A DNA stretch of 64,000 nt. Source: Algoriphagus aquimarinus. GTDB taxonomy: Bacteria; Bacteroidota; Bacteroidia; Cytophagales; Cyclobacteriaceae. The position numbers and the translations under genes are program-made. Position 1 is the stretch's first letter. Each line of letters opens with the position of its first letter. Below, in pieces: positions 1 through 64,000 of the stretch. The stretch spans positions 62,001-126,000 of the forward strand of contig NZ_VORW01000005.1 in NCBI RefSeq assembly GCF_007997215.1. Reading direction: 5' to 3'. Below the pieces are notes generated by a model. It was not told the origin of the DNA. It worked only from the letters and a program-made list of their open reading frames with translations, and did not search any database.

Positions 1-505
1 GGAATACACAGGAACTTTCGTAATTGGAGCTACCACAGATTCTTTTGACTTAGAGCAACCTGTAATTCAAGTAGCAGATCCATCTCATATTACTTTAGAA
101 CAAGTAACAGCTGCAGTAGCTGAGCTTACCGGTGATATCTTGCAAATCCCTCCTATGCACTCTGCTATTAAAGTAGATGGCAAAAGGGTGTATGAATCTG
201 CTCGTAAAGGTGTGGATGTAAAAATGGAACCTAGGCCTGTCACGGTCAGTGAATTCGAAATCACCAAGTTTGAAAATCCTGTCGTTGAGTTTAGAATAGT
301 TTGTTCCAAAGGCACATATATACGTAGCTTGGCTAGAGATCTAGGAGAAAAACTTAATGTAGGCGCTTACATGAGTTCGCTTTGCAGAACAAGAATTGGT
401 AATTTCAAAAACTCAGAAGCTCATGAACTTTTAGCTTTAGTAGAAGAAATCAAAGCAAGGACAAATGAAATCGAGCATGATGAAAAAGGTCGCACAGAGG
501 GATGA
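1..505 (+). CDS. truB: tRNA pseudouridine(55) synthase TruB (3' part)
   Basis: The reading frame is already open at base 2 and runs to TGA at 503-505, so the 5' end including the catalytic Asp lies outside the window. The visible part carries the typical TruB stretches 'IPPMHSAIKVDGKRVYE', the 'VCSKGTYIRSLARDLG' RNA-binding and active-site region and 'LCRTRIGNF'. TruB makes pseudouridine 55 in the T-loop of tRNAs. The gene is followed after 52 bp by ribF, the usual truB-ribF pairing of bacteria. The last dozen or so codons (from about 465) coincide with a dispersed repeat found three more times in the window, so the C-terminal tail is probably repeat-derived rather than conserved. Confidence 0.95.
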   Translation, partial: EYTGTFVIGATTDSFDLEQPVIQVADPSHITLEQVTAAVAELTGDILQIPPMHSAIKVDGKRVYESARKGVDVKMEPRPVTVSEFEITKFENPVVEFRIVCSKGTYIRSLARDLGEKLNVGAYMSSLCRTRIGNFKNSEAHELLALVEEIKARTNEIEHDEKGRTEG

Positions 506-557
506 TTATAATGCATGCGAGATTCCATATGGCCTTTAAAAGTCAAATTATTATCAT
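465..557 (+). repeat. Dispersed extragenic repeat, copy A (before ribF)
   Basis: This copy shares with three others the blocks ATGAAATCGAGCATGA, GATGATTATA, TGCGAGATTCC and TGGCCTTTAAAA in the same order and spacing. It begins inside the truB coding sequence and ends at the ribF start codon. Its inner part is bounded by GATGATTATAAT (501-512) and a near-inverted copy, ATTATTATCAT, just before the ATG, so an RNA hairpin reaching the ribF start is possible. Function is unknown. Confidence 0.8.
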
Positions 558-1481
558 ATGAAAATCTATGAAGGCCTAAGTGATTTCCCCAAGCTCTCCA
601 ACGCGGTAGTAACCAGCGGTACATTTGATGGAGTGCATCTTGGGCATCAGAAAATCCTTCAGCGAATCCGTGAAATAGCTCGCTCTATAAATGGCGAGAC
701 GGTACTGATTACATTTTGGCCGCATCCACGGCTAGTGCTTTATCCAGACGAGCATAATCTTAGGCTCTTAAGTACATTTGAGGAAAAGGCTAAGCTCCTT
801 CGTCAACTGGGCATTGATCACTTAGTTACAATTCCATTTACCAAAGAATTCTCCCAACTTTCTTCCAAGGAATTTATAGAAACCGTACTGGTCGATACTA
901 TCCAAACCAAAAAGCTGGTAATAGGATATGATCATCGCTTTGGTAAAAATCGTGAAGGAAGTTTCGAATACCTCCAAGCCCATCATGAAGAATATGGATT
1001 TGATCTGGAGGAGATTTCTAGGCAAGACGTAGAAGATATTGGCGTATCGAGCACCAAAATCCGCCATGCTTTAGAAACCAGCGATATTGAAACCGCCATT
1101 AATTACTTGGGGAGACCTTATGAATTGAATGGCTTGGTAATCAAAGGGCAGCAGATCGGCAGATCAATAGGCTTCCCTACTGCCAATATCCATATACCAA
1201 ACGACTACAAACTTATCCCCAAAGACGGCGTTTACGCTGTAGAGGCTTTGGTGAATGGAGTTCTATATAAGGCCATGCTGAATATAGGGAATCGACCTAC
1301 GGTCAATGGCACTCAAAAGACTGTAGAAGCTAATTTATTTGATTTCCAAGGTGATTTGTATGACAAACAGATCACGATATACATCAAAGCTTTTCTTCGT
1401 GAGGAGAAAAAATTTGATGGATTAGAAGCGTTGAAACAACAACTATTTTTAGATCAGAAGAATGCCAAGAACTTCTTATAA
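558..1481 (+). CDS. ribF: Bifunctional riboflavin kinase/FAD synthetase
   Basis: RibF phosphorylates riboflavin to FMN and adenylylates FMN to FAD in the cytoplasm. The 307-residue length is typical. The N-terminal nucleotidyltransferase domain (about 15-165) shows '[14 protein letters not shown]' with the HxGH-type motif and 'SSTKIRHAL' near 175. The C-terminal flavokinase domain (about 183-305) shows '[11 protein letters not shown]'. The start at 558 matches the usual N-terminus, with the conserved domain beginning within 20 residues. The gene follows truB and is 11 bp ahead of a CoA-transferase gene, so co-transcription is likely. No FMN riboswitch is visible upstream; a dispersed repeat lies there instead. 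Confidence 0.95.
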
Positions 1482-1492
1482 ACCCAAAATAT

Positions 1493-2188
1493 ATGATCAA
1501 CAAAACTGTAAAAAATGCCCGTGAAGCAGTAGCAGACATTCCCAGCAATTGCATGCTGATGATGGGAGGCTTTGGCCTTACAGGCATTCCCGAAAACTGT
1601 ATTTCTGCACTTTTAGAAAAAGATATTTCCGGTTTGACTATCGTTTCAAACAATGCAGGAGTAGATGATTTTGGCATTGGGCTTTTGCTGAAAAAGCGAA
1701 TGGTCAAAAAAATGATTTCAAGCTATGTAGGCGAGAACGCTGAGTTTGAGCGACAATTACTCAGCGGAGAACTTGAAGTAGATTTGATCCCACAAGGGAC
1801 ACTTGCTGAGCGTGTACGTGCAGGTGGAGCTGGTATTCCAGCATTCTTTACCCCTGCTGGAGTCGGTACAGAAGTCGCTGAAGGCAAGGAATCCCGAGAA
1901 TTTGATGGCAAAATGTATCTATTAGAAAGCTGGCTCAAAGCTGACTTTTCTATCGTGAAAGCCTGGAAAGGCGATACCGCTGGCAATTTGATTTTCAAAG
2001 GAACTGCTAGAAACTTCAATCCGATTATGGCGGCAGCTGGTAAAATATGTATCGCCGAAGTTGAAGAGTTGGTAGAAGCTGGCGAACTCGATCCGAATCA
2101 AATTCATACCCCTGGAATTTATGTTCAGCGTATTTTTCAAGGAGTGGATTATGAAAAAAGAATTGAGCAGAGAACAGTCTCCAAATAG
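1493..2188 (+). CDS. 3-oxoacid CoA-transferase subunit A
   Basis: This is the alpha subunit of a two-subunit CoA-transferase (SCOT/AtoDA type), which moves CoA from succinyl-CoA or acetyl-CoA to a 3-oxoacid in ketone-body or acetoacetate use. The protein has 231 residues, as usual for the family. The glycine-rich '[15 protein letters not shown]' lies near residues 22-36 and '[14 protein letters not shown]' near 120. It starts 11 bp after ribF and is followed after 58 bp by the beta subunit. The exact acid substrate cannot be read from the sequence. Confidence 0.92.
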
Positions 2189-2246
2189 TTTGAAAGATTG
2201 AATATTATTTTTCAAACATTTCTTCGACTTCAAAAACAAACCCAAA

Positions 2247-2906
2247 ATGCTAACAAAAGATCAAATAGCTCAGCGAATTGCCAAAGAGGTGAAGAATGGG
2301 CAATACATAAATTTAGGCATAGGAATTCCCACGTTAGTAGCCAATTACATTCCGGAAAAGTTAGAAGTTGTACTTCAATCGGAAAATGGACTTCTCGGAA
2401 TTGGCCCCTTCCCTACTGAGGATCAAATTGACCCAGACCTTATCAATGCCGGGAAGCAAACAGTTACCATGGCAAAAGGCTCTTCTCTTTTTAATTCTGC
2501 GGAATCCTTTGGAATGATTCGTGGAGGTCACGTGCACCTGACTATTCTTGGCGCAATGGAGGTTTCCGAAAATGGAGATATCTCAAACTGGAAGATCCCT
2601 GGTAAAATGGTGAAAGGAATGGGTGGAGCTATGGACCTCGTTGCTTCGGCAGATAATATTATCGTGGCGATGCAGCATTGCTCTCGGTCAGGTGAATCCA
2701 AACTTCTACCCGAGTGTTCGCTTCCAATTACAGGAATTCGCTGTGTTAAGAAAATAGTCACTGATCTGGCCGTTTTAGACATCTCCCCAGAAGGTGGCTT
2801 TATATTAAAAGAAAGAGCTCCAGGAGTTTCTGTCGAAGAAATAAAAGCCAAAACCGCCGGTAAATTGATCATTGAAGGTGAAATACCTGAGATGATTTTT
2901 GAATAA
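2247..2906 (+). CDS. 3-oxoacid CoA-transferase subunit B
   Basis: This is the beta subunit partner of the preceding gene. It has 219 residues and contains 'YINLGIGIPTLVANYI' near residue 20 and the active-site motif 'SENGLLGIGP' near residue 50, where the Glu of ENG forms the glutamyl-CoA intermediate in this family. 'GGHVHLTILGAMEVSENGD' and 'GAMDLVASADNIIVAMQH' are also typical. Together the two subunits form the active enzyme. No terminator is obvious behind it; the next 220 bp hold repeats and lead to gldC. Confidence 0.93.
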   Translation: MLTKDQIAQRIAKEVKNGQYINLGIGIPTLVANYIPEKLEVVLQSENGLLGIGPFPTEDQIDPDLINAGKQTVTMAKGSSLFNSAESFGMIRGGHVHLTILGAMEVSENGDISNWKIPGKMVKGMGGAMDLVASADNIIVAMQHCSRSGESKLLPECSLPITGIRCVKKIVTDLAVLDISPEGGFILKERAPGVSVEEIKAKTAGKLIIEGEIPEMIFE

Positions 2907-3002
2907 AATCAGCAAAAATGAACTCAGGCAACGCTCATGAAGTTAACCTGATTAATTTTGCAGAATCATCACAGGGATTCCAGGGGAATCAAACTATCAC
3001 AC

Positions 3003-3128
3003 ATGAAATCGAGCCTGCCTGAGTCAGACAGGCATTATTCACCCGTTGCTAATTTTGCTACTTATGACATGTGTGAGATTCCTCCCGATAGCTATCGGGA
3101 TGGCCTTTAAAAGACAAATAATAATCAT
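3003..3128 (+). repeat. Dispersed extragenic repeat, copy B (before gldC), with two inserted palindromes
   Basis: This copy has the family blocks ATGAAATCGAGC, TGTGAGATTCC and TGGCCTTTAAAAG and ends directly at the gldC ATG. Compared with the copies at 465 and 50469 it is about 35 bp longer. The extra length is accounted for by a 21-bp imperfect palindrome at 3013-3033 and the perfect 18-bp palindrome TCCCGATAGCTATCGGGA at 3083-3100. The latter replaces three bases between GAGATTCC and TGGCC. Confidence 0.8.
3083..3100. repeat. Perfect 18-bp palindrome nested in repeat copy B
   Basis: TCCCGATAGCTATCGGGA is its own reverse complement. It sits exactly between two blocks that are only three bases apart in the sister copies, which marks it as an inserted element. 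A second palindrome at 3013-3033 (arms GCCTG.CTGA / TCAG.CAGGC) sits upstream in the same copy. Confidence 0.8.
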
Positions 3129-3467
3129 ATGAAAAATTCAGAGATCAAATTCCAAATCGACTTAGACGAAAACAGTTTCCCAAAAACCATCAAGTGGGAT
3201 GCTTCCGATAAAGAAGGAGAAGGTATGGAAGATACGAAAAGCATAAGTCTAAACGTATGGGACAATCAGAATCACAGTACACTTCGAATCGATCTATGGA
3301 CCGAAGAAATGTCAGTGGTAGAAATGAAGCGTTTTTACATTGACATCTTGGGAGGGATGGCACAAACTATCCTAAATAGTACTGCAGATGAGTATATGTC
3401 TGAGGAGATAAAAGAGCTATGTGATCGACTAGTCAAACATGTTAACGAAGAAAATAAGGAAGGTTAA
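3129..3467 (+). CDS. gldC: Gliding motility protein GldC
   Basis: This small 112-residue acidic protein resembles GldC of Bacteroidota. It has an N-terminal 'SEIKFQIDLDENSFPKTIKWDASD' type of beta-strand start, a central 'LRIDLWTEEMSVVEMKRFYIDILGGMAQT' and a charged C-terminal helix. GldC is known to support gliding motility and the type IX secretion apparatus, though its biochemical role is unclear. It has no signal peptide, which fits a cytoplasmic protein. It stands alone, with a repeat directly upstream and a terminator 18 bp downstream. Identification is from recalled family similarity without an alignment. Confidence 0.8.
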   Translation: MKNSEIKFQIDLDENSFPKTIKWDASDKEGEGMEDTKSISLNVWDNQNHSTLRIDLWTEEMSVVEMKRFYIDILGGMAQTILNSTADEYMSEEIKELCDRLVKHVNEENKEG

Positions 3468-3484
3468 TTTTTCCTTTTATCCCT

Positions 3485-3514
3485 AAAAAAGTCCGACTAT
3501 AATCGGGCTTTTTT
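3485..3514 (+). terminator. Rho-independent terminator after gldC
   Basis: The stem AAAAAAGTCCGA / TCGGGCTTTTTT, with one mismatch, encloses a short AT-rich loop and ends in a T-run, 18 bp after the gldC stop codon. Confidence 0.85.
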
Positions 3515-3788
3515 GTTATTAGCGGATTTTAGAAAAAAAGTATGGTTTTATGAATCGTTAACAAAACCGTTAACTAGGTTAAGGATTAGCAATAAAGAAG
3601 ACTTTTATCATTAATTTTTTAAGTGAATGCCTCAGTTTCCAATCAATACCAACATTTAAGGATTTTGGAGTGATTTTAAATTTTGTTCTGAATCTGCCAA
3701 TTCTTCATTTTTTAGGGTAATTTTCGCGTATTACATAAGGCATTTTCACCCTAAATGCTGTAAACCCTAATATTTAACAAAGTAGCCT
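3515..3788. other. Intergenic leader of the TonB receptor gene
   Basis: This AT-rich stretch has no credible ORF. It must contain the promoter of the receptor gene. TAATTTTC near 3718 is only a weak match to the Bacteroidota -7 box and lacks a well-placed TTTG partner. No riboswitch or repeat was recognised. Confidence 0.5.
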
Positions 3789-6755
3789 ATGTGCAATTTT
3801 ACACTCAAAATCAGAAGCTCAGTGTTTCTAATGACACTGCTAGTTTCCCTAACTGCGGCAAAAGTCTTCGGCCAAACAACTGTTTCTGGAACATTGACAG
3901 ATGCAGATACCAAAGAGACCTTAGTCGGCGTCAATATTTTGGTAAAAGGAAAGGTAATCGGAACCATTTCTGATCTTTCCGGGAAATACTCCCTGAATGT
4001 TAATCAAGAACCTCCGTTTACATTGGTCTTTTCTATGATTGGCTACACACCACAAGAAGTAGAAATCAACGGATCACAGAATAATCTTGACATTCAATTA
4101 TCTGAAACAACCATCCTTGGTCAAGAAGTGGTAGTCTCTGCTTCCAGAGTTGAAGAAAGCGTGCTTCAATCACCTGTATCTGTAGAAAAAATGGATATCA
4201 TCGCTATCCGTGATGCTCCTCAAGCAAGTTTCTACGATGCGATTAACAACTTGAAAGGAGTAGAAATGAGCACGCAGTCTCTCCTATTTAAGTCTTTCAA
4301 CACGCGTGGATTTAATGCTAACGGAAATGTGAGAACTGTTCAGCTAATCGATGGAATGGACAATCAAGCCCCAGGATTGAATTTCTCTATAGGTAACATT
4401 GTCGGCATTTCAGAACTTGACCTTGAGAGTGTGGAACTTCTTCCGGGTGCATCTTCAGCCCTTTATGGACCTAATGCCATTAATGGTATTTTGCTGATGA
4501 ACTCTAAAAGTCCTTTCCTTTACCAAGGACTCTCTGCCAGTGTGAAAACGGGCATCATGAATGAAAGTGGTAGATCACAAGCAGCTACAGGATTCTATAA
4601 CTTCAGTGCTAGATATGCAAAAGCTATCAGCGACAAGTTTGCTTTTAAAGTAAACATGGAATACCTAAAAGCTGACGACTGGCAAGCAAATGACTTCCGG
4701 GATCAATCACTTTTAAACGGGTCAACTATTGGAACTGGAAACACCCAAAATAACCCAGCTTATAATGGTGTGAATATTTACGGTGATGAAACTAACGTAA
4801 ACATGCTTTCTGTAGCTCAGTCTATGGTTCAGGCTGGAGCCCTTCCTTCTGCAGCATTAGGTTTGATCCCAAATTCTGCTGTTTCAAGAACAGGCTATAT
4901 GGAAAGAGACATAGCTGATTATGGCACTAAATCAGTAAAATTCAACGCTGCCCTACATTATAGAATTAATGACAATATTGAAGCTATTCTTCAAGGGAAT
5001 TTAGGTTTTGGTACCACAGTTTATACCGGTGCAGATAGATACTCCCTGAAGGATTTCATAATGGGACAATACAAAGCTGAACTGAGAGCGTCCAACTGGT
5101 ACGTAAGAGCATATACCACCCAAGAAAGATCAGGTGATGCTTTTGCTGTAGGAACGGCCGCACAAGGTATTAATGAAGCTTGGAAAGCAAGTACACAATG
5201 GTTTCCTGAATATGTAGGAGCCTATGCAAATGCTATAGGTCAGGGTGCTGATAGTAATACTGCCCATGGGTTAGCTAGACAATTTGCTGACCAAGGAAGG
5301 TATATGCCAGGGTCAACAGAATTCCAAAATGCCTTGAATGGAGTTTCTTCTAGACCTATTCCAGGTGATCAAAATGGTGTTGGGGCAAAATTTGTTGACA
5401 GCAGTAACCTGTACCACTTTGAAGGATCTTACAATTTCACAGAGCAAATCAAATTTGCTGAATTTGTAGTAGGTGCTAACTATAGAATCTATGACTTGAA
5501 TTCAAACGGAACCATTTTCGCTCTTGATGAAAATGGAGATGAATACAATATCAAGGAGTTTGGCGGATATATACAGGGCTCAAAAAAGTTTCTCAATGAT
5601 AAATTCAAATTGACAGCTTCAGCTCGCTATGACAAGAATGAAAACTTTGCTGGTCAATGGTCTCCAAGAATTTCCGGAGTTCTCACTGAAGGAAATCATA
5701 ATTTCAGAGCTTCTTATCAGACTGGATTCCGTATTCCTACTAACCAAGACCAGTACATCGATTTGAATACACCACAAGCTCGTTTGATCGGTGGCTTACC
5801 ATTCTTTACAAATCGATACAATCTGAATACAAATCCAGGTTACACATTAGCTAATGTGACTAGCTACGGTGGAGCGGTTCAACAGTCCACTCAAGATCCA
5901 GTTATACAACAGCAAGCGATTGCAATAGTAACTCAGCAGGTACAAGCAGGAATTATCCCCCCTTCACAAGCTCAAGCAGCAATAGTACAAACTGTAGGCT
6001 TTTTATCAGCTGCTGCAAATATAGCCCAGCTTCAACCCTATGAGATAAAAGAATTCAAACCAGAGCGAGTGAAGTCTTTTGAAGTAGGTTACAAAGGGAT
6101 TTGGGGCAATAAGCTATTGGTTGATGCCTATGCTTATTTCAATAGATTCGAAAACTTCAATGGTAGCCAAGTATTAATTCAGGACGCTTCTGACTCAGGA
6201 CTTGCAGGTCCAAACCCACTAACAGGACTTAACCTTATTGGTGCAGGTCCAGGTGGCAGAAAAGTTTATTCAATGCCTGTGAACAGAACTGAAATAATAA
6301 AATCTTGGGGATGGGCAGCGAGTATGGACTATAAGTTACCAAAAGGCTACACTGTAGGTGGTAACGTGTCCTTCAATACACTTTCCAACTTGGATGAATT
6401 AGCTGAGACAGGTTTCCAGCCTAGCTTCAACACTCCTGAGTATAGATATGTGTTGAACTTCGCTAATAGAGAAGTAATCGATAATCTAGGATTCGCAGTA
6501 GCCTACAGATGGCAAGGAGAATTTGCTTGGCAATCTTCTTTTGTAAATCCTTCAGTTTCCAGTCGGCAATTATCAGTAGTTCCTGCTTATGGAACATTAG
6601 ATGCTCAGTTGAGCTATAAAATCAAGAGCATGAAGTCAATCCTGAAGGTGGGAGGATCTAACCTTTTCAGCAAAGGATACACCCAAGCGTGGGGTAACCC
6701 TACTGTTGGAACCACGTATTTCGTAAGCCTTACATTTGACGAGTTCTTGAATTAA
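3789..6755 (+). CDS. TonB-dependent receptor with carboxypeptidase-regulatory-like N-terminus
   Basis: This 988-residue outer membrane transporter has a signal peptide (about 1-28, ending in AKVFGQ). A carboxypeptidase-D regulatory-like beta-sandwich follows (about 30-115, 'VSGTLTDADTKETLVGVNILVKG'). The plug domain comes next (about 125-240, 'VVVSASRVEESVLQSPVSVE', 'VELLPGASSALYGPNAINGI'), then a long beta-barrel ending in the aromatic-rich 'TTYFVSLTFDEFLN'. It imports a TonB-energised substrate. No SusD partner is adjacent, so it is not a classical SusCD pair, and the substrate cannot be predicted. A Q/A-rich segment near residues 700-745 is probably an extracellular loop. Confidence 0.93.
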   Translation: MCNFTLKIRSSVFLMTLLVSLTAAKVFGQTTVSGTLTDADTKETLVGVNILVKGKVIGTISDLSGKYSLNVNQEPPFTLVFSMIGYTPQEVEINGSQNNLDIQLSETTILGQEVVVSASRVEESVLQSPVSVEKMDIIAIRDAPQASFYDAINNLKGVEMSTQSLLFKSFNTRGFNANGNVRTVQLIDGMDNQAPGLNFSIGNIVGISELDLESVELLPGASSALYGPNAINGILLMNSKSPFLYQGLSASVKTGIMNESGRSQAATGFYNFSARYAKAISDKFAFKVNMEYLKADDWQANDFRDQSLLNGSTIGTGNTQNNPAYNGVNIYGDETNVNMLSVAQSMVQAGALPSAALGLIPNSAVSRTGYMERDIADYGTKSVKFNAALHYRINDNIEAILQGNLGFGTTVYTGADRYSLKDFIMGQYKAELRASNWYVRAYTTQERSGDAFAVGTAAQGINEAWKASTQWFPEYVGAYANAIGQGADSNTAHGLARQFADQGRYMPGSTEFQNALNGVSSRPIPGDQNGVGAKFVDSSNLYHFEGSYNFTEQIKFAEFVVGANYRIYDLNSNGTIFALDENGDEYNIKEFGGYIQGSKKFLNDKFKLTASARYDKNENFAGQWSPRISGVLTEGNHNFRASYQTGFRIPTNQDQYIDLNTPQARLIGGLPFFTNRYNLNTNPGYTLANVTSYGGAVQQSTQDPVIQQQAIAIVTQQVQAGIIPPSQAQAAIVQTVGFLSAAANIAQLQPYEIKEFKPERVKSFEVGYKGIWGNKLLVDAYAYFNRFENFNGSQVLIQDASDSGLAGPNPLTGLNLIGAGPGGRKVYSMPVNRTEIIKSWGWAASMDYKLPKGYTVGGNVSFNTLSNLDELAETGFQPSFNTPEYRYVLNFANREVIDNLGFAVAYRWQGEFAWQSSFVNPSVSSRQLSVVPAYGTLDAQLSYKIKSMKSILKVGGSNLFSKGYTQAWGNPTVGTTYFVSLTFDEFLN

Positions 6756-6778
6756 GATTTAGCAAAAATCAATTTCTT

Positions 6779-6812
6779 AAAAGCCATTCCGGGATTCCGG
6801 GATGGCTTTTTT
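6779..6812 (+). terminator. Terminator after the TonB receptor gene
   Basis: An inverted repeat with left arm AAAAGCCATTCCGG and right arm CCGGGATGGCTTTT, followed by a T-rich tail, lies 24 bp after the stop codon. Confidence 0.85.
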
Positions 6813-7107
6813 GGTTTTATCCCATGGAAATATCCTTCATCAAAAATGGTGGATGAAATAGCTACAGAAACTCGATCATGAATAGCCAATATATCTTTCC
6901 CCTTCTCTATTGACTCTTATTTGTTAAATCACATTTAATACGTGATCGCATAAGGCTTTCATGTTTATTAAAGAGTCTTTTGCGGAGCATATTTTGGGCG
7001 AAACATTTGATATCCTTCAGGCGGTTTTGACACTAATTTGAAAGGGTGATAGAATTTTACATACAACTTCTCCTAAAAAAATCATCCCTCATTTTTAGAT
7101 AAAAAAA
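6813..7107. other. Convergent intergenic space
   Basis: About 300 bp between two terminators. I see no coding region, RNA gene or clear repeat here. Confidence 0.5.
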
Positions 7108-7134
7108 GGGATCACCACAAAATGTGATGATCCC
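7108..7134 (-). terminator. Terminator of the HEAT/cytochrome gene
   Basis: The hairpin GGGATCA.CACA / TGTG.TGATCCC has a run of T on the minus strand directly after it. It lies 28 bp beyond the stop codon of the 7162-10581 gene. Confidence 0.85.
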
Positions 7135-7161
7135 ATAATTACTAATGCTACTATCAGTTTC

Positions 7162-10100
7162 CTATTCCCACTCCTTAGTCATGGTACTTAGGAAGCTTAC
7201 TAAGTCTCTAATTTCTCTTTTCGTAAGCAATGCCTTCATATCTGGCATACTAGAAGGTGAGTTTTTACGCTCAGCTATACTAGTATTCATGATTAACGTA
7301 TCTGGCTTAGAACCAACTTTCAAAACTAACCCGTCAGCTTTTTCCTCCATCAGAGTTCCGCTTATAGTAGTACCATTTTTCAATTCTAGTTGAACAAAAC
7401 CGAAACCAGGTGCTAATCTCTTACTTGGGTCAATTAAAGCCTCTAGGAGTTCTGTTTTAGAAGCTCTATTGGCCACACCATTTAAATGCGGTCCTGCCAC
7501 TCCACCCATATCATCGTAACCATGGCAACGGATACATTGAGCAGTTTGATTCTGGAAGAAAATATTCCTACCTGCCCTTACACTACCTCCCTCTAGAGCA
7601 CCACTATAAAGTGCTACTAGATCACCATGGGTTCGCGACTCTTGTACTTTGTCATATTTGGCTCTCAAATCAGTCGATTTCGTAGCATCTATCGCTTCTT
7701 CCAATTCAATCATCACTTCATTTGGCAATTTGTCCTTAGACAAATCATCTAAAAGCGTATTCCAAAGAGGAAGCTCAGCAGACTTGTCAAGATTACCCAA
7801 ACTTAGCAAAGCAGCTTGTTTTTCAGCGGTAGTTCTATTTTGAATTACATCCTGAAGTAAATTCACCATTAAGTCCTGAGAAATATCGGTCTTAGTCAAT
7901 AGATCCAATCCTACTACCCGTACCGCCCTTGATTTATCTTTCATGGCTATTTCAATAGGTCCTGAGATAGTCCCCGGATTCGCATTGGATAATGCCAAAA
8001 TTGCAGCTACACGTACATTTTCTGATTGATCATTCTTCAATAGTGCAATGAGCTTAGCTTCAGCATCAGCAATCTTCAATTTACCTATGGCCTTTACGCT
8101 TGCCTCTCTGATTACTTCATTTTTATCATTCAAAGCACCTAACAGTGTCTCTTTTACGGAAGATTGAATTGGTGCCAGATCTCTTTGTACAGCACCTCTA
8201 TTTCTGCCATCCACACGGTCAAGCACTGAAGGCTTAGCCCAGGTTCCCAAAGTGGCAATTGCTTCTGCTTTCAGAGTTGCATTGACACCAGGCTTGGCTA
8301 TATAAGTCTTCAAGTTGTCCATGGACTTCTGTGTTCCCACACGAAGATTGGCTCCGATTGCTCTTCTGATCAAAGGCTCATTTTCAAAACTGGTAGTCAC
8401 CAATAGATCACCAAGTGCTGGCAAAGCACCTTCGATTGAGAAATCATCGTTGATAGCTCTTGCCGCTTCCGTAACGATGTATTCGTCTTTATCTGCTAAG
8501 AATGCTGTGATTCCTGGATCAGCCATTCTACGAAGTGCCAAAACAGCTCCAAGACGAACAGCATTAGAAGAGTGAGACGCTAACTTGATTATAGGATCTT
8601 TCTTATTGATTCTAGCTAGCGCTAAACTTGCTGCATGTCGCAAAAAGGCATCCTCATCATTATTAGCTTCCAATACACCTATCAAACCGTTAATAGCAGG
8701 CTCGTAAGCGATTCTTCCTAAAGCTTCTGAAGCAAAGAACCTAACACGGATTTCACTGTCTTTCAGCAAGGGTAAAAGTGCATCACCAGCTTTTGCATAC
8801 TTAATATCTCCAAGCCATTTAGCAGCTTGGGCACGAATCTCAGAGTCTTGGTCTTTCAACAAAGGAATCAAAGCATCCGCATAGTCCATTTTGTCCATTC
8901 TAGCCAATTGGCTAATACCGACGATTGCATGAATTCTAGCATACTGATTACCTTTCTTGTTGATAGTAGCCTGAAAAACTTTCGCTCCGTCAGCTCCTCT
9001 TTTAGCTAATTCAAATTGAGCTTTTCTTCTGATTCTCATGTCCTCATCACCAAGATAGCCGCTAAGCGCATCGTCTGTTAAGGTTTTGAAATCAGTTTTC
9101 ATGACCTGTGCAGTGATTTTTCTAGCTTCCCAGCTAGCTCCACCCTCGTCATCAAGTTTCCATACTCTACCGTAATTTTTCGTATTCCAACCTTCTATCC
9201 AGTCAGCAAAATAAAGCGAACCATCAGGTCCAAAGTCCAAGCCCGTTGCCAGTATTCCTGACATAATATTTTCAGTTTGGGACATCTTGAAAGATGCTCC
9301 GTCTTGCTCCAATTTGAATGCGTGGATTCCTGATCTAGCTGGGTTCCCTACAAAAGATGCTACGAAAAAGGTGTTTTTCCACTTCTCTGCTAAAGCAGTC
9401 CCAGGGTTATAAACCATGCCTGTAGGACCATTGATGTAATTCTGAATTGGTGGTGTGATATAAGCTGCCTGACCTTCATATCTTGGCACAAAAAGTCGCT
9501 CATCCATCCACACTTTATAAGTATTATTATCCGGATCACGGTATTTACCAAATTGCCAGTTTGTTCTCCAGCCGGTATCTGAACCGTTAACTAGGTACAC
9601 AAGTCTTTCACTTTCTCCTCCATGATCACCATCATTATCTACAGAGATCAGGTTATTATGAGCATCAAAGGTAAACTCATGTGTATTTCTTACACCCATG
9701 GCGAAGATTTCAAAATCACTTCCATCAGGATTTGCTCTCGCTACTACTCCTCTGTTTGGATATTTCCACTCAGTTCCATCTGGGCCTTTACCATTGAAAC
9801 CTATATCGCCAATCCCCCAGTATATTCTACCATCCGGCCCAACTTCCAGGCCTGACATACCATGTCCTCCAAATCCAATGTGAACACCATATCCATGAGA
9901 AATTGATTCTTTCTCATCCATAATGCCATCACCATTTTTGTCGGTAAGTCTCCAAACATCTGGACCTACACCCACAAACAAGTTATCATCCAGTTTCAGC
10001 AAAGCTCCTGCTACATCCGTAGTCACGTCGTTAAAGTCCTGAACCATCATTTGAGAATAGTCTGCACGACCATCTCCATCTCTGTCTTCCAGTCGGTAAA

Positions 10101-10581
10101 TTTCTTCTCTTTCCACAGTCATATCCCGCCAATCGTGTGAACCATCACCGTTCACATCAGCTAACCAGGTATTTTTGTCAGACATCTCAGGGGAAAGTGT
10201 CTTTTGAAGGAAAGCTCTTTTTTCCGAGATGGTTTGAAGACTTATGGATTCAATTTCCCAATCTTGATGCGCTCTAATATCAAATTCAGAATTTTTCTGA
10301 CGATTGGTACGTGAGTAATACAAGCTGCCATCATCAGTAATCTGAATAGAAATAGGGTCATAGACTAAAGAATCTACCGCCCAAAGCGAAAGTTTGAACC
10401 CGGGACTTAATGTTGGGTTAACCTGACTTTCGGCGGCTTGCACCATTGGAGCAATTTCTTCTTGGGATAGATTACGCTCCCGGAGATCTACTTTCTCTTG
10501 CTTACTACAAGAAAATAGTAGCGGAATAGCGGCAGCCAAAATGATTTTGGCATAGTGTCGTTTTATTTTGGGTTGAGGCAT
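7162..10581 (-). CDS. Lipoprotein with dehydrogenase-like propeller, HEAT repeats and c-type heme domain
   Basis: This large 1139-residue exported protein is of the kind annotated 'PVC-type heme-binding CxxCH protein'. It has a lipoprotein signal ending in LLFSC with Cys25 as lipidation site. Three EF-hand-like calcium loops follow (DVNGDG 142, DRDGDGRAD 166, DKNGDGIMDE 214). A sorbosone/glucose-dehydrogenase-like propeller spans about 190-480 ('GPDGRIYWGIGDIGFNG', 'FGPDGSLYFADWIEGW'), and a long HEAT-repeat array about 500-960. The C-terminal cytochrome domain has CIRCH at 1016-1020 and a likely distal Met in SSMPDM. It probably oxidises a sugar or alcohol at the cell surface and passes electrons through the heme. 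Substrate and cofactor are not readable. It stands alone with its own terminator. Confidence 0.85.
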   Translation of the reverse strand: MPQPKIKRHYAKIILAAAIPLLFSCSKQEKVDLRERNLSQEEIAPMVQAAESQVNPTLSPGFKLSLWAVDSLVYDPISIQITDDGSLYYSRTNRQKNSEFDIRAHQDWEIESISLQTISEKRAFLQKTLSPEMSDKNTWLADVNGDGSHDWRDMTVEREEIYRLEDRDGDGRADYSQMMVQDFNDVTTDVAGALLKLDDNLFVGVGPDVWRLTDKNGDGIMDEKESISHGYGVHIGFGGHGMSGLEVGPDGRIYWGIGDIGFNGKGPDGTEWKYPNRGVVARANPDGSDFEIFAMGVRNTHEFTFDAHNNLISVDNDGDHGGESERLVYLVNGSDTGWRTNWQFGKYRDPDNNTYKVWMDERLFVPRYEGQAAYITPPIQNYINGPTGMVYNPGTALAEKWKNTFFVASFVGNPARSGIHAFKLEQDGASFKMSQTENIMSGILATGLDFGPDGSLYFADWIEGWNTKNYGRVWKLDDEGGASWEARKITAQVMKTDFKTLTDDALSGYLGDEDMRIRRKAQFELAKRGADGAKVFQATINKKGNQYARIHAIVGISQLARMDKMDYADALIPLLKDQDSEIRAQAAKWLGDIKYAKAGDALLPLLKDSEIRVRFFASEALGRIAYEPAINGLIGVLEANNDEDAFLRHAASLALARINKKDPIIKLASHSSNAVRLGAVLALRRMADPGITAFLADKDEYIVTEAARAINDDFSIEGALPALGDLLVTTSFENEPLIRRAIGANLRVGTQKSMDNLKTYIAKPGVNATLKAEAIATLGTWAKPSVLDRVDGRNRGAVQRDLAPIQSSVKETLLGALNDKNEVIREASVKAIGKLKIADAEAKLIALLKNDQSENVRVAAILALSNANPGTISGPIEIAMKDKSRAVRVVGLDLLTKTDISQDLMVNLLQDVIQNRTTAEKQAALLSLGNLDKSAELPLWNTLLDDLSKDKLPNEVMIELEEAIDATKSTDLRAKYDKVQESRTHGDLVALYSGALEGGSVRAGRNIFFQNQTAQCIRCHGYDDMGGVAGPHLNGVANRASKTELLEALIDPSKRLAPGFGFVQLELKNGTTISGTLMEEKADGLVLKVGSKPDTLIMNTSIAERKNSPSSMPDMKALLTKREIRDLVSFLSTMTKEWE

Positions 10582-10664
10582 AGGTTTATTTTATTATTCC
10601 AATCTTGAAATTAACAAAATTAAAAATGGCTTTTTCGCCACTAATCAAAAAGGGCTGTAAAACA

Positions 10665-10691
10665 AAAAACCCGATCACAGATCGGGTTTTT
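10665..10691. terminator. Bidirectional terminator below the tRNA-Glu pair
   Basis: The perfect hairpin AAAAACCCGATC / GATCGGGTTTTT with loop ACA lies 75 bp beyond the 3' end of the second tRNA on the minus strand. It separates tRNA transcription from the downstream lipoprotein gene. Confidence 0.85.
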
Positions 10692-10766
10692 GTTCACTTT
10701 AACCACTAACAACCATAAAACAAAAATTTCTTAAGACTAAGCGGGGATTGAGCTTTAACGTCTTGG

Positions 10767-10838
10767 TAGTCGGTACGGGAATCGAACCCGTGTTTTATCC
10801 GTGAAAGGGATACGTCCTAACCCCTAGACGAACCGACC
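10767..10838 (-). tRNA. tRNA-Glu (anticodon TTC), copy 1
   Basis: On the minus strand the sequence folds into a full cloverleaf. The acceptor is GGTCGGT/ACCGACT, the D arm GTC...GAC, the anticodon stem TATCC/GGATA around CTTTCAC (anticodon TTC), and the T arm ACGGG-TTCGATT-CCCGT. The discriminator is A. The three bases after it on the minus strand read CCA (10764-10766), so the 3' CCA is encoded here. The mature sequence appears identical to copy 2, which lies 49 bp upstream in transcription order. Confidence 0.95.
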
Positions 10839-10887
10839 ATAATAAATCAAAAATTATTCACAACTTCCTGAAATTCAGGCGACAATG

Positions 10888-10959
10888 TAGTCGGTACGGG
10901 AATCGAACCCGTGTTTTATCCGTGAAAGGGATACGTCCTAACCCCTAGACGAACCGACC
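10888..10959 (-). tRNA. tRNA-Glu (anticodon TTC), copy 2
   Basis: This copy has the same 72-nt mature sequence and cloverleaf as copy 1. It is the promoter-proximal gene of the pair. After the discriminator the minus strand reads CAT rather than CCA, so this copy needs CCA addition by tRNA nucleotidyltransferase. Both genes probably come from one transcript started at the promoter at 11000-11030. Confidence 0.95.
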
Positions 10960-10999
10960 ATTAAATACCTCAGAAAACTTGCTTTTCTGAATGGTTGTG

Positions 11000-11030
11000 C
11001 AAATATAGAGGGTTAAGTTTTTAAAACCAA
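11000..11030 (-). promoter_or_regulatory. Bacteroidota-type promoter of the tRNA-Glu pair
   Basis: On the minus strand a perfect -7 box TATATTTG (11000-11007) is preceded at about 19-20 bp by TTGG (11027-11030). This matches the TTTG-N(about 19-21)-TAnnTTTG pattern of the Bacteroidota primary sigma factor. It lies 41 bp from the first tRNA. Confidence 0.75.
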
Positions 11031-11093
11031 TTTGGCTCCGAAAATTTCTTTTGATTTTAGCTAAAAAGCTGATCCAAAAGGAATAAAATTTTC

Positions 11094-11127
11094 TTTGGAG
11101 GGTTTGCAGTTGATTTTCCTATTTTTG
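11094..11127 (+). promoter_or_regulatory. Bacteroidota-type promoter of gapdh
   Basis: TTTG at 11094-11097 and TATTTTTG at 11120-11127 are separated by 22 bp and lie 24 bp before the ATG at 11152. Because the promoter covers the in-frame ATG at 11095, it supports the downstream start. Confidence 0.65.
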
Positions 11128-11151
11128 AACTCCCAATTGAAAACTATACCA

Positions 11152-12162
11152 ATGGAACCAACTAAAAACATCAAAATTGCCATAAACGGTTTTGGCCGTA
11201 TAGGCAGGTATACTGCAAAATTGATCCTAGAGAAAAAAGGATTAACCCTAGTGGCTATTAATGATTTGGCTGATCCAATTTCTATAGCACACCTCCTAAA
11301 ATATGATTCTATTCATGGTAAATCTGAAAGCAAAATTGAGCTTGAGGATTCGATCTTGAAAGTAAATAAACAGGAAATACAACTCTTTGGACAGTCTGAC
11401 CCAGAAAAACTTCCCTGGAAAAGTTTAGATATTGATTTAGTCATCGAGTGTACTGGAAGATTCACGGATCGAAAAGGAGCTGAAAAACATTTAACGGCAG
11501 GAGCAAAAAAAGTAATCATTTCTGCTCCTTCACTAGACCCTACTATAAAAATGGTCGTGTTGGGAGTCAATGATTCAATTTTGACAGGTGAAGAGAAAAT
11601 TGTTTCCAATGCTTCCTGCACCACAAATTGCCTAGCTCCTATGGTCAAAGTTCTGGATGATAATTTCGGAGTGGTCAAAGGCTTTGCCTCTACCGTCCAT
11701 TCTTACACCAATGACCAGAACCTTCATGATGCGCCTCATCGTGACCTAAGAAGAGCAAGAGCTGCGGCCTATTCAATTATCCCCACCACGACCAATGCTG
11801 GAAAAGCCTTAGATGAAATTTTACCTGAGTTAGCAGGTAAGATCGAAGCCTCTGCGATGAGAGTGCCAGTGCCCGACGGTTCCTTAACTGATATGATTGT
11901 GGAACTTAAACAAGATGTCACCGAAGATCAGATAAACACAGCATTTAGAGAGGCGAGTACAGGCTATTTAAAAGGACTTCTCGAAGTCGAAGACTCTCCT
12001 ATCGTATCTATTGATATCATAGGGAATCCACATTCCTGCATCATTGATTCTGCTTTGACATCTGCAAAGGGCAACATGATCAAACTTGTAGGTTGGTATG
12101 ACAATGAAGCGGGCTACGCCAACCGTTTGGTCGACCTAGCCCGCTTGATTTCTGGGAAATAA
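11152..12162 (+). CDS. gap: Glyceraldehyde-3-phosphate dehydrogenase
   Basis: This is the cytoplasmic glycolytic enzyme that converts glyceraldehyde-3-phosphate, NAD and phosphate to 1,3-bisphosphoglycerate. The start at 11152 gives 336 residues, the normal length, and places the NAD-binding 'INGFGRIGR' at residues 11-19. An in-frame ATG 57 bp upstream would add an unmatched extension lying over the promoter. The catalytic motif SCTTNC has its nucleophilic Cys at 156, and the general-base His is in 'STVHSYTNDQN'. 'GWYDNEAGYANRLVDL' closes the C-terminus. It converges with the VOC gene, leaving 7 bp between the two. Confidence 0.96.
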   Translation: MEPTKNIKIAINGFGRIGRYTAKLILEKKGLTLVAINDLADPISIAHLLKYDSIHGKSESKIELEDSILKVNKQEIQLFGQSDPEKLPWKSLDIDLVIECTGRFTDRKGAEKHLTAGAKKVIISAPSLDPTIKMVVLGVNDSILTGEEKIVSNASCTTNCLAPMVKVLDDNFGVVKGFASTVHSYTNDQNLHDAPHRDLRRARAAAYSIIPTTTNAGKALDEILPELAGKIEASAMRVPVPDGSLTDMIVELKQDVTEDQINTAFREASTGYLKGLLEVEDSPIVSIDIIGNPHSCIIDSALTSAKGNMIKLVGWYDNEAGYANRLVDLARLISGK

Positions 12163-12169
12163 ATTGAGA

Positions 12170-13231
12170 TTATGCTTTTACGCGATTAAGAGAAAGAAGC
12201 TTCACTATAAAGTTTGGTAGGTTTTTATTGCTTTTCCTTTTGTCTAGCTTCAAATACCATCCTAATTTCTCCATGATTGGAACCTTGAAAGTTTCTACCA
12301 TTTCAATAAGCGTTCCATCGGGATCTTCCAAGTAAGAGAATCTACCGGCGGCTTTACCCATATCAAACTCATTTCCACTATCAACAGTCAAAGGGATGCC
12401 TTCTTTCGCAAGGTTCTCTTTGATTGCTCCCATTCCATTTACATCGAAGCAAACGTGGATAAAACCTAGGTCCCCCCAGTTTCTATTTTCAAATGCCTTA
12501 TTTCTAGGTTGACTTTGTGTTTCTATCAGTTCGATCTGCGTTTGGCAAAACAATTTCCCAAAAGCGCCAGTCAAAACAGATGAACCCTGAAGAATCGCTC
12601 TTCTATATTCTGTACTTCCTTCTCCTACCTGAACAAAGTCATCCCATACTCCAGTTTTGTCACACAGGATTTCGGTCTGCAATAAGTGCTTTTGGTAAAC
12701 AGGCAGTGCATCATCTACAGATGATACGCCAATGACAACTCCTAAAACTCCACCTGTAAGATCTTTGTTTTTACTAAACCAAGAGCCATTTTCAATCAGC
12801 TCAAAGGTATTCCCGTATGGATCTTTCACGTAAAAATGCCAAACTCCAATTGGGTTTTTTATAGGTTCACCCAGCATGAGCGCTCCCACTGTTTTTAAGT
12901 GAGCATAGGTTTTTTGGATATCATGGCATCGCATTTTTACAGCTAAAATACCTAAATCCTTCCAAGTAAGTTCCTGCTCAGATGCAAGCGGGACCTTCGA
13001 TGTATATTGCCAAATTTCAAATCCTCCCCCTCCCTGCATATTCAAAGCTAGAATTGCATGCCTGCTTTCCACTTTTCCAGAAGTGTAGCGAGTCATCAAC
13101 TTAGCTTCTGCACTATCCTGAAAGATCGGCACATCCATCTTAAAAGCTTTCCTATACCAAGCCCAAGCTTGGTTCGCATCTTTTACTCCTATACCAACTT
13201 GCTGGATGCCATTAATTGTCGCTTGATTCAT
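12170..13231 (-). CDS. VOC-family protein with two glyoxalase-like domains
   Basis: This 353-residue protein contains two vicinal-oxygen-chelate modules: an N-terminal one (about 5-150, 'GIQQVGIGVKDANQAWAWY', 'VWHFYVKDPYGNTFELIENG') and a second (about 160-320, 'LGVVIGVSSVDDALPVY', 'YLEDPDGTLIEMVETF'). The paired layout resembles extradiol dioxygenases or hydroxyphenylpyruvate-dioxygenase-like proteins, but the reaction cannot be assigned. Its start overlaps the stop of the upstream glycosyltransferase by 4 bp (ATGA), which makes it the last gene of the arsenosugar-type operon. A role in that pathway is inferred only from this coupling. Confidence 0.8.
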   Translation of the reverse strand: MNQATINGIQQVGIGVKDANQAWAWYRKAFKMDVPIFQDSAEAKLMTRYTSGKVESRHAILALNMQGGGGFEIWQYTSKVPLASEQELTWKDLGILAVKMRCHDIQKTYAHLKTVGALMLGEPIKNPIGVWHFYVKDPYGNTFELIENGSWFSKNKDLTGGVLGVVIGVSSVDDALPVYQKHLLQTEILCDKTGVWDDFVQVGEGSTEYRRAILQGSSVLTGAFGKLFCQTQIELIETQSQPRNKAFENRNWGDLGFIHVCFDVNGMGAIKENLAKEGIPLTVDSGNEFDMGKAAGRFSYLEDPDGTLIEMVETFKVPIMEKLGWYLKLDKRKSNKNLPNFIVKLLSLNRVKA

Positions 13232-13956
13232 TCAACTAAAGTTATGCTTTTGATTCTTTTGTTTAAAAAATTTAAATATAAACTTTTGATCCTTGATGGC
13301 TTAACTTTTAACAAAAAAAGAGACAAAGCCGCAAAATTAGCTAGCTGCACTTTCACCCAACTGTTTTCTTGGTATTTGCGAGCGGAAACTGTCATTTCTT
13401 CTGGAAGAACATGAAAATCAGATTTTTGCCGAATTCTCCTTACTAGTTCAAAGTCTTCCATAATAGAATACGAGTCATCAAATCCCTCCAAAGAGTCAAA
13501 AAATGTTTTTTTGATGAATAGACTTTGATCCCCTCCTCCTGACAATATTCCATTGAATCTCGTAAACCAAGAGTTCACTTTCAAAAGTCTACTTTCTGAG
13601 TTAAATCTATACCGGAAACATCCAACTTGCTTCCCGTTTGAAATATTTGCGAGTATGACTTGGGCAAATTCCATTACTGGCCTGGTATCAGCATGCACAA
13701 AGTAAAACACACTTCCATTGGCATGATGAGCACCTAGATTTAATTGTTTCGCTCTATTTCGAACTGGGGAGTATATGACTACAGCTCCCAAGGAAATCGC
13801 AAGAGAAATAGAATTATCAGTTGAACCACCATCCACTACTATAATTTCTGAAAGTAAATCTCCTCCAAATTTCAGAAGATAGGGTATCAATTCTTTCAAA
13901 TTCTCTTCCTCATCGACACAGGGGATTATTACAGAAATCTTATTTGCTTCAGTCAA
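13228..13956 (-). CDS. TIGR04283-type glycosyltransferase of the arsenosugar cluster
   Basis: This 242-residue family 2 glycosyltransferase has 'ISVIIPCVDEEENLKELIPYL' at the N-terminus, the 'IIVVDGGSTDNS' nucleotide-binding stretch and 'YFVHADTRP' with the metal-binding motif. It belongs with the short 'rSAM/selenodomain-associated transferase 2' type (TIGR04283), now linked to arsenosugar biosynthesis. It overlaps the DUF6134 gene upstream by 8 bp and the VOC gene downstream by 4 bp. Family assignment relies on sequence style and on the neighbouring ArsS and TIGR04282 genes. Confidence 0.82.
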   Translation of the reverse strand: MTEANKISVIIPCVDEEENLKELIPYLLKFGGDLLSEIIVVDGGSTDNSISLAISLGAVVIYSPVRNRAKQLNLGAHHANGSVFYFVHADTRPVMEFAQVILANISNGKQVGCFRYRFNSESRLLKVNSWFTRFNGILSGGGDQSLFIKKTFFDSLEGFDDSYSIMEDFELVRRIRQKSDFHVLPEEMTVSARKYQENSWVKVQLANFAALSLFLLKVKPSRIKSLYLNFLNKRIKSITLVE

Positions 13957-14572
13957 CTCTTCGCTTTATAGAGTAATTCTTGAGGTTGTTTTCTAGCACC
14001 ACTTTTTGCAAAATCCCACCTTCATAATAGAAGGTATTTGTATTACCATTCACATCGATTTCATACACGCCTTTCTCTAGCTCTATCACCTTAGTGAGCA
14101 TTCCGAAATTCTCTGAAATCAGTTCATCACCATTTTTAGGTTCCTGGAAATAAAGTTTGGCAGGAGTGCCGTAGACAGCTTGTTTGATAGACTCTTCATT
14201 GTGGAATTTATAGGAATTGGCATCTACGTCGTAGTGATCTTTGTTCCAATTTACAGTTGTCACAAAGTTACCTCGATTCGAATCCGACTTAGTCGTAGCT
14301 TTCATGAGCTGCCCATTTTTAAAATTTACGTTCTGGAGAAATTCCACGTGGATTTTACCAAAAAACCAGAATTCCACTTTACTGTGGAGCTGATAATCTT
14401 CAGCCTTTGGAGAAGTAGTTTTATCTGCCTGCATACTACCAATAGTAAATCCAGCGAGTACAATGTCGTATTTATTCGTTTTGGTTTGGCTAAAGCAATT
14501 AAGGCTAGATCCAAGCAATAGGAAAAAGACAGTAATAACGAAACTGACTGGCTTAAAGCTTTTTAACAACAT
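13949..14572 (-). CDS. DUF6134-like exported protein
   Basis: This 207-residue protein has a signal peptide (about 1-28, ending NCFSQ) followed by 'KYDIVLAGFTIGSMQADKT', a beginning I associate with DUF6134. The rest is rich in beta-strands and resembles an outer-membrane-related or lipid-binding beta fold. It is translationally coupled (8 bp overlap) to the TIGR04283 glycosyltransferase, and about 110 bp separates it from the TIGR04282 gene upstream. Its function is unknown. Its place suggests a periplasmic step or carrier connected with the product of this operon. Confidence 0.7.
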   Translation of the reverse strand: MLLKSFKPVSFVITVFFLLLGSSLNCFSQTKTNKYDIVLAGFTIGSMQADKTTSPKAEDYQLHSKVEFWFFGKIHVEFLQNVNFKNGQLMKATTKSDSNRGNFVTTVNWNKDHYDVDANSYKFHNEESIKQAVYGTPAKLYFQEPKNGDELISENFGMLTKVIELEKGVYEIDVNGNTNTFYYEGGILQKVVLENNLKNYSIKRRVD

Positions 14573-14684
14573 ATATTTCTATCAAGAAGTAAAGGGGATG
14601 ATTTAGTATTTTTTCCAACGAACAAAATCTGAAGTAAGATGGGAGTTTCCCTTAATTTCCCCAAGAAATGAAGGTACAATAAGG

Positions 14685-15278
14685 CTAAAGTTTATCCTTA
14701 AACTTATTCCACTCCTCTTCAAAATCCACATCTGAAAGTGTAGCAAGCACATCATAGGAGATCTTATGATTCTCCAAATAATCCCTAGTCAAAGATGCCA
14801 CTTGATCAGTGCTCCACGGGATCCCTTCAAATAATCCGGGGATAAATTTACGCATGCCAAGCAGGTAATACCCCCCATCATGTGCCGGACCAATGACCAC
14901 ATCTTTATCTTTTAAACTTTCAAAGGCTTCATAGATCAGTTCTGCCGTGATCTCTGCACAATCCGTTCCTATAATTATCAGCCTATCAAATTTCTCTTCA
15001 AAAAGTCTTTGAAAGGCATTACTCATTTTTTCGCCCAATCCGAAGCCTGATTGCAATTCAAACCTATAGTTTATAGGATATTCACCTCGATCTTCTTCTA
15101 AATGATTTGAATAAAAAAGAATCTTCTGAACAGGACTTTCTGATGCTACCTTATGAGTGTATTTCACCAAAAGTTGATATGCTTCGAAAGCAGCTTGATC
15201 GCCTATAGTAGATGCTAATCTGGTTTTCACATTTCCCAATTCCGCATTTTTCTGGAAAATTAGTATCCCGTTTTTCAT
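14685..15278 (-). CDS. TIGR04282-type nucleotidyl/glycosyltransferase-like protein (DUF2064)
   Basis: The start at 15278 gives 197 residues beginning MKNGILIF. The longer frame would overlap arsS by 50 bp, whereas this start follows the arsS stop as TAATATG. Typical elements are 'NAELGNVKTRLA', 'IIGTDCAEIT' and 'DVVIGPAHDGGYYLLGM', the signature of the CofC-like 'rSAM/selenodomain-associated transferase 1' family found beside ArsS. It probably activates or transfers a sugar or nucleotide unit in arsenosugar assembly. The precise reaction is not established. Confidence 0.85.
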   Translation of the reverse strand: MKNGILIFQKNAELGNVKTRLASTIGDQAAFEAYQLLVKYTHKVASESPVQKILFYSNHLEEDRGEYPINYRFELQSGFGLGEKMSNAFQRLFEEKFDRLIIIGTDCAEITAELIYEAFESLKDKDVVIGPAHDGGYYLLGMRKFIPGLFEGIPWSTDQVASLTRDYLENHKISYDVLATLSDVDFEEEWNKFKDKL

Positions 15279-15279
15279 A

Positions 15280-16335
15280 TTATGCAGTTGTACCTCCGCA
15301 ACTTGAACCTGCTCCCGCAGTACAGCCAAAGCAGTGATTTTTGACTATGATTTCTCTACCAAGAAGTGTTTTCTCATTATAATCTTTAATATGCTGAGAA
15401 TCTGCTGTAGCTACCTTTAGTTCCAACATTTGATTGAAATCACAATCATATAAATACCCATCCCAACCAACAGATATAGTGTTTCTACACATCACACCTG
15501 ATGCTGCGACAGGATTAAAACTGGCAATTAACTTTTCCATGTATGCTTCATAGTTATCACTTCTCAGCAAATACTCAAGAAATCTACTAATCGGAAGATT
15601 CGTTATTGTAAAAAGAGAATTGAAGGTAATCCCAAATTTATCAGCAAGCCGCTTTTTAAACTCCACTTCCAAACCACTTTGAGGTGCAGGCATAAAAGCA
15701 CCCGACGGATTATACACTAAGTTTAAAATTAACCCAGAATCCTGTATTCCATATCCCTGCGCATTCAGCAGTTTGAGAGCCTTTATTGATTTGTCAAAAA
15801 CTCCATCTCCACGCTGTGAATCAGTTTTCGTCGCTGTGAAATACGGTAAAGAGGAAGCTATTTCAATTCTATGCTTTTTGAAAAACTCCGGCAAATCATG
15901 ATACTTAGGATTAGCCAAAATGATGGTGAGATTGCAACGCACAATAATATTCACATCAGAATCAATTGAGCGTATAGCTTCTACAAACCATCGGAAATCA
16001 GGATTCATTTCAGGAGCTCCACCTGTCAGATCAATGGTCTTAATTTCATGATTTTTAATAACCTCAAGACATTGCTGCATGGTATCTCTGGTCATTATTT
16101 CCTTACGATCCGGACCTGCGTCCACGTGGCAGTGTTGACAAACCTGATTACACATTTTACCCAGATTTATCTGGAGAGTGTCCAATTGAGTTGGTTTGAG
16201 TGGAAAAAGACCCACTTCATCTAAATAAGTGGAAAAGCCTCCCCCTTTAGAACCCGGTATTGGGTTTTCTAAGATTCCAATTTCTTCTTTTGCACTTGAT
16301 AATCGATGATGTTGCGCTTTTAATGATTTCATCAC
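15280..16335 (-). CDS. arsS: Arsenosugar biosynthesis radical SAM protein ArsS
   Basis: This 351-residue radical SAM enzyme has the iron-sulfur motif CNQVCQHC (CxxxCxxC) in 'INLGKMCNQVCQHCHVDAG'. Its C-terminal Cys-rich DUF3641 part ends with 'NHCFGCTAGAGSSCGG', typical of the ArsS/TIGR04167 family. ArsS is known to act on dimethylarsenite-type compounds with a 5'-deoxyadenosyl unit to make the arsenosugar precursor. All C-terminal cysteines are TGC/TGT codons, so there is no selenocysteine. It overlaps the upstream peroxidase-like gene by 4 bp. No arsM is found in the operon. Confidence 0.9.
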   Translation of the reverse strand: MMKSLKAQHHRLSSAKEEIGILENPIPGSKGGGFSTYLDEVGLFPLKPTQLDTLQINLGKMCNQVCQHCHVDAGPDRKEIMTRDTMQQCLEVIKNHEIKTIDLTGGAPEMNPDFRWFVEAIRSIDSDVNIIVRCNLTIILANPKYHDLPEFFKKHRIEIASSLPYFTATKTDSQRGDGVFDKSIKALKLLNAQGYGIQDSGLILNLVYNPSGAFMPAPQSGLEVEFKKRLADKFGITFNSLFTITNLPISRFLEYLLRSDNYEAYMEKLIASFNPVAASGVMCRNTISVGWDGYLYDCDFNQMLELKVATADSQHIKDYNEKTLLGREIIVKNHCFGCTAGAGSSCGGTTA

Positions 16336-16664
16336 ATGGATATTTCTTTCACTTTATTCATCATCTGAGTAGCATGGACTAGTGAAGCACCACCTCTGAT
16401 AGCTGCTGCTACATGCACAGCCTCCATCATTTGCTCCTCGTCACAGCCTTTTTCCATGGTGTCTGTGGTGTAAGCATCGATGCAATAAGGGCATTGGATC
16501 GTGTGAGCAACCGCTAGTGCTATTAATGATTTTTCCCTTGCTGTGAGTGCACCTTCGGCAAAGACTTCTCCATAGTAATCAAAAAACTTGTCTGCTAGTG
16601 GTTTTTGATATTCAGCGATCTTGCCGAAATTTTTAAGGTCTTCTGGATTATAGTATGTTTTCAT
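16332..16664 (-). CDS. Arsenosugar-associated peroxidase-like protein (AhpD/CMD fold)
   Basis: This 110-residue protein belongs to the carboxymuconolactone-decarboxylase/AhpD-like family, with the redox pair CPYC in 'AVAHTIQCPYCIDAYT' near residue 58 and 'AAIRGGASLVHA'. It fits the TIGR04169 type that accompanies ArsS. It is the first gene of the minus-strand operon and is coupled to arsS by an ATGA overlap. Its role may be thiol redox support or handling of a reactive arsenical; this is inference from context. Confidence 0.85.
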   Translation of the reverse strand: MKTYYNPEDLKNFGKIAEYQKPLADKFFDYYGEVFAEGALTAREKSLIALAVAHTIQCPYCIDAYTTDTMEKGCDEEQMMEAVHVAAAIRGGASLVHATQMMNKVKEISM

Positions 16665-16848
16665 GGGAGCTTTGGTTTTAGTCTATTTACGAAGTAAAAG
16701 TATTCGATGGACTTACAACTCCCTTAATCCAAAATGGGTTTAGGATAAATAATTTTTTTTTACAATGGTTTTGAAAAATATGAACTGAAAGGATGACTGA
16801 TTGTTATATTTAACATACAGAAAAAGGAACTTTTAAACAATTAACAAC

Positions 16849-17484
16849 ATGGCATTACGACTAGGCGATACGGCACCAAATTTTACAGCCGATACCACAG
16901 AAGGTAAAATTGATTTTTACGACTATTTAGGAGATGGATGGGGAGTTCTCTTCTCTCATCCTGCAGATTATACTCCTGTTTGTACTACAGAACTAGGTGC
17001 TGTTGCAAAACTCAAGGATGAATTTGCGAAGCGCAATACGAAAGTACTTGCTCTTAGTGTAGATGGAGTAGAAAACCATAAAGGCTGGATCTCTGACATC
17101 AATGAGACACAAAATACTACTGTGAATTTCCCAATCATCGGTGATGAGGATAGAAAAGTATCAGAATTGTACGATATGATCCATCCTAATTCCAGTGAAA
17201 ACTTTACTGTTCGTTCCGTGTTTATTATTGGAAATGACAAGAAAGTGAAACTCATCATCTCCTATCCAGCTAGCACAGGAAGAAACTTTGATGAGTTGCT
17301 GAGAGTAATTGATTCACTTCAATTGACTGCAAACTATTCAGTAGCGACTCCAGCCAACTGGCAGCAAGGCGAAGACGTAGTAGTGTCTCCTTCTATCAAG
17401 ACTGAAGATATTGCTGCCAAATTCCCTAAAGGGCATAAGGTGATCAAACCTTACTTAAGAATGACTCCTCAACCAGACTTATAA
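16849..17484 (+). CDS. 1-Cys peroxiredoxin (Prx6 type)
   Basis: This 211-residue thiol peroxidase reduces hydrogen peroxide and organic peroxides in the cytoplasm. The peroxidatic motif 'SHPADYTPVCTTELG' has Cys45, and the longer C-terminal arm (about 165-211, 'VATPANWQQGEDVVVSPS') is typical of the Prx6 group. It is transcribed divergently from the arsenosugar-type operon across 184 bp and has its own terminator 17 bp after the stop, so it is probably monocistronic. A shared stress response with the arsenic operon is possible but not shown. Confidence 0.93.
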   Translation: MALRLGDTAPNFTADTTEGKIDFYDYLGDGWGVLFSHPADYTPVCTTELGAVAKLKDEFAKRNTKVLALSVDGVENHKGWISDINETQNTTVNFPIIGDEDRKVSELYDMIHPNSSENFTVRSVFIIGNDKKVKLIISYPASTGRNFDELLRVIDSLQLTANYSVATPANWQQGEDVVVSPSIKTEDIAAKFPKGHKVIKPYLRMTPQPDL

Positions 17485-17501
17485 TCAACTGGTATTCAAT
17501 C

Positions 17502-17531
17502 AAAAAAGGCTTCCAAATGGAAGCCTTTTTT
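17502..17531. terminator. Terminator between peroxiredoxin and DUF1330 genes
   Basis: The perfect hairpin AAAAAAGGCTTCC / GGAAGCCTTTTTT with loop AAAT works in both directions for the convergent genes. Confidence 0.9.
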
Positions 17532-17553
17532 GATACTATATTTTTAAAATTAT

Positions 17554-17838
17554 TTACGATTCAATCAACAGAAATTTAGCTTTTGCTGCCCCTTTCCTCA
17601 CAGATTTAGCATGTTGATATCCTTCAGAATTGTACCAAGCCTCTGCTTTTTCTTTTGTGGGAAATCTCAGCATTACCAAGCGCTCATGATTCCACTCTCC
17701 TTCGAGTACTTTCACAGGATTACCTCGAAGAACGAACTTACCACCATAAGCTGAAACTGTCGCAGGCGTAAGCTCCTTGTAAGCGTTGTACTTTTCTTGA
17801 TCTGTGATATCTACTTCTACTATTACAAAGGCAGGCAT
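17554..17838 (-). CDS. DUF1330 family protein
   Basis: This 94-residue cytoplasmic protein of the dimeric alpha-beta barrel DUF1330 type has 'AFVIVEVDITDQEKYNAYKELTPATVSAYGGKF' style strands and 'RLVMLRFPTKEKAEAWYNSEGYQ', the typical family centre. The biochemical role of DUF1330 is not known. It stands between the bidirectional terminator and the tolC gene, on the same strand as the export operon but ahead of nothing it is clearly coupled to. Confidence 0.85.
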   Translation of the reverse strand: MPAFVIVEVDITDQEKYNAYKELTPATVSAYGGKFVLRGNPVKVLEGEWNHERLVMLRFPTKEKAEAWYNSEGYQHAKSVRKGAAKAKFLLIES

Positions 17839-17883
17839 AAATTCTAGTTTTGGTTATAGATAAATTTACATCAAATAATAAGA

Positions 17884-19272
17884 TCAATCAAACCCAACTC
17901 CGGCTGCAAATCTAGTTTTGGCAAAAGAAACCTTGCGCTTTGAAAGCAACTCGTTTAAGGTGATTTTTGAACTGAAAACAGATACTTCTCTACTATTTAC
18001 TAAAAATAGGCTGCTTTCTCCTATTTCAAATTTCCTTATTTCACCTTGGAGCAACATTTCCAATGCAGCTACATTTCGAGTATACGTATTGATCTGATAA
18101 TTAACCGCGCTCCAGCCATTTAATTCATTTTCAAGCTTTGTACGAAGCTGAAGTTCCTTCAAATCTCTGGAATTCTGTTTTAAGTCAATTTTGGCTTCTG
18201 CCATACGCATTCCTCCTCTGGCCTTTCTCCACATCAAAGGTGTATATACAGTAAGACCCCATTTGTAGTTATTCTCAAAGAAACTCGCCTGATCAAATTG
18301 ATTAAGGTTTTCTGTGAGAAAATTATACTTGAGCTTGACCACAGGAATAATCTGCTGTGCCTTGAGTCGTCTATCTACATTAAGACTCGCCAACTCATAA
18401 TCTACCAGCATTAGCTCTGGATGATCAGCCACCAACACCCTCAATTCTTCCTCATTTAATATCAAGGCTTGTTCTGTGTATAACTTCTCAGGTAAAGTCT
18501 CCTGATTCAAAACAATTGGATTCCCTGAATCATCCCATAGAAAATTGTTGAGATTCTGTGTTCTAATAAACAACTCATTCTCAGCTTTCTGAAGATTATA
18601 TTCCCTATTCAAGAGTTGTGAAGCTGCTTCCACCGTATCTATAGCTGGAAAATCACCCTGCTCGTAACTGATTTTAACGCCCTGAAATCTCATTTTTGCC
18701 AGGATTACTCCTTCCACTAGCAATGCCTTATTTGCGTGAGCTAGTGACCAATTCCAATAAGTGTCAGTTGCTTGTAAATACAATTCATTCAGCATACTTT
18801 TTCGTTCCGATTCCGTGGACTGCTGATAAATCTGTGCTTTACGCAAACCTGCTCTTCTATCATCCAAAATCAACCCTTGGCCCAGATTTACAGATGCACC
18901 TGCTGATAATAAACCTCCAGATGGCAAAGAGTTTTCAGGATTAAGATATTGCCCGGAATTCTGCTCAAAAGCTCCATTAAGTTCGATTCCGGCCCAAGTT
19001 GGAATCGAGATTCCCGCTTCTCGCTTATCGTAATACGTCTTTTCGTCGTAGCTTTTCTTGTCCAAATTCCCATACAGCAAGGGATCAAAACCGCCTCTCG
19101 CGGTGCGGACTTCCATATCCCCCATGGTAAGCATAATGTCTGCCTGTGCTGATAGTGGATGATAGGCTTTCACCCATTCCAGATACGTTTCAAATGTTAA
19201 GGTATCTGTCTGCTGGGCCTGAAGGTTCAGGCTGCTGGCAATTAGTAAGATAGTGAAGAGTATCCTTTTCAT
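17884..19272 (-). CDS. TolC-family outer membrane efflux protein
   Basis: This 462-residue outer membrane channel subunit has a signal peptide (about 1-19, ending NLQA) and the alternating long helices of TolC proteins ('LNREYNLQKAENELFIRTQNL', 'AEAKIDLKQNSRDLKELQL'). It is the last gene of the tetR-ABC-hlyD-tolC operon; its ATG overlaps the hlyD stop codon by one base (TAATG). It should give the exporter its exit through the outer membrane. Confidence 0.9.
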   Translation of the reverse strand: MKRILFTILLIASSLNLQAQQTDTLTFETYLEWVKAYHPLSAQADIMLTMGDMEVRTARGGFDPLLYGNLDKKSYDEKTYYDKREAGISIPTWAGIELNGAFEQNSGQYLNPENSLPSGGLLSAGASVNLGQGLILDDRRAGLRKAQIYQQSTESERKSMLNELYLQATDTYWNWSLAHANKALLVEGVILAKMRFQGVKISYEQGDFPAIDTVEAASQLLNREYNLQKAENELFIRTQNLNNFLWDDSGNPIVLNQETLPEKLYTEQALILNEEELRVLVADHPELMLVDYELASLNVDRRLKAQQIIPVVKLKYNFLTENLNQFDQASFFENNYKWGLTVYTPLMWRKARGGMRMAEAKIDLKQNSRDLKELQLRTKLENELNGWSAVNYQINTYTRNVAALEMLLQGEIRKFEIGESSLFLVNSREVSVFSSKITLNELLSKRKVSFAKTRFAAGVGFD

Positions 19273-20624
19273 TACTTTCCTTTTGCTATTTCTTCCTTCT
19301 GAATCCTAGTGTAGTAATCTGCAGGGAATCCATTCAACTGACGCCAGATCTCATACCATACAGGTACGTCGTTCAGCAATGCGATTCCATCAGCTCCAGA
19401 TCCTACCCGCAATACCTCGGGCCATGCTGCCTCTTCTGGATCCTCAGCCACCAAGACTCTGTATTGGTTGCTTGTCCCGGCGAATTGATCGATCGCGACG
19501 ATGACACCACCAAACGTACCATTGGATAGCTTAGGCCAGCCTGAAAATACAATTGCAGGCCATCCATCAAAGATGAAACGAACCTTTTTGCCTACGACCA
19601 TCAATGGCAAATCTACCGGTGAGATGTACATCTCTACAGCCAGTTCACCATTGGATGGAACAATATTTACTATTTGGTCACCTTCCTTGATTGTCTCACC
19701 CAGACCTACTTGAATGGCTTCAGCTATAAATCCATCCTGAGGAGCCAAAATATGCCTAAACCCAGTTCGGGCTTCATAGTTCGAGTATTGATTCTCAAGT
19801 TTCGACGCTGAACCTTCCGCATCGTATTGACTAGATTGAGCTGTATACATGTCAGATTCAGCCTTTGCTAACTTATCTTTGAAATCATTATCTATTGCAT
19901 CTAGCTCCAATTGTGCAGAAACGAAGGCATTTTTACTACTCAACAAACTATTCTCCTCACCAATTACACTGGCCTGTACCTCTTGAAACTTTAACCTTCT
20001 AGTTTCCAAATCTGTGAGGGATCTTAAGCCTTCTTCGTAGAGCTTTTCTGCTCTTCCGAGTTGTTTAATACCAATTTCATAATTGACTTTGGCTTGTTCA
20101 AAGCGAATACTATCTGACTGAACTTTCAATTCAGCCATTTTGAGCTTATTTCTAGCTTGTTCCTTCCGCAGGATATTATTTCGTTTCAGCGCTGCGATCT
20201 GGCTATCCAGCGCTTTGACTTTTTCCTTATAAGAAAGCGCTGATAGATTCTTTGCATCTACTTGTAGCTGAGTTCTTGGAAGCAACAAGGAATCAAAGTA
20301 TTCATCTTTCACTTCTGTGATACTGACGATGGTATCTCCCTTGCTTACAAAAGCCCCCTCATTCACATACCACTTATCTATTCTACCTGCAATTACTGAG
20401 TGTATAGTCTGAGCTCTATGCTGTGGCTGAAGCATCGTAACATAGCCCTTGGACCGTATATACTGTGTCCATGGAAGAAAAAGCATAAGAAATACAATGC
20501 AGCACGACACAAATAGAATTCTAACCCTTGTTTTCTTCTGCTGACTGGCAAGAGTCATTTGGAGACTTTCTGACTGCTCAAAAGGCCTTCTATCTTTGAT
20601 TTTATTTTCAGAGATGTTTAACAT
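19272..20624 (-). CDS. HlyD-family periplasmic adaptor
   Basis: This 450-residue membrane fusion protein has one N-terminal membrane segment (about 33-53, 'ILFVSCCIVFLMLFLPW'). A lipoyl-like half motif ('VIAGRIDKWYVNEGAFVSKGDTI') is followed by a long coiled-coil hairpin (about 110-260) and the second lipoyl half ('ILAPQDGFIAEAIQVGLGETI'). It links the inner-membrane ABC protein to the TolC channel. It lies 4 bp after the ABC gene and overlaps tolC by one base. Confidence 0.9.
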   Translation of the reverse strand: MLNISENKIKDRRPFEQSESLQMTLASQQKKTRVRILFVSCCIVFLMLFLPWTQYIRSKGYVTMLQPQHRAQTIHSVIAGRIDKWYVNEGAFVSKGDTIVSITEVKDEYFDSLLLPRTQLQVDAKNLSALSYKEKVKALDSQIAALKRNNILRKEQARNKLKMAELKVQSDSIRFEQAKVNYEIGIKQLGRAEKLYEEGLRSLTDLETRRLKFQEVQASVIGEENSLLSSKNAFVSAQLELDAIDNDFKDKLAKAESDMYTAQSSQYDAEGSASKLENQYSNYEARTGFRHILAPQDGFIAEAIQVGLGETIKEGDQIVNIVPSNGELAVEMYISPVDLPLMVVGKKVRFIFDGWPAIVFSGWPKLSNGTFGGVIVAIDQFAGTSNQYRVLVAEDPEEAAWPEVLRVGSGADGIALLNDVPVWYEIWRQLNGFPADYYTRIQKEEIAKGK

Positions 20625-20628
20625 AGTC

Positions 20629-22338
20629 CTATGAGTTAAGTGTTAAAAAATTCTGATACCCTGTTTGATTCCCCTGGTAAATTAGCTCACCATTGTCCAT
20701 TACGATTACCTGATTAGCCTCCTTGATCACTTCTACATCTTGTGTGACCATCACCAGTGTCCACTTTCCACCAAACAAATAATCCTTAACGCGGTCTTTT
20801 ATCTCCTTGTCAAGATGATGGAGCGAATTCTCTAGAATCATTGCCTGAGGCTCACCCACAAGAGCTCTTGCCAACATAATCGCCTGAGCCATCTTTCTTG
20901 AAAGTCCTCTTCCTTCAGGCAGAAGTACCGTTTGCAAATCCTCCGGCAACTGATACACAAAGTCCTTTAGTCCTACCAATTCAAGTAGAAACGCCATTTG
21001 TTTCGGCTCTATGTCTCTGCCCACCAAAATATTCTCACCAATCGTTCCATGGAAAATCTGTTGCAGCTCCATGCAATCCCCTATTGAACTTCTGTACTTG
21101 TCCAAGTGTATCATCTCCAAGGAGAGATCATTGATTTTCACTTTGCCCTGATAGGTTTCATATAATCCTGAAAAAAGGGCAAGCATTGCACTTTTCCCAC
21201 TTCCACTTTTCCCAGTAATTACTGCCTTGGAACCAGCTTCTATAGTTAGGGTGACTCCTTTCAAAATAGGTTTGATAACATCTCTAGGTTGAAAAATCAC
21301 ATTTTCCATTGCCAGTTTGATTCCCTTGTATTGATTAGTGATATCCTTTTCGGATTCATTGTGATCCTCAAGTTCCATGTCCATGATCTGCCCTAGTTTC
21401 TCAGAAGCCACCAGTGTATCGTAAACAGTCTCCAGAGAAATGATCAACTTTTCCACAGCATTCACCACCATTACGATAATGACTTCTGCAGCTACAAATT
21501 GACCAATACTGATTTGTCCATTGATCAGTAGTAAACTACCAGCAACTAAAAGACTGGTCACTATCAATACTTTGAAGCCGATCAAGACTTTATACTGAAA
21601 AACCAACACGGAAAAGTGATGTGTTCTATATTCCACATAGCGCGCTAGAAGCTTGTCTACACGTAGAATCGGCAGCTTTGAATTCCCTCCGACCAGTTTA
21701 AATGTATTTAGAGTACGTCCAATCTCTTCCAACCAATATGCTGTCTCGTATTTGTGCGTGGATTCTTTCATCGCAGTGGACATACCTTTTGGGCTGGTGA
21801 AATAGAAAATCGTAACTAGAATAAGCACTAAAACTATCCCAAAAAGAATAAAAGTCGCATGGTAAAACGACAACAGAATCAATCCAAAAACCACCTGAAT
21901 CAATGCTGTAGAATACTCTACTAGAATCTTAGAAACTCCCTTTTGAAGATTTACAGTATCGAAAAACCTGTTTACAATCTCTGGAGCATAAGTACCATGA
22001 AAAAGCTCTGATTTAATTTTTGGAAGTCTGTATGCAAGAGAAAGACCTGACTTGGCAAAGATTCTTTGTTGCAGTTTCTCTGTGATTTGCAATTGGGAGA
22101 TCTGTAGAAAACCACCAAAAGCAATACCTGCTGCTACTATAAGAACTAAAATCACCCAAGAAGTAGTAATCCTACCTCCAAGGACGAAATTCAAAATAGC
22201 CTGTATTCCCAGTGGTAAAGACAATGCTACCAAACCATTCAAAATGGCATAAAAGTAGATCGAATACACCTGATCCTTTTCCTCCTTCAGCAGATTAAAA
22301 AATCGCTTCATAGGAGTAATTGTGTTTGAATTATTCAT
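20629..22338 (-). CDS. ABC exporter (membrane domain plus atypical ATPase domain)
   Basis: This 569-residue half transporter resembles type I secretion or bacteriocin exporters without the peptidase domain. The membrane domain covers about 20-310 and the ATPase about 340-565. Walker A is intact (GKSGSGKS 376-383). Other motifs deviate: the Q-loop Gln is Glu424, the signature reads LSRKMAQ (479-485), the Walker B/catalytic pair is E503-N504 instead of D-E, and the switch His is Gln533. The frame is otherwise full length and tightly embedded in the operon, so this is not simple decay. It may hydrolyse ATP poorly or work with a partner; the cargo is unknown. Confidence 0.85.
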   Translation of the reverse strand: MNNSNTITPMKRFFNLLKEEKDQVYSIYFYAILNGLVALSLPLGIQAILNFVLGGRITTSWVILVLIVAAGIAFGGFLQISQLQITEKLQQRIFAKSGLSLAYRLPKIKSELFHGTYAPEIVNRFFDTVNLQKGVSKILVEYSTALIQVVFGLILLSFYHATFILFGIVLVLILVTIFYFTSPKGMSTAMKESTHKYETAYWLEEIGRTLNTFKLVGGNSKLPILRVDKLLARYVEYRTHHFSVLVFQYKVLIGFKVLIVTSLLVAGSLLLINGQISIGQFVAAEVIIVMVVNAVEKLIISLETVYDTLVASEKLGQIMDMELEDHNESEKDITNQYKGIKLAMENVIFQPRDVIKPILKGVTLTIEAGSKAVITGKSGSGKSAMLALFSGLYETYQGKVKINDLSLEMIHLDKYRSSIGDCMELQQIFHGTIGENILVGRDIEPKQMAFLLELVGLKDFVYQLPEDLQTVLLPEGRGLSRKMAQAIMLARALVGEPQAMILENSLHHLDKEIKDRVKDYLFGGKWTLVMVTQDVEVIKEANQVIVMDNGELIYQGNQTGYQNFLTLNS

Positions 22339-23008
22339 TTGAGATTGCCTTTACTATTAAATCTTCAAAAAAGACCAACCGATTTTCTGAGTCTAGAGAT
22401 TGCTCCGTCATGCCGGGCAAATGTCTGGCATTAAAGGCATGAAGTAAACTAGACTCCATGACAGTATATGCCAAGGTTTTCGGATAGGGATAAGAAGGGT
22501 TTATTTCAAATATCAATTCGGAAATTCGCTCTCCAAAACTATAAACTTGAGCAAAAATCCCGCTTTCATGCTCTACATCAACAGTTTTGGTCAGGTATCC
22601 TTTAAGTGATTCATTGACTACTATACTGCGCAAATCAGCAGGATTTATATGAACATTCTTAGTGAAGACCGGCCCATTTACAATGAGTCTCATAGCAATG
22701 GATAGACGTGCTTTGCTGCTTTCAAGATTTGCCGTAGAGTAAACATAATTAACTTCCATCCACGCCCAATACCAAGCTGTAAGGTAAAGCAACAACATAT
22801 GCTTATTTTCAAAGTAGCGATAAACTGCCGCTTCCGTCACTCCTATATGTACTGCAAGTTTTTTAAAAGTGAAGTTCTCCATACCTAAATCCTGTATGAG
22901 AACTGCTCCCTTCTGTACTATGGAGCTACCCAATTCTGAGCTGAAAGGTTCTTTTAGATAGAGATTGTCATGCACCTCCATCTTCATATTATTCACTAAG
23001 TTTTCCAT
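22331..23008 (-). CDS. TetR/AcrR-family transcriptional regulator
   Basis: This 225-residue regulator has an N-terminal TetR helix-turn-helix ('KLAVHIGVTEAAVYRYFENKHMLLLYL', about 50-76) and a divergent ligand domain. It is the first gene of the export operon and overlaps the ABC gene by 8 bp. It very likely represses its own operon; the inverted repeat GTTAGCATTACTAAC at 23074-23088 is a suitable operator. Confidence 0.88.
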   Translation of the reverse strand: MENLVNNMKMEVHDNLYLKEPFSSELGSSIVQKGAVLIQDLGMENFTFKKLAVHIGVTEAAVYRYFENKHMLLLYLTAWYWAWMEVNYVYSTANLESSKARLSIAMRLIVNGPVFTKNVHINPADLRSIVVNESLKGYLTKTVDVEHESGIFAQVYSFGERISELIFEINPSYPYPKTLAYTVMESSLLHAFNARHLPGMTEQSLDSENRLVFFEDLIVKAISNE

Positions 23009-23073
23009 AAAAGAGTCTTGTAACCTCTTGTGAAACGCAGAAGTAGGGAAAAAGTTAACAAATCTTTCAAAAA

Positions 23074-23088
23074 GTTAGCATTACTAAC
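23074..23088. promoter_or_regulatory. Likely TetR-family operator
   Basis: GTTAG-CATTA-CTAAC is an inverted repeat 66 bp before the tetR start. On the minus strand it lies just upstream of a plausible promoter (TTTTTG, about 22 bp spacer, TACTTCTG, one mismatch from TAnnTTTG). The half-sites resemble known TetR/AcrR operators. Confidence 0.55.
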
Positions 23089-23134
23089 AGGAAGTGGTAA
23101 ATATATATTTCATCACCACATGAGAAATCAAGAA

Positions 23135-23515
23135 TTAAATCTTACGGGTATATAGATATGCCCAAGCAATCAGTACAGGATGAATGATCAGCAATCGAAA
23201 CCAACCTGTCCATGGAGGCAAACAAATTCCATTTTCAATACAGGAATTCAGTTGGATGAAATATATATGTGCCGGAATAAATGCTAGCAGCATCAATATG
23301 ACTCCCCAAGCTGCCATGCCTCTAGTCTGAGGAAACAGCAAAGCAATTCCAAATGCTACTTCACATACTCCTGCCAAAATATTTAACAGCTCATGAAATG
23401 GTAAATATTCAGGAATTAATCGGAGATAACCGTCCGGGCTTATGAAGTGATTAATACCCGCTAGTATATAAAAAGCAGACATCAAATAGAGTCCAACTGT
23501 TTTAAGTTTTTTCAT
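23135..23515 (-). CDS. DoxX-family membrane protein
   Basis: This 126-residue integral membrane protein has four predicted membrane helices and the DoxX-like pattern 'MSAFYILAGINHFISPDGYLRLIP' and 'LNILAGVCEVAFGIALLFP'. DoxX-type proteins are associated with quinone or thiosulfate redox chemistry in some species, but the function here is unknown. It is the first gene of its strand before the BCCT gene, which is divergent with 45 bp between the starts. Confidence 0.8.
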   Translation of the reverse strand: MKKLKTVGLYLMSAFYILAGINHFISPDGYLRLIPEYLPFHELLNILAGVCEVAFGIALLFPQTRGMAAWGVILMLLAFIPAHIYFIQLNSCIENGICLPPWTGWFRLLIIHPVLIAWAYLYTRKI

Positions 23516-23560
23516 TATTGGTCGTATGAGTCATATTTTAAAAGAGTTTCAATCCTATTT

Positions 23561-25135
23561 TTGAAGAACTCTAAATTCCGGTATCTTACCCATTCCATGG
23601 CAAAAAACACTGCATTTTTCAGGTTCAACGTTCGCCCCTGGGTATTCTGGCCGCCATTTATACTTCTAATTCTAGCTGTATTTAGCAGCATAATCTTTCC
23701 TGATGTATTTATTGATTTCATCAGGAATATACAGCAAAGGATATTGACCAACTTTTCACTTGGTTTTAGCTGGGTATCATTTACGATGACCTTGCTTACG
23801 ATTGCTGTCTACTTTTCCCCTTTAGGCAAGTATAAAATCGGCGGTGAATCAGCAATTCCCCGATTGAATAGAATCAGCTGGTTTGCTATTGTCCTATGTA
23901 CAACTATCGCAGTTGGAATCTTGTTTTGGGGGAGCGCTGAGCCACTCTCCCATTTTTTATTTCCTCCAGATTTCAAGGGTTTTGAATCCAATTCAGATCA
24001 AGCTAAGACCTTTGCTTTGGGAGCACTATACTTTCACTGGGGATTTACTCCTTATGCTATTTACGCGGTGCCAGCCTTAGTTTTTGCATTGATGTATTAT
24101 TCTGGCAAAAGCAGATTAAGTCTTGGTATCATGCTTAGACCGATGATAGGAAATACACCTCACCGATTTTGGGAAACAGGATTGGATATGTTTAGCCTTT
24201 TCGCTTTGGTGACAGGAATGGCTGCTGCGCTTGGAGCGGGAATTCTAAGTCTTTCTGGAGGTTTTCTAGCTTTCTTTCCGGAGTTAAATCCCACATTTCT
24301 CACAGGATTAATTACTCTTGGGATCTTGATCACCTTCATTATCTCAGCTTCTACAGGAATAGAAAAAGGAATTAAAAACCTCTCACTTTTCAATCTTGGC
24401 TTCTTCTTTCTCATCGCATTTCTATTTGTGATTCTTGGAGAAAAGGGGAGAATATTCGATTCTATACTGACTGGCTTTAGCCAATATTTTTCAAATTTCG
24501 CAGACCTAAGCCTACAACTAAGCGGCTCTGGAAACAGCTGGACCTACGATTGGTCTACTTTTAATTTCGCGATGTGGATGGCCTGGGCTCCCATGACTGC
24601 CTTGTTTCTTGGAAAAATAGCTGTGGGTAGAACAGTCCGGGAATTTCTATTGGTAAATTGGTTTTTCCCTGCACTTTTTTGTCTGATTTGGATGGGGATT
24701 TTTGGAGGAACTACATTAGATTTTGCTTCCGCCAATCCTGAGCTTTACAAAGACCTTTTTCTAAATTCAGGCCCTGAATCTATCATTTATAAGGTTTTTG
24801 AGGATATGGGCTACTTTAAGATATTTGCCCAGCTATTCATTCTTGGCATTTTTATATCCTACGTGACGGCAGCAGATTCCAGCACAGATGCCTTGGCAAG
24901 CATAAGCATGAAAAAGCAAGATGGAGATCCATTTCGCTCAGACACCAATTTAAAAGTCATTTGGGGGGTGCTGATTGGATTTTTATCCTGGGTAATGATC
25001 ACCTATTCAGGAATCGATGGGGTACGAATTCTTTCCGTAATTGGCGGATTACCAGCCTTATTTTTCTTACTTCTGGTTTCTGTAAGCCTTCTTATGATAC
25101 TTATTTCACCGAGTAAATATTTGAACAATCAATAA
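23561..25135 (+). CDS. BCCT-family transporter (betaine/choline/carnitine type)
   Basis: This 524-residue secondary transporter has about twelve membrane helices. The family signature region is 'MWMAWAPMTALFLGKIAVGRTVREF' near residue 340, with the WxxxWxP-like pattern of the substrate site. 'ISYVTAADSSTDALASIS' also matches. It probably imports a quaternary ammonium solute such as glycine betaine. The start may instead be the in-frame ATG at 23597, which would remove 12 residues. Its end overlaps the end of the convergent DUF983 gene by 7 bp. Confidence 0.88.
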   Translation: MKNSKFRYLTHSMAKNTAFFRFNVRPWVFWPPFILLILAVFSSIIFPDVFIDFIRNIQQRILTNFSLGFSWVSFTMTLLTIAVYFSPLGKYKIGGESAIPRLNRISWFAIVLCTTIAVGILFWGSAEPLSHFLFPPDFKGFESNSDQAKTFALGALYFHWGFTPYAIYAVPALVFALMYYSGKSRLSLGIMLRPMIGNTPHRFWETGLDMFSLFALVTGMAAALGAGILSLSGGFLAFFPELNPTFLTGLITLGILITFIISASTGIEKGIKNLSLFNLGFFFLIAFLFVILGEKGRIFDSILTGFSQYFSNFADLSLQLSGSGNSWTYDWSTFNFAMWMAWAPMTALFLGKIAVGRTVREFLLVNWFFPALFCLIWMGIFGGTTLDFASANPELYKDLFLNSGPESIIYKVFEDMGYFKIFAQLFILGIFISYVTAADSSTDALASISMKKQDGDPFRSDTNLKVIWGVLIGFLSWVMITYSGIDGVRILSVIGGLPALFFLLLVSVSLLMILISPSKYLNNQ

Positions 25136-25503
25136 CCTCGATATTTCAATTTCCCCACATTATAGAGGTACAAGACTTTAGAATACCGAAGCATCAAAGG
25201 CATTAAGATTATATTCGACAATCCAACTGTAGTAAGATACATCCAAAGCTCCGGTTTGTCCATTAGTATATTCAAAGCCACCATAGTCGTAATCACTAAG
25301 GCTACAGAGAAGCCGTAGCTGACGTACATTGCTCCATAGTAAAAATCCGGTTCTGCGTGAAAGTTAGCTCCGCATTCAGAACAAGATTTATTGACATCGG
25401 ATAATTTACGATAGCTATTTACAGGCACTGAGAATAAATCTCCTTCGTGACACTGAGGACATTTTGCTCCAAGGATAGCCCTGAATGTACTTTTATTACT
25501 CAT
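25129..25503 (-). CDS. DUF983 family protein
   Basis: This small membrane protein has an N-terminal zinc-ribbon-like part (CPQC near residue 15 and CSEC near 40) followed by two membrane helices. I chose the ATG at 25503 (124 residues), which gives the usual N-terminus 'SNKSTFRAILGAKCPQCHEG'; an upstream in-frame ATG at 25545 would add 14 unmatched residues. DUF983 proteins are common in Bacteroidota and alphaproteobacteria, and their function is unknown. The gene follows a small conserved gene by 84 bp. Confidence 0.83.
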   Translation of the reverse strand: MSNKSTFRAILGAKCPQCHEGDLFSVPVNSYRKLSDVNKSCSECGANFHAEPDFYYGAMYVSYGFSVALVITTMVALNILMDKPELWMYLTTVGLSNIILMPLMLRYSKVLYLYNVGKLKYRGY

Positions 25504-25587
25504 TTCGTCTAGTTTATAGGAATAAATTCTAGGATTTGACGACACCTAAAAAACTTTGATAAATGAAAGATGGCAGGTGTTTAATTT

Positions 25588-25794
25588 TTATCGAAAAATC
25601 TCATCGATATCGTAATCCTTGCCTTTTCCCCATTGAAGTAATTCCTCAATGGTATAATATTCAAGGGTGTCTAGATCCTTTACTTTGAAATTAGCACCTC
25701 TCAAACGATCAATAATCTCAAGCTGTCTGACTTCACCCATGTTGACCAACTGATATTTTCTACCTATCCGCAGGTTGTCAAGTGCTATTGGCAT
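25588..25794 (-). CDS. Small conserved hypothetical protein (68 aa)
   Basis: This 68-residue protein begins 'MPIALDNLRIGRKYQLVNMGE' and has 'FKVKDLDTLEYYTIEELLQWGKGKDYD'. It looks like a compact SH3- or KOW-like beta domain, and I recall similar short proteins in other Bacteroidota. It starts one base after the DUF4920 stop (TAATATG), so the two are translationally coupled. No function can be given. Confidence 0.7.
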   Translation of the reverse strand: MPIALDNLRIGRKYQLVNMGEVRQLEIIDRLRGANFKVKDLDTLEYYTIEELLQWGKGKDYDIDEIFR

Positions 25795-25795
25795 A

Positions 25796-26314
25796 TTACG
25801 CTTTGTCTTTAATCACTACACCAACTGCTTCAAAAGTAATCTCACGCTTAGGTTCAGTGATTTTTGCCACTTCCTCTTTGCTCATTCCACCGTCTTCAGC
25901 GTAGTGTCTCTGAGTTTCCACATCCGTTTCTGTCAAAACAGCTATTCCTTCCAAAATAATTGGATATCCCTGAGAAGTAGTCGGTACGAAAAATTCATAA
26001 TCCTTAAAAGTCACTCGCATGCTCTCTCCATTAGGGAGTTCCATAGTAAGCCAGCAGCCTTTTTTGGTATAAACTTCTTTTATCTCACCAGAAATTTTTC
26101 CTTCAAAATTCCCTTCCTTCTCCACCACAAGAACCATTTCAGATGGGGAAACTATTCCTGACACATCTACTTTAGCACCGTAACTACCAGGAATAGTACC
26201 CGTAGCACTTACCTCTGTTCCTACTTCTTCCAGAACTGTTTCAGATTTCTGATTTTGGCAAGCAGTAGTTAGTGCCAGACCAAAAGCAAGTATAACTAAA
26301 TGAGAGTTTTTCAT
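25796..26314 (-). CDS. DUF4920 lipoprotein
   Basis: This 172-residue protein has a lipoprotein signal ('ILAFGLALTTACQNQ') and a DUF4920-type core ('YTKKGCWLTMELPNGESMRVTFKDYEFFVP', 'ETQRHYAEDGG'). The core resembles OB-fold domains that bind small ligands. It lies upstream of, and coupled to, the 68-residue gene. The role of the family is not established; it is likely anchored in a membrane facing the periplasm. Confidence 0.82.
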   Translation of the reverse strand: MKNSHLVILAFGLALTTACQNQKSETVLEEVGTEVSATGTIPGSYGAKVDVSGIVSPSEMVLVVEKEGNFEGKISGEIKEVYTKKGCWLTMELPNGESMRVTFKDYEFFVPTTSQGYPIILEGIAVLTETDVETQRHYAEDGGMSKEEVAKITEPKREITFEAVGVVIKDKA

Positions 26315-26538
26315 ACCATTGGGAGATTAATGCCCAAAAATACGCTTTAGATTTGGAGGGAAAAAGAAAATCATTAATGTTTGGCAAACTTATAGTAATT
26401 CGAAATTCCTGCCTATTTCCCTTATTTATTGCGAAAAGATCGATTGCGAAAAAGATTTGAAACATTTTTTTCAATAAAACTTCGATTTTTTTAACAATCC
26501 TGTAATTTTACAGAAGAATTAACCTTTTGACCCTGCAC

Positions 26539-28431
26539 ATGCCTCATCCGACTAAGTTCATTATTGATTTTGACAGTACCTTCACACAAGTAGAAGCTCT
26601 CGATATTCTGGGAGAAATCAGTCTTCTCAATGATCCAGAAAGAGAAGTAAAACTAAAAGCTATCAAGGATATTACTGATAAAGGTATGGAGGGTAATCTG
26701 ACCTTTCGTGACAGTTTGGTCCAACGAATCGATATCCTCAAAGCCAACAAGGCTCAGATTACTGACTTGATCGCTGCTTTGAAGCAAAAAGTTTCCAAGT
26801 CCTTTGAGCGTAACAAAGAGTTCCTTCAGGATAATTCGGATAATATCTACATCGTATCCAATGGTTTCAAGGATTTCATTATTCCTATAGTAGCAGATTA
26901 TGGCATTCATCATGACAATGTCTTTGCAAATGAATTTGTGTACGATGAGTCGGATAATATTGTAGATTTCAACCATGACAACCCACTTTCTCAGAATAAT
27001 GGCAAAGCGGAAACAATTAGAAAGATCAATCTTGAAGGCGAAATCTATGTGATCGGTGACGGCTACACAGATTATGAGATCAAGAAATCAGGCCTAGCCA
27101 ATAAGTTTTATGCATTTACTGAAAATGTAAACCGTCCTAAAGTAACCAAAGAGGCAGATCATATTGCGCCAAGTTTGGATGAAATCCTATACGTCAATAA
27201 TTTGAACACGAAATTCTCTTACCCGAAAAGCAGAATCAAGGTATTGCTCCTTGAAAATGTCCACCAAATCGGTGTCGATCTACTCAATGAAGAAGGCTAC
27301 GAAGTAGAAGTAGTAAGCTCTGCCATGTCAGAAGAGGAACTCTGCGAGAAAATCAAAACTGTTTCTATTCTAGGAATTCGTTCCAAAACCAATGTCACTA
27401 AGAAGGTATTGGAGAATGCTAATAGACTGATCGCCGTAGGTGCATTTTGCATAGGTACAAACCAGATCGATCTGGAAACTTGTCAAGAAAAAGGAATTGC
27501 AGTATTCAATGCTCCTTTCAGCAACACTCGTTCTGTAGTCGAAATGGCTATCGCAGAAATAATCTTCCTGATGAGAAATTTTGTAGATAAGACGACTTCC
27601 ATGCATGAAAGCAAATGGGACAAATCTGCTACAGGTAGTTTTGAGATCAGAGGCAAAAAACTAGGAATCGTAGGTTACGGAAATATTGGAGCGCAGCTTT
27701 CAGTTCTTGCAGAAAACATGGGATTGAATGTGTTCTACTACGATGTGATTGAAAAACTTGCTTTGGGAAATGCTACGAAAGTAAACTCCCTTGATGAGCT
27801 AATGAGTACTTGTGATATCATCTCACTTCATGTGGATGGTAGAAAAGAAAATGAGAATGTAATCAATAGAGAGAAAATCGAATTGATGAAGCCTGGCTCC
27901 TACTTAGTGAATCTTAGCCGTGGACATGTGGTAGAAATCCCTGCAGTACGTGACGCGATACTTTCCGGAAGATTAGCTGGATGTGCATTCGATGTATTTC
28001 CTGAAGAGCCTAAGAACAACAAGGAACCATTCGTTTCTGAATTGATTGGCTTGCCAAATACGATCTTAACTCCACATATCGGTGGAAGTACATTAGAAGC
28101 GCAAGAGAACATTGCCCGATTTGTTCCAGGAAAAATCATGGAATACATCAACACAGGCAACACGTACAATTCTGTAAATTTCCCTAATATCCAATTGCCA
28201 TTCTTGCAGAACGCTCATAGACTTATTCATATTCACATGAATGAGCCTGGCGTATTGGCAAAAATCAATCAGATCTTGGCAAACTTTGAGATTAACATCG
28301 TCGGACAATACCTGAAGACTAACGAGAAGATCGGATACGTAATTACTGATATCGACAAAGCTTATTCAAATGAAGCAATCGATGCATTGAAACATATTCC
28401 TGGCACTATCCGCTTTAGAGTGCTTTACTAG
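26539..28431 (+). CDS. serA: Fused phosphoserine phosphatase-like / D-3-phosphoglycerate dehydrogenase
   Basis: I chose the ATG at 26539 (630 residues); a TTG 12 bp upstream is in frame but unlikely. Residues about 1-225 form a complete HAD phosphatase of the SerB type: DFDST with Asp10 and Asp12, VSNG 106-109, Lys in GKAE 155-158 and GDGYTD 173-178. Residues about 233-560 are a phosphoglycerate dehydrogenase with 'LGIVGYGNIGAQ', and the C-terminus carries an ACT domain ('NEPGVLAKINQILANFEINIVGQYL'). One protein may therefore catalyse the first and last steps of serine synthesis from 3-phosphoglycerate, leaving only the SerC transaminase separate. The ACT domain suggests serine feedback. It has its own terminator. 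Confidence 0.9.
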   Translation: MPHPTKFIIDFDSTFTQVEALDILGEISLLNDPEREVKLKAIKDITDKGMEGNLTFRDSLVQRIDILKANKAQITDLIAALKQKVSKSFERNKEFLQDNSDNIYIVSNGFKDFIIPIVADYGIHHDNVFANEFVYDESDNIVDFNHDNPLSQNNGKAETIRKINLEGEIYVIGDGYTDYEIKKSGLANKFYAFTENVNRPKVTKEADHIAPSLDEILYVNNLNTKFSYPKSRIKVLLLENVHQIGVDLLNEEGYEVEVVSSAMSEEELCEKIKTVSILGIRSKTNVTKKVLENANRLIAVGAFCIGTNQIDLETCQEKGIAVFNAPFSNTRSVVEMAIAEIIFLMRNFVDKTTSMHESKWDKSATGSFEIRGKKLGIVGYGNIGAQLSVLAENMGLNVFYYDVIEKLALGNATKVNSLDELMSTCDIISLHVDGRKENENVINREKIELMKPGSYLVNLSRGHVVEIPAVRDAILSGRLAGCAFDVFPEEPKNNKEPFVSELIGLPNTILTPHIGGSTLEAQENIARFVPGKIMEYINTGNTYNSVNFPNIQLPFLQNAHRLIHIHMNEPGVLAKINQILANFEINIVGQYLKTNEKIGYVITDIDKAYSNEAIDALKHIPGTIRFRVLY

Positions 28432-28452
28432 GATTTAAGCATTCCTAAAACT

Positions 28453-28482
28453 AAAAAAGTCCCGTTGATGCGGGACTTTTTT
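28453..28482. terminator. Terminator after serA
   Basis: The hairpin AAAAAAGTCCCG / CGGGACTTTTTT with a 6-base loop ends in a T-run, 21 bp after the stop. It also serves the convergent gene at 28521. Confidence 0.9.
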
Positions 28483-28520
28483 TATATCTCTTAAGAATTG
28501 AAACACCTACAAAAAACCAA

Positions 28521-29693
28521 TTAATCTAATTTCAACCCGACTCGAAACAGTCTGAAATAATCCAGCTCCACTTCCTTGTTGGGTGTTTCCTGCATCCAAA
28601 GTTCACCATTTCTTATCAACATACTTTCAACCTCCAAGCCAACCGGGACTATATCATTAACTAAATTCCCAAGTGAATCCAAAATGGCGAGATGTAAAGG
28701 ATATTTCTCATCAATTCTGTTATTGAAATCGATAGTTTCCTCTTCGGATTTTTTTGCTATTCGCATTTCTATATCAGCGTTGCTGTATCCTTGGGTATAA
28801 GCAACCAAGAAGTACCCATCAACTTTCTTTATGTTTAATATTCTTCCTGAAGTAACTACGCTTAAAAAGAAAAATGTCAAGTCTCTTGAATACTTATCCC
28901 TCCCTTCAAAGTAGCGGTATTCTGGAAGATCAAGCGGGAAACTGGAAATCAGTGAATAAGGTGGATTGGAATCGAAAACATAGATTACTGGCTCCAATCC
29001 AAATGCCACATAGATCTTATCATCAGAAAGGCTGTACACAGGTGCCCAGGAATTGGGGTAAAAGTACTTTCCGCTTCGGTAAATGCTACTTTCCTGAAAT
29101 TGGCCAAAGGACTCTTGCTCTCCTGTAAGTGGAGACCACCACTTCAACAAATATAAATCTTCATAAATCTCCTTATCCGAATAACTCCTATTATCCGGAA
29201 TATCTTGATTCACATATAAATAACTATCACCTAACTTTTCCATACCTAGCCCCATTCGTATCGGTCTGGAATTAAGCGGTTGGAAATCTACTGCCTTAAC
29301 ACCCGATATTAGGTTTCCTTCAAAATCGTATGTTATAAATCCTTTAGAGCCAAATACCAATAGTTGATTTTCACCAATCAGTCTAATTGTGCTCATTAGA
29401 CCGCCATAACCATCAGGAACATCCCCTAATTTGGAAAATGAATTGATTATTGACCCATCAAAATTTGCTAATACTATTATCTGCGAAGCGTTTCCATCAC
29501 CGCCATCAAATACAACAGTTTTAGACACCGGATCTAGATCATGTACTTGATATTTACCTAAATAATTAATCTGAATACTGTCCAGCTTTTCTAATGAAAC
29601 CTTTTGATTAGGTTCTATTGAATTGGTCTTGCTTTTGGGATCACATGAAATTATTACTATGAAAAGAGATAATAAAACAGCTAGAACTCTCAT
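28521..29693 (-). CDS. Lipoprotein, probable beta-propeller
   Basis: This 390-residue protein has a lipoprotein signal ('LSLFIVIISCDPKSK', Cys17). The repeated 'YDFEGNLI', 'VFDSNPPYSLI' and 'ILDSLGNLV' strands suggest a six-bladed propeller like the DUF4221/6-bladed propeller lipoproteins of Bacteroidota. I cannot assign a function. It has no close partner; the next upstream gene is 52 bp away on the same strand. Confidence 0.65.
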   Translation of the reverse strand: MRVLAVLLSLFIVIISCDPKSKTNSIEPNQKVSLEKLDSIQINYLGKYQVHDLDPVSKTVVFDGGDGNASQIIVLANFDGSIINSFSKLGDVPDGYGGLMSTIRLIGENQLLVFGSKGFITYDFEGNLISGVKAVDFQPLNSRPIRMGLGMEKLGDSYLYVNQDIPDNRSYSDKEIYEDLYLLKWWSPLTGEQESFGQFQESSIYRSGKYFYPNSWAPVYSLSDDKIYVAFGLEPVIYVFDSNPPYSLISSFPLDLPEYRYFEGRDKYSRDLTFFFLSVVTSGRILNIKKVDGYFLVAYTQGYSNADIEMRIAKKSEEETIDFNNRIDEKYPLHLAILDSLGNLVNDIVPVGLEVESMLIRNGELWMQETPNKEVELDYFRLFRVGLKLD

Positions 29694-29745
29694 GACTTAA
29701 AACAATATTGATAACGTATTTATTATCTATAAAAACAGTTATTCT

Positions 29746-30192
29746 TTACTTATCTAGTATCCTCCTATGGTAATTGATCTGGCCTAAGTGATAGCTAAAA
29801 TGGCCAAAGAGATGGATTAGAAAAAAATTGTAAGTCATTTTACTTCCAAATACTTCCAGAGGGTAATCTTTCTCAAGCATACACTCATCTAACCCCTCCA
29901 AACTAGCTGTGACAACATGTTCCAGTTTTTCTATCATCGCTATCAATTCTGACTTGGGTACATTTTTACCTGCAAATTCAAAATCCCTATCTCTGACATA
30001 CTGAAATCCACCTATTTCTTTTCCTACAAAATAGGACATATTTCCTATCAGATGTAGACAAAGATTTCCTGCTGAATTAGTGATTCTTTGATCTACTTTC
30101 CACAAATTCTCTTCTTTGGAATAAGCATCAATCTCCACTTTCATTCGCTTTATATCCCTTTCAAAAAGTCTAATAAGTTCATCAAGTATCAT
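29746..30192 (-). CDS. DinB-like protein (DUF1572)
   Basis: This 148-residue four-helix protein of the DinB/YfiT superfamily begins 'MILDELIRLFERDIKRMKVEIDAY' and has 'GNLCLHLIGNMSYFVG' and 'FLIHLFGHFSYHLGQINYHRR'. The three histidines (in CLHLIG, HLFGH, HLGQ) fit the metal site of the fold. The substrate is unknown; relatives are thiol-dependent transferases. It starts 2 bp after the muramidase stop, so the two are co-transcribed. Confidence 0.85.
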   Translation of the reverse strand: MILDELIRLFERDIKRMKVEIDAYSKEENLWKVDQRITNSAGNLCLHLIGNMSYFVGKEIGGFQYVRDRDFEFAGKNVPKSELIAMIEKLEHVVTASLEGLDECMLEKDYPLEVFGSKMTYNFFLIHLFGHFSYHLGQINYHRRILDK

Positions 30193-30194
30193 AG

Positions 30195-31022
30195 TTACTG
30201 GGTTGAAAATTTCAAATAGGCTTTAGCCATCTTCTCATCATACTTATTCTGTGCATATCCCGAACCATTGTAGCATTCTGCAAATTTTGCCCAGTTTTTA
30301 CTCTGTAAATAGGCTAAACAACCGTTTTTTAGGATATATCGCCCAAATACTTCTAAGTGATTTCTCTCATGCTTATACATTTCATCAACAAATTGCTGAA
30401 CAGAAGGATAACCCAATGGAATAGCATGAAAGCCCATCACCTGATAACTTCCCCAAGAAGCTGAGGATAGAGCTGCCTCTCTGAATTTAGGGTCAGGAGA
30501 AATTGAAGCAGCTTGATTAAGCCTCTCATATTCCCTTGGTCCTCCTAAATATTGTTTTCTATTAAAATGCTTGAATAAAACAGTTTCATTAGATGGATTG
30601 GAAAAATTCTCAGGATTTATTCCTCTAGCTAGTAATTGTCTCCAAAAAACATGGCCTTCAAATAAAATCTTAGGCCTTCCATCAATAAAAAAACCTTTAC
30701 CGGAGCTTTCTACTTCATTTACTGCTTTTACAGCGGCAAGTTCCAACAGATACCTTTTGGCAAAATCAACGAGGTCTTGCTCACCGAGAAACACATCTCC
30801 AAGCACATCCGCTGGTTTTGTTTTATCAAAAAGTAAAGTCCACGTTTTAATTCCTACCTCTCCATCTACGACAAGCTGATTCCTTGATTGGAAGTCTTTA
30901 ACTGCCACATCGGTTTCAACTCCAAAATAGCCTGAAGACGGAGTTTCGTAACCTAGCTTTCCAAGAAGTTCCTGTAAAAATGAAACAGATAAACCTCTTG
31001 ATCTGAGTCTTATATATTGCAT
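30195..31022 (-). CDS. Peptidoglycan-binding N-acetylmuramidase
   Basis: This 275-residue protein joins a PG-binding-1 domain (about 1-68, 'LRSRGLSVSFLQELLGKLGY', 'FQSRNQLVVDGEVG') to an N-acetylmuramidase domain of the DUF3380 type (about 85-272, 'ILFEGHVFWRQLL', 'ALSSASWGSYQVMGFHA', 'YNGSGYAQNKYDEKM'). Such enzymes cut the glycan backbone and are common as phage endolysins. There is no signal peptide, and no phage genes, holin or tail proteins are nearby. It may be a domesticated lysin or an effector; the following DinB-like gene offers no clue. Confidence 0.85.
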   Translation of the reverse strand: MQYIRLRSRGLSVSFLQELLGKLGYETPSSGYFGVETDVAVKDFQSRNQLVVDGEVGIKTWTLLFDKTKPADVLGDVFLGEQDLVDFAKRYLLELAAVKAVNEVESSGKGFFIDGRPKILFEGHVFWRQLLARGINPENFSNPSNETVLFKHFNRKQYLGGPREYERLNQAASISPDPKFREAALSSASWGSYQVMGFHAIPLGYPSVQQFVDEMYKHERNHLEVFGRYILKNGCLAYLQSKNWAKFAECYNGSGYAQNKYDEKMAKAYLKFSTQ

Positions 31023-31045
31023 TGCTAAAAAGGTTTAAAAATAAA

Positions 31046-31072
31046 AAGTACTTCAATATAATTGAAGTACTT
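31046..31072 (-). terminator. Terminator of the helicase gene
   Basis: The perfect 12-bp stem AAGTACTTCAAT / ATTGAAGTACTT with loop ATA is followed on the minus strand by TTTTTATTTTT. It lies 28 bp after the helicase stop and isolates it from the muramidase gene. Confidence 0.85.
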
Positions 31073-31099
31073 CATATTAGCAATTCCTTAGTTGATCAA

Positions 31100-32512
31100 T
31101 TAATCAGGATCAACGACATTTTTTCGCATACCATATTTACTTGGCTTAACCTCTTTTGGCTCAGACTGAGCTTTCACTTCTGCAGGTTTCTTTTCCTCGA
31201 CAGGCTTTGCTTGAATCTCTTTATTTGCTTGAACCTCTTTAGGAGCGTCATTTCCAGAATTCTCCCTTTTTGGGAAAGGCTTTCTATTCCCTCCAGAATT
31301 CGACTTTTTGTTCTTATTGAATGCTGGCTTTCTCTTTGAACCATAGTCAGACTTACCTTTCTCTGCCGTTCCAGTGTAGGCAGGTCCAGTTTCAAAACCT
31401 TCAGGAAGTGGATTTTGAGTGATTTTCATCCCAATCAACTTCTCTATGTTATCAAACTTATACTGATCCTTAGGATTCACGAAAGTAATTGCCTCACCCT
31501 TTGCATCTGCACGGGCAGTACGTCCTACTCTGTGTACATAATCTTCAGGGTCAGATGGCGTATCATAGTTGATTACCAATTCTATTCCCACTACATCTAT
31601 ACCACGTGAAATGATATCTGTACCTATCAGAATTTTTACTGATTTGTTCTTGAAAGCAGACATGATCTTCTCACGCTCTACTTGCTCCAAGTCTGAGTGA
31701 AAAGCCTCAATATCGAATTGCTTTCTCAACACCTTAAAAAGGGATTTCACTTTGTCCTTCGTAGAAGCAAAAATGATAACAGCCTCATAAGCTTTTTGAG
31801 AAAGTATATTTCTGACTAATTCTTCCTTCTGCGTATCGTACACAGAATACATAGCTTGAGTTACTCCTTTAGCTGTTTTGCCCAAAGCAATTGATATTTC
31901 AGCTGGGTTATTGAGAAACTTCATGCTAAACTGCCTGATTTTAGGAGGCATGGTAGCAGAGAAAAGAACTGTCTGACGATTCTTTGGAAGGTAATTGACG
32001 ATTTTCAGAATATCATCTGAGAATCCCATATCCATCATACGATCAGCTTCATCAAGAATCAAATGTTCAAGTGTTGACAGATCAATTTTACCTCCTGCAA
32101 GCAATGCGATCAAACGACCTGGTGTCGCAACGATAATTTCAGCACCAGTTTCTAGAGCTTTCTTTTGTTGCTCCCAGACGATCCCGTCTCCTCCTCCGTA
32201 AATTGGAATAGAGCTAATTCCTAAGAAATAGGCAAATCCTTGGATTTGCTGATCAATCTGAATAGCAAGTTCCCGGGTTGGCGCTAGAATAAGTGTATTC
32301 AAAGTGCTCGTTCCGTTCTTGCTTATTTTATTAAGTATAGGAAGTATAAATGCGGCGGTCTTACCTGTTCCCGTCTGGGCACAAGCGATAAGATCCTTAT
32401 TTTCCATGATGACCGGAATGGCCTTTTCTTGGATTGGGGTTGGTTTTTCAAAACCCATTGCGTCCAGTCCTTCCTGAAGCGAGGTTTCGAAATTAAATGA
32501 TGAGAAGTCCAA
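31100..32512 (-). CDS. DEAD-box RNA helicase (RhlE type)
   Basis: This 470-residue ATP-dependent RNA helicase carries the Q motif ('FEKPTPIQEKAIP'), AQTGTGKT, 'PTRELAIQ', DEAD, SAT, 'RGIDV' and 'HRVGRTAR', over about residues 1-365. A Lys/Glu/Pro-rich disordered tail of about 100 residues follows ('RKPAFNKNKKSN', 'PVEEKKPAEVKAQ'), as in RhlE-like helicases. These act in ribosome assembly or RNA decay, often in the cold. It has a good promoter at 32564-32596 with a leader of about 50 nt, and its own terminator. Confidence 0.93.
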   Translation of the reverse strand: MDFSSFNFETSLQEGLDAMGFEKPTPIQEKAIPVIMENKDLIACAQTGTGKTAAFILPILNKISKNGTSTLNTLILAPTRELAIQIDQQIQGFAYFLGISSIPIYGGGDGIVWEQQKKALETGAEIIVATPGRLIALLAGGKIDLSTLEHLILDEADRMMDMGFSDDILKIVNYLPKNRQTVLFSATMPPKIRQFSMKFLNNPAEISIALGKTAKGVTQAMYSVYDTQKEELVRNILSQKAYEAVIIFASTKDKVKSLFKVLRKQFDIEAFHSDLEQVEREKIMSAFKNKSVKILIGTDIISRGIDVVGIELVINYDTPSDPEDYVHRVGRTARADAKGEAITFVNPKDQYKFDNIEKLIGMKITQNPLPEGFETGPAYTGTAEKGKSDYGSKRKPAFNKNKKSNSGGNRKPFPKRENSGNDAPKEVQANKEIQAKPVEEKKPAEVKAQSEPKEVKPSKYGMRKNVVDPD

Positions 32513-32563
32513 ATTATGGTAAGTGAAGTATTGTAAAAAGCGACGTTATCTTTTACGTCTGCT

Positions 32564-32596
32564 CAAATATAGCCCCTAATTGTACAGAAACACAAA
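32564..32596 (-). promoter_or_regulatory. Promoter of the DEAD-box helicase
   Basis: On the minus strand TTTG (32593-32596) and TATATTTG (32564-32571) are 21 bp apart, a full match to the Bacteroidota promoter. The leader between it and the ATG contains a short GACGT / ACGTC hairpin. Confidence 0.7.
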
Positions 32597-32852
32597 TAGT
32601 TGGGTTATTTGAACCTGATCGAATTCCAATTTATAGGTTTATTCCATTTCTGTTAGTAAAGTAATAAAGGAAATTGTTAAAGCTAATGTTGAGTCTATTT
32701 AAGTCTCCTAAAGAAAATTAGACTAATGGCATCATACTATAGCTAGCGATGCAGCTATCTTCCTAATAATATTAATTCTCCCTGATTAGCTCTGGTTTCA
32801 ATCCCACTTTTAAGTTATATTTCATCTGTATCGAAATTGACCCTTTAATTTT
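32597..32852. other. Divergent intergenic region
   Basis: This AT-rich space lies between the helicase promoter and the 32853 gene. I see no ORF, RNA gene or clear repeat. Confidence 0.5.
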
Positions 32853-33917
32853 ATGCATAGAAATCAAAATTATTTACTATCCTTTTTCTTTTCCCTCCTA
32901 TTTCTCACTACCCCTTTATTTTTAGCTGGCCAAACTTTTGGTTTTCACGGAAGGATACTCGATGCAGAAACACGAGAAACTATTGATGGAGCGAAGATTA
33001 CGCTAAAGGGTACAACCTATGGGAATATTTCAATTAAGGGCGGTTATTTTAAATTCCAGAATATAGCTGAAGACAAGTATACTTTGTCGATCAATGCTGA
33101 AGGATATACTGCATATGAACAGGTAGTTAATTTGAAAGCAGACCTGGATTTGGGAATAATTTACCTCGTAAAATATGGTGCTACAGGTACAGGTTCTGCG
33201 ATTCAACAAACAATCAGGGCGACCAATATCACCAACCTATTCAATCAACGACCAAATTTTATTGGAGGAAATATGATTTATGGAATTCCTCCTCAGCCGA
33301 CCGAAATAGAGGGTGACAACTACCTGGATACCAAATGGAACACAGCTTCCTTATTACTCTATAAAGATCAAAAAATGCTTGAAGGCTATAGCGTTCGATA
33401 TAACATCACCTCTAATTCTTTTGAGATGTTGGCTCCGCAAGCCGATCAAATCACAATGATGGCTGGACTACGTATTCAGAATTTGGTGTGGGTGGATTCT
33501 ACCACAATGATTCCCCGGTATTTTGTAAATGGAATGGATTTTCTTAATGAAGGATCACCGATTTCGGGATTCTTTGAGGTAATTGTAGATGGTAAACTCC
33601 CTCTGATGAGAAGGACTATGGCAGTTTTTAAGGAATCCAATTATAATACAGCTCTGATGATGGGGAACCAGAATCACCAAATAATCAAAAGAAATATTTA
33701 TTACTATCTAGAGGGGAAAAATATAACAGAAGTACCAACCAATCGGAAAAAGCTATTTGAACTCTTTGATGAAAATGCAGAGGAAATGAAAGATTATGTG
33801 AATTCAAATGCACTCTCAATTCGAGATCCCAATACCTTATTTAATATATTCACTTTTTACAATTCTAAATTCGCTGATTTCAAACCCATTTTGAATCAAT
33901 TGATGGATTTGAAATAA
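32853..33917 (+). CDS. Exported protein with carboxypeptidase-regulatory-like domain
   Basis: This 354-residue protein has a signal peptide (about 1-27, ending FLAGQ) and a carboxypeptidase-regulatory-like beta-sandwich (about 28-108, 'FHGRILDAETRETIDGAKITLKG'). A region of unknown type follows, about 110-354. It has no barrel and is too short for a TonB receptor. It is probably a periplasmic or outer-membrane-associated protein. The next gene, a gamma-glutamyltransferase, begins 20 bp later, so they are likely co-expressed. Confidence 0.75.
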   Translation: MHRNQNYLLSFFFSLLFLTTPLFLAGQTFGFHGRILDAETRETIDGAKITLKGTTYGNISIKGGYFKFQNIAEDKYTLSINAEGYTAYEQVVNLKADLDLGIIYLVKYGATGTGSAIQQTIRATNITNLFNQRPNFIGGNMIYGIPPQPTEIEGDNYLDTKWNTASLLLYKDQKMLEGYSVRYNITSNSFEMLAPQADQITMMAGLRIQNLVWVDSTTMIPRYFVNGMDFLNEGSPISGFFEVIVDGKLPLMRRTMAVFKESNYNTALMMGNQNHQIIKRNIYYYLEGKNITEVPTNRKKLFELFDENAEEMKDYVNSNALSIRDPNTLFNIFTFYNSKFADFKPILNQLMDLK

Positions 33918-33937
33918 ATCGACTAAAACCTACCCTT

Positions 33938-35806
33938 ATGAATAAATTTTACCTCCTGCTATTTTCTCTAATCACGCTTCAGGCACACAGTCAAGGCCTT
34001 CCCGGTTTGGGAGCTGGCACCACGCCAAATAACAAACCCGTTTTGCATGGAAAAAACTGGGTAGCTATCACAGGAAAACCACTTGGAGCTACTGCCGGAG
34101 CAGCCATTTTCCAACAAGGTGGCAATGCAGTAGATGCTGCCTGCGCTATGATTGCTGCTAGTTCTACGATGTGGGACGTGCTTTCCTGGGGTGGCGAAAC
34201 ACAAGCATTGATCTATAATCCCAACACCAAAAAAGTGATTGCTATCAATGCGTTGGGGTATGCTCCAACTGGTGCTACGGTAGATTTTTATAAATCTCAA
34301 GGCATGGATTATCCTCCACAATATGGTCCCTTGGCAGCAACTACTCCTGGTACACCGGGCGGAATCATGACGATGCTTGCAGAATATGGCACCATGAGTT
34401 TAGCCCAAATTTTAAAACCATCCATGGAACTTGCCCAAGGCTATCCTATAGAAGCTCAAACTGCAGATGCTATAGAAGCTCAAAAGGCTAGAATTAAACA
34501 ATGGCCTTATTCTACAAAGATTTTCCTCCCACATCTGGGAGAAAAAAGAGAAGCTCCTTCAGCAGGAGAAATCTTCGTACAGGAAGATCTCTACCAGATG
34601 CTGTCCAAACTGGTAGAGACCGAGAAAGAATCCTTGGCAGCCGGGAAAACTAGAAAAGAAGCAATTTATGCAGCCTATGATAGGTTTTACAAAGGAGATA
34701 TTGCTAAGGAAATCGTCAGAGGAACACGGGAACAAGGAGGACTTTTCACTGAAGCTGACTTAGCAAATTGGAAAGTAAAAATAGAAGAACCACTGCACGT
34801 TAATTACAATGGAATTGATGTGTACAAATTGCAGGAGTGGACTCAGGGTCCTGTCTTACTTCAGTCCCTGAATATTTTAGAGAATTTTGATCTTAAATCT
34901 ATGGGTTACAATTCCGTGAATTACATCCACACTGTTTATCAGGCGATGAGTTTGGCATTTGCAGATCGGGACTTTTACTACGGAGATCCTGCATTTGTAG
35001 ATTCCCCAATGGAAGGATTGCTTTCCAAAGAATATGCTAAGGAGCGTGCAAAACTGATCCAAGAAATGAATGATCCAAAAATAGGTGCAGGAGATCCCTA
35101 CCCTTTTCAGGGTGGAACCAATCCTCATTTGAATCTACTCAGAAAAAAGGAACAGGCTACTGCGGCACTTTCTCCTAAGCAAATCAACAGTACTTTGGAT
35201 GAGCAGTTTATAAGTGACTTCCAAAGCGGAACAACTTCAGTGGAAACTGCAGATGCCGAAGGCTGGGTAGTTTCTGTTACTCCTAGCGGTGGTTGGATTC
35301 CTGCAGTCGTCGCAGGCAACACAGGCGTAGGGTTGTCACAGCGTATGCAAAGTTTCGTTTTAGATGAAAATCTCAGCCCCTATAACTTACCTGAACCTGG
35401 AAAAAGACCAAGAGTAACCCTCACCCCAAGCTTAGCGATGAAAGATGGGAAACCTTTGCTGGCATTTGCAGTACAGGGCGGAGATTCTCAGGATCAGAAT
35501 CTTTTACAGCTTTTCCTAAACATCATTGAATTTGGGATGGATGTGCAAGAGGCCACAGAAGCAGCCAACTTCAATTCCTATCAAATGCAGAGCTCGTTTG
35601 GTGATCATGAATCACGACCTGGCGCCATAGTAGTAAGAGAAGACACACCAAGTTGGATACGAAAAGACTTGGCAAAAAAAGGATACAATATTGAATTATG
35701 GAACAAAACTTCCGGCCCAATCAATGCAATTTGGTTTGATTGGAAGCATGGTAGCTTCTGGGGAGGAAGTAGTGATTACGGCGATGATTATGGGATTGCC
35801 TGGTAA
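33938..35806 (+). CDS. Gamma-glutamyltransferase family protein
   Basis: This 622-residue N-terminal-nucleophile hydrolase precursor has a signal peptide ('FYLLLFSLITLQAHSQ'), a large-subunit core ('GGNAVDAACAMIAASSTMWDV', 'ATTPGTPGGIMTMLAEYG') and a cleavage site before Thr432 in 'SGTTSVETADAEGW'. Autocleavage there would expose the nucleophile. The small subunit has 'KRPRVTLTPSLAMKDGKP' and 'VQGGDSQDQN'. It lies in the periplasm and probably hydrolyses or transfers gamma-glutamyl groups. The motif around the nucleophile differs from E. coli Ggt (TTHYSVVD), so the preferred substrate may not be glutathione. Confidence 0.87.
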   Translation: MNKFYLLLFSLITLQAHSQGLPGLGAGTTPNNKPVLHGKNWVAITGKPLGATAGAAIFQQGGNAVDAACAMIAASSTMWDVLSWGGETQALIYNPNTKKVIAINALGYAPTGATVDFYKSQGMDYPPQYGPLAATTPGTPGGIMTMLAEYGTMSLAQILKPSMELAQGYPIEAQTADAIEAQKARIKQWPYSTKIFLPHLGEKREAPSAGEIFVQEDLYQMLSKLVETEKESLAAGKTRKEAIYAAYDRFYKGDIAKEIVRGTREQGGLFTEADLANWKVKIEEPLHVNYNGIDVYKLQEWTQGPVLLQSLNILENFDLKSMGYNSVNYIHTVYQAMSLAFADRDFYYGDPAFVDSPMEGLLSKEYAKERAKLIQEMNDPKIGAGDPYPFQGGTNPHLNLLRKKEQATAALSPKQINSTLDEQFISDFQSGTTSVETADAEGWVVSVTPSGGWIPAVVAGNTGVGLSQRMQSFVLDENLSPYNLPEPGKRPRVTLTPSLAMKDGKPLLAFAVQGGDSQDQNLLQLFLNIIEFGMDVQEATEAANFNSYQMQSSFGDHESRPGAIVVREDTPSWIRKDLAKKGYNIELWNKTSGPINAIWFDWKHGSFWGGSSDYGDDYGIAW

Positions 35807-35861
35807 GGTATGTTCATATAAAAGGACCATCCTAAGCCAAAAAACCTAATTATCTTCAATA

Positions 35862-36521
35862 ATGAATAAAAGTATCTTATCCTCCGCATTCCTGATTTTA
35901 CTTTGCTTAAGCGCTTTTAGCTTCAGGAAACCCAGGGTATTAATTATCGGCGATTCTATCTCGATTGGTTACACTCCCTTCGTCAAGGATCATTTTGAAG
36001 GCAAAGCATTGGTTAAACATAATCCTAGAAATGCCCAACATACAGGCACTGGCTTGAAGCAAATCAATAAATGGCTAGGTAATAAAGAATGGGATATAGT
36101 TCAATTCAATTGGGGCCTGTGGGACTTGTGCTATAGACTACCTGATGCAAAATCCACCGGAAATCGAGATAAGGTAAATGGTAAGGTGACTTACACTGTG
36201 GATGAATATGCTGCAAACCTTGACTTATTGGTAACTACTATCAAGGCAAAAACTGATGCAAAATTGATCTTTGTGACCACTACCTATGTACCACCTGAGG
36301 AAGAAGGCAGATTCACTGATGATGTGCAAAAGTACAATGAGGCCGCAAAGGCAATTATGAAAAAACACAAAGTCCAAGTAAATGATATCTACGAAGAGTC
36401 TGTGAAAATTCATAAGGATTACGGCGTAGGATCAAATGATGTACATTATTCTCCTGAAGGATACCAGAAGCTTAGTGAATCTATAAGTAGCTTTCTGGAG
36501 AAGGATCTTGGGATGAAGTAG
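35862..36521 (+). CDS. SGNH/GDSL-family hydrolase
   Basis: This 219-residue exported esterase-like protein has a signal peptide (about 1-21), the block I motif 'LIIGDSISIGY' with nucleophilic Ser32, the block with 'FNWGLWDLCYR' in place of the usual N-containing GxND, and the C-terminal 'NDVHYSPEGY' that carries the Asp-His pair. Substrates of the family include acylated sugars and lipids. It is 55 bp behind the gamma-glutamyltransferase gene on the same strand. Confidence 0.85.
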   Translation: MNKSILSSAFLILLCLSAFSFRKPRVLIIGDSISIGYTPFVKDHFEGKALVKHNPRNAQHTGTGLKQINKWLGNKEWDIVQFNWGLWDLCYRLPDAKSTGNRDKVNGKVTYTVDEYAANLDLLVTTIKAKTDAKLIFVTTTYVPPEEEGRFTDDVQKYNEAAKAIMKKHKVQVNDIYEESVKIHKDYGVGSNDVHYSPEGYQKLSESISSFLEKDLGMK

Positions 36522-36694
36522 GAATAAGAATATAGAGTTGAAAATTACACGAAAAAATAAACCTGGTAAACGAGTTTAAATCTCCTACCCCCTTTTCTTT
36601 TCAATGAGTTTTTGTTTTTAAGAATGATTTGATTCGAAGTGGAAATTGATCCCTTGGATGATTTGCTAGGTTACACAAGTTACTAAAGATTAAA

Positions 36695-36733
36695 CACTGC
36701 GCCCTCTGTGTTATTCTCCATGACCACAGTGGT
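36695..36733. repeat. Degenerate 'ACCACAGAG'-type extragenic repeat
   Basis: Read on the minus strand it is ACCACTGTGGTCATGGAGAA followed by TAACACAGAGGGCGCAG. It resembles the element at 61884-61914 and includes the palindrome ACCACAGTGGT (36723-36733). Elements of this look are widespread in bacterial genomes, as far as I recall. Confidence 0.55.
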
Positions 36734-36759
36734 CTACTTTAATAATCAATAAAAACAGC

Positions 36760-37251
36760 ATGAATCCAAGCATAAAATCCCTTCCAGAAACAAAACTCAT
36801 TGGCAAAAAAGTGAGAATGAATTTCTTGAACAATCAGACCCAAGCACTTTGGAAGTCTTTTATGCCTAGGAAAAAGGAAATTCATACTAGAGTAGATGAA
36901 GACTTGTATTCAGTGGAAGTATATGATTCCCTATCCTATTTCGATTCATTTAATCCTGCAACTGAATTCGATAAATGGGCGGCAGTAAAAGTGACTGATC
37001 TGGAAACTATTCCAGATCAAATGGAAGAACTAATTATTCCTTCCGGTCTTTATGCAGTTTTCCCTTTTAGAGGAACTGACAATGAAGCACCCGCGATGTA
37101 TCAGTATATTTTGGGAACTTGGCTCCCTAGTTCAAACCACCAACTTGACCATAGACCTCACTTTACTGAGATGGGAGAAAAGTACAAGAATGATGACCCG
37201 GATTCAGAAGAAGAGTTATGGATTCCCATTCAACCAAAAAGTGATGATTAG
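36760..37251 (+). CDS. GyrI-like (AraC effector-binding) domain protein
   Basis: This 163-residue protein corresponds to a stand-alone GyrI-like small-molecule-binding domain: 'TKLIGKKVRMNFLNNQTQALWKSFMP', 'WAAVKVTDLETIPDQMEELIIPSGLYAVFPFRG' and a C-terminal 'RPHFTEMGEKY'. It has no DNA-binding part, so it may bind or hydrolyse a small molecule. It stands alone and cytoplasmic. Confidence 0.82.
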   Translation: MNPSIKSLPETKLIGKKVRMNFLNNQTQALWKSFMPRKKEIHTRVDEDLYSVEVYDSLSYFDSFNPATEFDKWAAVKVTDLETIPDQMEELIIPSGLYAVFPFRGTDNEAPAMYQYILGTWLPSSNHQLDHRPHFTEMGEKYKNDDPDSEEELWIPIQPKSDD

Positions 37252-37437
37252 ACGCGGGGAAATCTCCAAACACCTAGGTTGAAATAGATCATATTCAACA
37301 CAAGCGTTAAAATGGCATTTGGCAACATAAGTCTCACACAAATATCCTACTATCCATCTGAACTAGATAAGGGTTAAAAAAAATACCCAAGATTCTCATC
37401 TCAGGCATTTTTCAATAGTATTTATTCTTTCAGAAAC

Positions 37438-39105
37438 TTACCCAAACAGCTTCTCCAAGATCTTATAGGTTATCAAGTAAGTAGGTCTTACTCCTTCCAT
37501 TCCCAAAGCACCAGAAGCCAAGGTGCTTCCTGTTTCCAAGGGATTATCCGATGCATAGTAAGCATAAAGCACTTTTACATTGGAGCGTATGGATTTTCTG
37601 ATTTTAGAAGCAGATTGTATGGCTTTCTGATAGTGCGCTCCTTCCATCTCCAATCCTACCGCTTTCCAGGATGATTGCATGAAGTAGGTGAGTATGTCTT
37701 TATTCTGAAGAGAAGTACCCAAAACAGATATCATAGGTCCAGAATAAACTCCCAATCCAAAACCCTCAAAGTCAGACTTCTTCAGCTCATTTTTAAAAGG
37801 GTAATTATCCGCGGTTCCTTCGAACACGTGCGCATTTGGGATCATTAGATCACCTTTGCCTCCATATAGAATACCAGCTTTTCCCATGATAGAGGTAGAT
37901 ACCACATCCAATGGAATTGACTTACCGTCCTTATCATAAGGCTTGAGCAATTCATCAAAGCATTCGTAAGCCTGTTCGCCAAAGGCATAATCCATCACCA
38001 CGAAAACAGGTCTCTTGGATTTATCTTTTGGCAACTTCACACCTGGTATCAACTCATCTTTCTCCAAAAGTGCCGTATCGATAATCTGAGCACCGATATT
38101 TGTTCCTGACTCATCCGGCAAATTGATAAAACCATGCTTTACCGCATACTTATCGATAGCTTCCCCTTTGTTACTTTTTGCTTTGACAGAAATATCCATC
38201 ACCACTTTTTCCAGAGCTTCGTAGCTTTTCAGATCTAGCAACTGAGTTCCGTAGATGGTATTGACTACAGAGTGAAGATTAGCAGAGATAATATGAATGG
38301 GACGTTTGAGTAGATCATGCTCATCCAGCGCAATCTTTATTCTCCTAGCCCACATTTCTCCATATACGTGATGTCCGATTCTCTCTCTAAGTGTGGTGGA
38401 AAAAGATATCTCACGATCCAACTGCTTTGTGGCTTCTTCCTGCGCTAATTTCCCCATGTGATACACAATGGAAAACAGACTATTGGAATTACTGCTTTTC
38501 TCAAATTTATCTACTGCCTCAATAGTCTCTTCGTAAGTTCTCCCGATCAGATGACTCAAGTAGGCACTTGCTGCTTCCTTCTCAAACTCCTCTCCTGCTG
38601 CTTCTTTCTGTACAAATTCCTGCAGCATCAACCAGTTGGTAGAAATCTTACCTTTTGGATCTGTGCTGTTATTGTAGATTTTGTTTGACTCTATATATAA
38701 AAAAGTAAGGTGAGTCAAAATATCATAAATGTCGGAGCGGCCACGTGTCATCTCCACATACATGATCTGCTCGTCCAATCTGTAACAGTTCCGCTTACGC
38801 TTAGAAGGTATGATGGCTTCCAGTTTGGAAGTTTCATAGCCTTCACGACTGATCAGACGTACAAAACGGCATTCTTCTATCCCTCTAGGTAGACGCTCCA
38901 TTACATAGAGCAAACCATCCAATTCTATCTTTTCATGGTCAGTAACCAATCCGTAAATCTCTGGGCTTAATACGCGCAAGGCATCTACCAGGCTTTCACC
39001 TGAAACTCCCATTGGTTTATAGCTACCTCGTGTAAAAAGGTGCCTCATTGTGATGTACAATCGCTCGATCGCGGCTCTGGATTCGTGTGCTCTGGTTCTA
39101 ATCAT
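37438..39105 (-). CDS. DUF6909-like protein with nucleoside-phosphorylase-like C-terminus
   Basis: The start at 39105 gives 555 residues beginning 'MIRTRAHESRAAIERLYITMRH'; a longer frame would add a hydrophobic stretch that overlaps the space after msrA. The N-terminal half is helical and of unknown type. The C-terminal part (about 370-555) contains 'KRPVFVVMDYAFGEQAYECFDELL', 'YGGKGDLMIPNAHVFEG' and 'AVGLEMEGAHYQKAI'. The last resembles the MExx motif by which purine nucleoside phosphorylases and MTA/SAH nucleosidases hold ribose. I recall the protein as DUF6909, with no assigned reaction. msrA lies 38 bp upstream. Confidence 0.72.
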   Translation of the reverse strand: MIRTRAHESRAAIERLYITMRHLFTRGSYKPMGVSGESLVDALRVLSPEIYGLVTDHEKIELDGLLYVMERLPRGIEECRFVRLISREGYETSKLEAIIPSKRKRNCYRLDEQIMYVEMTRGRSDIYDILTHLTFLYIESNKIYNNSTDPKGKISTNWLMLQEFVQKEAAGEEFEKEAASAYLSHLIGRTYEETIEAVDKFEKSSNSNSLFSIVYHMGKLAQEEATKQLDREISFSTTLRERIGHHVYGEMWARRIKIALDEHDLLKRPIHIISANLHSVVNTIYGTQLLDLKSYEALEKVVMDISVKAKSNKGEAIDKYAVKHGFINLPDESGTNIGAQIIDTALLEKDELIPGVKLPKDKSKRPVFVVMDYAFGEQAYECFDELLKPYDKDGKSIPLDVVSTSIMGKAGILYGGKGDLMIPNAHVFEGTADNYPFKNELKKSDFEGFGLGVYSGPMISVLGTSLQNKDILTYFMQSSWKAVGLEMEGAHYQKAIQSASKIRKSIRSNVKVLYAYYASDNPLETGSTLASGALGMEGVRPTYLITYKILEKLFG

Positions 39106-39143
39106 AAGTGCAAATGGGTTTTGCAAGACAAAAATAGCAAATA

Positions 39144-39722
39144 CTATTTTAAGCGCTGTGAAAAGAATTTCTTCAACTTGTCCACTTTGGGTTTGATCAC
39201 AAACTGGCAATAAGGCTGTGCCCCGTTCTGGTTGTAGTAATCCTGATGATAATTTTCTGCAGGATAAAAATTAGTAAAGGCAGTAATCTCTGTAACTAAA
39301 GGACTGTCAAACACCTTAGAGTCATCCAATTGAGTCTTCATATTTTTAGCAAGAATCTCCTGCTCAGAACTATGATAGAATATGGAAGATCGATAATGAG
39401 GGCCTACATCTGCACCCTGTCTATTCAAAGTAGTAGGATCATGCGTAGCCCAAAAAACTTCCAAAAGGTCTGACAAACTTATCATAGTAGGATTATAATA
39501 AGCCTGAATCACTTCCGCGTGACCAGTGGTTCCTGTACAAATTGCATTGTACGTGGGATTTTCAATGAAGCCTCCAGCATATCCCGACACCACTTTATCT
39601 ACTCCTTCCAATCGCTGAAACACGGCTTCAATGCACCAGAAGCATCCAGCCCCAAGGGTTATCAAATTCAATCCTTCAGGTATTTTTACTTCAGTAGTCG
39701 GGAATTTCAATTCCTTATCCAT
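39144..39722 (-). CDS. msrA: Peptide-methionine (S)-S-oxide reductase MsrA
   Basis: MsrA reduces the S-epimer of methionine sulfoxide in proteins. The protein has 192 residues. The catalytic motif GCFWC lies in 'TLGAGCFWCIEAVFQRLEGV', followed by 'SGYAGGFIENPTYNAICTGTTGHAEV' and 'YHQDYYNQNG', all typical. There is no signal peptide, so it is cytoplasmic. It precedes the DUF6909-like gene by 38 bp and follows the DUF3253-like gene by 41 bp, so the group may form one transcript from 40561. Confidence 0.95.
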   Translation of the reverse strand: MDKELKFPTTEVKIPEGLNLITLGAGCFWCIEAVFQRLEGVDKVVSGYAGGFIENPTYNAICTGTTGHAEVIQAYYNPTMISLSDLLEVFWATHDPTTLNRQGADVGPHYRSSIFYHSSEQEILAKNMKTQLDDSKVFDSPLVTEITAFTNFYPAENYHQDYYNQNGAQPYCQFVIKPKVDKLKKFFSQRLK

Positions 39723-39763
39723 AGCTGTAAGTTCTTGTTGATTTACAAACTGAAATAGATCTA

Positions 39764-40009
39764 CTATGGTTTGATTGGAGGAGATATAATCAAAGTGCTG
39801 GAAGTACTCGCATCAGAACTATTTTGCTGCTTATCGTAAGCGATACTCAGCAGACCTTCATCCTGCAATTCCAACGCTACTTTATTCAATTCTTCGAGGA
39901 ATTGCTCCCAGTCTTCGGGATACATCTGTTGGACTACTTCAGATAAAGAAAAAGGTTCAGCCTTTTTTCGCCTAAGCATATCTAGAATGGCTGTTCTAAG
40001 AACTTCCAT
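39764..40009 (-). CDS. DUF3253-like small protein
   Basis: This 81-residue protein resembles DUF3253, a winged-helix-like fold: 'ILDMLRRKKAEPFSLSEVVQQMYPEDWEQFLEELNKVALELQDEGLLSI'. It begins 9 bp after the methyltransferase stop, which indicates co-translation. In other bacteria DUF3253 is a small protein of unknown role. The C-terminal tail is Ser/Thr-rich and likely disordered. Confidence 0.7.
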   Translation of the reverse strand: MEVLRTAILDMLRRKKAEPFSLSEVVQQMYPEDWEQFLEELNKVALELQDEGLLSIAYDKQQNSSDASTSSTLIISPPIKP

Positions 40010-40018
40010 AGCAATAAC

Positions 40019-40561
40019 TTATCGACAAACCATCACAAATGCTGGCGGAAGATTTTTTAAAGTGAAGCTGATATTTATTTTCCCAAAGTGCTTCTTGAAT
40101 AAATTCTTCAATAGGTAGGAATAACAGCCCTGAATAAAAGAACCGCTCTGAGTGAGTGCAGATTTACTTTGAGAAAGAATTCGATCCCTTACTTCTGGTG
40201 CAAAAAAGCTAAATGGTAAGCTAGAAAGAACATAATCTGCCTTTCTTCCATCCAAATACTTGTCGATGTTTTCAGCGGAATCGTTGATAATTCTTACGTT
40301 ATCTTGTGGAAACAACTTCTCCATTGAAGTACAAAAAGATTTACTGATCTCAAAAACCAAAAGTTCAGTTTCAGGACTTAATTTATCTACTATTCCCTTA
40401 GTAATACTTCCATCTCCTCCCCCTAATTCAATAATTAATTTGGCGTCTTTAAAATCAACATGGGCAAGCATCTTCTTAACCAATGTTTTAGAACTGAAAG
40501 CTACAGCTCCAGTAGTACTCAAGTTGGTGTATAACTCCAACAACAAATCTGATTTGCTCAT
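40019..40561 (-). CDS. SAM-dependent methyltransferase (phospholipid N-methyltransferase-like)
   Basis: This 180-residue class I methyltransferase has motif I 'IIELGGGDGSITKGI' (near 43-57) and the acidic 'LLVFEISKSFC'. Its 'DYVLSSLPFSFFAPEVRDRIL' corresponds to the 'VSGLPLL' region of PmtA-like enzymes. It could methylate a lipid head group, but rRNA-dimethylase-like relatives have a similar outline. It is the first gene of a minus-strand group with DUF3253, msrA and the DUF6909-like gene. Confidence 0.78.
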   Translation of the reverse strand: MSKSDLLLELYTNLSTTGAVAFSSKTLVKKMLAHVDFKDAKLIIELGGGDGSITKGIVDKLSPETELLVFEISKSFCTSMEKLFPQDNVRIINDSAENIDKYLDGRKADYVLSSLPFSFFAPEVRDRILSQSKSALTQSGSFIQGCYSYLLKNLFKKHFGKINISFTLKNLPPAFVMVCR

Positions 40562-40642
40562 ATAATATTTTAATTCTCCCGTTGAAGATACCCGATTTTA
40601 ACCTATCTTTTCAGACTTCACCCAAAAAGTTAACGAGTAAAT

Positions 40643-42646
40643 ATGGCCCAAAAGGCTGAAATTAGATCCAACCTACCAGCAAAAATTAAAACTACTCTCA
40701 GTAATTTCTGGAGTATGTCGCTGATCTTCTCAACTTTAATGTTTTTGTTGAGAGCAATTGAATTAAGTTTAATATTCAAATCGCGTATAATTCCTCTCAG
40801 TATAAAAGAGGTAATTGGTTACAGTCTTTTAGAGGATCTCAGTTGGCTTTTCTATTTTCTGGGTCTACTCTTCATACTTCATGTAGTGAATAGTTTGTTT
40901 TCAGTCACGTTTGCAAAGTGGTTTACCCAAACTTGGCTGGTGATTGCAATCTTTCTTCAATCAGCCCTAATATTCTATTTCAATAAGACATTTGTCCCGC
41001 TGGGCAAAGATCTTTTTGCCTATAACGTGGATGACATCATCCTCACCGTTCGATCTTCAGGACAGTTCAATATTTTGACTGTTGGAAGTGGTGTCTTATT
41101 GAGTGCGGCTATGTTCTACCTACTAGCCTTGGCTAATAAGTACCTAAAAATCAGTAGCAAAGTAACTATGGCTTTAACCCTTGCTACATACTGTTTTTTG
41201 ATTTTTTTCTACTTTCTCCCCATTACTGATACGAATAAATTAGACGAGACAAAGACAAATATTCAGATGAATAAATCTAAGTACCTCTCACAGGAGGCAT
41301 TTGATTACTTCATGTACACCAAAGAATATTACTTTGATTTCTACCTCAGGTCTCTCAATGAAGCCTTGTTTGTAAAAAAGGAATTTACAGACCCAACCTA
41401 TCCTTTTCTGCACAAAGCAGAATACCCAGATGTACTAAGTCCATATTTCGACAGTCTCACCACTGCTCCAGATATAGTTTTCATTCTGGTAGAAAGTATG
41501 GGGAAAGCCTATTCTGGCAAGGATGCCTATCTCGGGAGCTTTACTCCTTTCCTTGATTCACTCGAGTCTCATAGCTTGGTATGGACCAATGCCATTTCTT
41601 CCACTGGTAGAACCTTTGGGGTGCTGCCTGAACTCATGGCAGGGCTTCCCTTTGGAGAAAGAGGATTTCAAGAGTTGTATGAAGATTTTCCTAATCATGA
41701 AACGTTGCTAAGTGTTCTAAAGAAAAACGGCTACGAATCCAGCTTCTTTATTGGTAGTGATGTCAGCTTTGACAATCAAAAGGAGTTTCTGGAAAATGCT
41801 GGGGTAACTCAGCTTATAGATATTGACGATTTTGCTCCACAATATCAGAAAATGCCCCCTGCCAATGGCTTTACCTGGGGTTATGGTGACAAAGAGATAT
41901 TCAGTAATGGATTAGCCATTTTCCCACGAAATATAGGAAAACCACAAGTTGGAATATTCCAAACCATTACCTCTCACGATCCTTATTTGGTTCCGGAAAG
42001 GGATTTCTATTCGAAAAAGTTTGAAGATCATCTGGAAAACTACCTGAATCTATCCGATGCCAAAAAGACTGAATATCGGGAATATCAGGATATTTACATG
42101 ACTATTCTCTATGCTGATGATGCGATAAAGGACTTTATCACATCCTATAGTAAGAAGCCTGAATTTGCAAATACAATCTTTGTAATCACAGGTGATCACC
42201 GGCTTCCTGAAGTTCCTATGGCTTCCAGATTGGACCGATTCCATGTTCCTCTAATTATTTATTCACCGCTTATTAATAGACCTGCTTATTTTAAAGGAAT
42301 GAGTAGTCATTTTGAAGTTACGCCATCCCTGCTTGCCTTTCTACACGCACAGGTTGGTATTCAACTACCTGAGCAAACAATTTGGATGGGACAGGTATTG
42401 GATACTTCTCGTGTGTTTCAATCAAACATTGCTATGCCGCTGATGCGGAATAAAAATCAGCTGATGGAATACCTTAATGGAGAATACTTCATCTCTGATG
42501 ATCAGTTATATATAATCACTGATGGACTAAATATAGATCCGATCGATGATCAAAATGTCAAGAATAAATTGACTGGTGAATTTGAAGACTACAAAAACAA
42601 AAATAACTACACTATGCAGACACGTAAGTTACTACCAATTGAATAG
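40643..42646 (+). CDS. LTA-synthase-like membrane sulfatase-fold enzyme
   Basis: This 667-residue protein has about five N-terminal membrane helices (about 25-195) followed by a periplasmic alkaline-phosphatase/sulfatase domain. The domain has metal ligands in 'VFILVESMGKAYSG' (Glu284), a nucleophile Thr324 in 'SSTGRTFGVLPELM', 'TITSHDPY' and 'VITGDHRLPEVPM'. This is the layout of lipoteichoic acid synthase and phosphoglycerol transferases. In a Gram-negative cell it probably transfers a phosphoglycerol or phosphoethanolamine group to a glycan or lipid. It is convergent with the exopolysaccharide-type cluster, only 2 bp away. Confidence 0.88.
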   Translation: MAQKAEIRSNLPAKIKTTLSNFWSMSLIFSTLMFLLRAIELSLIFKSRIIPLSIKEVIGYSLLEDLSWLFYFLGLLFILHVVNSLFSVTFAKWFTQTWLVIAIFLQSALIFYFNKTFVPLGKDLFAYNVDDIILTVRSSGQFNILTVGSGVLLSAAMFYLLALANKYLKISSKVTMALTLATYCFLIFFYFLPITDTNKLDETKTNIQMNKSKYLSQEAFDYFMYTKEYYFDFYLRSLNEALFVKKEFTDPTYPFLHKAEYPDVLSPYFDSLTTAPDIVFILVESMGKAYSGKDAYLGSFTPFLDSLESHSLVWTNAISSTGRTFGVLPELMAGLPFGERGFQELYEDFPNHETLLSVLKKNGYESSFFIGSDVSFDNQKEFLENAGVTQLIDIDDFAPQYQKMPPANGFTWGYGDKEIFSNGLAIFPRNIGKPQVGIFQTITSHDPYLVPERDFYSKKFEDHLENYLNLSDAKKTEYREYQDIYMTILYADDAIKDFITSYSKKPEFANTIFVITGDHRLPEVPMASRLDRFHVPLIIYSPLINRPAYFKGMSSHFEVTPSLLAFLHAQVGIQLPEQTIWMGQVLDTSRVFQSNIAMPLMRNKNQLMEYLNGEYFISDDQLYIITDGLNIDPIDDQNVKNKLTGEFEDYKNKNNYTMQTRKLLPIE

Positions 42647-42648
42647 TA

Positions 42649-43842
42649 TTAATCTTTAAGTTTTTCCTTGTAGGTTTTATCCATAATCTGAGAAAGCAAT
42701 GGATAAAAATAATTCCAATAAAAACTCTCTCTATCAGTAAAATCTGAAACAGTATGCAAGCCTCTCCACAGCATAGGTAATCCTTTAAAGTGGGGAGATC
42801 CCAGTGGATTCTGCATATCTGAGAAATCACCTGCCAAATAATAATATTCACCTTCTCCTACATTCTTGACAACTGCTGCGGGAAAGAAACGAGGTAACCC
42901 CATGCTTCTAAGCTTTTCTTTGCCTATATCAGTTGGATCAATATCGTAGTAGGAAATCACTTGATAATCTCGCTCAATAAGTACTATATCAAACCAATCA
43001 GGATATGGAACAATCTCAGGTAGATTAAATCCATGTTGATTGATCCTTTGCGTGCGGATTTTGGGAGTTCTACCTAAGTACTCCACATCATTGGAAAAAG
43101 CTTCTACGGTACCATCTTCATGCACAAACACAATACCAGGGCCAGATGGCACCCAGGTATTCTGATGCTGATCTATGTATTGTGAAATAAACCATTTTGG
43201 TATATCAGTATTAATAGTAGTATCCATCTCATCAAAATACCGAGCTATCCAGCCAGTCCATTTAAGGCCCATGATATTCTCAAACTCTGTTCTTATTCCT
43301 ACAGGAGTAGGAGAAGCCATGGTATTGAATTCCGCTATGATTGTTTTATGCTGCGCTGCTGCTTCACGTAATAAACTTATATCCCCGCGATTTAAGCCTC
43401 CGTAAATTTTCTTGGATATTTCATCGAATTCAGCTTCCTCAAAATCATCTTCAAAAACACCATAGGTATCAGCAAAGTATAAAACATCAAGACCTGAAGC
43501 CTTTTCTTTTATTTCGCTTTCAGTCAATTCCCTCAAGTCCCTAGGGGTTCCGAATGAAGGGGAATCATTTGGGAAAAAACCAAAGTAGTCCTTGTCTTTT
43601 TTATAATACTGCCCTTCCTTATTCTGAATCTTCATGTGCTCAAAAGCCCAAAAGAGTGTTTGGTGTTCTTGATAAGTATCAGTAGGTACGGTCTTGTCTA
43701 TCACCACAATCTCTATCTCTTTGGCAGGAAACACCATCCATAGCAGATAACTGATCAATGGAATAAGGACCAAAATAAAGACGAAGGGAAAAACCCGACT
43801 AATAAGTAGCTTAAATTCTTCTGTAAAAATTCTTTTCATCAA
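42649..43842 (-). CDS. Membrane-anchored protein of the glycan cluster, unknown type
   Basis: This 397-residue protein has one N-terminal membrane segment (about 15-36, 'VFPFVFILVLIPLISYLLWMVF') and a large periplasmic domain. 'VLYFADTYGVFEDDF', 'AQHKTIIAEFNTMASPTP' and 'RTEFENIMGLKWTGWIARYF' hint at an alpha/beta fold like the amidotransferase-like domains of other polysaccharide clusters, but I do not recognise the family. It overlaps the YaiO gene by 4 bp and is the last gene of the five-gene cluster. A modifying or assembly role for the glycan is inferred from position only. Confidence 0.7.
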   Translation of the reverse strand: MMKRIFTEEFKLLISRVFPFVFILVLIPLISYLLWMVFPAKEIEIVVIDKTVPTDTYQEHQTLFWAFEHMKIQNKEGQYYKKDKDYFGFFPNDSPSFGTPRDLRELTESEIKEKASGLDVLYFADTYGVFEDDFEEAEFDEISKKIYGGLNRGDISLLREAAAQHKTIIAEFNTMASPTPVGIRTEFENIMGLKWTGWIARYFDEMDTTINTDIPKWFISQYIDQHQNTWVPSGPGIVFVHEDGTVEAFSNDVEYLGRTPKIRTQRINQHGFNLPEIVPYPDWFDIVLIERDYQVISYYDIDPTDIGKEKLRSMGLPRFFPAAVVKNVGEGEYYYLAGDFSDMQNPLGSPHFKGLPMLWRGLHTVSDFTDRESFYWNYFYPLLSQIMDKTYKEKLKD

Positions 43843-45074
43843 AATCTATATTCAACACCCATTGAAAAGTTCAAGTTATTTCTAAACCTATCCGGACCAA
43901 GTTCATCACGGCTATAGCCAGTATAACCATAAATCATAAAACGAGGAAGCACCAATTGCTGATAACCAACTCTCGCTCTGTAGGAATTCAGAAGTTGTGT
44001 AGGGTCACGGGTTTCCTCATCAGGAGATACTCCCGAACTCAACTGTACTGAGAAGAAATCCTCTCCTGTTTTGAAGTAATATCTTGCCTGCAAATTGGCA
44101 GAAGTCCCCAAACTATTACCTGTCCCAGGAATTAAGTTACCTCGAAGATTAAACCACCAGTTGCCTATATACTTACCTACTGAAGCAGTGTAAATAGTAG
44201 TTGGATCAGAGAATTTCAGGTACCTAAACCCACCATCTATTTCCCATGCTTTAGGTAAATTATAATAAAGCGATGCTCCAAAACGGAATTGAGGAAAAAA
44301 ACTTGCCGATGATCCACCCACATTCACATATGCGTACATTTTTTCTCCCAGAGATGGATAGGCATCTAGCTCAAACAAGGTCCCATTATCATCAAAACGA
44401 GAAGATTGAGTCACCCTGCCTATAAGTGTTCCGGTAATATCTGTTCGGGTTCTTCCATAAAAAGAGAAAGTATTCCAAGGTGAAATGTCCCCAGCAAAAG
44501 TATCATAATCGTATGTCACTCCCACTGCATTATTTCTTCTCAACCTCTGCAAGGTTTGCATGTAGCTAAGCAGATTATCATTCTTGTAATTTTTTTCAAA
44601 AAGATCTTCTGCTATCTCAAAAGCCTCTTCATACTCTTCTTTGAAATAAAATAATCGAGATTCTTTATAACGAAGGTTATTAGGAAGCGGCTGTCCTAAA
44701 TTCTCCTTAGCCTTGGCCAAAACTTCCTCTGCTCGATCATATTGCTCATCCCAGGATAAATTATCCAAAAAGGCAGAATAGGCATCTTCATAGGTAGGAG
44801 CAGCTATTATCGCCCGCTCCAAGTAAATAGAAGCTGAATCATTTTTACCTTCCCAAGCATAACTTCTGCCTACTAAAATTAAGATATCAGCATAATCCGG
44901 GTATTTGGACAAGGCACGAAAAGCGATCTTCCTACCTTCATAGTATTTCCCATCCAAAATCAAAGTTCTGGCATCTACCAGCAAAACATCTGGATCAAAC
45001 GAGTCCTGCGCCTTGATTCCCATTGAAAAAGCCAGAGAACACATAAGAAGAAAAGCTACTTTTTTCATAATCAA
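43839..45074 (-). CDS. YaiO-type outer membrane beta-barrel with TPR-like N-terminus
   Basis: This 411-residue protein has a signal peptide (about 1-22, ending GIKA), TPR-like repeats (about 25-165, 'LILDGKYYEGRKIAFRALSKYPDYADILILVGRSYAWEG') and a beta-barrel (about 175-411) ending in 'LNFSMGVEYRF' with the terminal Phe of outer membrane proteins. The TPR-barrel layout resembles exporters such as PgaA in reduced size. It overlaps the glycosyltransferase gene upstream and the membrane protein gene downstream by 4 bp each, which suggests it is the exit pore of an exopolysaccharide. Confidence 0.85.
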   Translation of the reverse strand: MIMKKVAFLLMCSLAFSMGIKAQDSFDPDVLLVDARTLILDGKYYEGRKIAFRALSKYPDYADILILVGRSYAWEGKNDSASIYLERAIIAAPTYEDAYSAFLDNLSWDEQYDRAEEVLAKAKENLGQPLPNNLRYKESRLFYFKEEYEEAFEIAEDLFEKNYKNDNLLSYMQTLQRLRRNNAVGVTYDYDTFAGDISPWNTFSFYGRTRTDITGTLIGRVTQSSRFDDNGTLFELDAYPSLGEKMYAYVNVGGSSASFFPQFRFGASLYYNLPKAWEIDGGFRYLKFSDPTTIYTASVGKYIGNWWFNLRGNLIPGTGNSLGTSANLQARYYFKTGEDFFSVQLSSGVSPDEETRDPTQLLNSYRARVGYQQLVLPRFMIYGYTGYSRDELGPDRFRNNLNFSMGVEYRF

Positions 45075-46534
45075 GAATTCAATGTATTAGGCTCAATGTT
45101 CTTTTTGTCTTCTGATTTCTTAAAGCCAGTCCGGATCATATGCCCCCATCCTCCTTTGCCTTTGATAAAGTCCCAGTGGCCTTTGAGACCCCAGAGTACA
45201 ATCTTTGGATGAATTACTAGTGGCTCCAAAAAGGCAGTTACGATAAGCTTATTAAGGTCTTTTTTATCTTTGTAATTATTGTATGAAACCTGCTCATAGA
45301 GGATACTAAATGAGGATACCAGGATCGACAATAAGTACAAAACGATGAATAAAGCTATAAAATAGAAAGCTGAGAAATCACCAATAATTATTAGAGTGAT
45401 GGTATACAGTACACCCAACAGCTCTAGAACTGGCGCCATTTTTTCAAACACACTCCAATAGGGATACGACACTAATCCCATTACACCATAGTTCGGGTTG
45501 AGGGCCGTCACTTTATGAAGTTGAAGTGTTTCTATAGTACCACGTATCCAGCGATTTCTCTGTCTAGATAAAATTTCCTCACTCTCAGGCACCTCTGTCC
45601 AGCAAAGTGGATCAGGTACAAAAGATACTCTATAAGGAATATTTCTCTCTTCCATATGGCGACGCATACGCACCACCAGCTCCATGTCCTCGCCTACAGT
45701 CTTTGGGAAATAGCCTCCTACTTCCACTACAAGGTCGCGCTTGAAAAATCCAAATGCCCCAGAGATTAACATCAATCCATTAATTCTAGTCCAAGCCATT
45801 CTTCCCATCAAAAAGGCTCTACAATATTCGATGACCTGGAATTTACCTAAAAGTGTGGTAGGAACTCGGTAATTAGTCACCGTACCATCCACCACATCAC
45901 AATTGTTGGCAATACCAATCACTCCACCTACGGCAATGACTTTACGATTGGTCTCCTCCATAAATGGCCTTACCATACGGGTGATAGACTCATGAGAAAG
46001 AATGCAATCCACATCTATACAGGCCAATATCTCCTTGCTAGAAACATTGATACCAGCATTCAGTGCATCCGCCTTTCCTCCGTTTTCTTTGTCAATCACA
46101 ACCAATCGATTATAGGAGCGATTTTTTGATTTGTAAATCCCTCTGACTGGTTTTGCTTCAATTTCCTCATGGTATGCAAAATCAGTTAGCTGCAATTCGA
46201 AGGCATTGATGAGTTTAGTAAGCGTTTCATCTTTTGACCCATCGTTAATCACAATCACTTCAAACTTTCCATAATGAAGAGAAAGTAAGCTTTTAACATT
46301 TTGCACGATGGATTCACCTTCATTATAGGCTGGTGCCAAAATAGAAACCCCTGGAGCTAAGGGTGAAGTAATGATATCCTGATAGTCTGCAAACCTATTC
46401 TTTCTACGATGATCACGCATTTCCATTGCGCTGAGAATCATAATCAGCATATAAAGCACGATCACAGAAAAGCTGAGGACAAGAAAAATAAATCCTAGAA
46501 TTTCTAAAATAAGATAAAATAAAAAACTATACAT
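45071..46534 (-). CDS. Processive family 2 glycosyltransferase (PgaC/cellulose-synthase-like)
   Basis: This 487-residue membrane enzyme has an N-terminal hydrophobic segment (about 5-35), a catalytic domain with 'VIVINDGSKDET', 'CIDVDCILSHE', 'GEDMELVVRMRR' and 'RQRNRWIRGT' (the Q..RW motif of processive enzymes), and two or more C-terminal membrane helices (about 365-420). It lacks a PilZ domain. It probably polymerises a beta-linked polysaccharide and threads it through the inner membrane. It overlaps the HEAT gene upstream by 8 bp. Confidence 0.9.
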   Translation of the reverse strand: MYSFLFYLILEILGFIFLVLSFSVIVLYMLIMILSAMEMRDHRRKNRFADYQDIITSPLAPGVSILAPAYNEGESIVQNVKSLLSLHYGKFEVIVINDGSKDETLTKLINAFELQLTDFAYHEEIEAKPVRGIYKSKNRSYNRLVVIDKENGGKADALNAGINVSSKEILACIDVDCILSHESITRMVRPFMEETNRKVIAVGGVIGIANNCDVVDGTVTNYRVPTTLLGKFQVIEYCRAFLMGRMAWTRINGLMLISGAFGFFKRDLVVEVGGYFPKTVGEDMELVVRMRRHMEERNIPYRVSFVPDPLCWTEVPESEEILSRQRNRWIRGTIETLQLHKVTALNPNYGVMGLVSYPYWSVFEKMAPVLELLGVLYTITLIIIGDFSAFYFIALFIVLYLLSILVSSFSILYEQVSYNNYKDKKDLNKLIVTAFLEPLVIHPKIVLWGLKGHWDFIKGKGGWGHMIRTGFKKSEDKKNIEPNTLNS

Positions 46535-48086
46535 CTTGTAGTAAGGAGTCTGATAAGTGCATACTAATTCTCATTACCTCCGGATTCTCACTTTCATTAA
46601 TAAACTGATTATAAACCGCTGCATCGAGATTCTGCAAGCTATTCAACAAGACCATTTTTAGCCTAAACTCAGGTGCTTTATTTAATAATTCACAAATAAT
46701 CTTGGCAGAAGTAGCATCACCTATTGCTCCTGCAGCCTTGGCTGCTACTGATACTAATGCTATGTTTTCAGACTTCAAACTACCATTGATCAATTCAGTA
46801 TGTGCCGGAACCCCCAAATATTCGAATGTTTTGATAATCTCAATTTTCTCCTCTTCGGTAACAGAACCTGACTTCTCCTCCAAGGTTTCCAAGAGATCTA
46901 CCCGACCAATCACCCGGACAAGTTTATATCCAAATAGCCTGATACTTTGATTTCTAGAGTCAAAGAGCATTTCAATATGAAGTTCACGCGTAGTATGAAG
47001 AAACTTGATGATCCTCAAATAATTCATCTGCTGCCAACGGGAAAGTGGAAAAGTCTGATCACGCAGAAAAGATAGATCCACACTGTCTGAAAGTGTCAGA
47101 ATCGTAGCTACAGCTTGAGAGCGCACATAGAAATTAGGAGAATTGATATGCTGCTTTACCGCATATATAGCTTCCGTCAAATCCATTTCATTGACCTCAA
47201 CTAATCCGGTGACTACCGTATCCCATTTGGAACTTTTAAGCTTTTTGAGGGAAGACTTGTCAAGATCCAACCTTTTGTAAAGAGCTTTAAGCATAAGCTT
47301 AAAATCACCTTTCATCGTTTTGTTCAACGCAAGTATTCTCTCAACGAGCACTTGAACATAGAAAGGCTTTTTAAGTTGCTTGGCAGGGAAATAGCCGTTT
47401 AGCTCCTCATCACTTAGGGATTCTAATTCTTCTAGCGTTTTTTCAAACAATATTTCAGAAAGTGGTGCTACAATTTGCTCATCGTATAATACCAGTAATT
47501 TTTCCTTCTGATTTCTTCTTGCTTTAAATATCAACATAAAGAGGATCATGCTGAATGCGAAAATGAAGAAAAGTAAAATGACAAGGCTAACTGCAAAAAT
47601 TTTAATCTCACTAAAATAGGCATAGGTGCCTTTAAGAAAAGGAGAATACTTATTTCTAGAAGCAAGGGAGATTAAATCCTTACCATTAGAATCCCCTGCA
47701 ACAGTAGGCTCTATATCGCCATTTCTAAGAAGGTTTGAAACGTACTCTTGAGTAGCTTTGAATGTATTCGGATCACTATAGATCAAATATTGTATTTCCA
47801 AATCGTATTCATACGATCGTAAAACACTATCCTTCAGCCTAAGGGCAGTTGCAAAATCGCGAACTATACCCGATTGAAGAGATCTGTTGAGGGCACTATC
47901 CAAGATATAAGCTTTAGAAGAATCCACTAAACGGAATTGCAACCCTGGAATTTTACCTTGACTCTTTAAAAAATTGGCAAATGAAACAGAATCAGCAAAG
48001 ACAGGTTCATCCTGCCCCAAAACAATATCTGTTTTGATAATCAAAAACAGCAAGGACACAAGTGCAACTGCGTTTTTAACTTTCAT
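46527..48086 (-). CDS. Membrane protein with cytoplasmic HEAT repeats
   Basis: This 519-residue protein has a signal peptide (about 1-24), a periplasmic segment (about 25-160), one membrane helix (about 162-187) and a cytoplasmic HEAT-like helical array (about 205-515, 'LEEKSGSVTEEEKIEIIKTFEYLG', 'VSVAAKAAGAIGDATSAKIICELL'). It is the second gene of the cluster, 4 bp after the receiver gene, and overlaps the glycosyltransferase. It could scaffold the synthase and receive the signal from the receiver protein; this is inference. Confidence 0.78.
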   Translation of the reverse strand: MKVKNAVALVSLLFLIIKTDIVLGQDEPVFADSVSFANFLKSQGKIPGLQFRLVDSSKAYILDSALNRSLQSGIVRDFATALRLKDSVLRSYEYDLEIQYLIYSDPNTFKATQEYVSNLLRNGDIEPTVAGDSNGKDLISLASRNKYSPFLKGTYAYFSEIKIFAVSLVILLFFIFAFSMILFMLIFKARRNQKEKLLVLYDEQIVAPLSEILFEKTLEELESLSDEELNGYFPAKQLKKPFYVQVLVERILALNKTMKGDFKLMLKALYKRLDLDKSSLKKLKSSKWDTVVTGLVEVNEMDLTEAIYAVKQHINSPNFYVRSQAVATILTLSDSVDLSFLRDQTFPLSRWQQMNYLRIIKFLHTTRELHIEMLFDSRNQSIRLFGYKLVRVIGRVDLLETLEEKSGSVTEEEKIEIIKTFEYLGVPAHTELINGSLKSENIALVSVAAKAAGAIGDATSAKIICELLNKAPEFRLKMVLLNSLQNLDAAVYNQFINESENPEVMRISMHLSDSLLQDV

Positions 48087-48090
48087 GAAT

Positions 48091-48453
48091 TTAAGACTTA
48101 AGAATACGCTTTACACGAATTGCTAATTCATTTGGATTGAATGGCTTAGGGATAAAATCTGATACCCCTAAATTGAATGCTTCCAAAACTATTTTTTCTT
48201 CCTCTCCCAATGAACTTAGGACTATAATAGGAACTTCAGGTTTTGTCTTTCTGGCATGGTGAATGATTTCGATTCCATTTTTGAATGGCATCATCACATC
48301 TGTGATTATCAGGTCAAGCGTTTCTGTATCGATAGCTGTTATACCTGCATTACCATCTTTTACTAATACAGTATCATATCCATCCTTCTTTAGACGGAAT
48401 TGAACTAGACTAGAGATAAGCAAATCATCTTCGATGATTAGGATTTTTTTCAT
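48091..48453 (-). CDS. Single-domain response regulator
   Basis: This 120-residue CheY-like receiver has the acidic pair Asp9-Asp10, phospho-acceptor Asp52 in 'LDLIITDVMMPFKNG', a Ser switch in 'IIVLSSLGEEE' and Lys in 'FIPKPFNP'. It has no output domain. It is the first gene of the exopolysaccharide-type cluster, with a -7-like TATCTTTG 24 bp upstream. No histidine kinase is nearby. It likely controls the membrane HEAT protein or synthase directly. Confidence 0.9.
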   Translation of the reverse strand: MKKILIIEDDLLISSLVQFRLKKDGYDTVLVKDGNAGITAIDTETLDLIITDVMMPFKNGIEIIHHARKTKPEVPIIVLSSLGEEEKIVLEAFNLGVSDFIPKPFNPNELAIRVKRILKS

Positions 48454-48476
48454 TATTCGTCGGGTGACACTTGGCT

Positions 48477-48484
48477 CAAAGATA
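48477..48484 (-). promoter_or_regulatory. -7 box of the exopolysaccharide-type cluster
   Basis: On the minus strand TATCTTTG matches TAnnTTTG and lies 24 bp before the receiver ATG. No TTTG was found at the proper -33 spacing, so the call is tentative. Confidence 0.4.
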
Positions 48485-48766
48485 GTATCTATAAGCTAAT
48501 TACATACCCCTAATACCAATCAAATAAAATCATATTAAAAAGAAGAGTTTTTGTGTTGACAAAACAGTATTTCAAACTCAACATCTTGCCATTGGTCAAA
48601 TAATGAGTCGCAAAAAAAAAATCTAAATGGATAAAGAAAACCCTTTTATTAGCTTGCTTATCAAAATATAAACCAAATACGATGAGGAGATTGAATATTT
48701 ATTGAAGTCCATATGGGCATTTTTCAGTGTTAAATCATCCACATTATTTAAAACCATTTCAACCTT
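48485..48766. other. Divergent intergenic region
   Basis: About 280 bp between the exopolysaccharide-type cluster and the amidohydrolase operon. It is AT-rich, and I see no ORF or repeat. Confidence 0.45.
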
Positions 48767-50464
48767 ATGAAAAAAAATCTACTGCATGCAGGTGTGTTTT
48801 GTTTGCTGGTTGCAGGATGGCTTTCTTCCACCTTGGCTTATGCGCAAAGCGACCCATCTGGAAAGAAACGAATCACTGATACCTATGCAATCACAAATGC
48901 AACTGTTTTCACAGCTCCTGGCCAAGCCGGGGTCAAAGCTACCGTCCTCATTAAGAACGGATTAATACAAGGAGTAGGAACAAACCTCACACTTCCTAAA
49001 GAAGCGAAACTAATTGCCGGTGACTCCTTATTTATATACCCTGGCTTTATTGATGGTGCCGGTGATGTAGGAATCACCAAACCAAAGGATCCTGAAAAGC
49101 CAGAAAACTTTGTTTCTTCAAATCCTCCTGATGAAATCGCAGGAATTACCCCTTGGAGATCAGCCACCGATCAGTTTTCTCTCAAAGACAGCAAAGTTGA
49201 CGATCTAAGAAAGGTTGGATTTACGATAGTTCAGATTATGCCTGATGGCGGTATGATTGCGGGCAAAGCAGCTATTGTGCTGTTAGGTTCTGAGAACTCC
49301 ACCAATTTATTGGTAGATAACTCTGGCTTGGCGGCTAGTTTCAGAGCTTCTAGAGGAATGTATCCAGGCACTGCAGTAGGTGTTATGGCAAAATTCAGAG
49401 AGGTATATGACAATACTAAGCTGACTTCCCAGAGATCGCAAAAATACACTACAGTAGCTGGCCTAAAGCGCCCAGAGATCACACCTACTTATTCTGCTAT
49501 GGAAGAAGTAGTAGCAGGTAAGATTCCTGTACTCTTTTCCGCATCATCAGAGTTGGAAATCCGAAGAGCCATTAGCCTTCAAAAAGAAAAAGGCTTCAAA
49601 CTAGTTTTGACTGGTCTGGAAGAATACGAAGAAGTTTTGGATGTGATCAAAGCTTCAGGAGCTGGAGTATTGGTCAAACTGGAAATTCCGGATGATAAGG
49701 CAATCAAAGCACAAAAAGAAGATGCCAAGGATGAAGTAAAGGAGCTTAATGCACGCGTTAAAAAAGCCTATGACAATGCACTTGCACAAGCGGGTAAATT
49801 GGAAGCTGCCGGAATTCCTTTCGCATTCACTACTTCAGGAGTGAAATCAGGAGATATCATGAAAGCTATGAGAACAATGATAGCAAATGGTCTTTCAGAA
49901 AAAGCGGCCCTTGCAGCCTTGACTACTAATGCAGCAGCAATTTTGGGAATCAATAAAGTTGCCGGATCAATTGAGAAAGGTAAAATAGCAAACTTGATTA
50001 TGAGTACTGATTCTATTTTCGCAGAAGACTCACAGATCAAGCATGTAGTAGTAGATGGATTCGTCTTCGATTATGAGACAAAAGCGAAAAAGAAAGCTCC
50101 AAAAGACGGTGAAGGAAAAGGAGCAGTGAAAATTGAAGGAAACTGGGATTACACTTCTGAAAGCCCTGCAGGCTCAGGTTCTGGAGTACTATCTATTCAA
50201 AAAGATGGCTCAAACTATACAGGATCTATCACTTACGATGACCCATCAGGTTCTGGTAAGGCATCCTCTCCTATCAAAAATGTAGTGTTGGATGGAAGCA
50301 CCTTATCATTTTCATTCAATATTTCAGCAAATGAAATGGTCATCACGGTAGACGTAAAAGGTGAAGTTAGCGAAGGAAGCTATGAAGCCTCTATGACTGT
50401 TGGCGAATTTGGATCATTTCCATTCGAAGGCACACTCAATCCAACTCTAATCGCTAACAAGTAA
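48767..50464 (+). CDS. Amidohydrolase-like exported protein lacking HxH (first of three)
   Basis: This 565-residue protein has a signal peptide (about 1-27, ending LAYAQ) and the amidohydrolase fold to about residue 440, ending in the typical 'VAGSIEKGKIANLIMSTDSIF'. The metal motif that normally reads PGxIDxHxH is here 'YPGFIDGAGDVG' (91-102), so both histidines are replaced (Ala98, Asp100). No other His-rich metal sites are visible. An added C-terminal beta domain (about 450-565) has Ser/Gly-rich strands. It is probably inactive as a metal hydrolase and may bind a ligand or assist the next gene, which starts 94 bp later. Confidence 0.8.
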   Translation: MKKNLLHAGVFCLLVAGWLSSTLAYAQSDPSGKKRITDTYAITNATVFTAPGQAGVKATVLIKNGLIQGVGTNLTLPKEAKLIAGDSLFIYPGFIDGAGDVGITKPKDPEKPENFVSSNPPDEIAGITPWRSATDQFSLKDSKVDDLRKVGFTIVQIMPDGGMIAGKAAIVLLGSENSTNLLVDNSGLAASFRASRGMYPGTAVGVMAKFREVYDNTKLTSQRSQKYTTVAGLKRPEITPTYSAMEEVVAGKIPVLFSASSELEIRRAISLQKEKGFKLVLTGLEEYEEVLDVIKASGAGVLVKLEIPDDKAIKAQKEDAKDEVKELNARVKKAYDNALAQAGKLEAAGIPFAFTTSGVKSGDIMKAMRTMIANGLSEKAALAALTTNAAAILGINKVAGSIEKGKIANLIMSTDSIFAEDSQIKHVVVDGFVFDYETKAKKKAPKDGEGKGAVKIEGNWDYTSESPAGSGSGVLSIQKDGSNYTGSITYDDPSGSGKASSPIKNVVLDGSTLSFSFNISANEMVITVDVKGEVSEGSYEASMTVGEFGSFPFEGTLNPTLIANK

Positions 50465-50468
50465 AGAC

Positions 50469-50558
50469 ATGAAATCGAACATGACACACGCGACAAAAAG
50501 GAGGATGATTATAAGCTATGTGAGATTCCATGTGGCCTTAAAATCTAATTGCAAACAC
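50469..50558 (+). repeat. Dispersed extragenic repeat, copy C
   Basis: ATGAAATCGAAC, GATGATTATA, TGTGAGATTCC and TGGCCTTAAAA occur in family order with nearly the same spacing as copy A. It ends at the start codon of the middle amidohydrolase gene (50559). Its 5' bases would form a false in-frame N-terminal extension of that gene. Confidence 0.8.
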
Positions 50559-51944
50559 ATGAAAAAAGTAAATTATTTTCTTGCCGTTCTGTTGGGTCTG
50601 AGTATTCAGTTTGCCTCAGCCCAAGTGAAAAAAGGCAGTGTATTAATAAAGAACGCTACCGTTCTTACAGTTACAAAGGGAACGTTGGAGAATTCAGATG
50701 TTCTTGTTCAAGATGGTATCATCAAGAAAGTCGGCCAAAATCTAAGTGCTCCATCAGGAGTACAGACTATAGACGCTACTGGTAAGTATGTAATGCCAGG
50801 AATCATAGATGCTCACTCTCACCTAGGTTTGGATGTGGTAAATGAAGCCACTTCCCCTATCGTGGCTGAAGTGAGAATGAAGGATATGGTGAATCCATAT
50901 GAAGTTGGTATATATCGTGCATTAGCTGGTGGAGTTACTATCTCACATGCTATGCACGGATCTGCCAATGTGATTGGAGGGCAAAACGCTACGCTGAAAC
51001 ATAGATGGGGATCTACTGATCCTGCAGACATCATTATGCAAGATGCTCCCCGTACAATCAAATTCGCTTTGGGTGAAAACCCAACGAGAGTTCACGGAAG
51101 AGGAAATGGTATCCAACCGCGTACGAGAATGGGTGTTGAGGCAGTTCTTAGAAATGGTTTCAATGAAGCTATTCAATACAAGAAAGCTTGGAGCGAATAC
51201 AATGCAGCTGCATCTCAGAAAAACAGTACAGCTCTTCCTCCTGTTCACAATGAAAGACTTCAGGTCCTTTCAGACATTATAGATGGAAAGATCATCATTC
51301 ACTGTCACTCGTACCGTGCAGATGAGATCTACATGCTGATCAATGTTGCCAGAGACTTTGGTATCACCAAACTAGTTTTCCAGCACACAAACGAAGGTTT
51401 CAAAGTGGCTCCGGAAATCGCGGAATACACCATGGGGGCTTCAGTATTTGCTGACTGGTGGGCATATAAGATGGAAGTATATTATTCCACTGCTTACAAT
51501 GCTGCTATCCTAACAGCAAATGGCGCTATCACTTCTATCAATTCCGATGATGCTGAGTTGATCCGTCACCTCTACCATGAAGCTGCAAAAACTCAGCGCT
51601 ATGGTGGAATGACTGACGATCAGGCATTGTCAATGATTACTATTAATCCAGCCAAGCAATTGGGAATCGCGGATAAGGTGGGCTCAATTGAGGAAGGTAA
51701 GCAAGCTGATTTGGTGATTTTCGAAGGTCATCCTTTATCCTCTTATACTATTCCCCAAATGACCTTTGTAGATGGGGTGAAATATTTCGATATCAAGGAA
51801 GATGCGAATGATCAGCGATTGAAAGTGAGTGCTACAGAGATGGTAGAACCTATCATGATCTTTGAAGGTCACGATAGCAGATGTATGCAGGATACTGAGA
51901 GTCTATTCGAGACTACAGAGGCACTATTCAATTTAAATCATTAA
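50559..51944 (+). CDS. Metal-dependent amidohydrolase, exported (second of three)
   Basis: The start at 50559 gives 461 residues with a clean signal peptide ('KKVNYFLAVLLGLSIQFASA'); the upstream in-frame ATG at 50469 lies within the repeat. The metal motif is complete ('MPGIIDAHSHLG', His86 and His88), with further ligands in 'IIHCHSYRADEI', 'VFQHTNEGF' and 'INSDDAE'. It is of the imidazolonepropionase/prolidase-like amidohydrolase type and probably cleaves a small peptide or cyclic amide in the periplasm. The third amidohydrolase follows after 21 bp. Confidence 0.88.
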   Translation: MKKVNYFLAVLLGLSIQFASAQVKKGSVLIKNATVLTVTKGTLENSDVLVQDGIIKKVGQNLSAPSGVQTIDATGKYVMPGIIDAHSHLGLDVVNEATSPIVAEVRMKDMVNPYEVGIYRALAGGVTISHAMHGSANVIGGQNATLKHRWGSTDPADIIMQDAPRTIKFALGENPTRVHGRGNGIQPRTRMGVEAVLRNGFNEAIQYKKAWSEYNAAASQKNSTALPPVHNERLQVLSDIIDGKIIIHCHSYRADEIYMLINVARDFGITKLVFQHTNEGFKVAPEIAEYTMGASVFADWWAYKMEVYYSTAYNAAILTANGAITSINSDDAELIRHLYHEAAKTQRYGGMTDDQALSMITINPAKQLGIADKVGSIEEGKQADLVIFEGHPLSSYTIPQMTFVDGVKYFDIKEDANDQRLKVSATEMVEPIMIFEGHDSRCMQDTESLFETTEALFNLNH

Positions 51945-51965
51945 TCACCCGTAATTAAAGAAGAC

Positions 51966-53267
51966 ATGCAAAGACTAAATAAAATCTTTTTCGCCTTCCT
52001 CCTGGCCTTATTGCCTATGATGGCGATGGCACAGATTGACGGGGAAGTGATCAAACCAAGAGCGGGTAAATTTTTACTTAAGAATGCTACAGTTGTCACC
52101 ATTACTAAAGGTGTATTAACAAACACCTCTGTATTGGTGGAAGATGGAAAAATCAAGGAAGTTGGTGCAAATATCTCTGCCGATGGAGCAGAAGTAATAG
52201 ACTGTACTGGCAAATTTATCTATCCAGGAATGATTGACGGAGGCACTAAACTGGGCCTTGTAGAAATCAACTCAGTGGCTGAAACAGTCGATTATGCAGA
52301 AATAGGAAATTTCACTCCTAATATGCAGGCTTTGACCACCGTAAACCCTAATTCAGTTGCAATTCCTGTGACCAGAGTTTCTGGTGTAACTACTGTGCTA
52401 GCTGTTCCTTCGGGAGGCTTATTCCCAGGCACAGCTGCATTGATCAATCTAAATGGCTACACTCCGGATCAAATGTATGCAGGTTTCAAAGCTATTGTGA
52501 TGAGCTTCCCAAGTTCTGGGCGTCGTGGCAGATTTGACCGTAGATCTGATGATGACATCAAAAAAGCAAATGAAAAAGCTCTAAAAGAAGCAAACGAACT
52601 TTGGGACAATGCTGTAAGCTACGCGGCTATGTCTGCAAATGGTGCTGAACTGGAATACTATCCTGAGATGGCCCAGCTTGCAAAAGCTACAACTGGTGAA
52701 CTTCCACTTTTGATCGAAGTGAATGCTGCTTCAGATATCCAAGCAGCGATCAAATGGGTAGAAGGTAAAGATGCCAAGGTAATCTTTTCCGGAGTATCCG
52801 AAGGCTGGAGAGTAGCTGATGAAATCGCTAAAGCTGGCATCCCAGTGGTAACTGGCCCTATTCAGGCACTTCCAACTCGTGATTCAGATCGTTATGATAC
52901 TCCTTATGCTAATGCAGGTAAAATGGCTAAAGCTGGAGTGAAAGTAGCTATCAGAACTGACGGACAAGAGAACGTAAGAAACCTTCCATTCTTTGCGGCA
53001 TTCGCAGCTGCCTATGGCATGGGCAAAGAAGAAGCTTGGAAGGCTGTTACAATCAATACTGCTGAGATTTTCGGTGTGGCTGACAAGTACGGATCAGTAG
53101 AGGCTGGTAAAGTAGCCAACTTGATCGTTGCTGATGGAGATCCTTTCGAAACAAGGACTAACATCATGCATGTGTTCATCGATGGTTATAGAATGCCACT
53201 TTCTAACCGTCAAATCAGACTTTACCAAGAGTTCCTTGATCGTTCTCCTGGATTGAAAATAAATTAG
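51966..53267 (+). CDS. Amidohydrolase-like exported protein lacking HxH (third of three)
   Basis: This 433-residue protein has a signal peptide (about 1-22, ending MAMAQ) and overall amidohydrolase layout, including the C-terminal 'YGSVEAGKVANLIVADGDPFE'. The motif PGxIDxHxH reads 'YPGMIDGGTKLG' (Gly93 and Lys95 for the two His), so the binuclear metal site is lost in the same place as in the first paralogue. It may be a non-catalytic partner of the middle protein. It is co-directional with its neighbours. Confidence 0.8.
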   Translation: MQRLNKIFFAFLLALLPMMAMAQIDGEVIKPRAGKFLLKNATVVTITKGVLTNTSVLVEDGKIKEVGANISADGAEVIDCTGKFIYPGMIDGGTKLGLVEINSVAETVDYAEIGNFTPNMQALTTVNPNSVAIPVTRVSGVTTVLAVPSGGLFPGTAALINLNGYTPDQMYAGFKAIVMSFPSSGRRGRFDRRSDDDIKKANEKALKEANELWDNAVSYAAMSANGAELEYYPEMAQLAKATTGELPLLIEVNAASDIQAAIKWVEGKDAKVIFSGVSEGWRVADEIAKAGIPVVTGPIQALPTRDSDRYDTPYANAGKMAKAGVKVAIRTDGQENVRNLPFFAAFAAAYGMGKEEAWKAVTINTAEIFGVADKYGSVEAGKVANLIVADGDPFETRTNIMHVFIDGYRMPLSNRQIRLYQEFLDRSPGLKIN

Positions 53268-53342
53268 TCATCTGATTTAAGTTAATTTTAACCACAAGGA
53301 GAGTTCAGATTTTGGACGGTTCTTGTGGTTATTGTTTTTTTT

Positions 53343-53414
53343 TGAAAGGCCACATAGTATCCCGCACGGAGAATAATCATCTTAGAGATGTTCATTGTCA
53401 TGCTCGATTTCTTA
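53343..53414 (-). repeat. Dispersed extragenic repeat, copy D (reverse orientation)
   Basis: On the minus strand it reads AAGAAATCGAGCATGA, then GATGATTATTCT, then TGCGGGATACT and ATGTGGCCTTTCAAA, matching copies A-C with more substitutions. It lies between the third amidohydrolase and the NlpC/P60 gene, and no gene start follows it in its own orientation. Confidence 0.7.
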
Positions 53415-53440
53415 TGGTTTTCATTTATTTTGCCCCAGTT

Positions 53441-54610
53441 ATGCAAAGAATATATATCCCAATTTTAGTATCCCTAGTTACTGTCCTATTTTCCTGCGAA
53501 AGCAAGGATAATAAGGAGGAAGTAAGTACGCTCATCGAAGCAAAAAGAGCTGAAGTCGCCCCTGACAAACGCGTGGCACTTTGGGACTTGAGGTTTGAAA
53601 ATGACTCTCTGAAGGGAGAAACAAATCAACCTGAGGCTTTGAAAGAATTAATCGAAGAGCTCAACTCTCAACAAATCAATTTCACAGATGCAGTGCTACG
53701 CTTACCAGATGCTGAACTGGGAGAAAAAACCAAAGCTTTGGTCACTATCTCAGTAGCCAATATCCGTAGCGAGCCAAAGCATTCAGCAGAACTAGCCACT
53801 CAGGCTTTGATGGGAACTCCATTAAATGTTTTGAAAGAAGATGATGGATGGTTCCTAGTACAAACGCCAGATGGATATCTGTCATGGGTAGATAGAGCAG
53901 GCATACATTTGATGACAGAGGCGGAATTGGAACATTGGTTCCGGGAGCCAAAAGTTGTGATTACAGCACTCACTGGGTATGTCTGGAAAAGCACTGACAA
54001 ATCTGAAATGGTGTCTGATCTCGTTGCCGGAGATATAATGACAATTGCAGAAGAAAGCAAAGATCAGCTGAAAGTCAATCTACCAGATGGTCGCCAAGGA
54101 TGGATTTCTTCCAGCGATGCGCAAGATTGGGAAAGCTGGATTGCATCCAGAAATACTACTCCGGAGGCTCTTATCACTACTGCCAAGCAAATGATGGGAA
54201 CTCCTTATCTATGGGGAGGCACATCCATCAAAGGTGTAGACTGTAGTGGTTTTACCAAGACCATCTTTTACCTCAACGGACAGATAATTCCCCGCGATGC
54301 TTCGCAGCAAATAAACGAAGGTGATCTAGTCGATACAGATAAAAACTGGGATAAACTTCAGGTAGGTGATCTACTTTTCTTTGGAGTAAAAGAAACTCCT
54401 GAGAAAAAAGAACGGGTAGTCCACGTGGGTATGTGGATAGGAAATGGAGAATTCATTCATTCTCGTGGCTTGGTAAGAATCTCAAGCTTTGACCCGGAAA
54501 ACCCTAATTATGACGAGTATGAGCTTGGCAGATACCTGAGAACAAAGAGAATTGTCAATGTTCCTTCCGAGCATATTTTATCAGTTTCAGAGCTTTTAAC
54601 CAATAACTAA
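53441..54610 (+). CDS. NlpC/P60 (C40) lipoprotein with SH3 domains
   Basis: The start at 53441 gives 389 residues with a lipoprotein signal ('MQRIYIPILVSLVTVLFSC', Cys19); the longer frame begins in the repeat. Two SH3-like modules (about 100-155 and 170-225) precede an NlpC/P60 peptidase (about 240-375) with Cys268 in 'GVDCSGF' and His328 in 'VVHVGMWIGN'. It probably cuts muropeptides or other gamma-D-glutamyl peptides at the envelope. The M28 peptidase gene begins 2 bp after it, so the two are coupled. Confidence 0.9.
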   Translation: MQRIYIPILVSLVTVLFSCESKDNKEEVSTLIEAKRAEVAPDKRVALWDLRFENDSLKGETNQPEALKELIEELNSQQINFTDAVLRLPDAELGEKTKALVTISVANIRSEPKHSAELATQALMGTPLNVLKEDDGWFLVQTPDGYLSWVDRAGIHLMTEAELEHWFREPKVVITALTGYVWKSTDKSEMVSDLVAGDIMTIAEESKDQLKVNLPDGRQGWISSSDAQDWESWIASRNTTPEALITTAKQMMGTPYLWGGTSIKGVDCSGFTKTIFYLNGQIIPRDASQQINEGDLVDTDKNWDKLQVGDLLFFGVKETPEKKERVVHVGMWIGNGEFIHSRGLVRISSFDPENPNYDEYELGRYLRTKRIVNVPSEHILSVSELLTNN

Positions 54611-54612
54611 CC

Positions 54613-56718
54613 ATGTCCATAAACAAAACATTTTTCGGAATCGCTATCGCACTAGGCTTTAGTCTTTCTGCAAATGCACAACAAGTCACTGGCTTTTACC
54701 CCAAGGATAAGACAAAAGAAGAGTCCATTGAGAAGGATTACTTGAAAGCTGTGAATTACGAGCAGTTTAAGGTTCACCTGAAGGAACTCACCAAAGCTCC
54801 ACACATCGCCGGAACACCGGAAAATGAAGCTGTAGCAGCTTACATGACGAAGGTGATGAAGGATGCGGGCATGGATGTGACCTCCTACCCCTATGATGTC
54901 TATTTACCAAATAAACCTGGTGAATCTCTCTTGGAGATTATTACGCCCGATAAAATGACTTTGTCACAGCAGGAAGGGCCTATAGAAGGAGACCCTTTTT
55001 CTACAGACCCAAGACTTCATAAAGGCTTCAATGCTTATTCAGGTTCAGGAGATGTCACCGCAGAAGTAGTTTATGCAAATTATGGAGTAAAGGCTGACTT
55101 CGAGAAATTAGCTGAAATGGGAGTTGATCTGAAAGGAAAAGTTGTCATAGCGCGATACGGCGGAAATTTCCGAGGATACAAAGCAAAATTCGCTGAGCAA
55201 TACGGAGCAGCGGCCTTGATCATTTATACCGATCCAAAAGATTCTGGATCTGGTAAAGGAGACGTGTATCCAGACGGGCCATTTTATAATGAAACCACCA
55301 TCCAACGGGGTTCTTTATTGACTTTGGATTACACTGGAGATCCATTGACACCATTCGAGCCGGCACTTCCATTGGACGGAGATAAGCAGGTGAAGCGCTT
55401 GGATCCAAAAGATGTAGCATTCCATACTATACCAGTTTCCCCAATTGGATATGGTGCTGCCAAAGAGATTTTAAGAAGAATGAAAGGCTCTTCAGTGCCT
55501 GAAGGATGGCAAGGAGGATTGCCATTTGACTATAAAATTACTGGCGGAGCAGATCTGAAAGTTAGAGTGAAAGTAGAGCAGCCAGTAGATTATATCAGAG
55601 CAAATAACGTGGTGGGCAAGTTTGTAGGAAGTGAATATCCTGACGAATGGATCATTTTGGGAAGTCATTACGATGCCTGGAGTTTTGGCGCTACTGATCC
55701 CAATTCCGGCACAGCGATGATGCTGATCTTAGCTGAAGCTATAGGAGAATTGGTAAAAAATGGAGAGGGACCTAAAAGATCAATTTTGATCGGGCACTGG
55801 GATGCGGAAGAGCAAGGTGTGATCGGTTCTACAGAATGGGTAGAGCAATTTAAAGATGAATTGGGAGCCAAAGCTGTGGTTTACATGAATTTTGATAGTG
55901 CGGTGTCAGGAAGAAACTTTGGTGTTTCGGCTGCTCCTACGCTGAAAAATCTAATCATTGAAGCTTCCAAGGAAGTGGCTTATCCAGATTCTGCAAAATC
56001 AGTCTACCAAGTTTGGGCGGGGAAAAGTGAAGAACCTAGAATCGGAAATCTAGGTGGAGGATCAGATCATATAGCTTTCTATATGTACGCTGGAGTGCCA
56101 AGTTTGAGTGGAGGTTCTGGTGGAACTTCTGCCTACCATTCCAACTATGACAATTTTCATTATTACAGCAAGTTTGTAGATCCAACCTTCAAAATGGGGG
56201 GAACAGTGGCTTCTGTGATAGGTATCCTTGCACTAAGGATGGCAAATGCCACAATCATCCCTTACGATGTGCCTAGATACGCTCAGGATTTGAGATTACA
56301 TTTCGACAATGCTATCACATCAGTGAAAGAAATGGATTCTTCATTTACTTCCTTTGATAAAGTTGACGCAGCTATAGTAAAATTAAAAGCTAGCTCTGAA
56401 GCCTACGAATCATCCATGAATGCAGCATTGTCTTCAGGTGAGTTTTCTGATAAAGAAATCCATGCATTGAACAAGGGATTGATTTCACTGGAGAAAAGCT
56501 GGATCGATCCTAAAGGAATGTATTTCGGAAGCTGGTATAGATCACTTTATGTAAGCACTGACCCATTCTCCGGCTATGCTTCTTGGATATTGCCAGGCAT
56601 CAAATATGAGGTAGAAACCGAGTCGACTAAACGTCTGGAAGAATGGGATACCCGCTATGCTAAAGCGATTCTGAACTTGAGCAAGAAAGTGGATAAGATG
56701 GCTAAGAGTCTGAAATGA
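54613..56718 (+). CDS. M28-family metallopeptidase, PSMA/transferrin-receptor-like
   Basis: This 701-residue exported protein has a signal peptide (ending LSANAQ). It shows the layout of glutamate carboxypeptidase II: a PA-type insert (about 130-270, 'DLKGKVVIARYGGNFRGYKAKFAEQYGAAALI' split by typical spacing), a co-catalytic zinc peptidase ('GSHYDAWSFG' with His352 and Asp354, 'HWDAEEQGVIGS', 'GSDHIAFYMY') and a C-terminal dimerisation domain (about 570-700). It probably releases C-terminal acidic residues from peptides. Together with the NlpC/P60 and amidohydrolase genes it suggests a peptide-degrading unit in the periplasm. Confidence 0.92.
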   Translation: MSINKTFFGIAIALGFSLSANAQQVTGFYPKDKTKEESIEKDYLKAVNYEQFKVHLKELTKAPHIAGTPENEAVAAYMTKVMKDAGMDVTSYPYDVYLPNKPGESLLEIITPDKMTLSQQEGPIEGDPFSTDPRLHKGFNAYSGSGDVTAEVVYANYGVKADFEKLAEMGVDLKGKVVIARYGGNFRGYKAKFAEQYGAAALIIYTDPKDSGSGKGDVYPDGPFYNETTIQRGSLLTLDYTGDPLTPFEPALPLDGDKQVKRLDPKDVAFHTIPVSPIGYGAAKEILRRMKGSSVPEGWQGGLPFDYKITGGADLKVRVKVEQPVDYIRANNVVGKFVGSEYPDEWIILGSHYDAWSFGATDPNSGTAMMLILAEAIGELVKNGEGPKRSILIGHWDAEEQGVIGSTEWVEQFKDELGAKAVVYMNFDSAVSGRNFGVSAAPTLKNLIIEASKEVAYPDSAKSVYQVWAGKSEEPRIGNLGGGSDHIAFYMYAGVPSLSGGSGGTSAYHSNYDNFHYYSKFVDPTFKMGGTVASVIGILALRMANATIIPYDVPRYAQDLRLHFDNAITSVKEMDSSFTSFDKVDAAIVKLKASSEAYESSMNAALSSGEFSDKEIHALNKGLISLEKSWIDPKGMYFGSWYRSLYVSTDPFSGYASWILPGIKYEVETESTKRLEEWDTRYAKAILNLSKKVDKMAKSLK

Positions 56719-56754
56719 GACGTTAGATTTTAGACTTAAGACTTTAGACATAAG
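56717..56754. repeat. Degenerate 'TTAGACTT' repeat
   Basis: Just after the peptidase stop, GTTAGATTTTAGACTTAAGA and CTTTAGACATAAG contain four loose copies of TTAGA/TTTAGAC. Such strings recur between genes of Cytophagales as I remember them; no function is known. Confidence 0.5.
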
Positions 56755-56786
56755 AAAAGGGCTTAGATTAATTTCTAAGCCCTTTT
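56755..56786. terminator. Terminator after the M28 peptidase gene
   Basis: The perfect hairpin AAAAGGGCTTAGA / TCTAAGCCCTTTTT lies 37 bp after the stop. The hairpin and the following CAGTTTTGGAGA recur with one mismatch at 57565-57608. Confidence 0.85.
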
Positions 56787-56925
56787 TCAGTTTTGGAGAC
56801 TGACAGTATGTAATCTATTTATATGTATATCTTCAATAACACCAGAATACAATTTTTGATAACTTAATTATTGGAAATTACTATTCATTTCCTCTGAAAA
56901 AATCCGAAGGATTGAAACAATTCAT

Positions 56926-56988
56926 AACCCTCGGCAAAGCCGGGGGAAGCTAAAAACCTTAGAAAAATTAAGCCCCGAAGGGGTGTAA
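56926..56988. repeat. REP-like pair of palindromes
   Basis: CCCTCGGC-AAA-GCCGGGGG (56928-56946) is followed 25 bp later by GCCCC-GAA-GGGGT (56972-56984). The pair is GC-rich in an AT-rich gap and looks like an extragenic REP-type element. The remainder of 56800-57225 holds no ORF that I would support. Confidence 0.6.
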
Positions 56989-57225
56989 CCGGCTTGTCCG
57001 AAAATTATTGTATTTCAGCTTACCGAAAAAGAATAATCTGAACTAGTCACAAATTGTGACCGGTTAAACAATCAAAATCATTTCACTTCACTAATTTTCA
57101 CTTTCACGGACCAAGGTATAGCCATGCTTTCGGCATTTATAACAAATCAAAACTAATTCATATTGTCAATCTTCCTTGTAATTGCTATATTCCATAGTTG
57201 TTTTTAACTATCAAATTTATCAAGC

Positions 57226-57531
57226 ATGGAAAGTATTTATATAGGTTCGCTTTTTATAGTATTAGGAATTCTGATCAAATTTTTCCCTGGACTCTTAGCG
57301 GGTTACAATAGTTTATCCAATAGAGAAAAAGAAAATGCTGAAACCAACGGGCTGCCCACGTTTGCCGCTATTGTATTTGGAGCTATGGGGCTGATATCTA
57401 TTACAGGATACTTTGTTGGATTTTGGTTAGATAGGCCATCGCTAAGTAATACATGGGTTTTGGTGACTATAGTTGGTATGATAGTTTTGATTGTTTTTGG
57501 AAATATGCTTGTGAATAGAAGAGCAAGGTGA
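57226..57531 (+). CDS. DUF3784 membrane protein
   Basis: This 101-residue protein has three membrane helices ('YIGSLFIVLGILIKFFPGLLAGYN', 'FAAIVFGAMGLISITGYFVGF', 'WVLVTIVGMIVLIVFGNML'), with the conserved 'GLLAGYNSLSNREKEN' that marks DUF3784. The function of the family is unknown. It stands alone between repeat-rich gaps and is followed by a copy of the terminator seen at 56755. Confidence 0.8.
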   Translation: MESIYIGSLFIVLGILIKFFPGLLAGYNSLSNREKENAETNGLPTFAAIVFGAMGLISITGYFVGFWLDRPSLSNTWVLVTIVGMIVLIVFGNMLVNRRAR

Positions 57532-57564
57532 ATACCATCAATTAGCAGGCAGATCTGATTAAAC

Positions 57565-57608
57565 AAAGGGCTTAGATTAAATTCTAAGCCCTTTTTCAGT
57601 TTTGGAGA
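57565..57608. terminator. Duplicated terminator after DUF3784
   Basis: AAAGGGCTTAGA / TCTAAGCCCTTTTT plus CAGTTTTGGAGA repeats the 44 bp at 56756-56799 with a single difference in the loop. It lies 33 bp after the stop of the DUF3784 gene. Confidence 0.85.
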
Positions 57609-57658
57609 TTGGTAATATTTGGTATGTGAATTCAATATTTTACAAGTAGCTGTCAGCA

Positions 57659-57747
57659 GGCTTCGCTCAGCCACCGTTTTTTAATCATGTAATGTGCAGA
57701 GAGAAAGATGCGACTTTAATTCGGTCCCCGAGCAAAGTCGAGGGGAA
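57659..57747. repeat. Two REP-like palindromes
   Basis: GGCTTCGCTCAGCC (57659-57672) and GGTCCCCGAGCAAAGTCGAG with GGGA (57723-57746) resemble the 'TGAGCGxAGTCGAAG' extragenic palindromes common in many bacteria. The gap 57609-57843 has no credible ORF. Confidence 0.55.
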
Positions 57748-57843
57748 ATACTCATAATACTATTTGGCTAGGTGTGCAATTAAGAATATTCATAAAAAAA
57801 TATTAGAATTAACCCCCAATCAAAGCCATATAAACTCTATTTC

Positions 57844-58755
57844 TTACAACAGCATTTTGGATAACTGCTCACTCAAATACTCCTTTAGCTCCTCTCCTTC
57901 TTCTACTTTTATCTCACCTGGCAAGCCTAAAATAAACCTTCCCAATCCAGGAAGCTGTGGAACTTCTCCATTGAAATAAAACTGATTCCTATTTTTGATG
58001 GACATAAAGGGGCGTGCATTGGGATGCTCCTCCATCATCAATTGATAGGCTTTTTTGCTCAGCTTCAACTTTACCAAAAAGAGATTTTTCCCTGTGAATC
58101 CAAATAATTGAGTCCCCGGTAATTGGTGCTTAGTTTCATATTTCCAAGCCTCTTGACTCAATACCACTTCCCCGATACGCTCTATTTTGAAAACCTTCAT
58201 GCTTTTACTGGCAGGTTCAAAGGCATGTATAGTCTCGTAATTGGATGAAAAAGCTACCGGCTCCACCAAGCGATCACTCGTGGTATCGGAACTCAAGGAA
58301 TAATAGTCTTTCAGCCAAACTTGCTTTTTTTTCTGAATACTCTGACCTATCTCATCTACCAATCTCCCAAGGTTCGCTTTAAAAAGTTGCTCCGTTACCT
58401 GCTTCACTTCTGAGCGTACAGCCAGTTTTTTGAGAATTGAATCATGAAGTAGATTCCCTTTACCCTGACTTTCTATCATAGACCGAAGCCACTGGCTTTC
58501 CTCCTGGGAAAAAGTCCCGTAATTCAGCGTCTGATCCATTCCGGGACGTTGTTGAATCTTATACTTGCTGAATTCCTTCACCACTTCAAAGCCTAGTGCT
58601 TCGAGTAGTTTGAAATAGCGATAGATCGTGCGCTCATCCGTCTCCAGAAGTTCGGCAAGTCTATGAACAGGCTTCCCAATATTACTTTGCAGTAAATTGA
58701 TCAATTTGAAAACGCGAAGAATTTTTTGCTGTTCGATTTTTCCGGCCTGGCTCAT
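57844..58755 (-). CDS. WYL-domain transcriptional regulator (HTH_11)
   Basis: The start at 58755 gives 303 residues; an upstream in-frame ATG at 58830 would place the gene over its divergent neighbour's promoter. The N-terminal helix-turn-helix has 'VHRLAELLETDERTIYRYFKLLEALGFEV' and the C-terminal WYL-like ligand domain follows (about 150-300). Such regulators respond to small molecules or nucleic acids. It is divergent from the GT39-like gene at 58888, which it may control. Confidence 0.82.
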   Translation of the reverse strand: MSQAGKIEQQKILRVFKLINLLQSNIGKPVHRLAELLETDERTIYRYFKLLEALGFEVVKEFSKYKIQQRPGMDQTLNYGTFSQEESQWLRSMIESQGKGNLLHDSILKKLAVRSEVKQVTEQLFKANLGRLVDEIGQSIQKKKQVWLKDYYSLSSDTTSDRLVEPVAFSSNYETIHAFEPASKSMKVFKIERIGEVVLSQEAWKYETKHQLPGTQLFGFTGKNLFLVKLKLSKKAYQLMMEEHPNARPFMSIKNRNQFYFNGEVPQLPGLGRFILGLPGEIKVEEGEELKEYLSEQLSKMLL

Positions 58756-58887
58756 AGTAGATTCTGAATTTAGAAAGCTAAAAGTAAACAATTGAAAAAA
58801 GGAATTAGAATAATTGACGTGTATTGTCAATTAATTTCTATTCAATCTTTTCAGCTGCTAATCAAAATTCCTTCTAATTTTAGCTTA

Positions 58888-60492
58888 ATGAGTCACCAAG
58901 TACCCAATCTCAATTCTTCCCAAGCTAGAATTTCAGCTCTCATCGCTGGTATTCTCTTCCTTCTAGCCTACTGGTACTTTGGCTACGACGGCATTACGTT
59001 CAGTGACGACGTCTATTATTTACTTGCTGGACAAAAGTTTTGGGAAGGAACTATGGAGGTTAATGATTACCATTTTTCCAGTCGCTGGGGGGCTTATGTG
59101 CCATCAGGATTGATTGGATATTTGATTGGTTTTGATGCACATAGGATTTCCCTTATTTCTCTGCTGAGCTATGTTGCCACGCTCTTACTATTAGTGAAAA
59201 TCCTCCCGAAATCTTTACCTGCTTGGGTATTGGTTTTATGGTTTTGTACGCAGGTATACTTCCTTCATTTCCTCACCAAAGTCTACCCAGACAGCTTGTT
59301 AGTTCTATGGACTTGTCTGGTTCCTATTGCTTCCGTTTATAGAAAAAACAAACCTATACTAGCTGGAATAGTGTTAGTAGTCGCTTTGTTTGCTGGTTTT
59401 CTAACGAAAGAAACCATAGTATTACTGGCACCTTTCCCCGTCCTGTTATTCTATTTCGATTGGAAGAGGAAAGATGTCACTTACTCATTTTATCTGGCTA
59501 TACTGGCGACGGGAATCTTACTTTCTGCAGCTTACCTAAGTTATTTCTGGATCAAGTTCGGTGATCCTCTTCATCGGGTCAGCTCCATCAATGCGGGGCA
59601 TTACATATCCGAATTCACCTACGCAGACAAAAGTCTTTGGTCCATGGTAAGAAGGCTCACTATTTTACCCATCATCACCTTTGTAGAGCGGTCTTACTGG
59701 GCCTTGATAGTCTTTGCACTGCCAGGAATAGTACTAGGTCTGAAGTCAAGGAAAACACCAGCTTTTGAATTCTCCCTAGCATTTCTCTGCTTGTTGATTG
59801 GCTTCTGGTTTATGACTTCCACACTGGATTTCTATAATCCCATTTACCTCAATCCACGACATCTGATTATCCTAGTTCCCCTTCTTTGCTTGCTGATTGC
59901 ACTTGGCTGGAAAAAATGGCAAACATCCATTAGAGCTAGACTTTGGATGATGGGATTACTAAGTCTCGGTGCTGCATTTAGCCTGGTACAACTGGATTGG
60001 AAAATGGCTGGTTTTCAGCTCGCATTGGTAGGCGCTGTATATGCTTACCGATTCAAATTCCAAGCTATTATCAGCGCGGCTATTCTTCTTGCTCCAGCCT
60101 TGCTGGCTGTTCCTTATCAGAAGAATCTGAAGCAGTATTCCTCAATGATCGAAACTTTAAGTAGTGAATCACAATCCACTAAAAATCAATCATTTTTACT
60201 TACAAATAACTTCCTTGAATTTAGCGAACAAGTACTATTCCCCAAAGATAAAATTACCCAAGAAAAGCTCCATGGCTTGGACAGTTTGCTGACTTGGGAG
60301 AATGCAAAAACGGATACGGTTAAGCTCCTCCTTTATACCTATTATCAGCATGCCTACCCACAAGAGCAGGAGGAAATTGATGCGGTATTGAGTAAGCTGA
60401 AAGAGCTAGGATATGTGCTAAGCGAAGAAAAAAATGAGGGAGTTATTTGGAAACAGATCTATGTTAAATCTACCATACCTGAAATAAACTAG
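58888..60492 (+). CDS. GT39/ArnT-like membrane glycosyltransferase
   Basis: The start at 58888 gives 534 residues beginning 'MSHQVPNLNSSQARIS'; an earlier in-frame ATG at 58792 lies in the divergent promoter space. About eleven membrane helices are predicted. The first periplasmic loop has 'YDGITFSDDVYYLLAGQKFW' with the Asp pair of the GT-C fold, and 'YNPIYLNPRHLIILVPL' lies near residue 320. It probably uses a lipid-linked sugar donor to modify lipid A, a glycan or a protein. Confidence 0.82.
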   Translation: MSHQVPNLNSSQARISALIAGILFLLAYWYFGYDGITFSDDVYYLLAGQKFWEGTMEVNDYHFSSRWGAYVPSGLIGYLIGFDAHRISLISLLSYVATLLLLVKILPKSLPAWVLVLWFCTQVYFLHFLTKVYPDSLLVLWTCLVPIASVYRKNKPILAGIVLVVALFAGFLTKETIVLLAPFPVLLFYFDWKRKDVTYSFYLAILATGILLSAAYLSYFWIKFGDPLHRVSSINAGHYISEFTYADKSLWSMVRRLTILPIITFVERSYWALIVFALPGIVLGLKSRKTPAFEFSLAFLCLLIGFWFMTSTLDFYNPIYLNPRHLIILVPLLCLLIALGWKKWQTSIRARLWMMGLLSLGAAFSLVQLDWKMAGFQLALVGAVYAYRFKFQAIISAAILLAPALLAVPYQKNLKQYSSMIETLSSESQSTKNQSFLLTNNFLEFSEQVLFPKDKITQEKLHGLDSLLTWENAKTDTVKLLLYTYYQHAYPQEQEEIDAVLSKLKELGYVLSEEKNEGVIWKQIYVKSTIPEIN

Positions 60493-60626
60493 ACCTATTT
60501 AACCAAAAAAATATTTAAGCATCGTCCAAAATTCTGAGACATTAAAAAATTCTCCACTTAATTCTAGATTTGATAAATTCAAATTGTTTACATTTAATGA
60601 AACTTTTTGGCTTTTTATAAGATTTT

Positions 60627-60959
60627 ATGATTAAGCGATTTGAAACCATATTGCTAGAAGATGTGATGATATTTCTTAAGCAAGTAGGAGAAAAGCCAAG
60701 AAATAAAATCTTTCAAAATATTGAACGAGCAAGTCATCAAACAGATCCAAAATTATTTAAAAAATTGGCGGGTGACATCTGGGAGTTTAGAACGGTTTAT
60801 GCAGGATTGCAATACCGCCTGCTCGCATTTTGGGACAAGAGAGATAATAAGAAAACATTGGTGATGGCAACCCATGGATTTGTTAAGAAAACGGATAAAG
60901 TAGACAAAAAGGATTTTGATAAAGCAAATCGTATTAGGCAACAGTATTTGAATGAATAA
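60627..60959 (+). CDS. HigB-type toxin (RelE superfamily, Gp49-like)
   Basis: This 110-residue protein has the PF05973 pattern 'KIFQNIERASHQTDPKLFKKLAGDIWEFRTVYAGLQYRLLAFWD' and 'MATHGFVKKTDK'. HigB toxins cleave mRNA on the ribosome. The antitoxin gene overlaps its end by 8 bp, in the toxin-first order typical of HigBA. Confidence 0.88.
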   Translation: MIKRFETILLEDVMIFLKQVGEKPRNKIFQNIERASHQTDPKLFKKLAGDIWEFRTVYAGLQYRLLAFWDKRDNKKTLVMATHGFVKKTDKVDKKDFDKANRIRQQYLNE

Positions 60960-61275
60960 GATTATGAAAACTTATACACTTGATCAGGCAAAAGATGAAT
61001 TAATTGGATTAGCAGGGAGTTTCGAACGTGATCAATATGAGACTGAGCTACAACTTGAGCTTATTGGTGACATGATACAAAAAGCTAGGAAACAGCGAAA
61101 ACTAACTCAAGAGGAACTTGGGGATCTCGTCGGAGTAAAAAAATCTCAAATTTCTAGATTGGAAAATAATACTGGAAATATCACACTAGATACAGTGCTA
61201 AAGGTTTTCAAAGCACTTGAGGCCAAAGTAAATATCAATATTGAGATGCTGAATAAAAAAGTTGAAGTAGTTTGA
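60952..61275 (+). CDS. HigA-type antitoxin (XRE helix-turn-helix)
   Basis: This 107-residue protein (or 103 from the ATG at 60964) has an XRE DNA-binding domain at about 38-92 ('MIQKARKQRKLTQEELGDLVGVKKSQISRLENNTGNITLDTVLKVFKAL'). It should bind the toxin and repress the operon. It follows the toxin with an 8 bp overlap. Confidence 0.88.
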   Translation: MNKIMKTYTLDQAKDELIGLAGSFERDQYETELQLELIGDMIQKARKQRKLTQEELGDLVGVKKSQISRLENNTGNITLDTVLKVFKALEAKVNINIEMLNKKVEVV

Positions 61276-61285
61276 TTATCAATTA

Positions 61286-61840
61286 CTAAAACTGCTTCCT
61301 ATCCAAAATCTCCTTTAGTACAACAGCATCCTTGATAGACTGTGGATTTTTCAACATACGCCCGTAACGGCTCTTCCCAGAGTCCGAAGATTCTACAGAG
61401 ATTTCCTTGAAGGAAGGAATATCTGGAATACCCTTGGAAGTCCTGGTTAGATCAGATTTCACTTTCTCAAAAGCACCTTGATAATGTTGAATCTCATCAT
61501 CGTCTTCCTCAATTTTTCGGGTTGGAAACCTTTTGACAGCTGGAGCAGGATCAGCTCTCCATTCAGGACGTGATGCTATATCTCCAGCTCGCTCATAAAC
61601 CACTTCTTTGGGTTGTACTACAGGGGCAGGTTGCACTCTAGGCTTTTCTGGAGCTACCTGTTTTGGCTTTTGGGCATCACGGATTTCCCGCATCAGATCC
61701 TCAAAAGAAACAGACTTTTGCTCTGGAGCACCAGACATTTCCTCAGACTCTCCACCCTGATTTTTCTTCTTGCCTTTGGTAGCCTGATAGATAAAATAGG
61801 CCAAAACGGCGACGATATAAACTATATTTCCTAAATCCAC
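61286..61840 (-). CDS. Membrane-anchored hypothetical protein
   Basis: This 184-residue protein has one N-terminal membrane helix ('MDLGNIVYIVAVLAYFIYQA') followed by a long low-complexity part rich in Pro, Glu and Lys ('APEKPRVQPAPVVQPKEVV') and a short conserved-looking C-terminus ('MLKNPQSIKDAVVLKEILDRKQF'). The cytoplasmic tail probably is disordered and may bind a partner. Its convergent neighbour is the HigA gene, 10 bp away. I do not recognise a function. Confidence 0.65.
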   Translation of the reverse strand: MDLGNIVYIVAVLAYFIYQATKGKKKNQGGESEEMSGAPEQKSVSFEDLMREIRDAQKPKQVAPEKPRVQPAPVVQPKEVVYERAGDIASRPEWRADPAPAVKRFPTRKIEEDDDEIQHYQGAFEKVKSDLTRTSKGIPDIPSFKEISVESSDSGKSRYGRMLKNPQSIKDAVVLKEILDRKQF

Positions 61841-61883
61841 AGGGGTAAGTTAAATCATTTCGTTAAGTAAAACATATTTTTTA

Positions 61884-61914
61884 ACCGCAGAGTACGCAAA
61901 GGATAGCGCAGAGA
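61884..61914. repeat. 'ACCGCAGAG' type extragenic repeat
   Basis: ACCGCAGAGTACGCAAAGGA followed by TAGCGCAGAG is a degenerate three-unit repeat. It resembles the element at 36695-36733 and the familiar ACCACAGAG-type strings of many genomes. Confidence 0.55.
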
Positions 61915-62020
61915 GCTCAAACTGATTGTTTGTCTACTTAATAATTGTCCATTGAATTTGAGAATTGATTATTTTTCCGAATCTTTTAATTCCTACTGAA
62001 AAACTTACATCAATTTCCAG

Positions 62021-62054
62021 AAATCCCCCTGCCCCCTTTAAAAAAGGGGGAGTT
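62021..62054. repeat. C-rich/G-rich palindromic repeat
   Basis: AAATCCCCCTG is followed by the hairpin CCCCCTTT-AAA-AAAGGGGG (62032-62050). A similar sequence is, as I recall, repeated in many Bacteroidota genomes between genes. Confidence 0.6.
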
Positions 62055-62195
62055 GCCGAATTAGAACTTCGAACACTACCTTTGCATGATTAAGAAATTT
62101 GTTCTTTATTAACTTGAAAAATGATTTTGAGAATTGAGCAATTACTAACCCTTCAATTTCGAGACTCTCGTCTCTCAAGTGCTCAGCCTGACAAA

Positions 62196-62335
62196 CTAAA
62201 AACTGTTACTTGATTCCGAACACTGTGACTGAACTCTGATCACTGTTACTAATAACAAACAACTAATTTTTAATTAAAACATTTTAAACTTTAAATTCTT
62301 TAACCACTGCTTGCCAACTGAAAACTGATCACTCT
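62196..62335. repeat. Degenerate 'AACACTGATCACTG' repeat
   Basis: Loose copies of ACTGTTACT, AACACTGTGACTG, CTGATCACTGTTACT and AACTGATCACT are scattered over 140 bp. The pattern looks like a decayed minisatellite rather than coding sequence. Confidence 0.5.
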
Positions 62336-62348
62336 AACCCCCAATTCC

Positions 62349-62378
62349 TTGGACAATGGCGCAAATGATCTTATTTTG
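62349..62378 (+). promoter_or_regulatory. Possible smc promoter
   Basis: TTGG at 62349-62352 and TATTTTG at 62372-62378 are 19 bp apart and lie 28 bp before the smc ATG. The -7 box is one base short of TAnnTTTG. Confidence 0.4.
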
Positions 62379-62406
62379 TTTCATTAATTAAGACAAATTC
62401 AAAAGA

Positions 62407-64000
62407 ATGCTGCTCAGTAAGCTGGAGATCAAAGGGTTTAAGAGTTTTGGGGATAAAATGGTGATTAACTTCGACAAGGGAATCACTGGTGTAGTTGGGC
62501 CAAATGGCTGCGGAAAATCCAATGTGGTCGATGCTATCCGTTGGGTTCTTGGCGAGCAGAAAACCCGTATGCTCCGCTCCGACAAGATGGAGAACGTGAT
62601 TTTCAACGGGACCAAAAACCGTAAACCCTCCAATCTTGCCGAAGTATCCCTGACTTTTGAAAACACCAAAAACCTACTTCCTACCGAGTACACTTACGTA
62701 ACTATCACCCGCCGCTACTATAGATCCGGTGACAGCGAATATCAGATCAATGGTGTCACCTGCCGTCTGAAGGATATCACGAATCTCTTCATGGATACGG
62801 GGATCAACTCTAACAGCTATGCCATCATCGAACTGAAAATGATCGATGAGCTACTGAATGACAAGAATAACTCGCGCCGGGAATTGTTTGAGGAAGCTGC
62901 GGGGATTTCCAAATTCAAAAATAGAAAGAGAGAAACTCTCCGAAAACTTCAGGATACTGACGATGACCTGGACCGGGTGGAAGATGTGCTTTTTGAAATA
63001 GAGAAGAATCTGAAAAGCCTGGAAAAGCAGGCAAAACAAGCTTCTAACTACTTTGAGATCAAAAAAGATTACAAAGTCGCAAGTATAAATCTGGCAAAAA
63101 AAAGCATAGAGAAATACAGCAAGTCACTCATAGAAGCTAATCTTAAGATCCAGGAAGAAGGTGATAAAAAACTCCAACTTCAAACGCAGGTAGCCGATCA
63201 GGAAGCCCTACTCAGCCAATTGAAGTCTGAGTTAATCCTAAAAGAAAAACTGCTTGCCAGCCGTCAAAAGGCTCTCAATGAGCACGTCAATAAAATCCGA
63301 ACTTTTGAATCTGAGAAAAAAATCAAGAATGAGCGTCTTAGATTTTTGGAAGATAGATCCCAAAAACTGCGGGAGCAGATAGATGCTGACCGTAAGTCAA
63401 ACGATCGTGCAGGCTTCAGTATACGCTCCTTGCAGCAGGAAAAAGAATCTGCCGAAAAGATGCTTGCCGAGAAGGAAATGATCGTTTCCGAACTTCGTGA
63501 AGCCTATGAAAGCCAGAAGCTAATACAAGCCGAAAAGCAGCAGGCGCAGAAGACGATCAATCATAATTTTGAAGCACTCAAGGAGAAAGTATATCAGCTG
63601 AGCAAGGACATAGAGATCAAGCAGATTCAGCTGTCTACCCTAAAGCAGGAACTGGAGCGCACCTCTAGTGATGATTCCTCTCAGGAAGCAAGTTTGGTGG
63701 ATTTTGAGGAGAAAATAATTACACTCAAAGCCGAACTTGATGAGTCGACCAAAGGCTATCAGGAGCTAAAAACCAAGCAGGAAGATCTGGATCAGAAGAT
63801 CGAAGAAACCAATCGGGTGATAGAAATGATCCGTGAGGAACTGACTCAATCTTCCCGTAAGCTCGATTCCAAAACCAACGAATACAACCTCACCAAGTCT
63901 CTGGTGGAAAATCTGGAAGGTTTTCCGGAAGCCATCAAATTCCTGAAGAAAAATCAAAGTTGGGGTAAGGACATGCCTCTTCTATCCGATTTGCTGACCA
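62407..64000 (+). CDS. smc: Chromosome segregation protein SMC (5' part)
   Basis: From ATG 62407 the frame is open to the window end (531 codons). The N-terminal ATPase head shows 'LEIKGFKSFGDKMVINFDKGITGVVGPNGCGKSNVVDAIRWVLGEQ' with Walker A GPNGCGKS, and 'RRELFEEAAGISKFKNRK'. The protein then enters a long coiled coil (about 170 on). The visible end is close to the hinge ('FPEAIKFLKKNQSWGKDMPLLSDLL'). SMC condenses and separates chromosomes with ScpA and ScpB. The C-terminal half is outside the window. Confidence 0.96.
   Translation, partial: MLLSKLEIKGFKSFGDKMVINFDKGITGVVGPNGCGKSNVVDAIRWVLGEQKTRMLRSDKMENVIFNGTKNRKPSNLAEVSLTFENTKNLLPTEYTYVTITRRYYRSGDSEYQINGVTCRLKDITNLFMDTGINSNSYAIIELKMIDELLNDKNNSRRELFEEAAGISKFKNRKRETLRKLQDTDDDLDRVEDVLFEIEKNLKSLEKQAKQASNYFEIKKDYKVASINLAKKSIEKYSKSLIEANLKIQEEGDKKLQLQTQVADQEALLSQLKSELILKEKLLASRQKALNEHVNKIRTFESEKKIKNERLRFLEDRSQKLREQIDADRKSNDRAGFSIRSLQQEKESAEKMLAEKEMIVSELREAYESQKLIQAEKQQAQKTINHNFEALKEKVYQLSKDIEIKQIQLSTLKQELERTSSDDSSQEASLVDFEEKIITLKAELDESTKGYQELKTKQEDLDQKIEETNRVIEMIREELTQSSRKLDSKTNEYNLTKSLVENLEGFPEAIKFLKKNQSWGKDMPLLSDLLT

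Follow-up and report, generated by a model that had tools for sequence, protein, structure and literature searches.

The window, a 64,000-nucleotide stretch of the Algoriphagus aquimarinus genome (5.16 Mb, 100% complete), carries a run of five minus-strand genes, which are transcribed in the order receiver (RR), membrane HEAT protein, processive family-2 glycosyltransferase (GT2), TPR/YaiO barrel and a membrane-anchored protein here termed PERI (table 1). The spacing is +4 bases between RR and HEAT and -8 between HEAT and GT2, a few bases separate GT2 from YaiO, and the YaiO and PERI genes overlap, i.e. no gap exceeds 4 bases, in agreement with a preliminary description of five overlapping or abutting genes, the domain calls of which (receiver, HEAT, GT2, YaiO) were also recovered with Pfam and NCBIfam. 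Its five-gene boundary, however, was drawn too narrowly, since a convergent plus-strand gene for an LtaS/OpgB-like protein, which ends 2 bases from the PERI gene, appears from its sequence relationships to belong to the cluster as a sixth part. That these six parts form one system is very probable. The region upstream of the receiver gene is shared with a divergent amidohydrolase-like gene, and a divergent ornithine-lipid-methyltransferase-like gene lies on the far side of the LtaS/OpgB-like gene.

Table 1. Features of the cluster in the window, with minus-strand genes in transcription order.
Feature	Position	Strand	Basis
Stand-alone receiver (RR), 120 aa	48091..48453	-	Pfam Response_reg 9.7e-25
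Membrane HEAT protein	46527..48086	-	HEAT_2 1.4e-07; AlphaFold model; TM segments
Processive family-2 glycosyltransferase (GT2), 487 aa	45071..46534	-	Glycos_transf_2 4.4e-21
TPR + YaiO outer-membrane beta-barrel, 409 aa from ATG	about 43839..45068	-	PF19413 4.4e-63; TIGR04390 1.6e-60
PERI, TM anchor + periplasmic class-I-GATase-like domain	about 42649..43839	-	AlphaFold pTM 0.82
LtaS/OpgB-like membrane phosphotransferase, 667 aa	40643..42646	+	PF00884; PDB matches VP1736, LtaS
Intergenic region 5' of receiver gene, presumed promoter region	48454..48766	.	ORF layout

An important question is which of these genes stay together over larger evolutionary distances. In the genus, each of the 19 loci that have full context retains the five genes in this order, which proves little on its own because the genus neighbours are equally conserved; synteny and absences within the genus partly reflect shared ancestry. 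The case that the association exceeds chance is settled by the wider sample. Among 390 evenly drawn Bacteroidota genomes, 93 contain the GT2 subfamily (profile search, E<=1e-60). When named loci with sufficient flank were selected by GT2 only, the HEAT gene preceded GT2 directly and on the same strand in 68 of 71 and lay at most 5 kb away in all 71, with a typical HEAT-GT2 spacing of -8 to +12 bases; a second, mixed set gave 70 of 74, and counts for less because part of it had been selected via HEAT or PERI. In the reverse direction, a search with HEAT only revealed GT2 beside HEAT in each of the 20 neighbourhoods inspected. A tally over the 138 GT2 loci with 4 kb or more of flank yielded HEAT in 134, RR in 119, YaiO in 96, a hybrid kinase in 50, an LtaS-like part in 43, a DUF4838 protein in 19 and PERI in 17; in some loci (L107, L150), where antisense ORFs overlap GT2, the latter was located by six-frame search. 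The receiver/HEAT/GT2 unit also occurs in Bacillota (Paenibacillus, Clostridium, Rossellomorea), Pseudomonadota, Bdellovibrionota and Gemmatimonadota, with further members in Acidobacteriota, Fidelibacterota, Rhodothermota and Balneolota, and receiver and HEAT recur beside this GT2 subfamily in about ten phyla, some of the records being metagenome bins with possibly wrong taxonomy.

Conservation of gene order, which had been proposed as a check on the cluster, therefore has two sides: the HEAT-GT2 pair, usually with RR, is invariant across phyla, whereas all five genes keep their order only in closer relatives, and YaiO, PERI and the LtaS-like part may change position, be fused or be absent. 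The constant core is receiver-HEAT-GT2, with extracytoplasmic parts that vary, as expected if these modules fit different polymers. Variant subtypes feature a DUF4838 protein adjoining YaiO, tandem GT2 genes (L207, L208, L210, L211) or very long TPR-YaiO proteins (L116, L207). Associations between individual modules were not significant for LtaS-like with DUF4838 in a phylogeny-aware test (median p 1) or for PERI with LtaS-like when relatedness was allowed for (median p 0.125).

The receiver in the window has the acidic pair, phospho-acceptor aspartate and lysine of two-component receivers, and E8, D9, D52 (the phospho-acceptor) and K103 are invariant in 21 cluster receivers. In a tree comprising 124 cluster receivers, the 29 other receivers of the genome and 25 receiver domains from hybrid kinases, the cluster label needs 4 changes versus a shuffled mean of 46.7, with none of 500 shuffles as low, and the window receiver groups with the cluster receivers of other genera, apart from the other receivers of its own genome. 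Cluster receivers are thus an almost closed, dedicated lineage, and the view that receiver and HEAT protein are dedicated partners of the synthase is supported. Resolution at the deep forks of this tree is poor. In other loci, the receiver gene often has a neighbour that encodes a hybrid kinase with a C-terminal Hpt; no kinase gene lies beside it at the window locus.

According to the AlphaFold model and TM prediction, the HEAT protein consists of a signal peptide (residues 3-25), a periplasmic part (26-155), a transmembrane region (155-191) and a cytoplasmic alpha-solenoid (218-518). The solenoid is mostly predicted with pLDDT >90 and its structural matches are HEAT/alphaRep solenoids; confidence is low for the periplasmic part at the N-terminus, which is found mostly in close relatives. 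GT2, with membrane segments at both its N- and C-terminus, carries NDGS, DVD, GEDM and QRNRW, i.e. the D, DxD, (G/T)ED and QxxRW motif set of the processive inner-membrane enzymes of synthase-dependent systems, and D98, D174, D176, E282, D283 and QxxRW are >95% conserved among 164 sequences. Receiver, HEAT solenoid and GT2 active site are all cytoplasmic, which is the arrangement that gating of the synthase needs.

Our main reading, to which we assign a probability of roughly 0.6, is that the cluster encodes a synthase-dependent extracellular-polysaccharide machine, which is switched by a two-component receiver via the HEAT protein and not by PilZ/c-di-GMP. The PilZ domain that characterizes c-di-GMP/PilZ-controlled synthases of the Bcs or Alg type was found neither in the cluster nor anywhere in the genome, which encodes a single GGDEF protein. 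For the gating step as such, in which the receiver acts on the synthase through HEAT, the balance tips slightly in favour. The same machine might also operate without gating, with the receiver controlling localization (at the pole or gliding machinery) or acting elsewhere, e.g. on transcription via a partner, and with HEAT as an assembly chaperone for GT2 or the exporter. HEAT indeed accompanies GT2 more regularly than RR does (134 versus 119 of the 138 loci) and may thus work without RR, no REC-HEAT fusion was found, and the periplasmic domain of HEAT is genus-specific. Yet the receivers form a dedicated lineage with an intact phospho-site, the HEAT solenoid is placed on the same side of the membrane as the receiver, and most Bacteroidota cluster receivers are too short for a DNA-binding domain, so that we regard a machine without gating as unlikely, if still worth serious consideration.

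The extracytoplasmic side of the system is more variable. The TPR/YaiO protein, the only YaiO in a whole-genome search, combines the periplasmic TPRs and outer-membrane barrel of synthase-dependent systems (PF19413/TIGR04390 and TPR matches) and, by virtue of barrel and position, is the candidate outer-membrane pore. YaiO is absent near 42 of the 138 GT2 loci, which is expected for those from Bacillota as these have no outer membrane. In a sequence search against solved structures, GT2 and YaiO gave only short GT2 or TPR matches and PERI gave nothing. PERI, previously described as unrecognized, indeed has no Pfam or NCBIfam family match, but it belongs to a widespread family and has a recognizable predicted fold. 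An AlphaFold model built from eight diverse sequences (pTM 0.82) features an N-terminal transmembrane anchor (8-40) followed by a periplasmic domain (41-396) with the overall flavodoxin-like GATase1 fold of class I glutamine amidotransferases. It matches the GH42 middle domain and GATase1-like and ThuA-like proteins (VIA Z 13-15.6, rmsd about 3 over 190-220 residues) as well as a subunit of the human oligosaccharyltransferase complex (Z 13.8), which we take to be OST48. These fold matches are at about 10% identity, and the fold does not give the function. The conserved residues in 21 sequences include no cysteine, i.e. no GATase nucleophile, and are rich in D, E, N, W and Y. The model would fit a glycan-binding or guiding domain, and a new catalytic site is possible. 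By profile search, PERI is encoded in 16 of 241 genomes from the order and is present in other classes and in Bacillaceae, and wherever the context is readable, it is found in or with the receiver-HEAT-GT2 system.

The sixth protein, a membrane protein of the Sulfatase clan (PF00884) with a polytopic N-terminus and an extracytoplasmic alkaline-phosphatase-fold domain, has the make-up of the LtaS/OpgB family. Candidate catalytic residues E284, T324, D518 and H519, assigned by motif and not by structure, are at the positions expected from LtaS/OpgB, with deviations in about six of 50 LtaS-like sequences, and the sulfatase formylglycine motif C/S-x-P-x-R is absent from the window protein. Its closest solved relatives are VP1736 and LtaS, the latter with PDB matches 4uoo/2w5q.

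Altogether, the claim that every part of a synthase-dependent layout is present has held up, given the GT2 motifs, the TPR/YaiO protein and the anchored PERI, and we consider it likely that the system makes and exports a polysaccharide. Alternatively, the product could be a periplasmic or surface-bound glycan, similar to osmoregulated glucans or teichoic acids, with YaiO as a surface scaffold and nothing being secreted. The relationship of the sixth protein to VP1736 and LtaS points in this direction, as does the fact that the OpgH/OpgB glucan pathway is likewise made up of a GT2 and an LtaS/OpgB-type phosphotransferase. A retained glycan is nevertheless improbable, because a YaiO barrel with TPRs, similar to PNAG and cellulose exporters, is located beside GT2 in 96 of 138 loci and is missing from the Bacillota loci, as would be expected of an outer-membrane exporter.

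How does this export machine relate to known systems? With the osmoregulated periplasmic glucan genes (opgGH plus opgB), it shares a membrane GT2 and an LtaS/OpgB-family phosphoglycerol transferase, but it has an outer-membrane barrel, a receiver and HEAT, and no OpgG is encoded by the six genes. In the cellulose synthase system (bcsABZC with bcsG), a processive GT2, a periplasmic partner and a TPR barrel exporter are likewise accompanied by an enzyme of the alkaline-phosphatase superfamily, BcsG, which decorates the polymer with phosphoethanolamine. In contrast to bcs, our cluster is devoid of PilZ, BcsB and GH8, and the putative decorating enzyme is LtaS/OpgB-like, giving only E=0.17 with the BcsG profile. 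LtaS itself belongs to the same enzyme superfamily and shares the candidate E, T, D, H site, whereas the cluster enzyme partners a GT2, presumably acts on a glycan and comes from a Gram-negative group in which lipoteichoic acid is not known. The YaiO barrel family is shared with yaiO-yaiP(-yaiS) of E. coli, the sole control genome with PF19413 (1 of 14), where yaiO also has a GT2 neighbour; we know of no receiver or HEAT protein beside it.

PNAG synthesis (pgaABCD/icaADBC) shares with the cluster an inner-membrane processive GT2, a TPR and outer-membrane barrel protein and an operon organization, such that the cluster could be seen as a diverged pga/ica system with GT2 and the TPR barrel in the roles of PgaC and PgaA. 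In fact, PgaC_IcaA is the top NCBIfam match of GT2, although its 148 bits are well under the cut-off of 422. Moreover, Pfam and NCBIfam detect no polysaccharide deacetylase domain of the PgaB/IcaB type in the six proteins, and a PgaD-like part is lacking as well, which renders a diverged PNAG system highly improbable. Further differences are a receiver and HEAT in place of c-di-GMP binding and a GATase-like PERI. The open-access literature, searched in full text, yielded no description of the receiver/HEAT/GT2/YaiO combination, in line with the earlier remark that no named system of this composition was known. We therefore class the cluster as synthase-dependent in its presumed way of working and as a member of none of the named families that could be tested. 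Several candidates from the literature were set aside, i.e. the Rubrivivax EmbRS/psc clusters, which have Wzx/Wzy-type genes and a LuxR-type regulator, an iron-stimulon paper with unrelated HEAT genes, and Xanthomonas xagABCD, a GT2 biofilm operon that, going by published descriptions, appears to differ. Accounts of xagABCD relatives from iron oxidisers include a BcsB-like protein but mention neither a HEAT protein nor a receiver.

The inclusion of the LtaS/OpgB-like protein in the exporting machine draws on its distribution and, above all, on gene fusions. Among the genus genomes, the LtaS-like gene and PERI are present in 22 of 23 with GT2 and in none of 13 without it, a co-occurrence that supports and does not prove the link since the absences are partly due to shared ancestry. 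Stronger evidence comes from eight loci in which GT2 carries an LtaS-like domain as a C-terminal fusion (31% identity over 662 aa between the window protein and one such fusion). In Flavobacteriaceae, a relative with 36% identity over 565 aa is encoded between GT2 and YaiO. The gene is kept even when moved, as in G014, where it is on another contig. In G613, LtaS-like, PERI and YaiO lie together on the same contig 550 kb from GT2, and 42 of 43 loci with the LtaS-like part also have YaiO. We thus give very little credence to the notion that this neighbour acts on phospholipids or sulfate esters, has no relation to the cluster and is adjacent by chance, even though its gene is convergent and therefore outside the operon, is flanked on its other side by the divergent ornithine-lipid-methyltransferase-like gene and has a relative in a genome (G051) without the GT2 subfamily. 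The single exception among the 23 genomes, G031, is a highly fragmented assembly in which the search found neither the LtaS-like part nor PERI; small, in part incomplete assemblies account for 12 of the 13 genomes that lack GT2, and these may be close kin. Whether the enzyme actually puts a phospho-substituent on the polymer is, in our estimate, an even bet.

For the receiver-gated machine, we infer the following order of events. A sensor kinase, acting in trans here and elsewhere often a neighbouring hybrid HisKA-HATPase-REC-Hpt protein, would phosphorylate the receiver, which could then dock on the cytoplasmic alpha-solenoid of HEAT. HEAT in turn would sit on GT2 and switch polymerization on or off. 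GT2 is expected to synthesize a beta-linked chain and to thread it across the inner membrane into the periplasm, where membrane-anchored PERI may bind or guide it and the LtaS/OpgB-like enzyme might transfer a phospholipid head group to it, i.e. glycerol-phosphate or ethanolamine-phosphate. Finally, the TPR/YaiO barrel would carry the polymer across the outer membrane. At a more general level, we tentatively propose, at somewhat less than even odds for the combined statement, that the conserved core represents a pan-bacterial and so far undescribed class of synthases, in which a phosphorylated receiver gates the enzyme post-translationally through a membrane alpha-solenoid adaptor, and in which interchangeable modules (LtaS-like, GATase-like PERI, DUF4838, YaiO) define the polymers, here phosphoglycerol- or phosphoethanolamine-bearing ones.

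If so, receiver-HEAT gating would be to two-component signalling what PilZ gating is to c-di-GMP, and phospho-relay signalling would directly gate glycan polymerization where c-di-GMP signalling is nearly missing. The GT2 subfamily is present in about a quarter of the sampled Bacteroidota, usually with its own receiver and HEAT, and from the proposed class we would predict a novel exopolymer, probably one that carries phosphate, with possible consequences for biofilm and aggregate formation, phage reception and gliding surfaces. Furthermore, the GATase-like membrane family and the LtaS-like family would gain a functional context. The statement in the preliminary description that PilZ/c-di-GMP parts are lacking is accurate for the cluster and the genome, but does not extend to all relatives: two Bacillaceae loci encode a receiver-GGDEF fusion, hinting that the HEAT adaptor can also couple to c-di-GMP metabolism.

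On one side of the cluster, the gene for an LtaS-like membrane phosphotransferase forms a divergent pair with the gene for an OlsG-like (ornithine-lipid N-methyltransferase) protein, and in most loci of the genus the two are kept adjoining. On the other side, the receiver gene and both members of a tandem pair of amidohydrolase-like genes are kept together throughout the genus. Elsewhere in the window, a 1139-aa ORF with a weak HEAT-profile match is apparently unrelated to the receiver–HEAT–GT2 cluster.

Features in the window and in two Bacillaceae loci (L224, L240)
Feature	Position	Strand	Remarks
1139-aa ORF	window 7162-10581	-	weak HEAT-profile match, 40 bits, at 7801-8895
OlsG-like methyltransferase	window 40019-40561	-	83 bits, under cut-off 350
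Tandem amidohydrolase-like genes	window 48767-51944	+	divergent from receiver gene
Receiver-GGDEF fusion	L224:7266-8873	+	
Receiver-GGDEF fusion	L240:7341-8939	+	
PERI fusion protein	L224:11325-14591	+	PERI plus extra ~670-aa stretch

In this genus, genomes G002, G003, G005-G008, G011-G013, G020, G027 and G035 measure 2.2-2.8 Mb, whereas the remaining genus spans 3.3-6.3 Mb; the former have no part of the system and look like a reduced lineage. Among the LtaS-like sequences, about 6 of 50, from several Bacteroidota loci, differ at the putative catalytic positions, with D replacing E284 and other letters at T324/D518; the proteins concerned may have changed or lost activity.

The system itself also varies in composition. 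At four loci (L207, L208, L210, L211), a single receiver–HEAT pair is followed by two tandem GT2 genes of the window's GT2 subfamily and then by a very long TPR–YaiO protein. In a different subtype, which accounts for 19 of the 138 loci with flanks of at least 4 kb (L117, L118, L120, L125, L126 and L156 among them), YaiO has a neighbouring DUF4838 protein ~740 aa long. In two Bacillaceae loci, a GGDEF domain is fused to the receiver 5' of HEAT–GT2–PERI; in L224, the extra stretch fused to the periplasmic protein PERI has no Pfam match, and the fusion gene is followed by a second receiver and a hybrid kinase.
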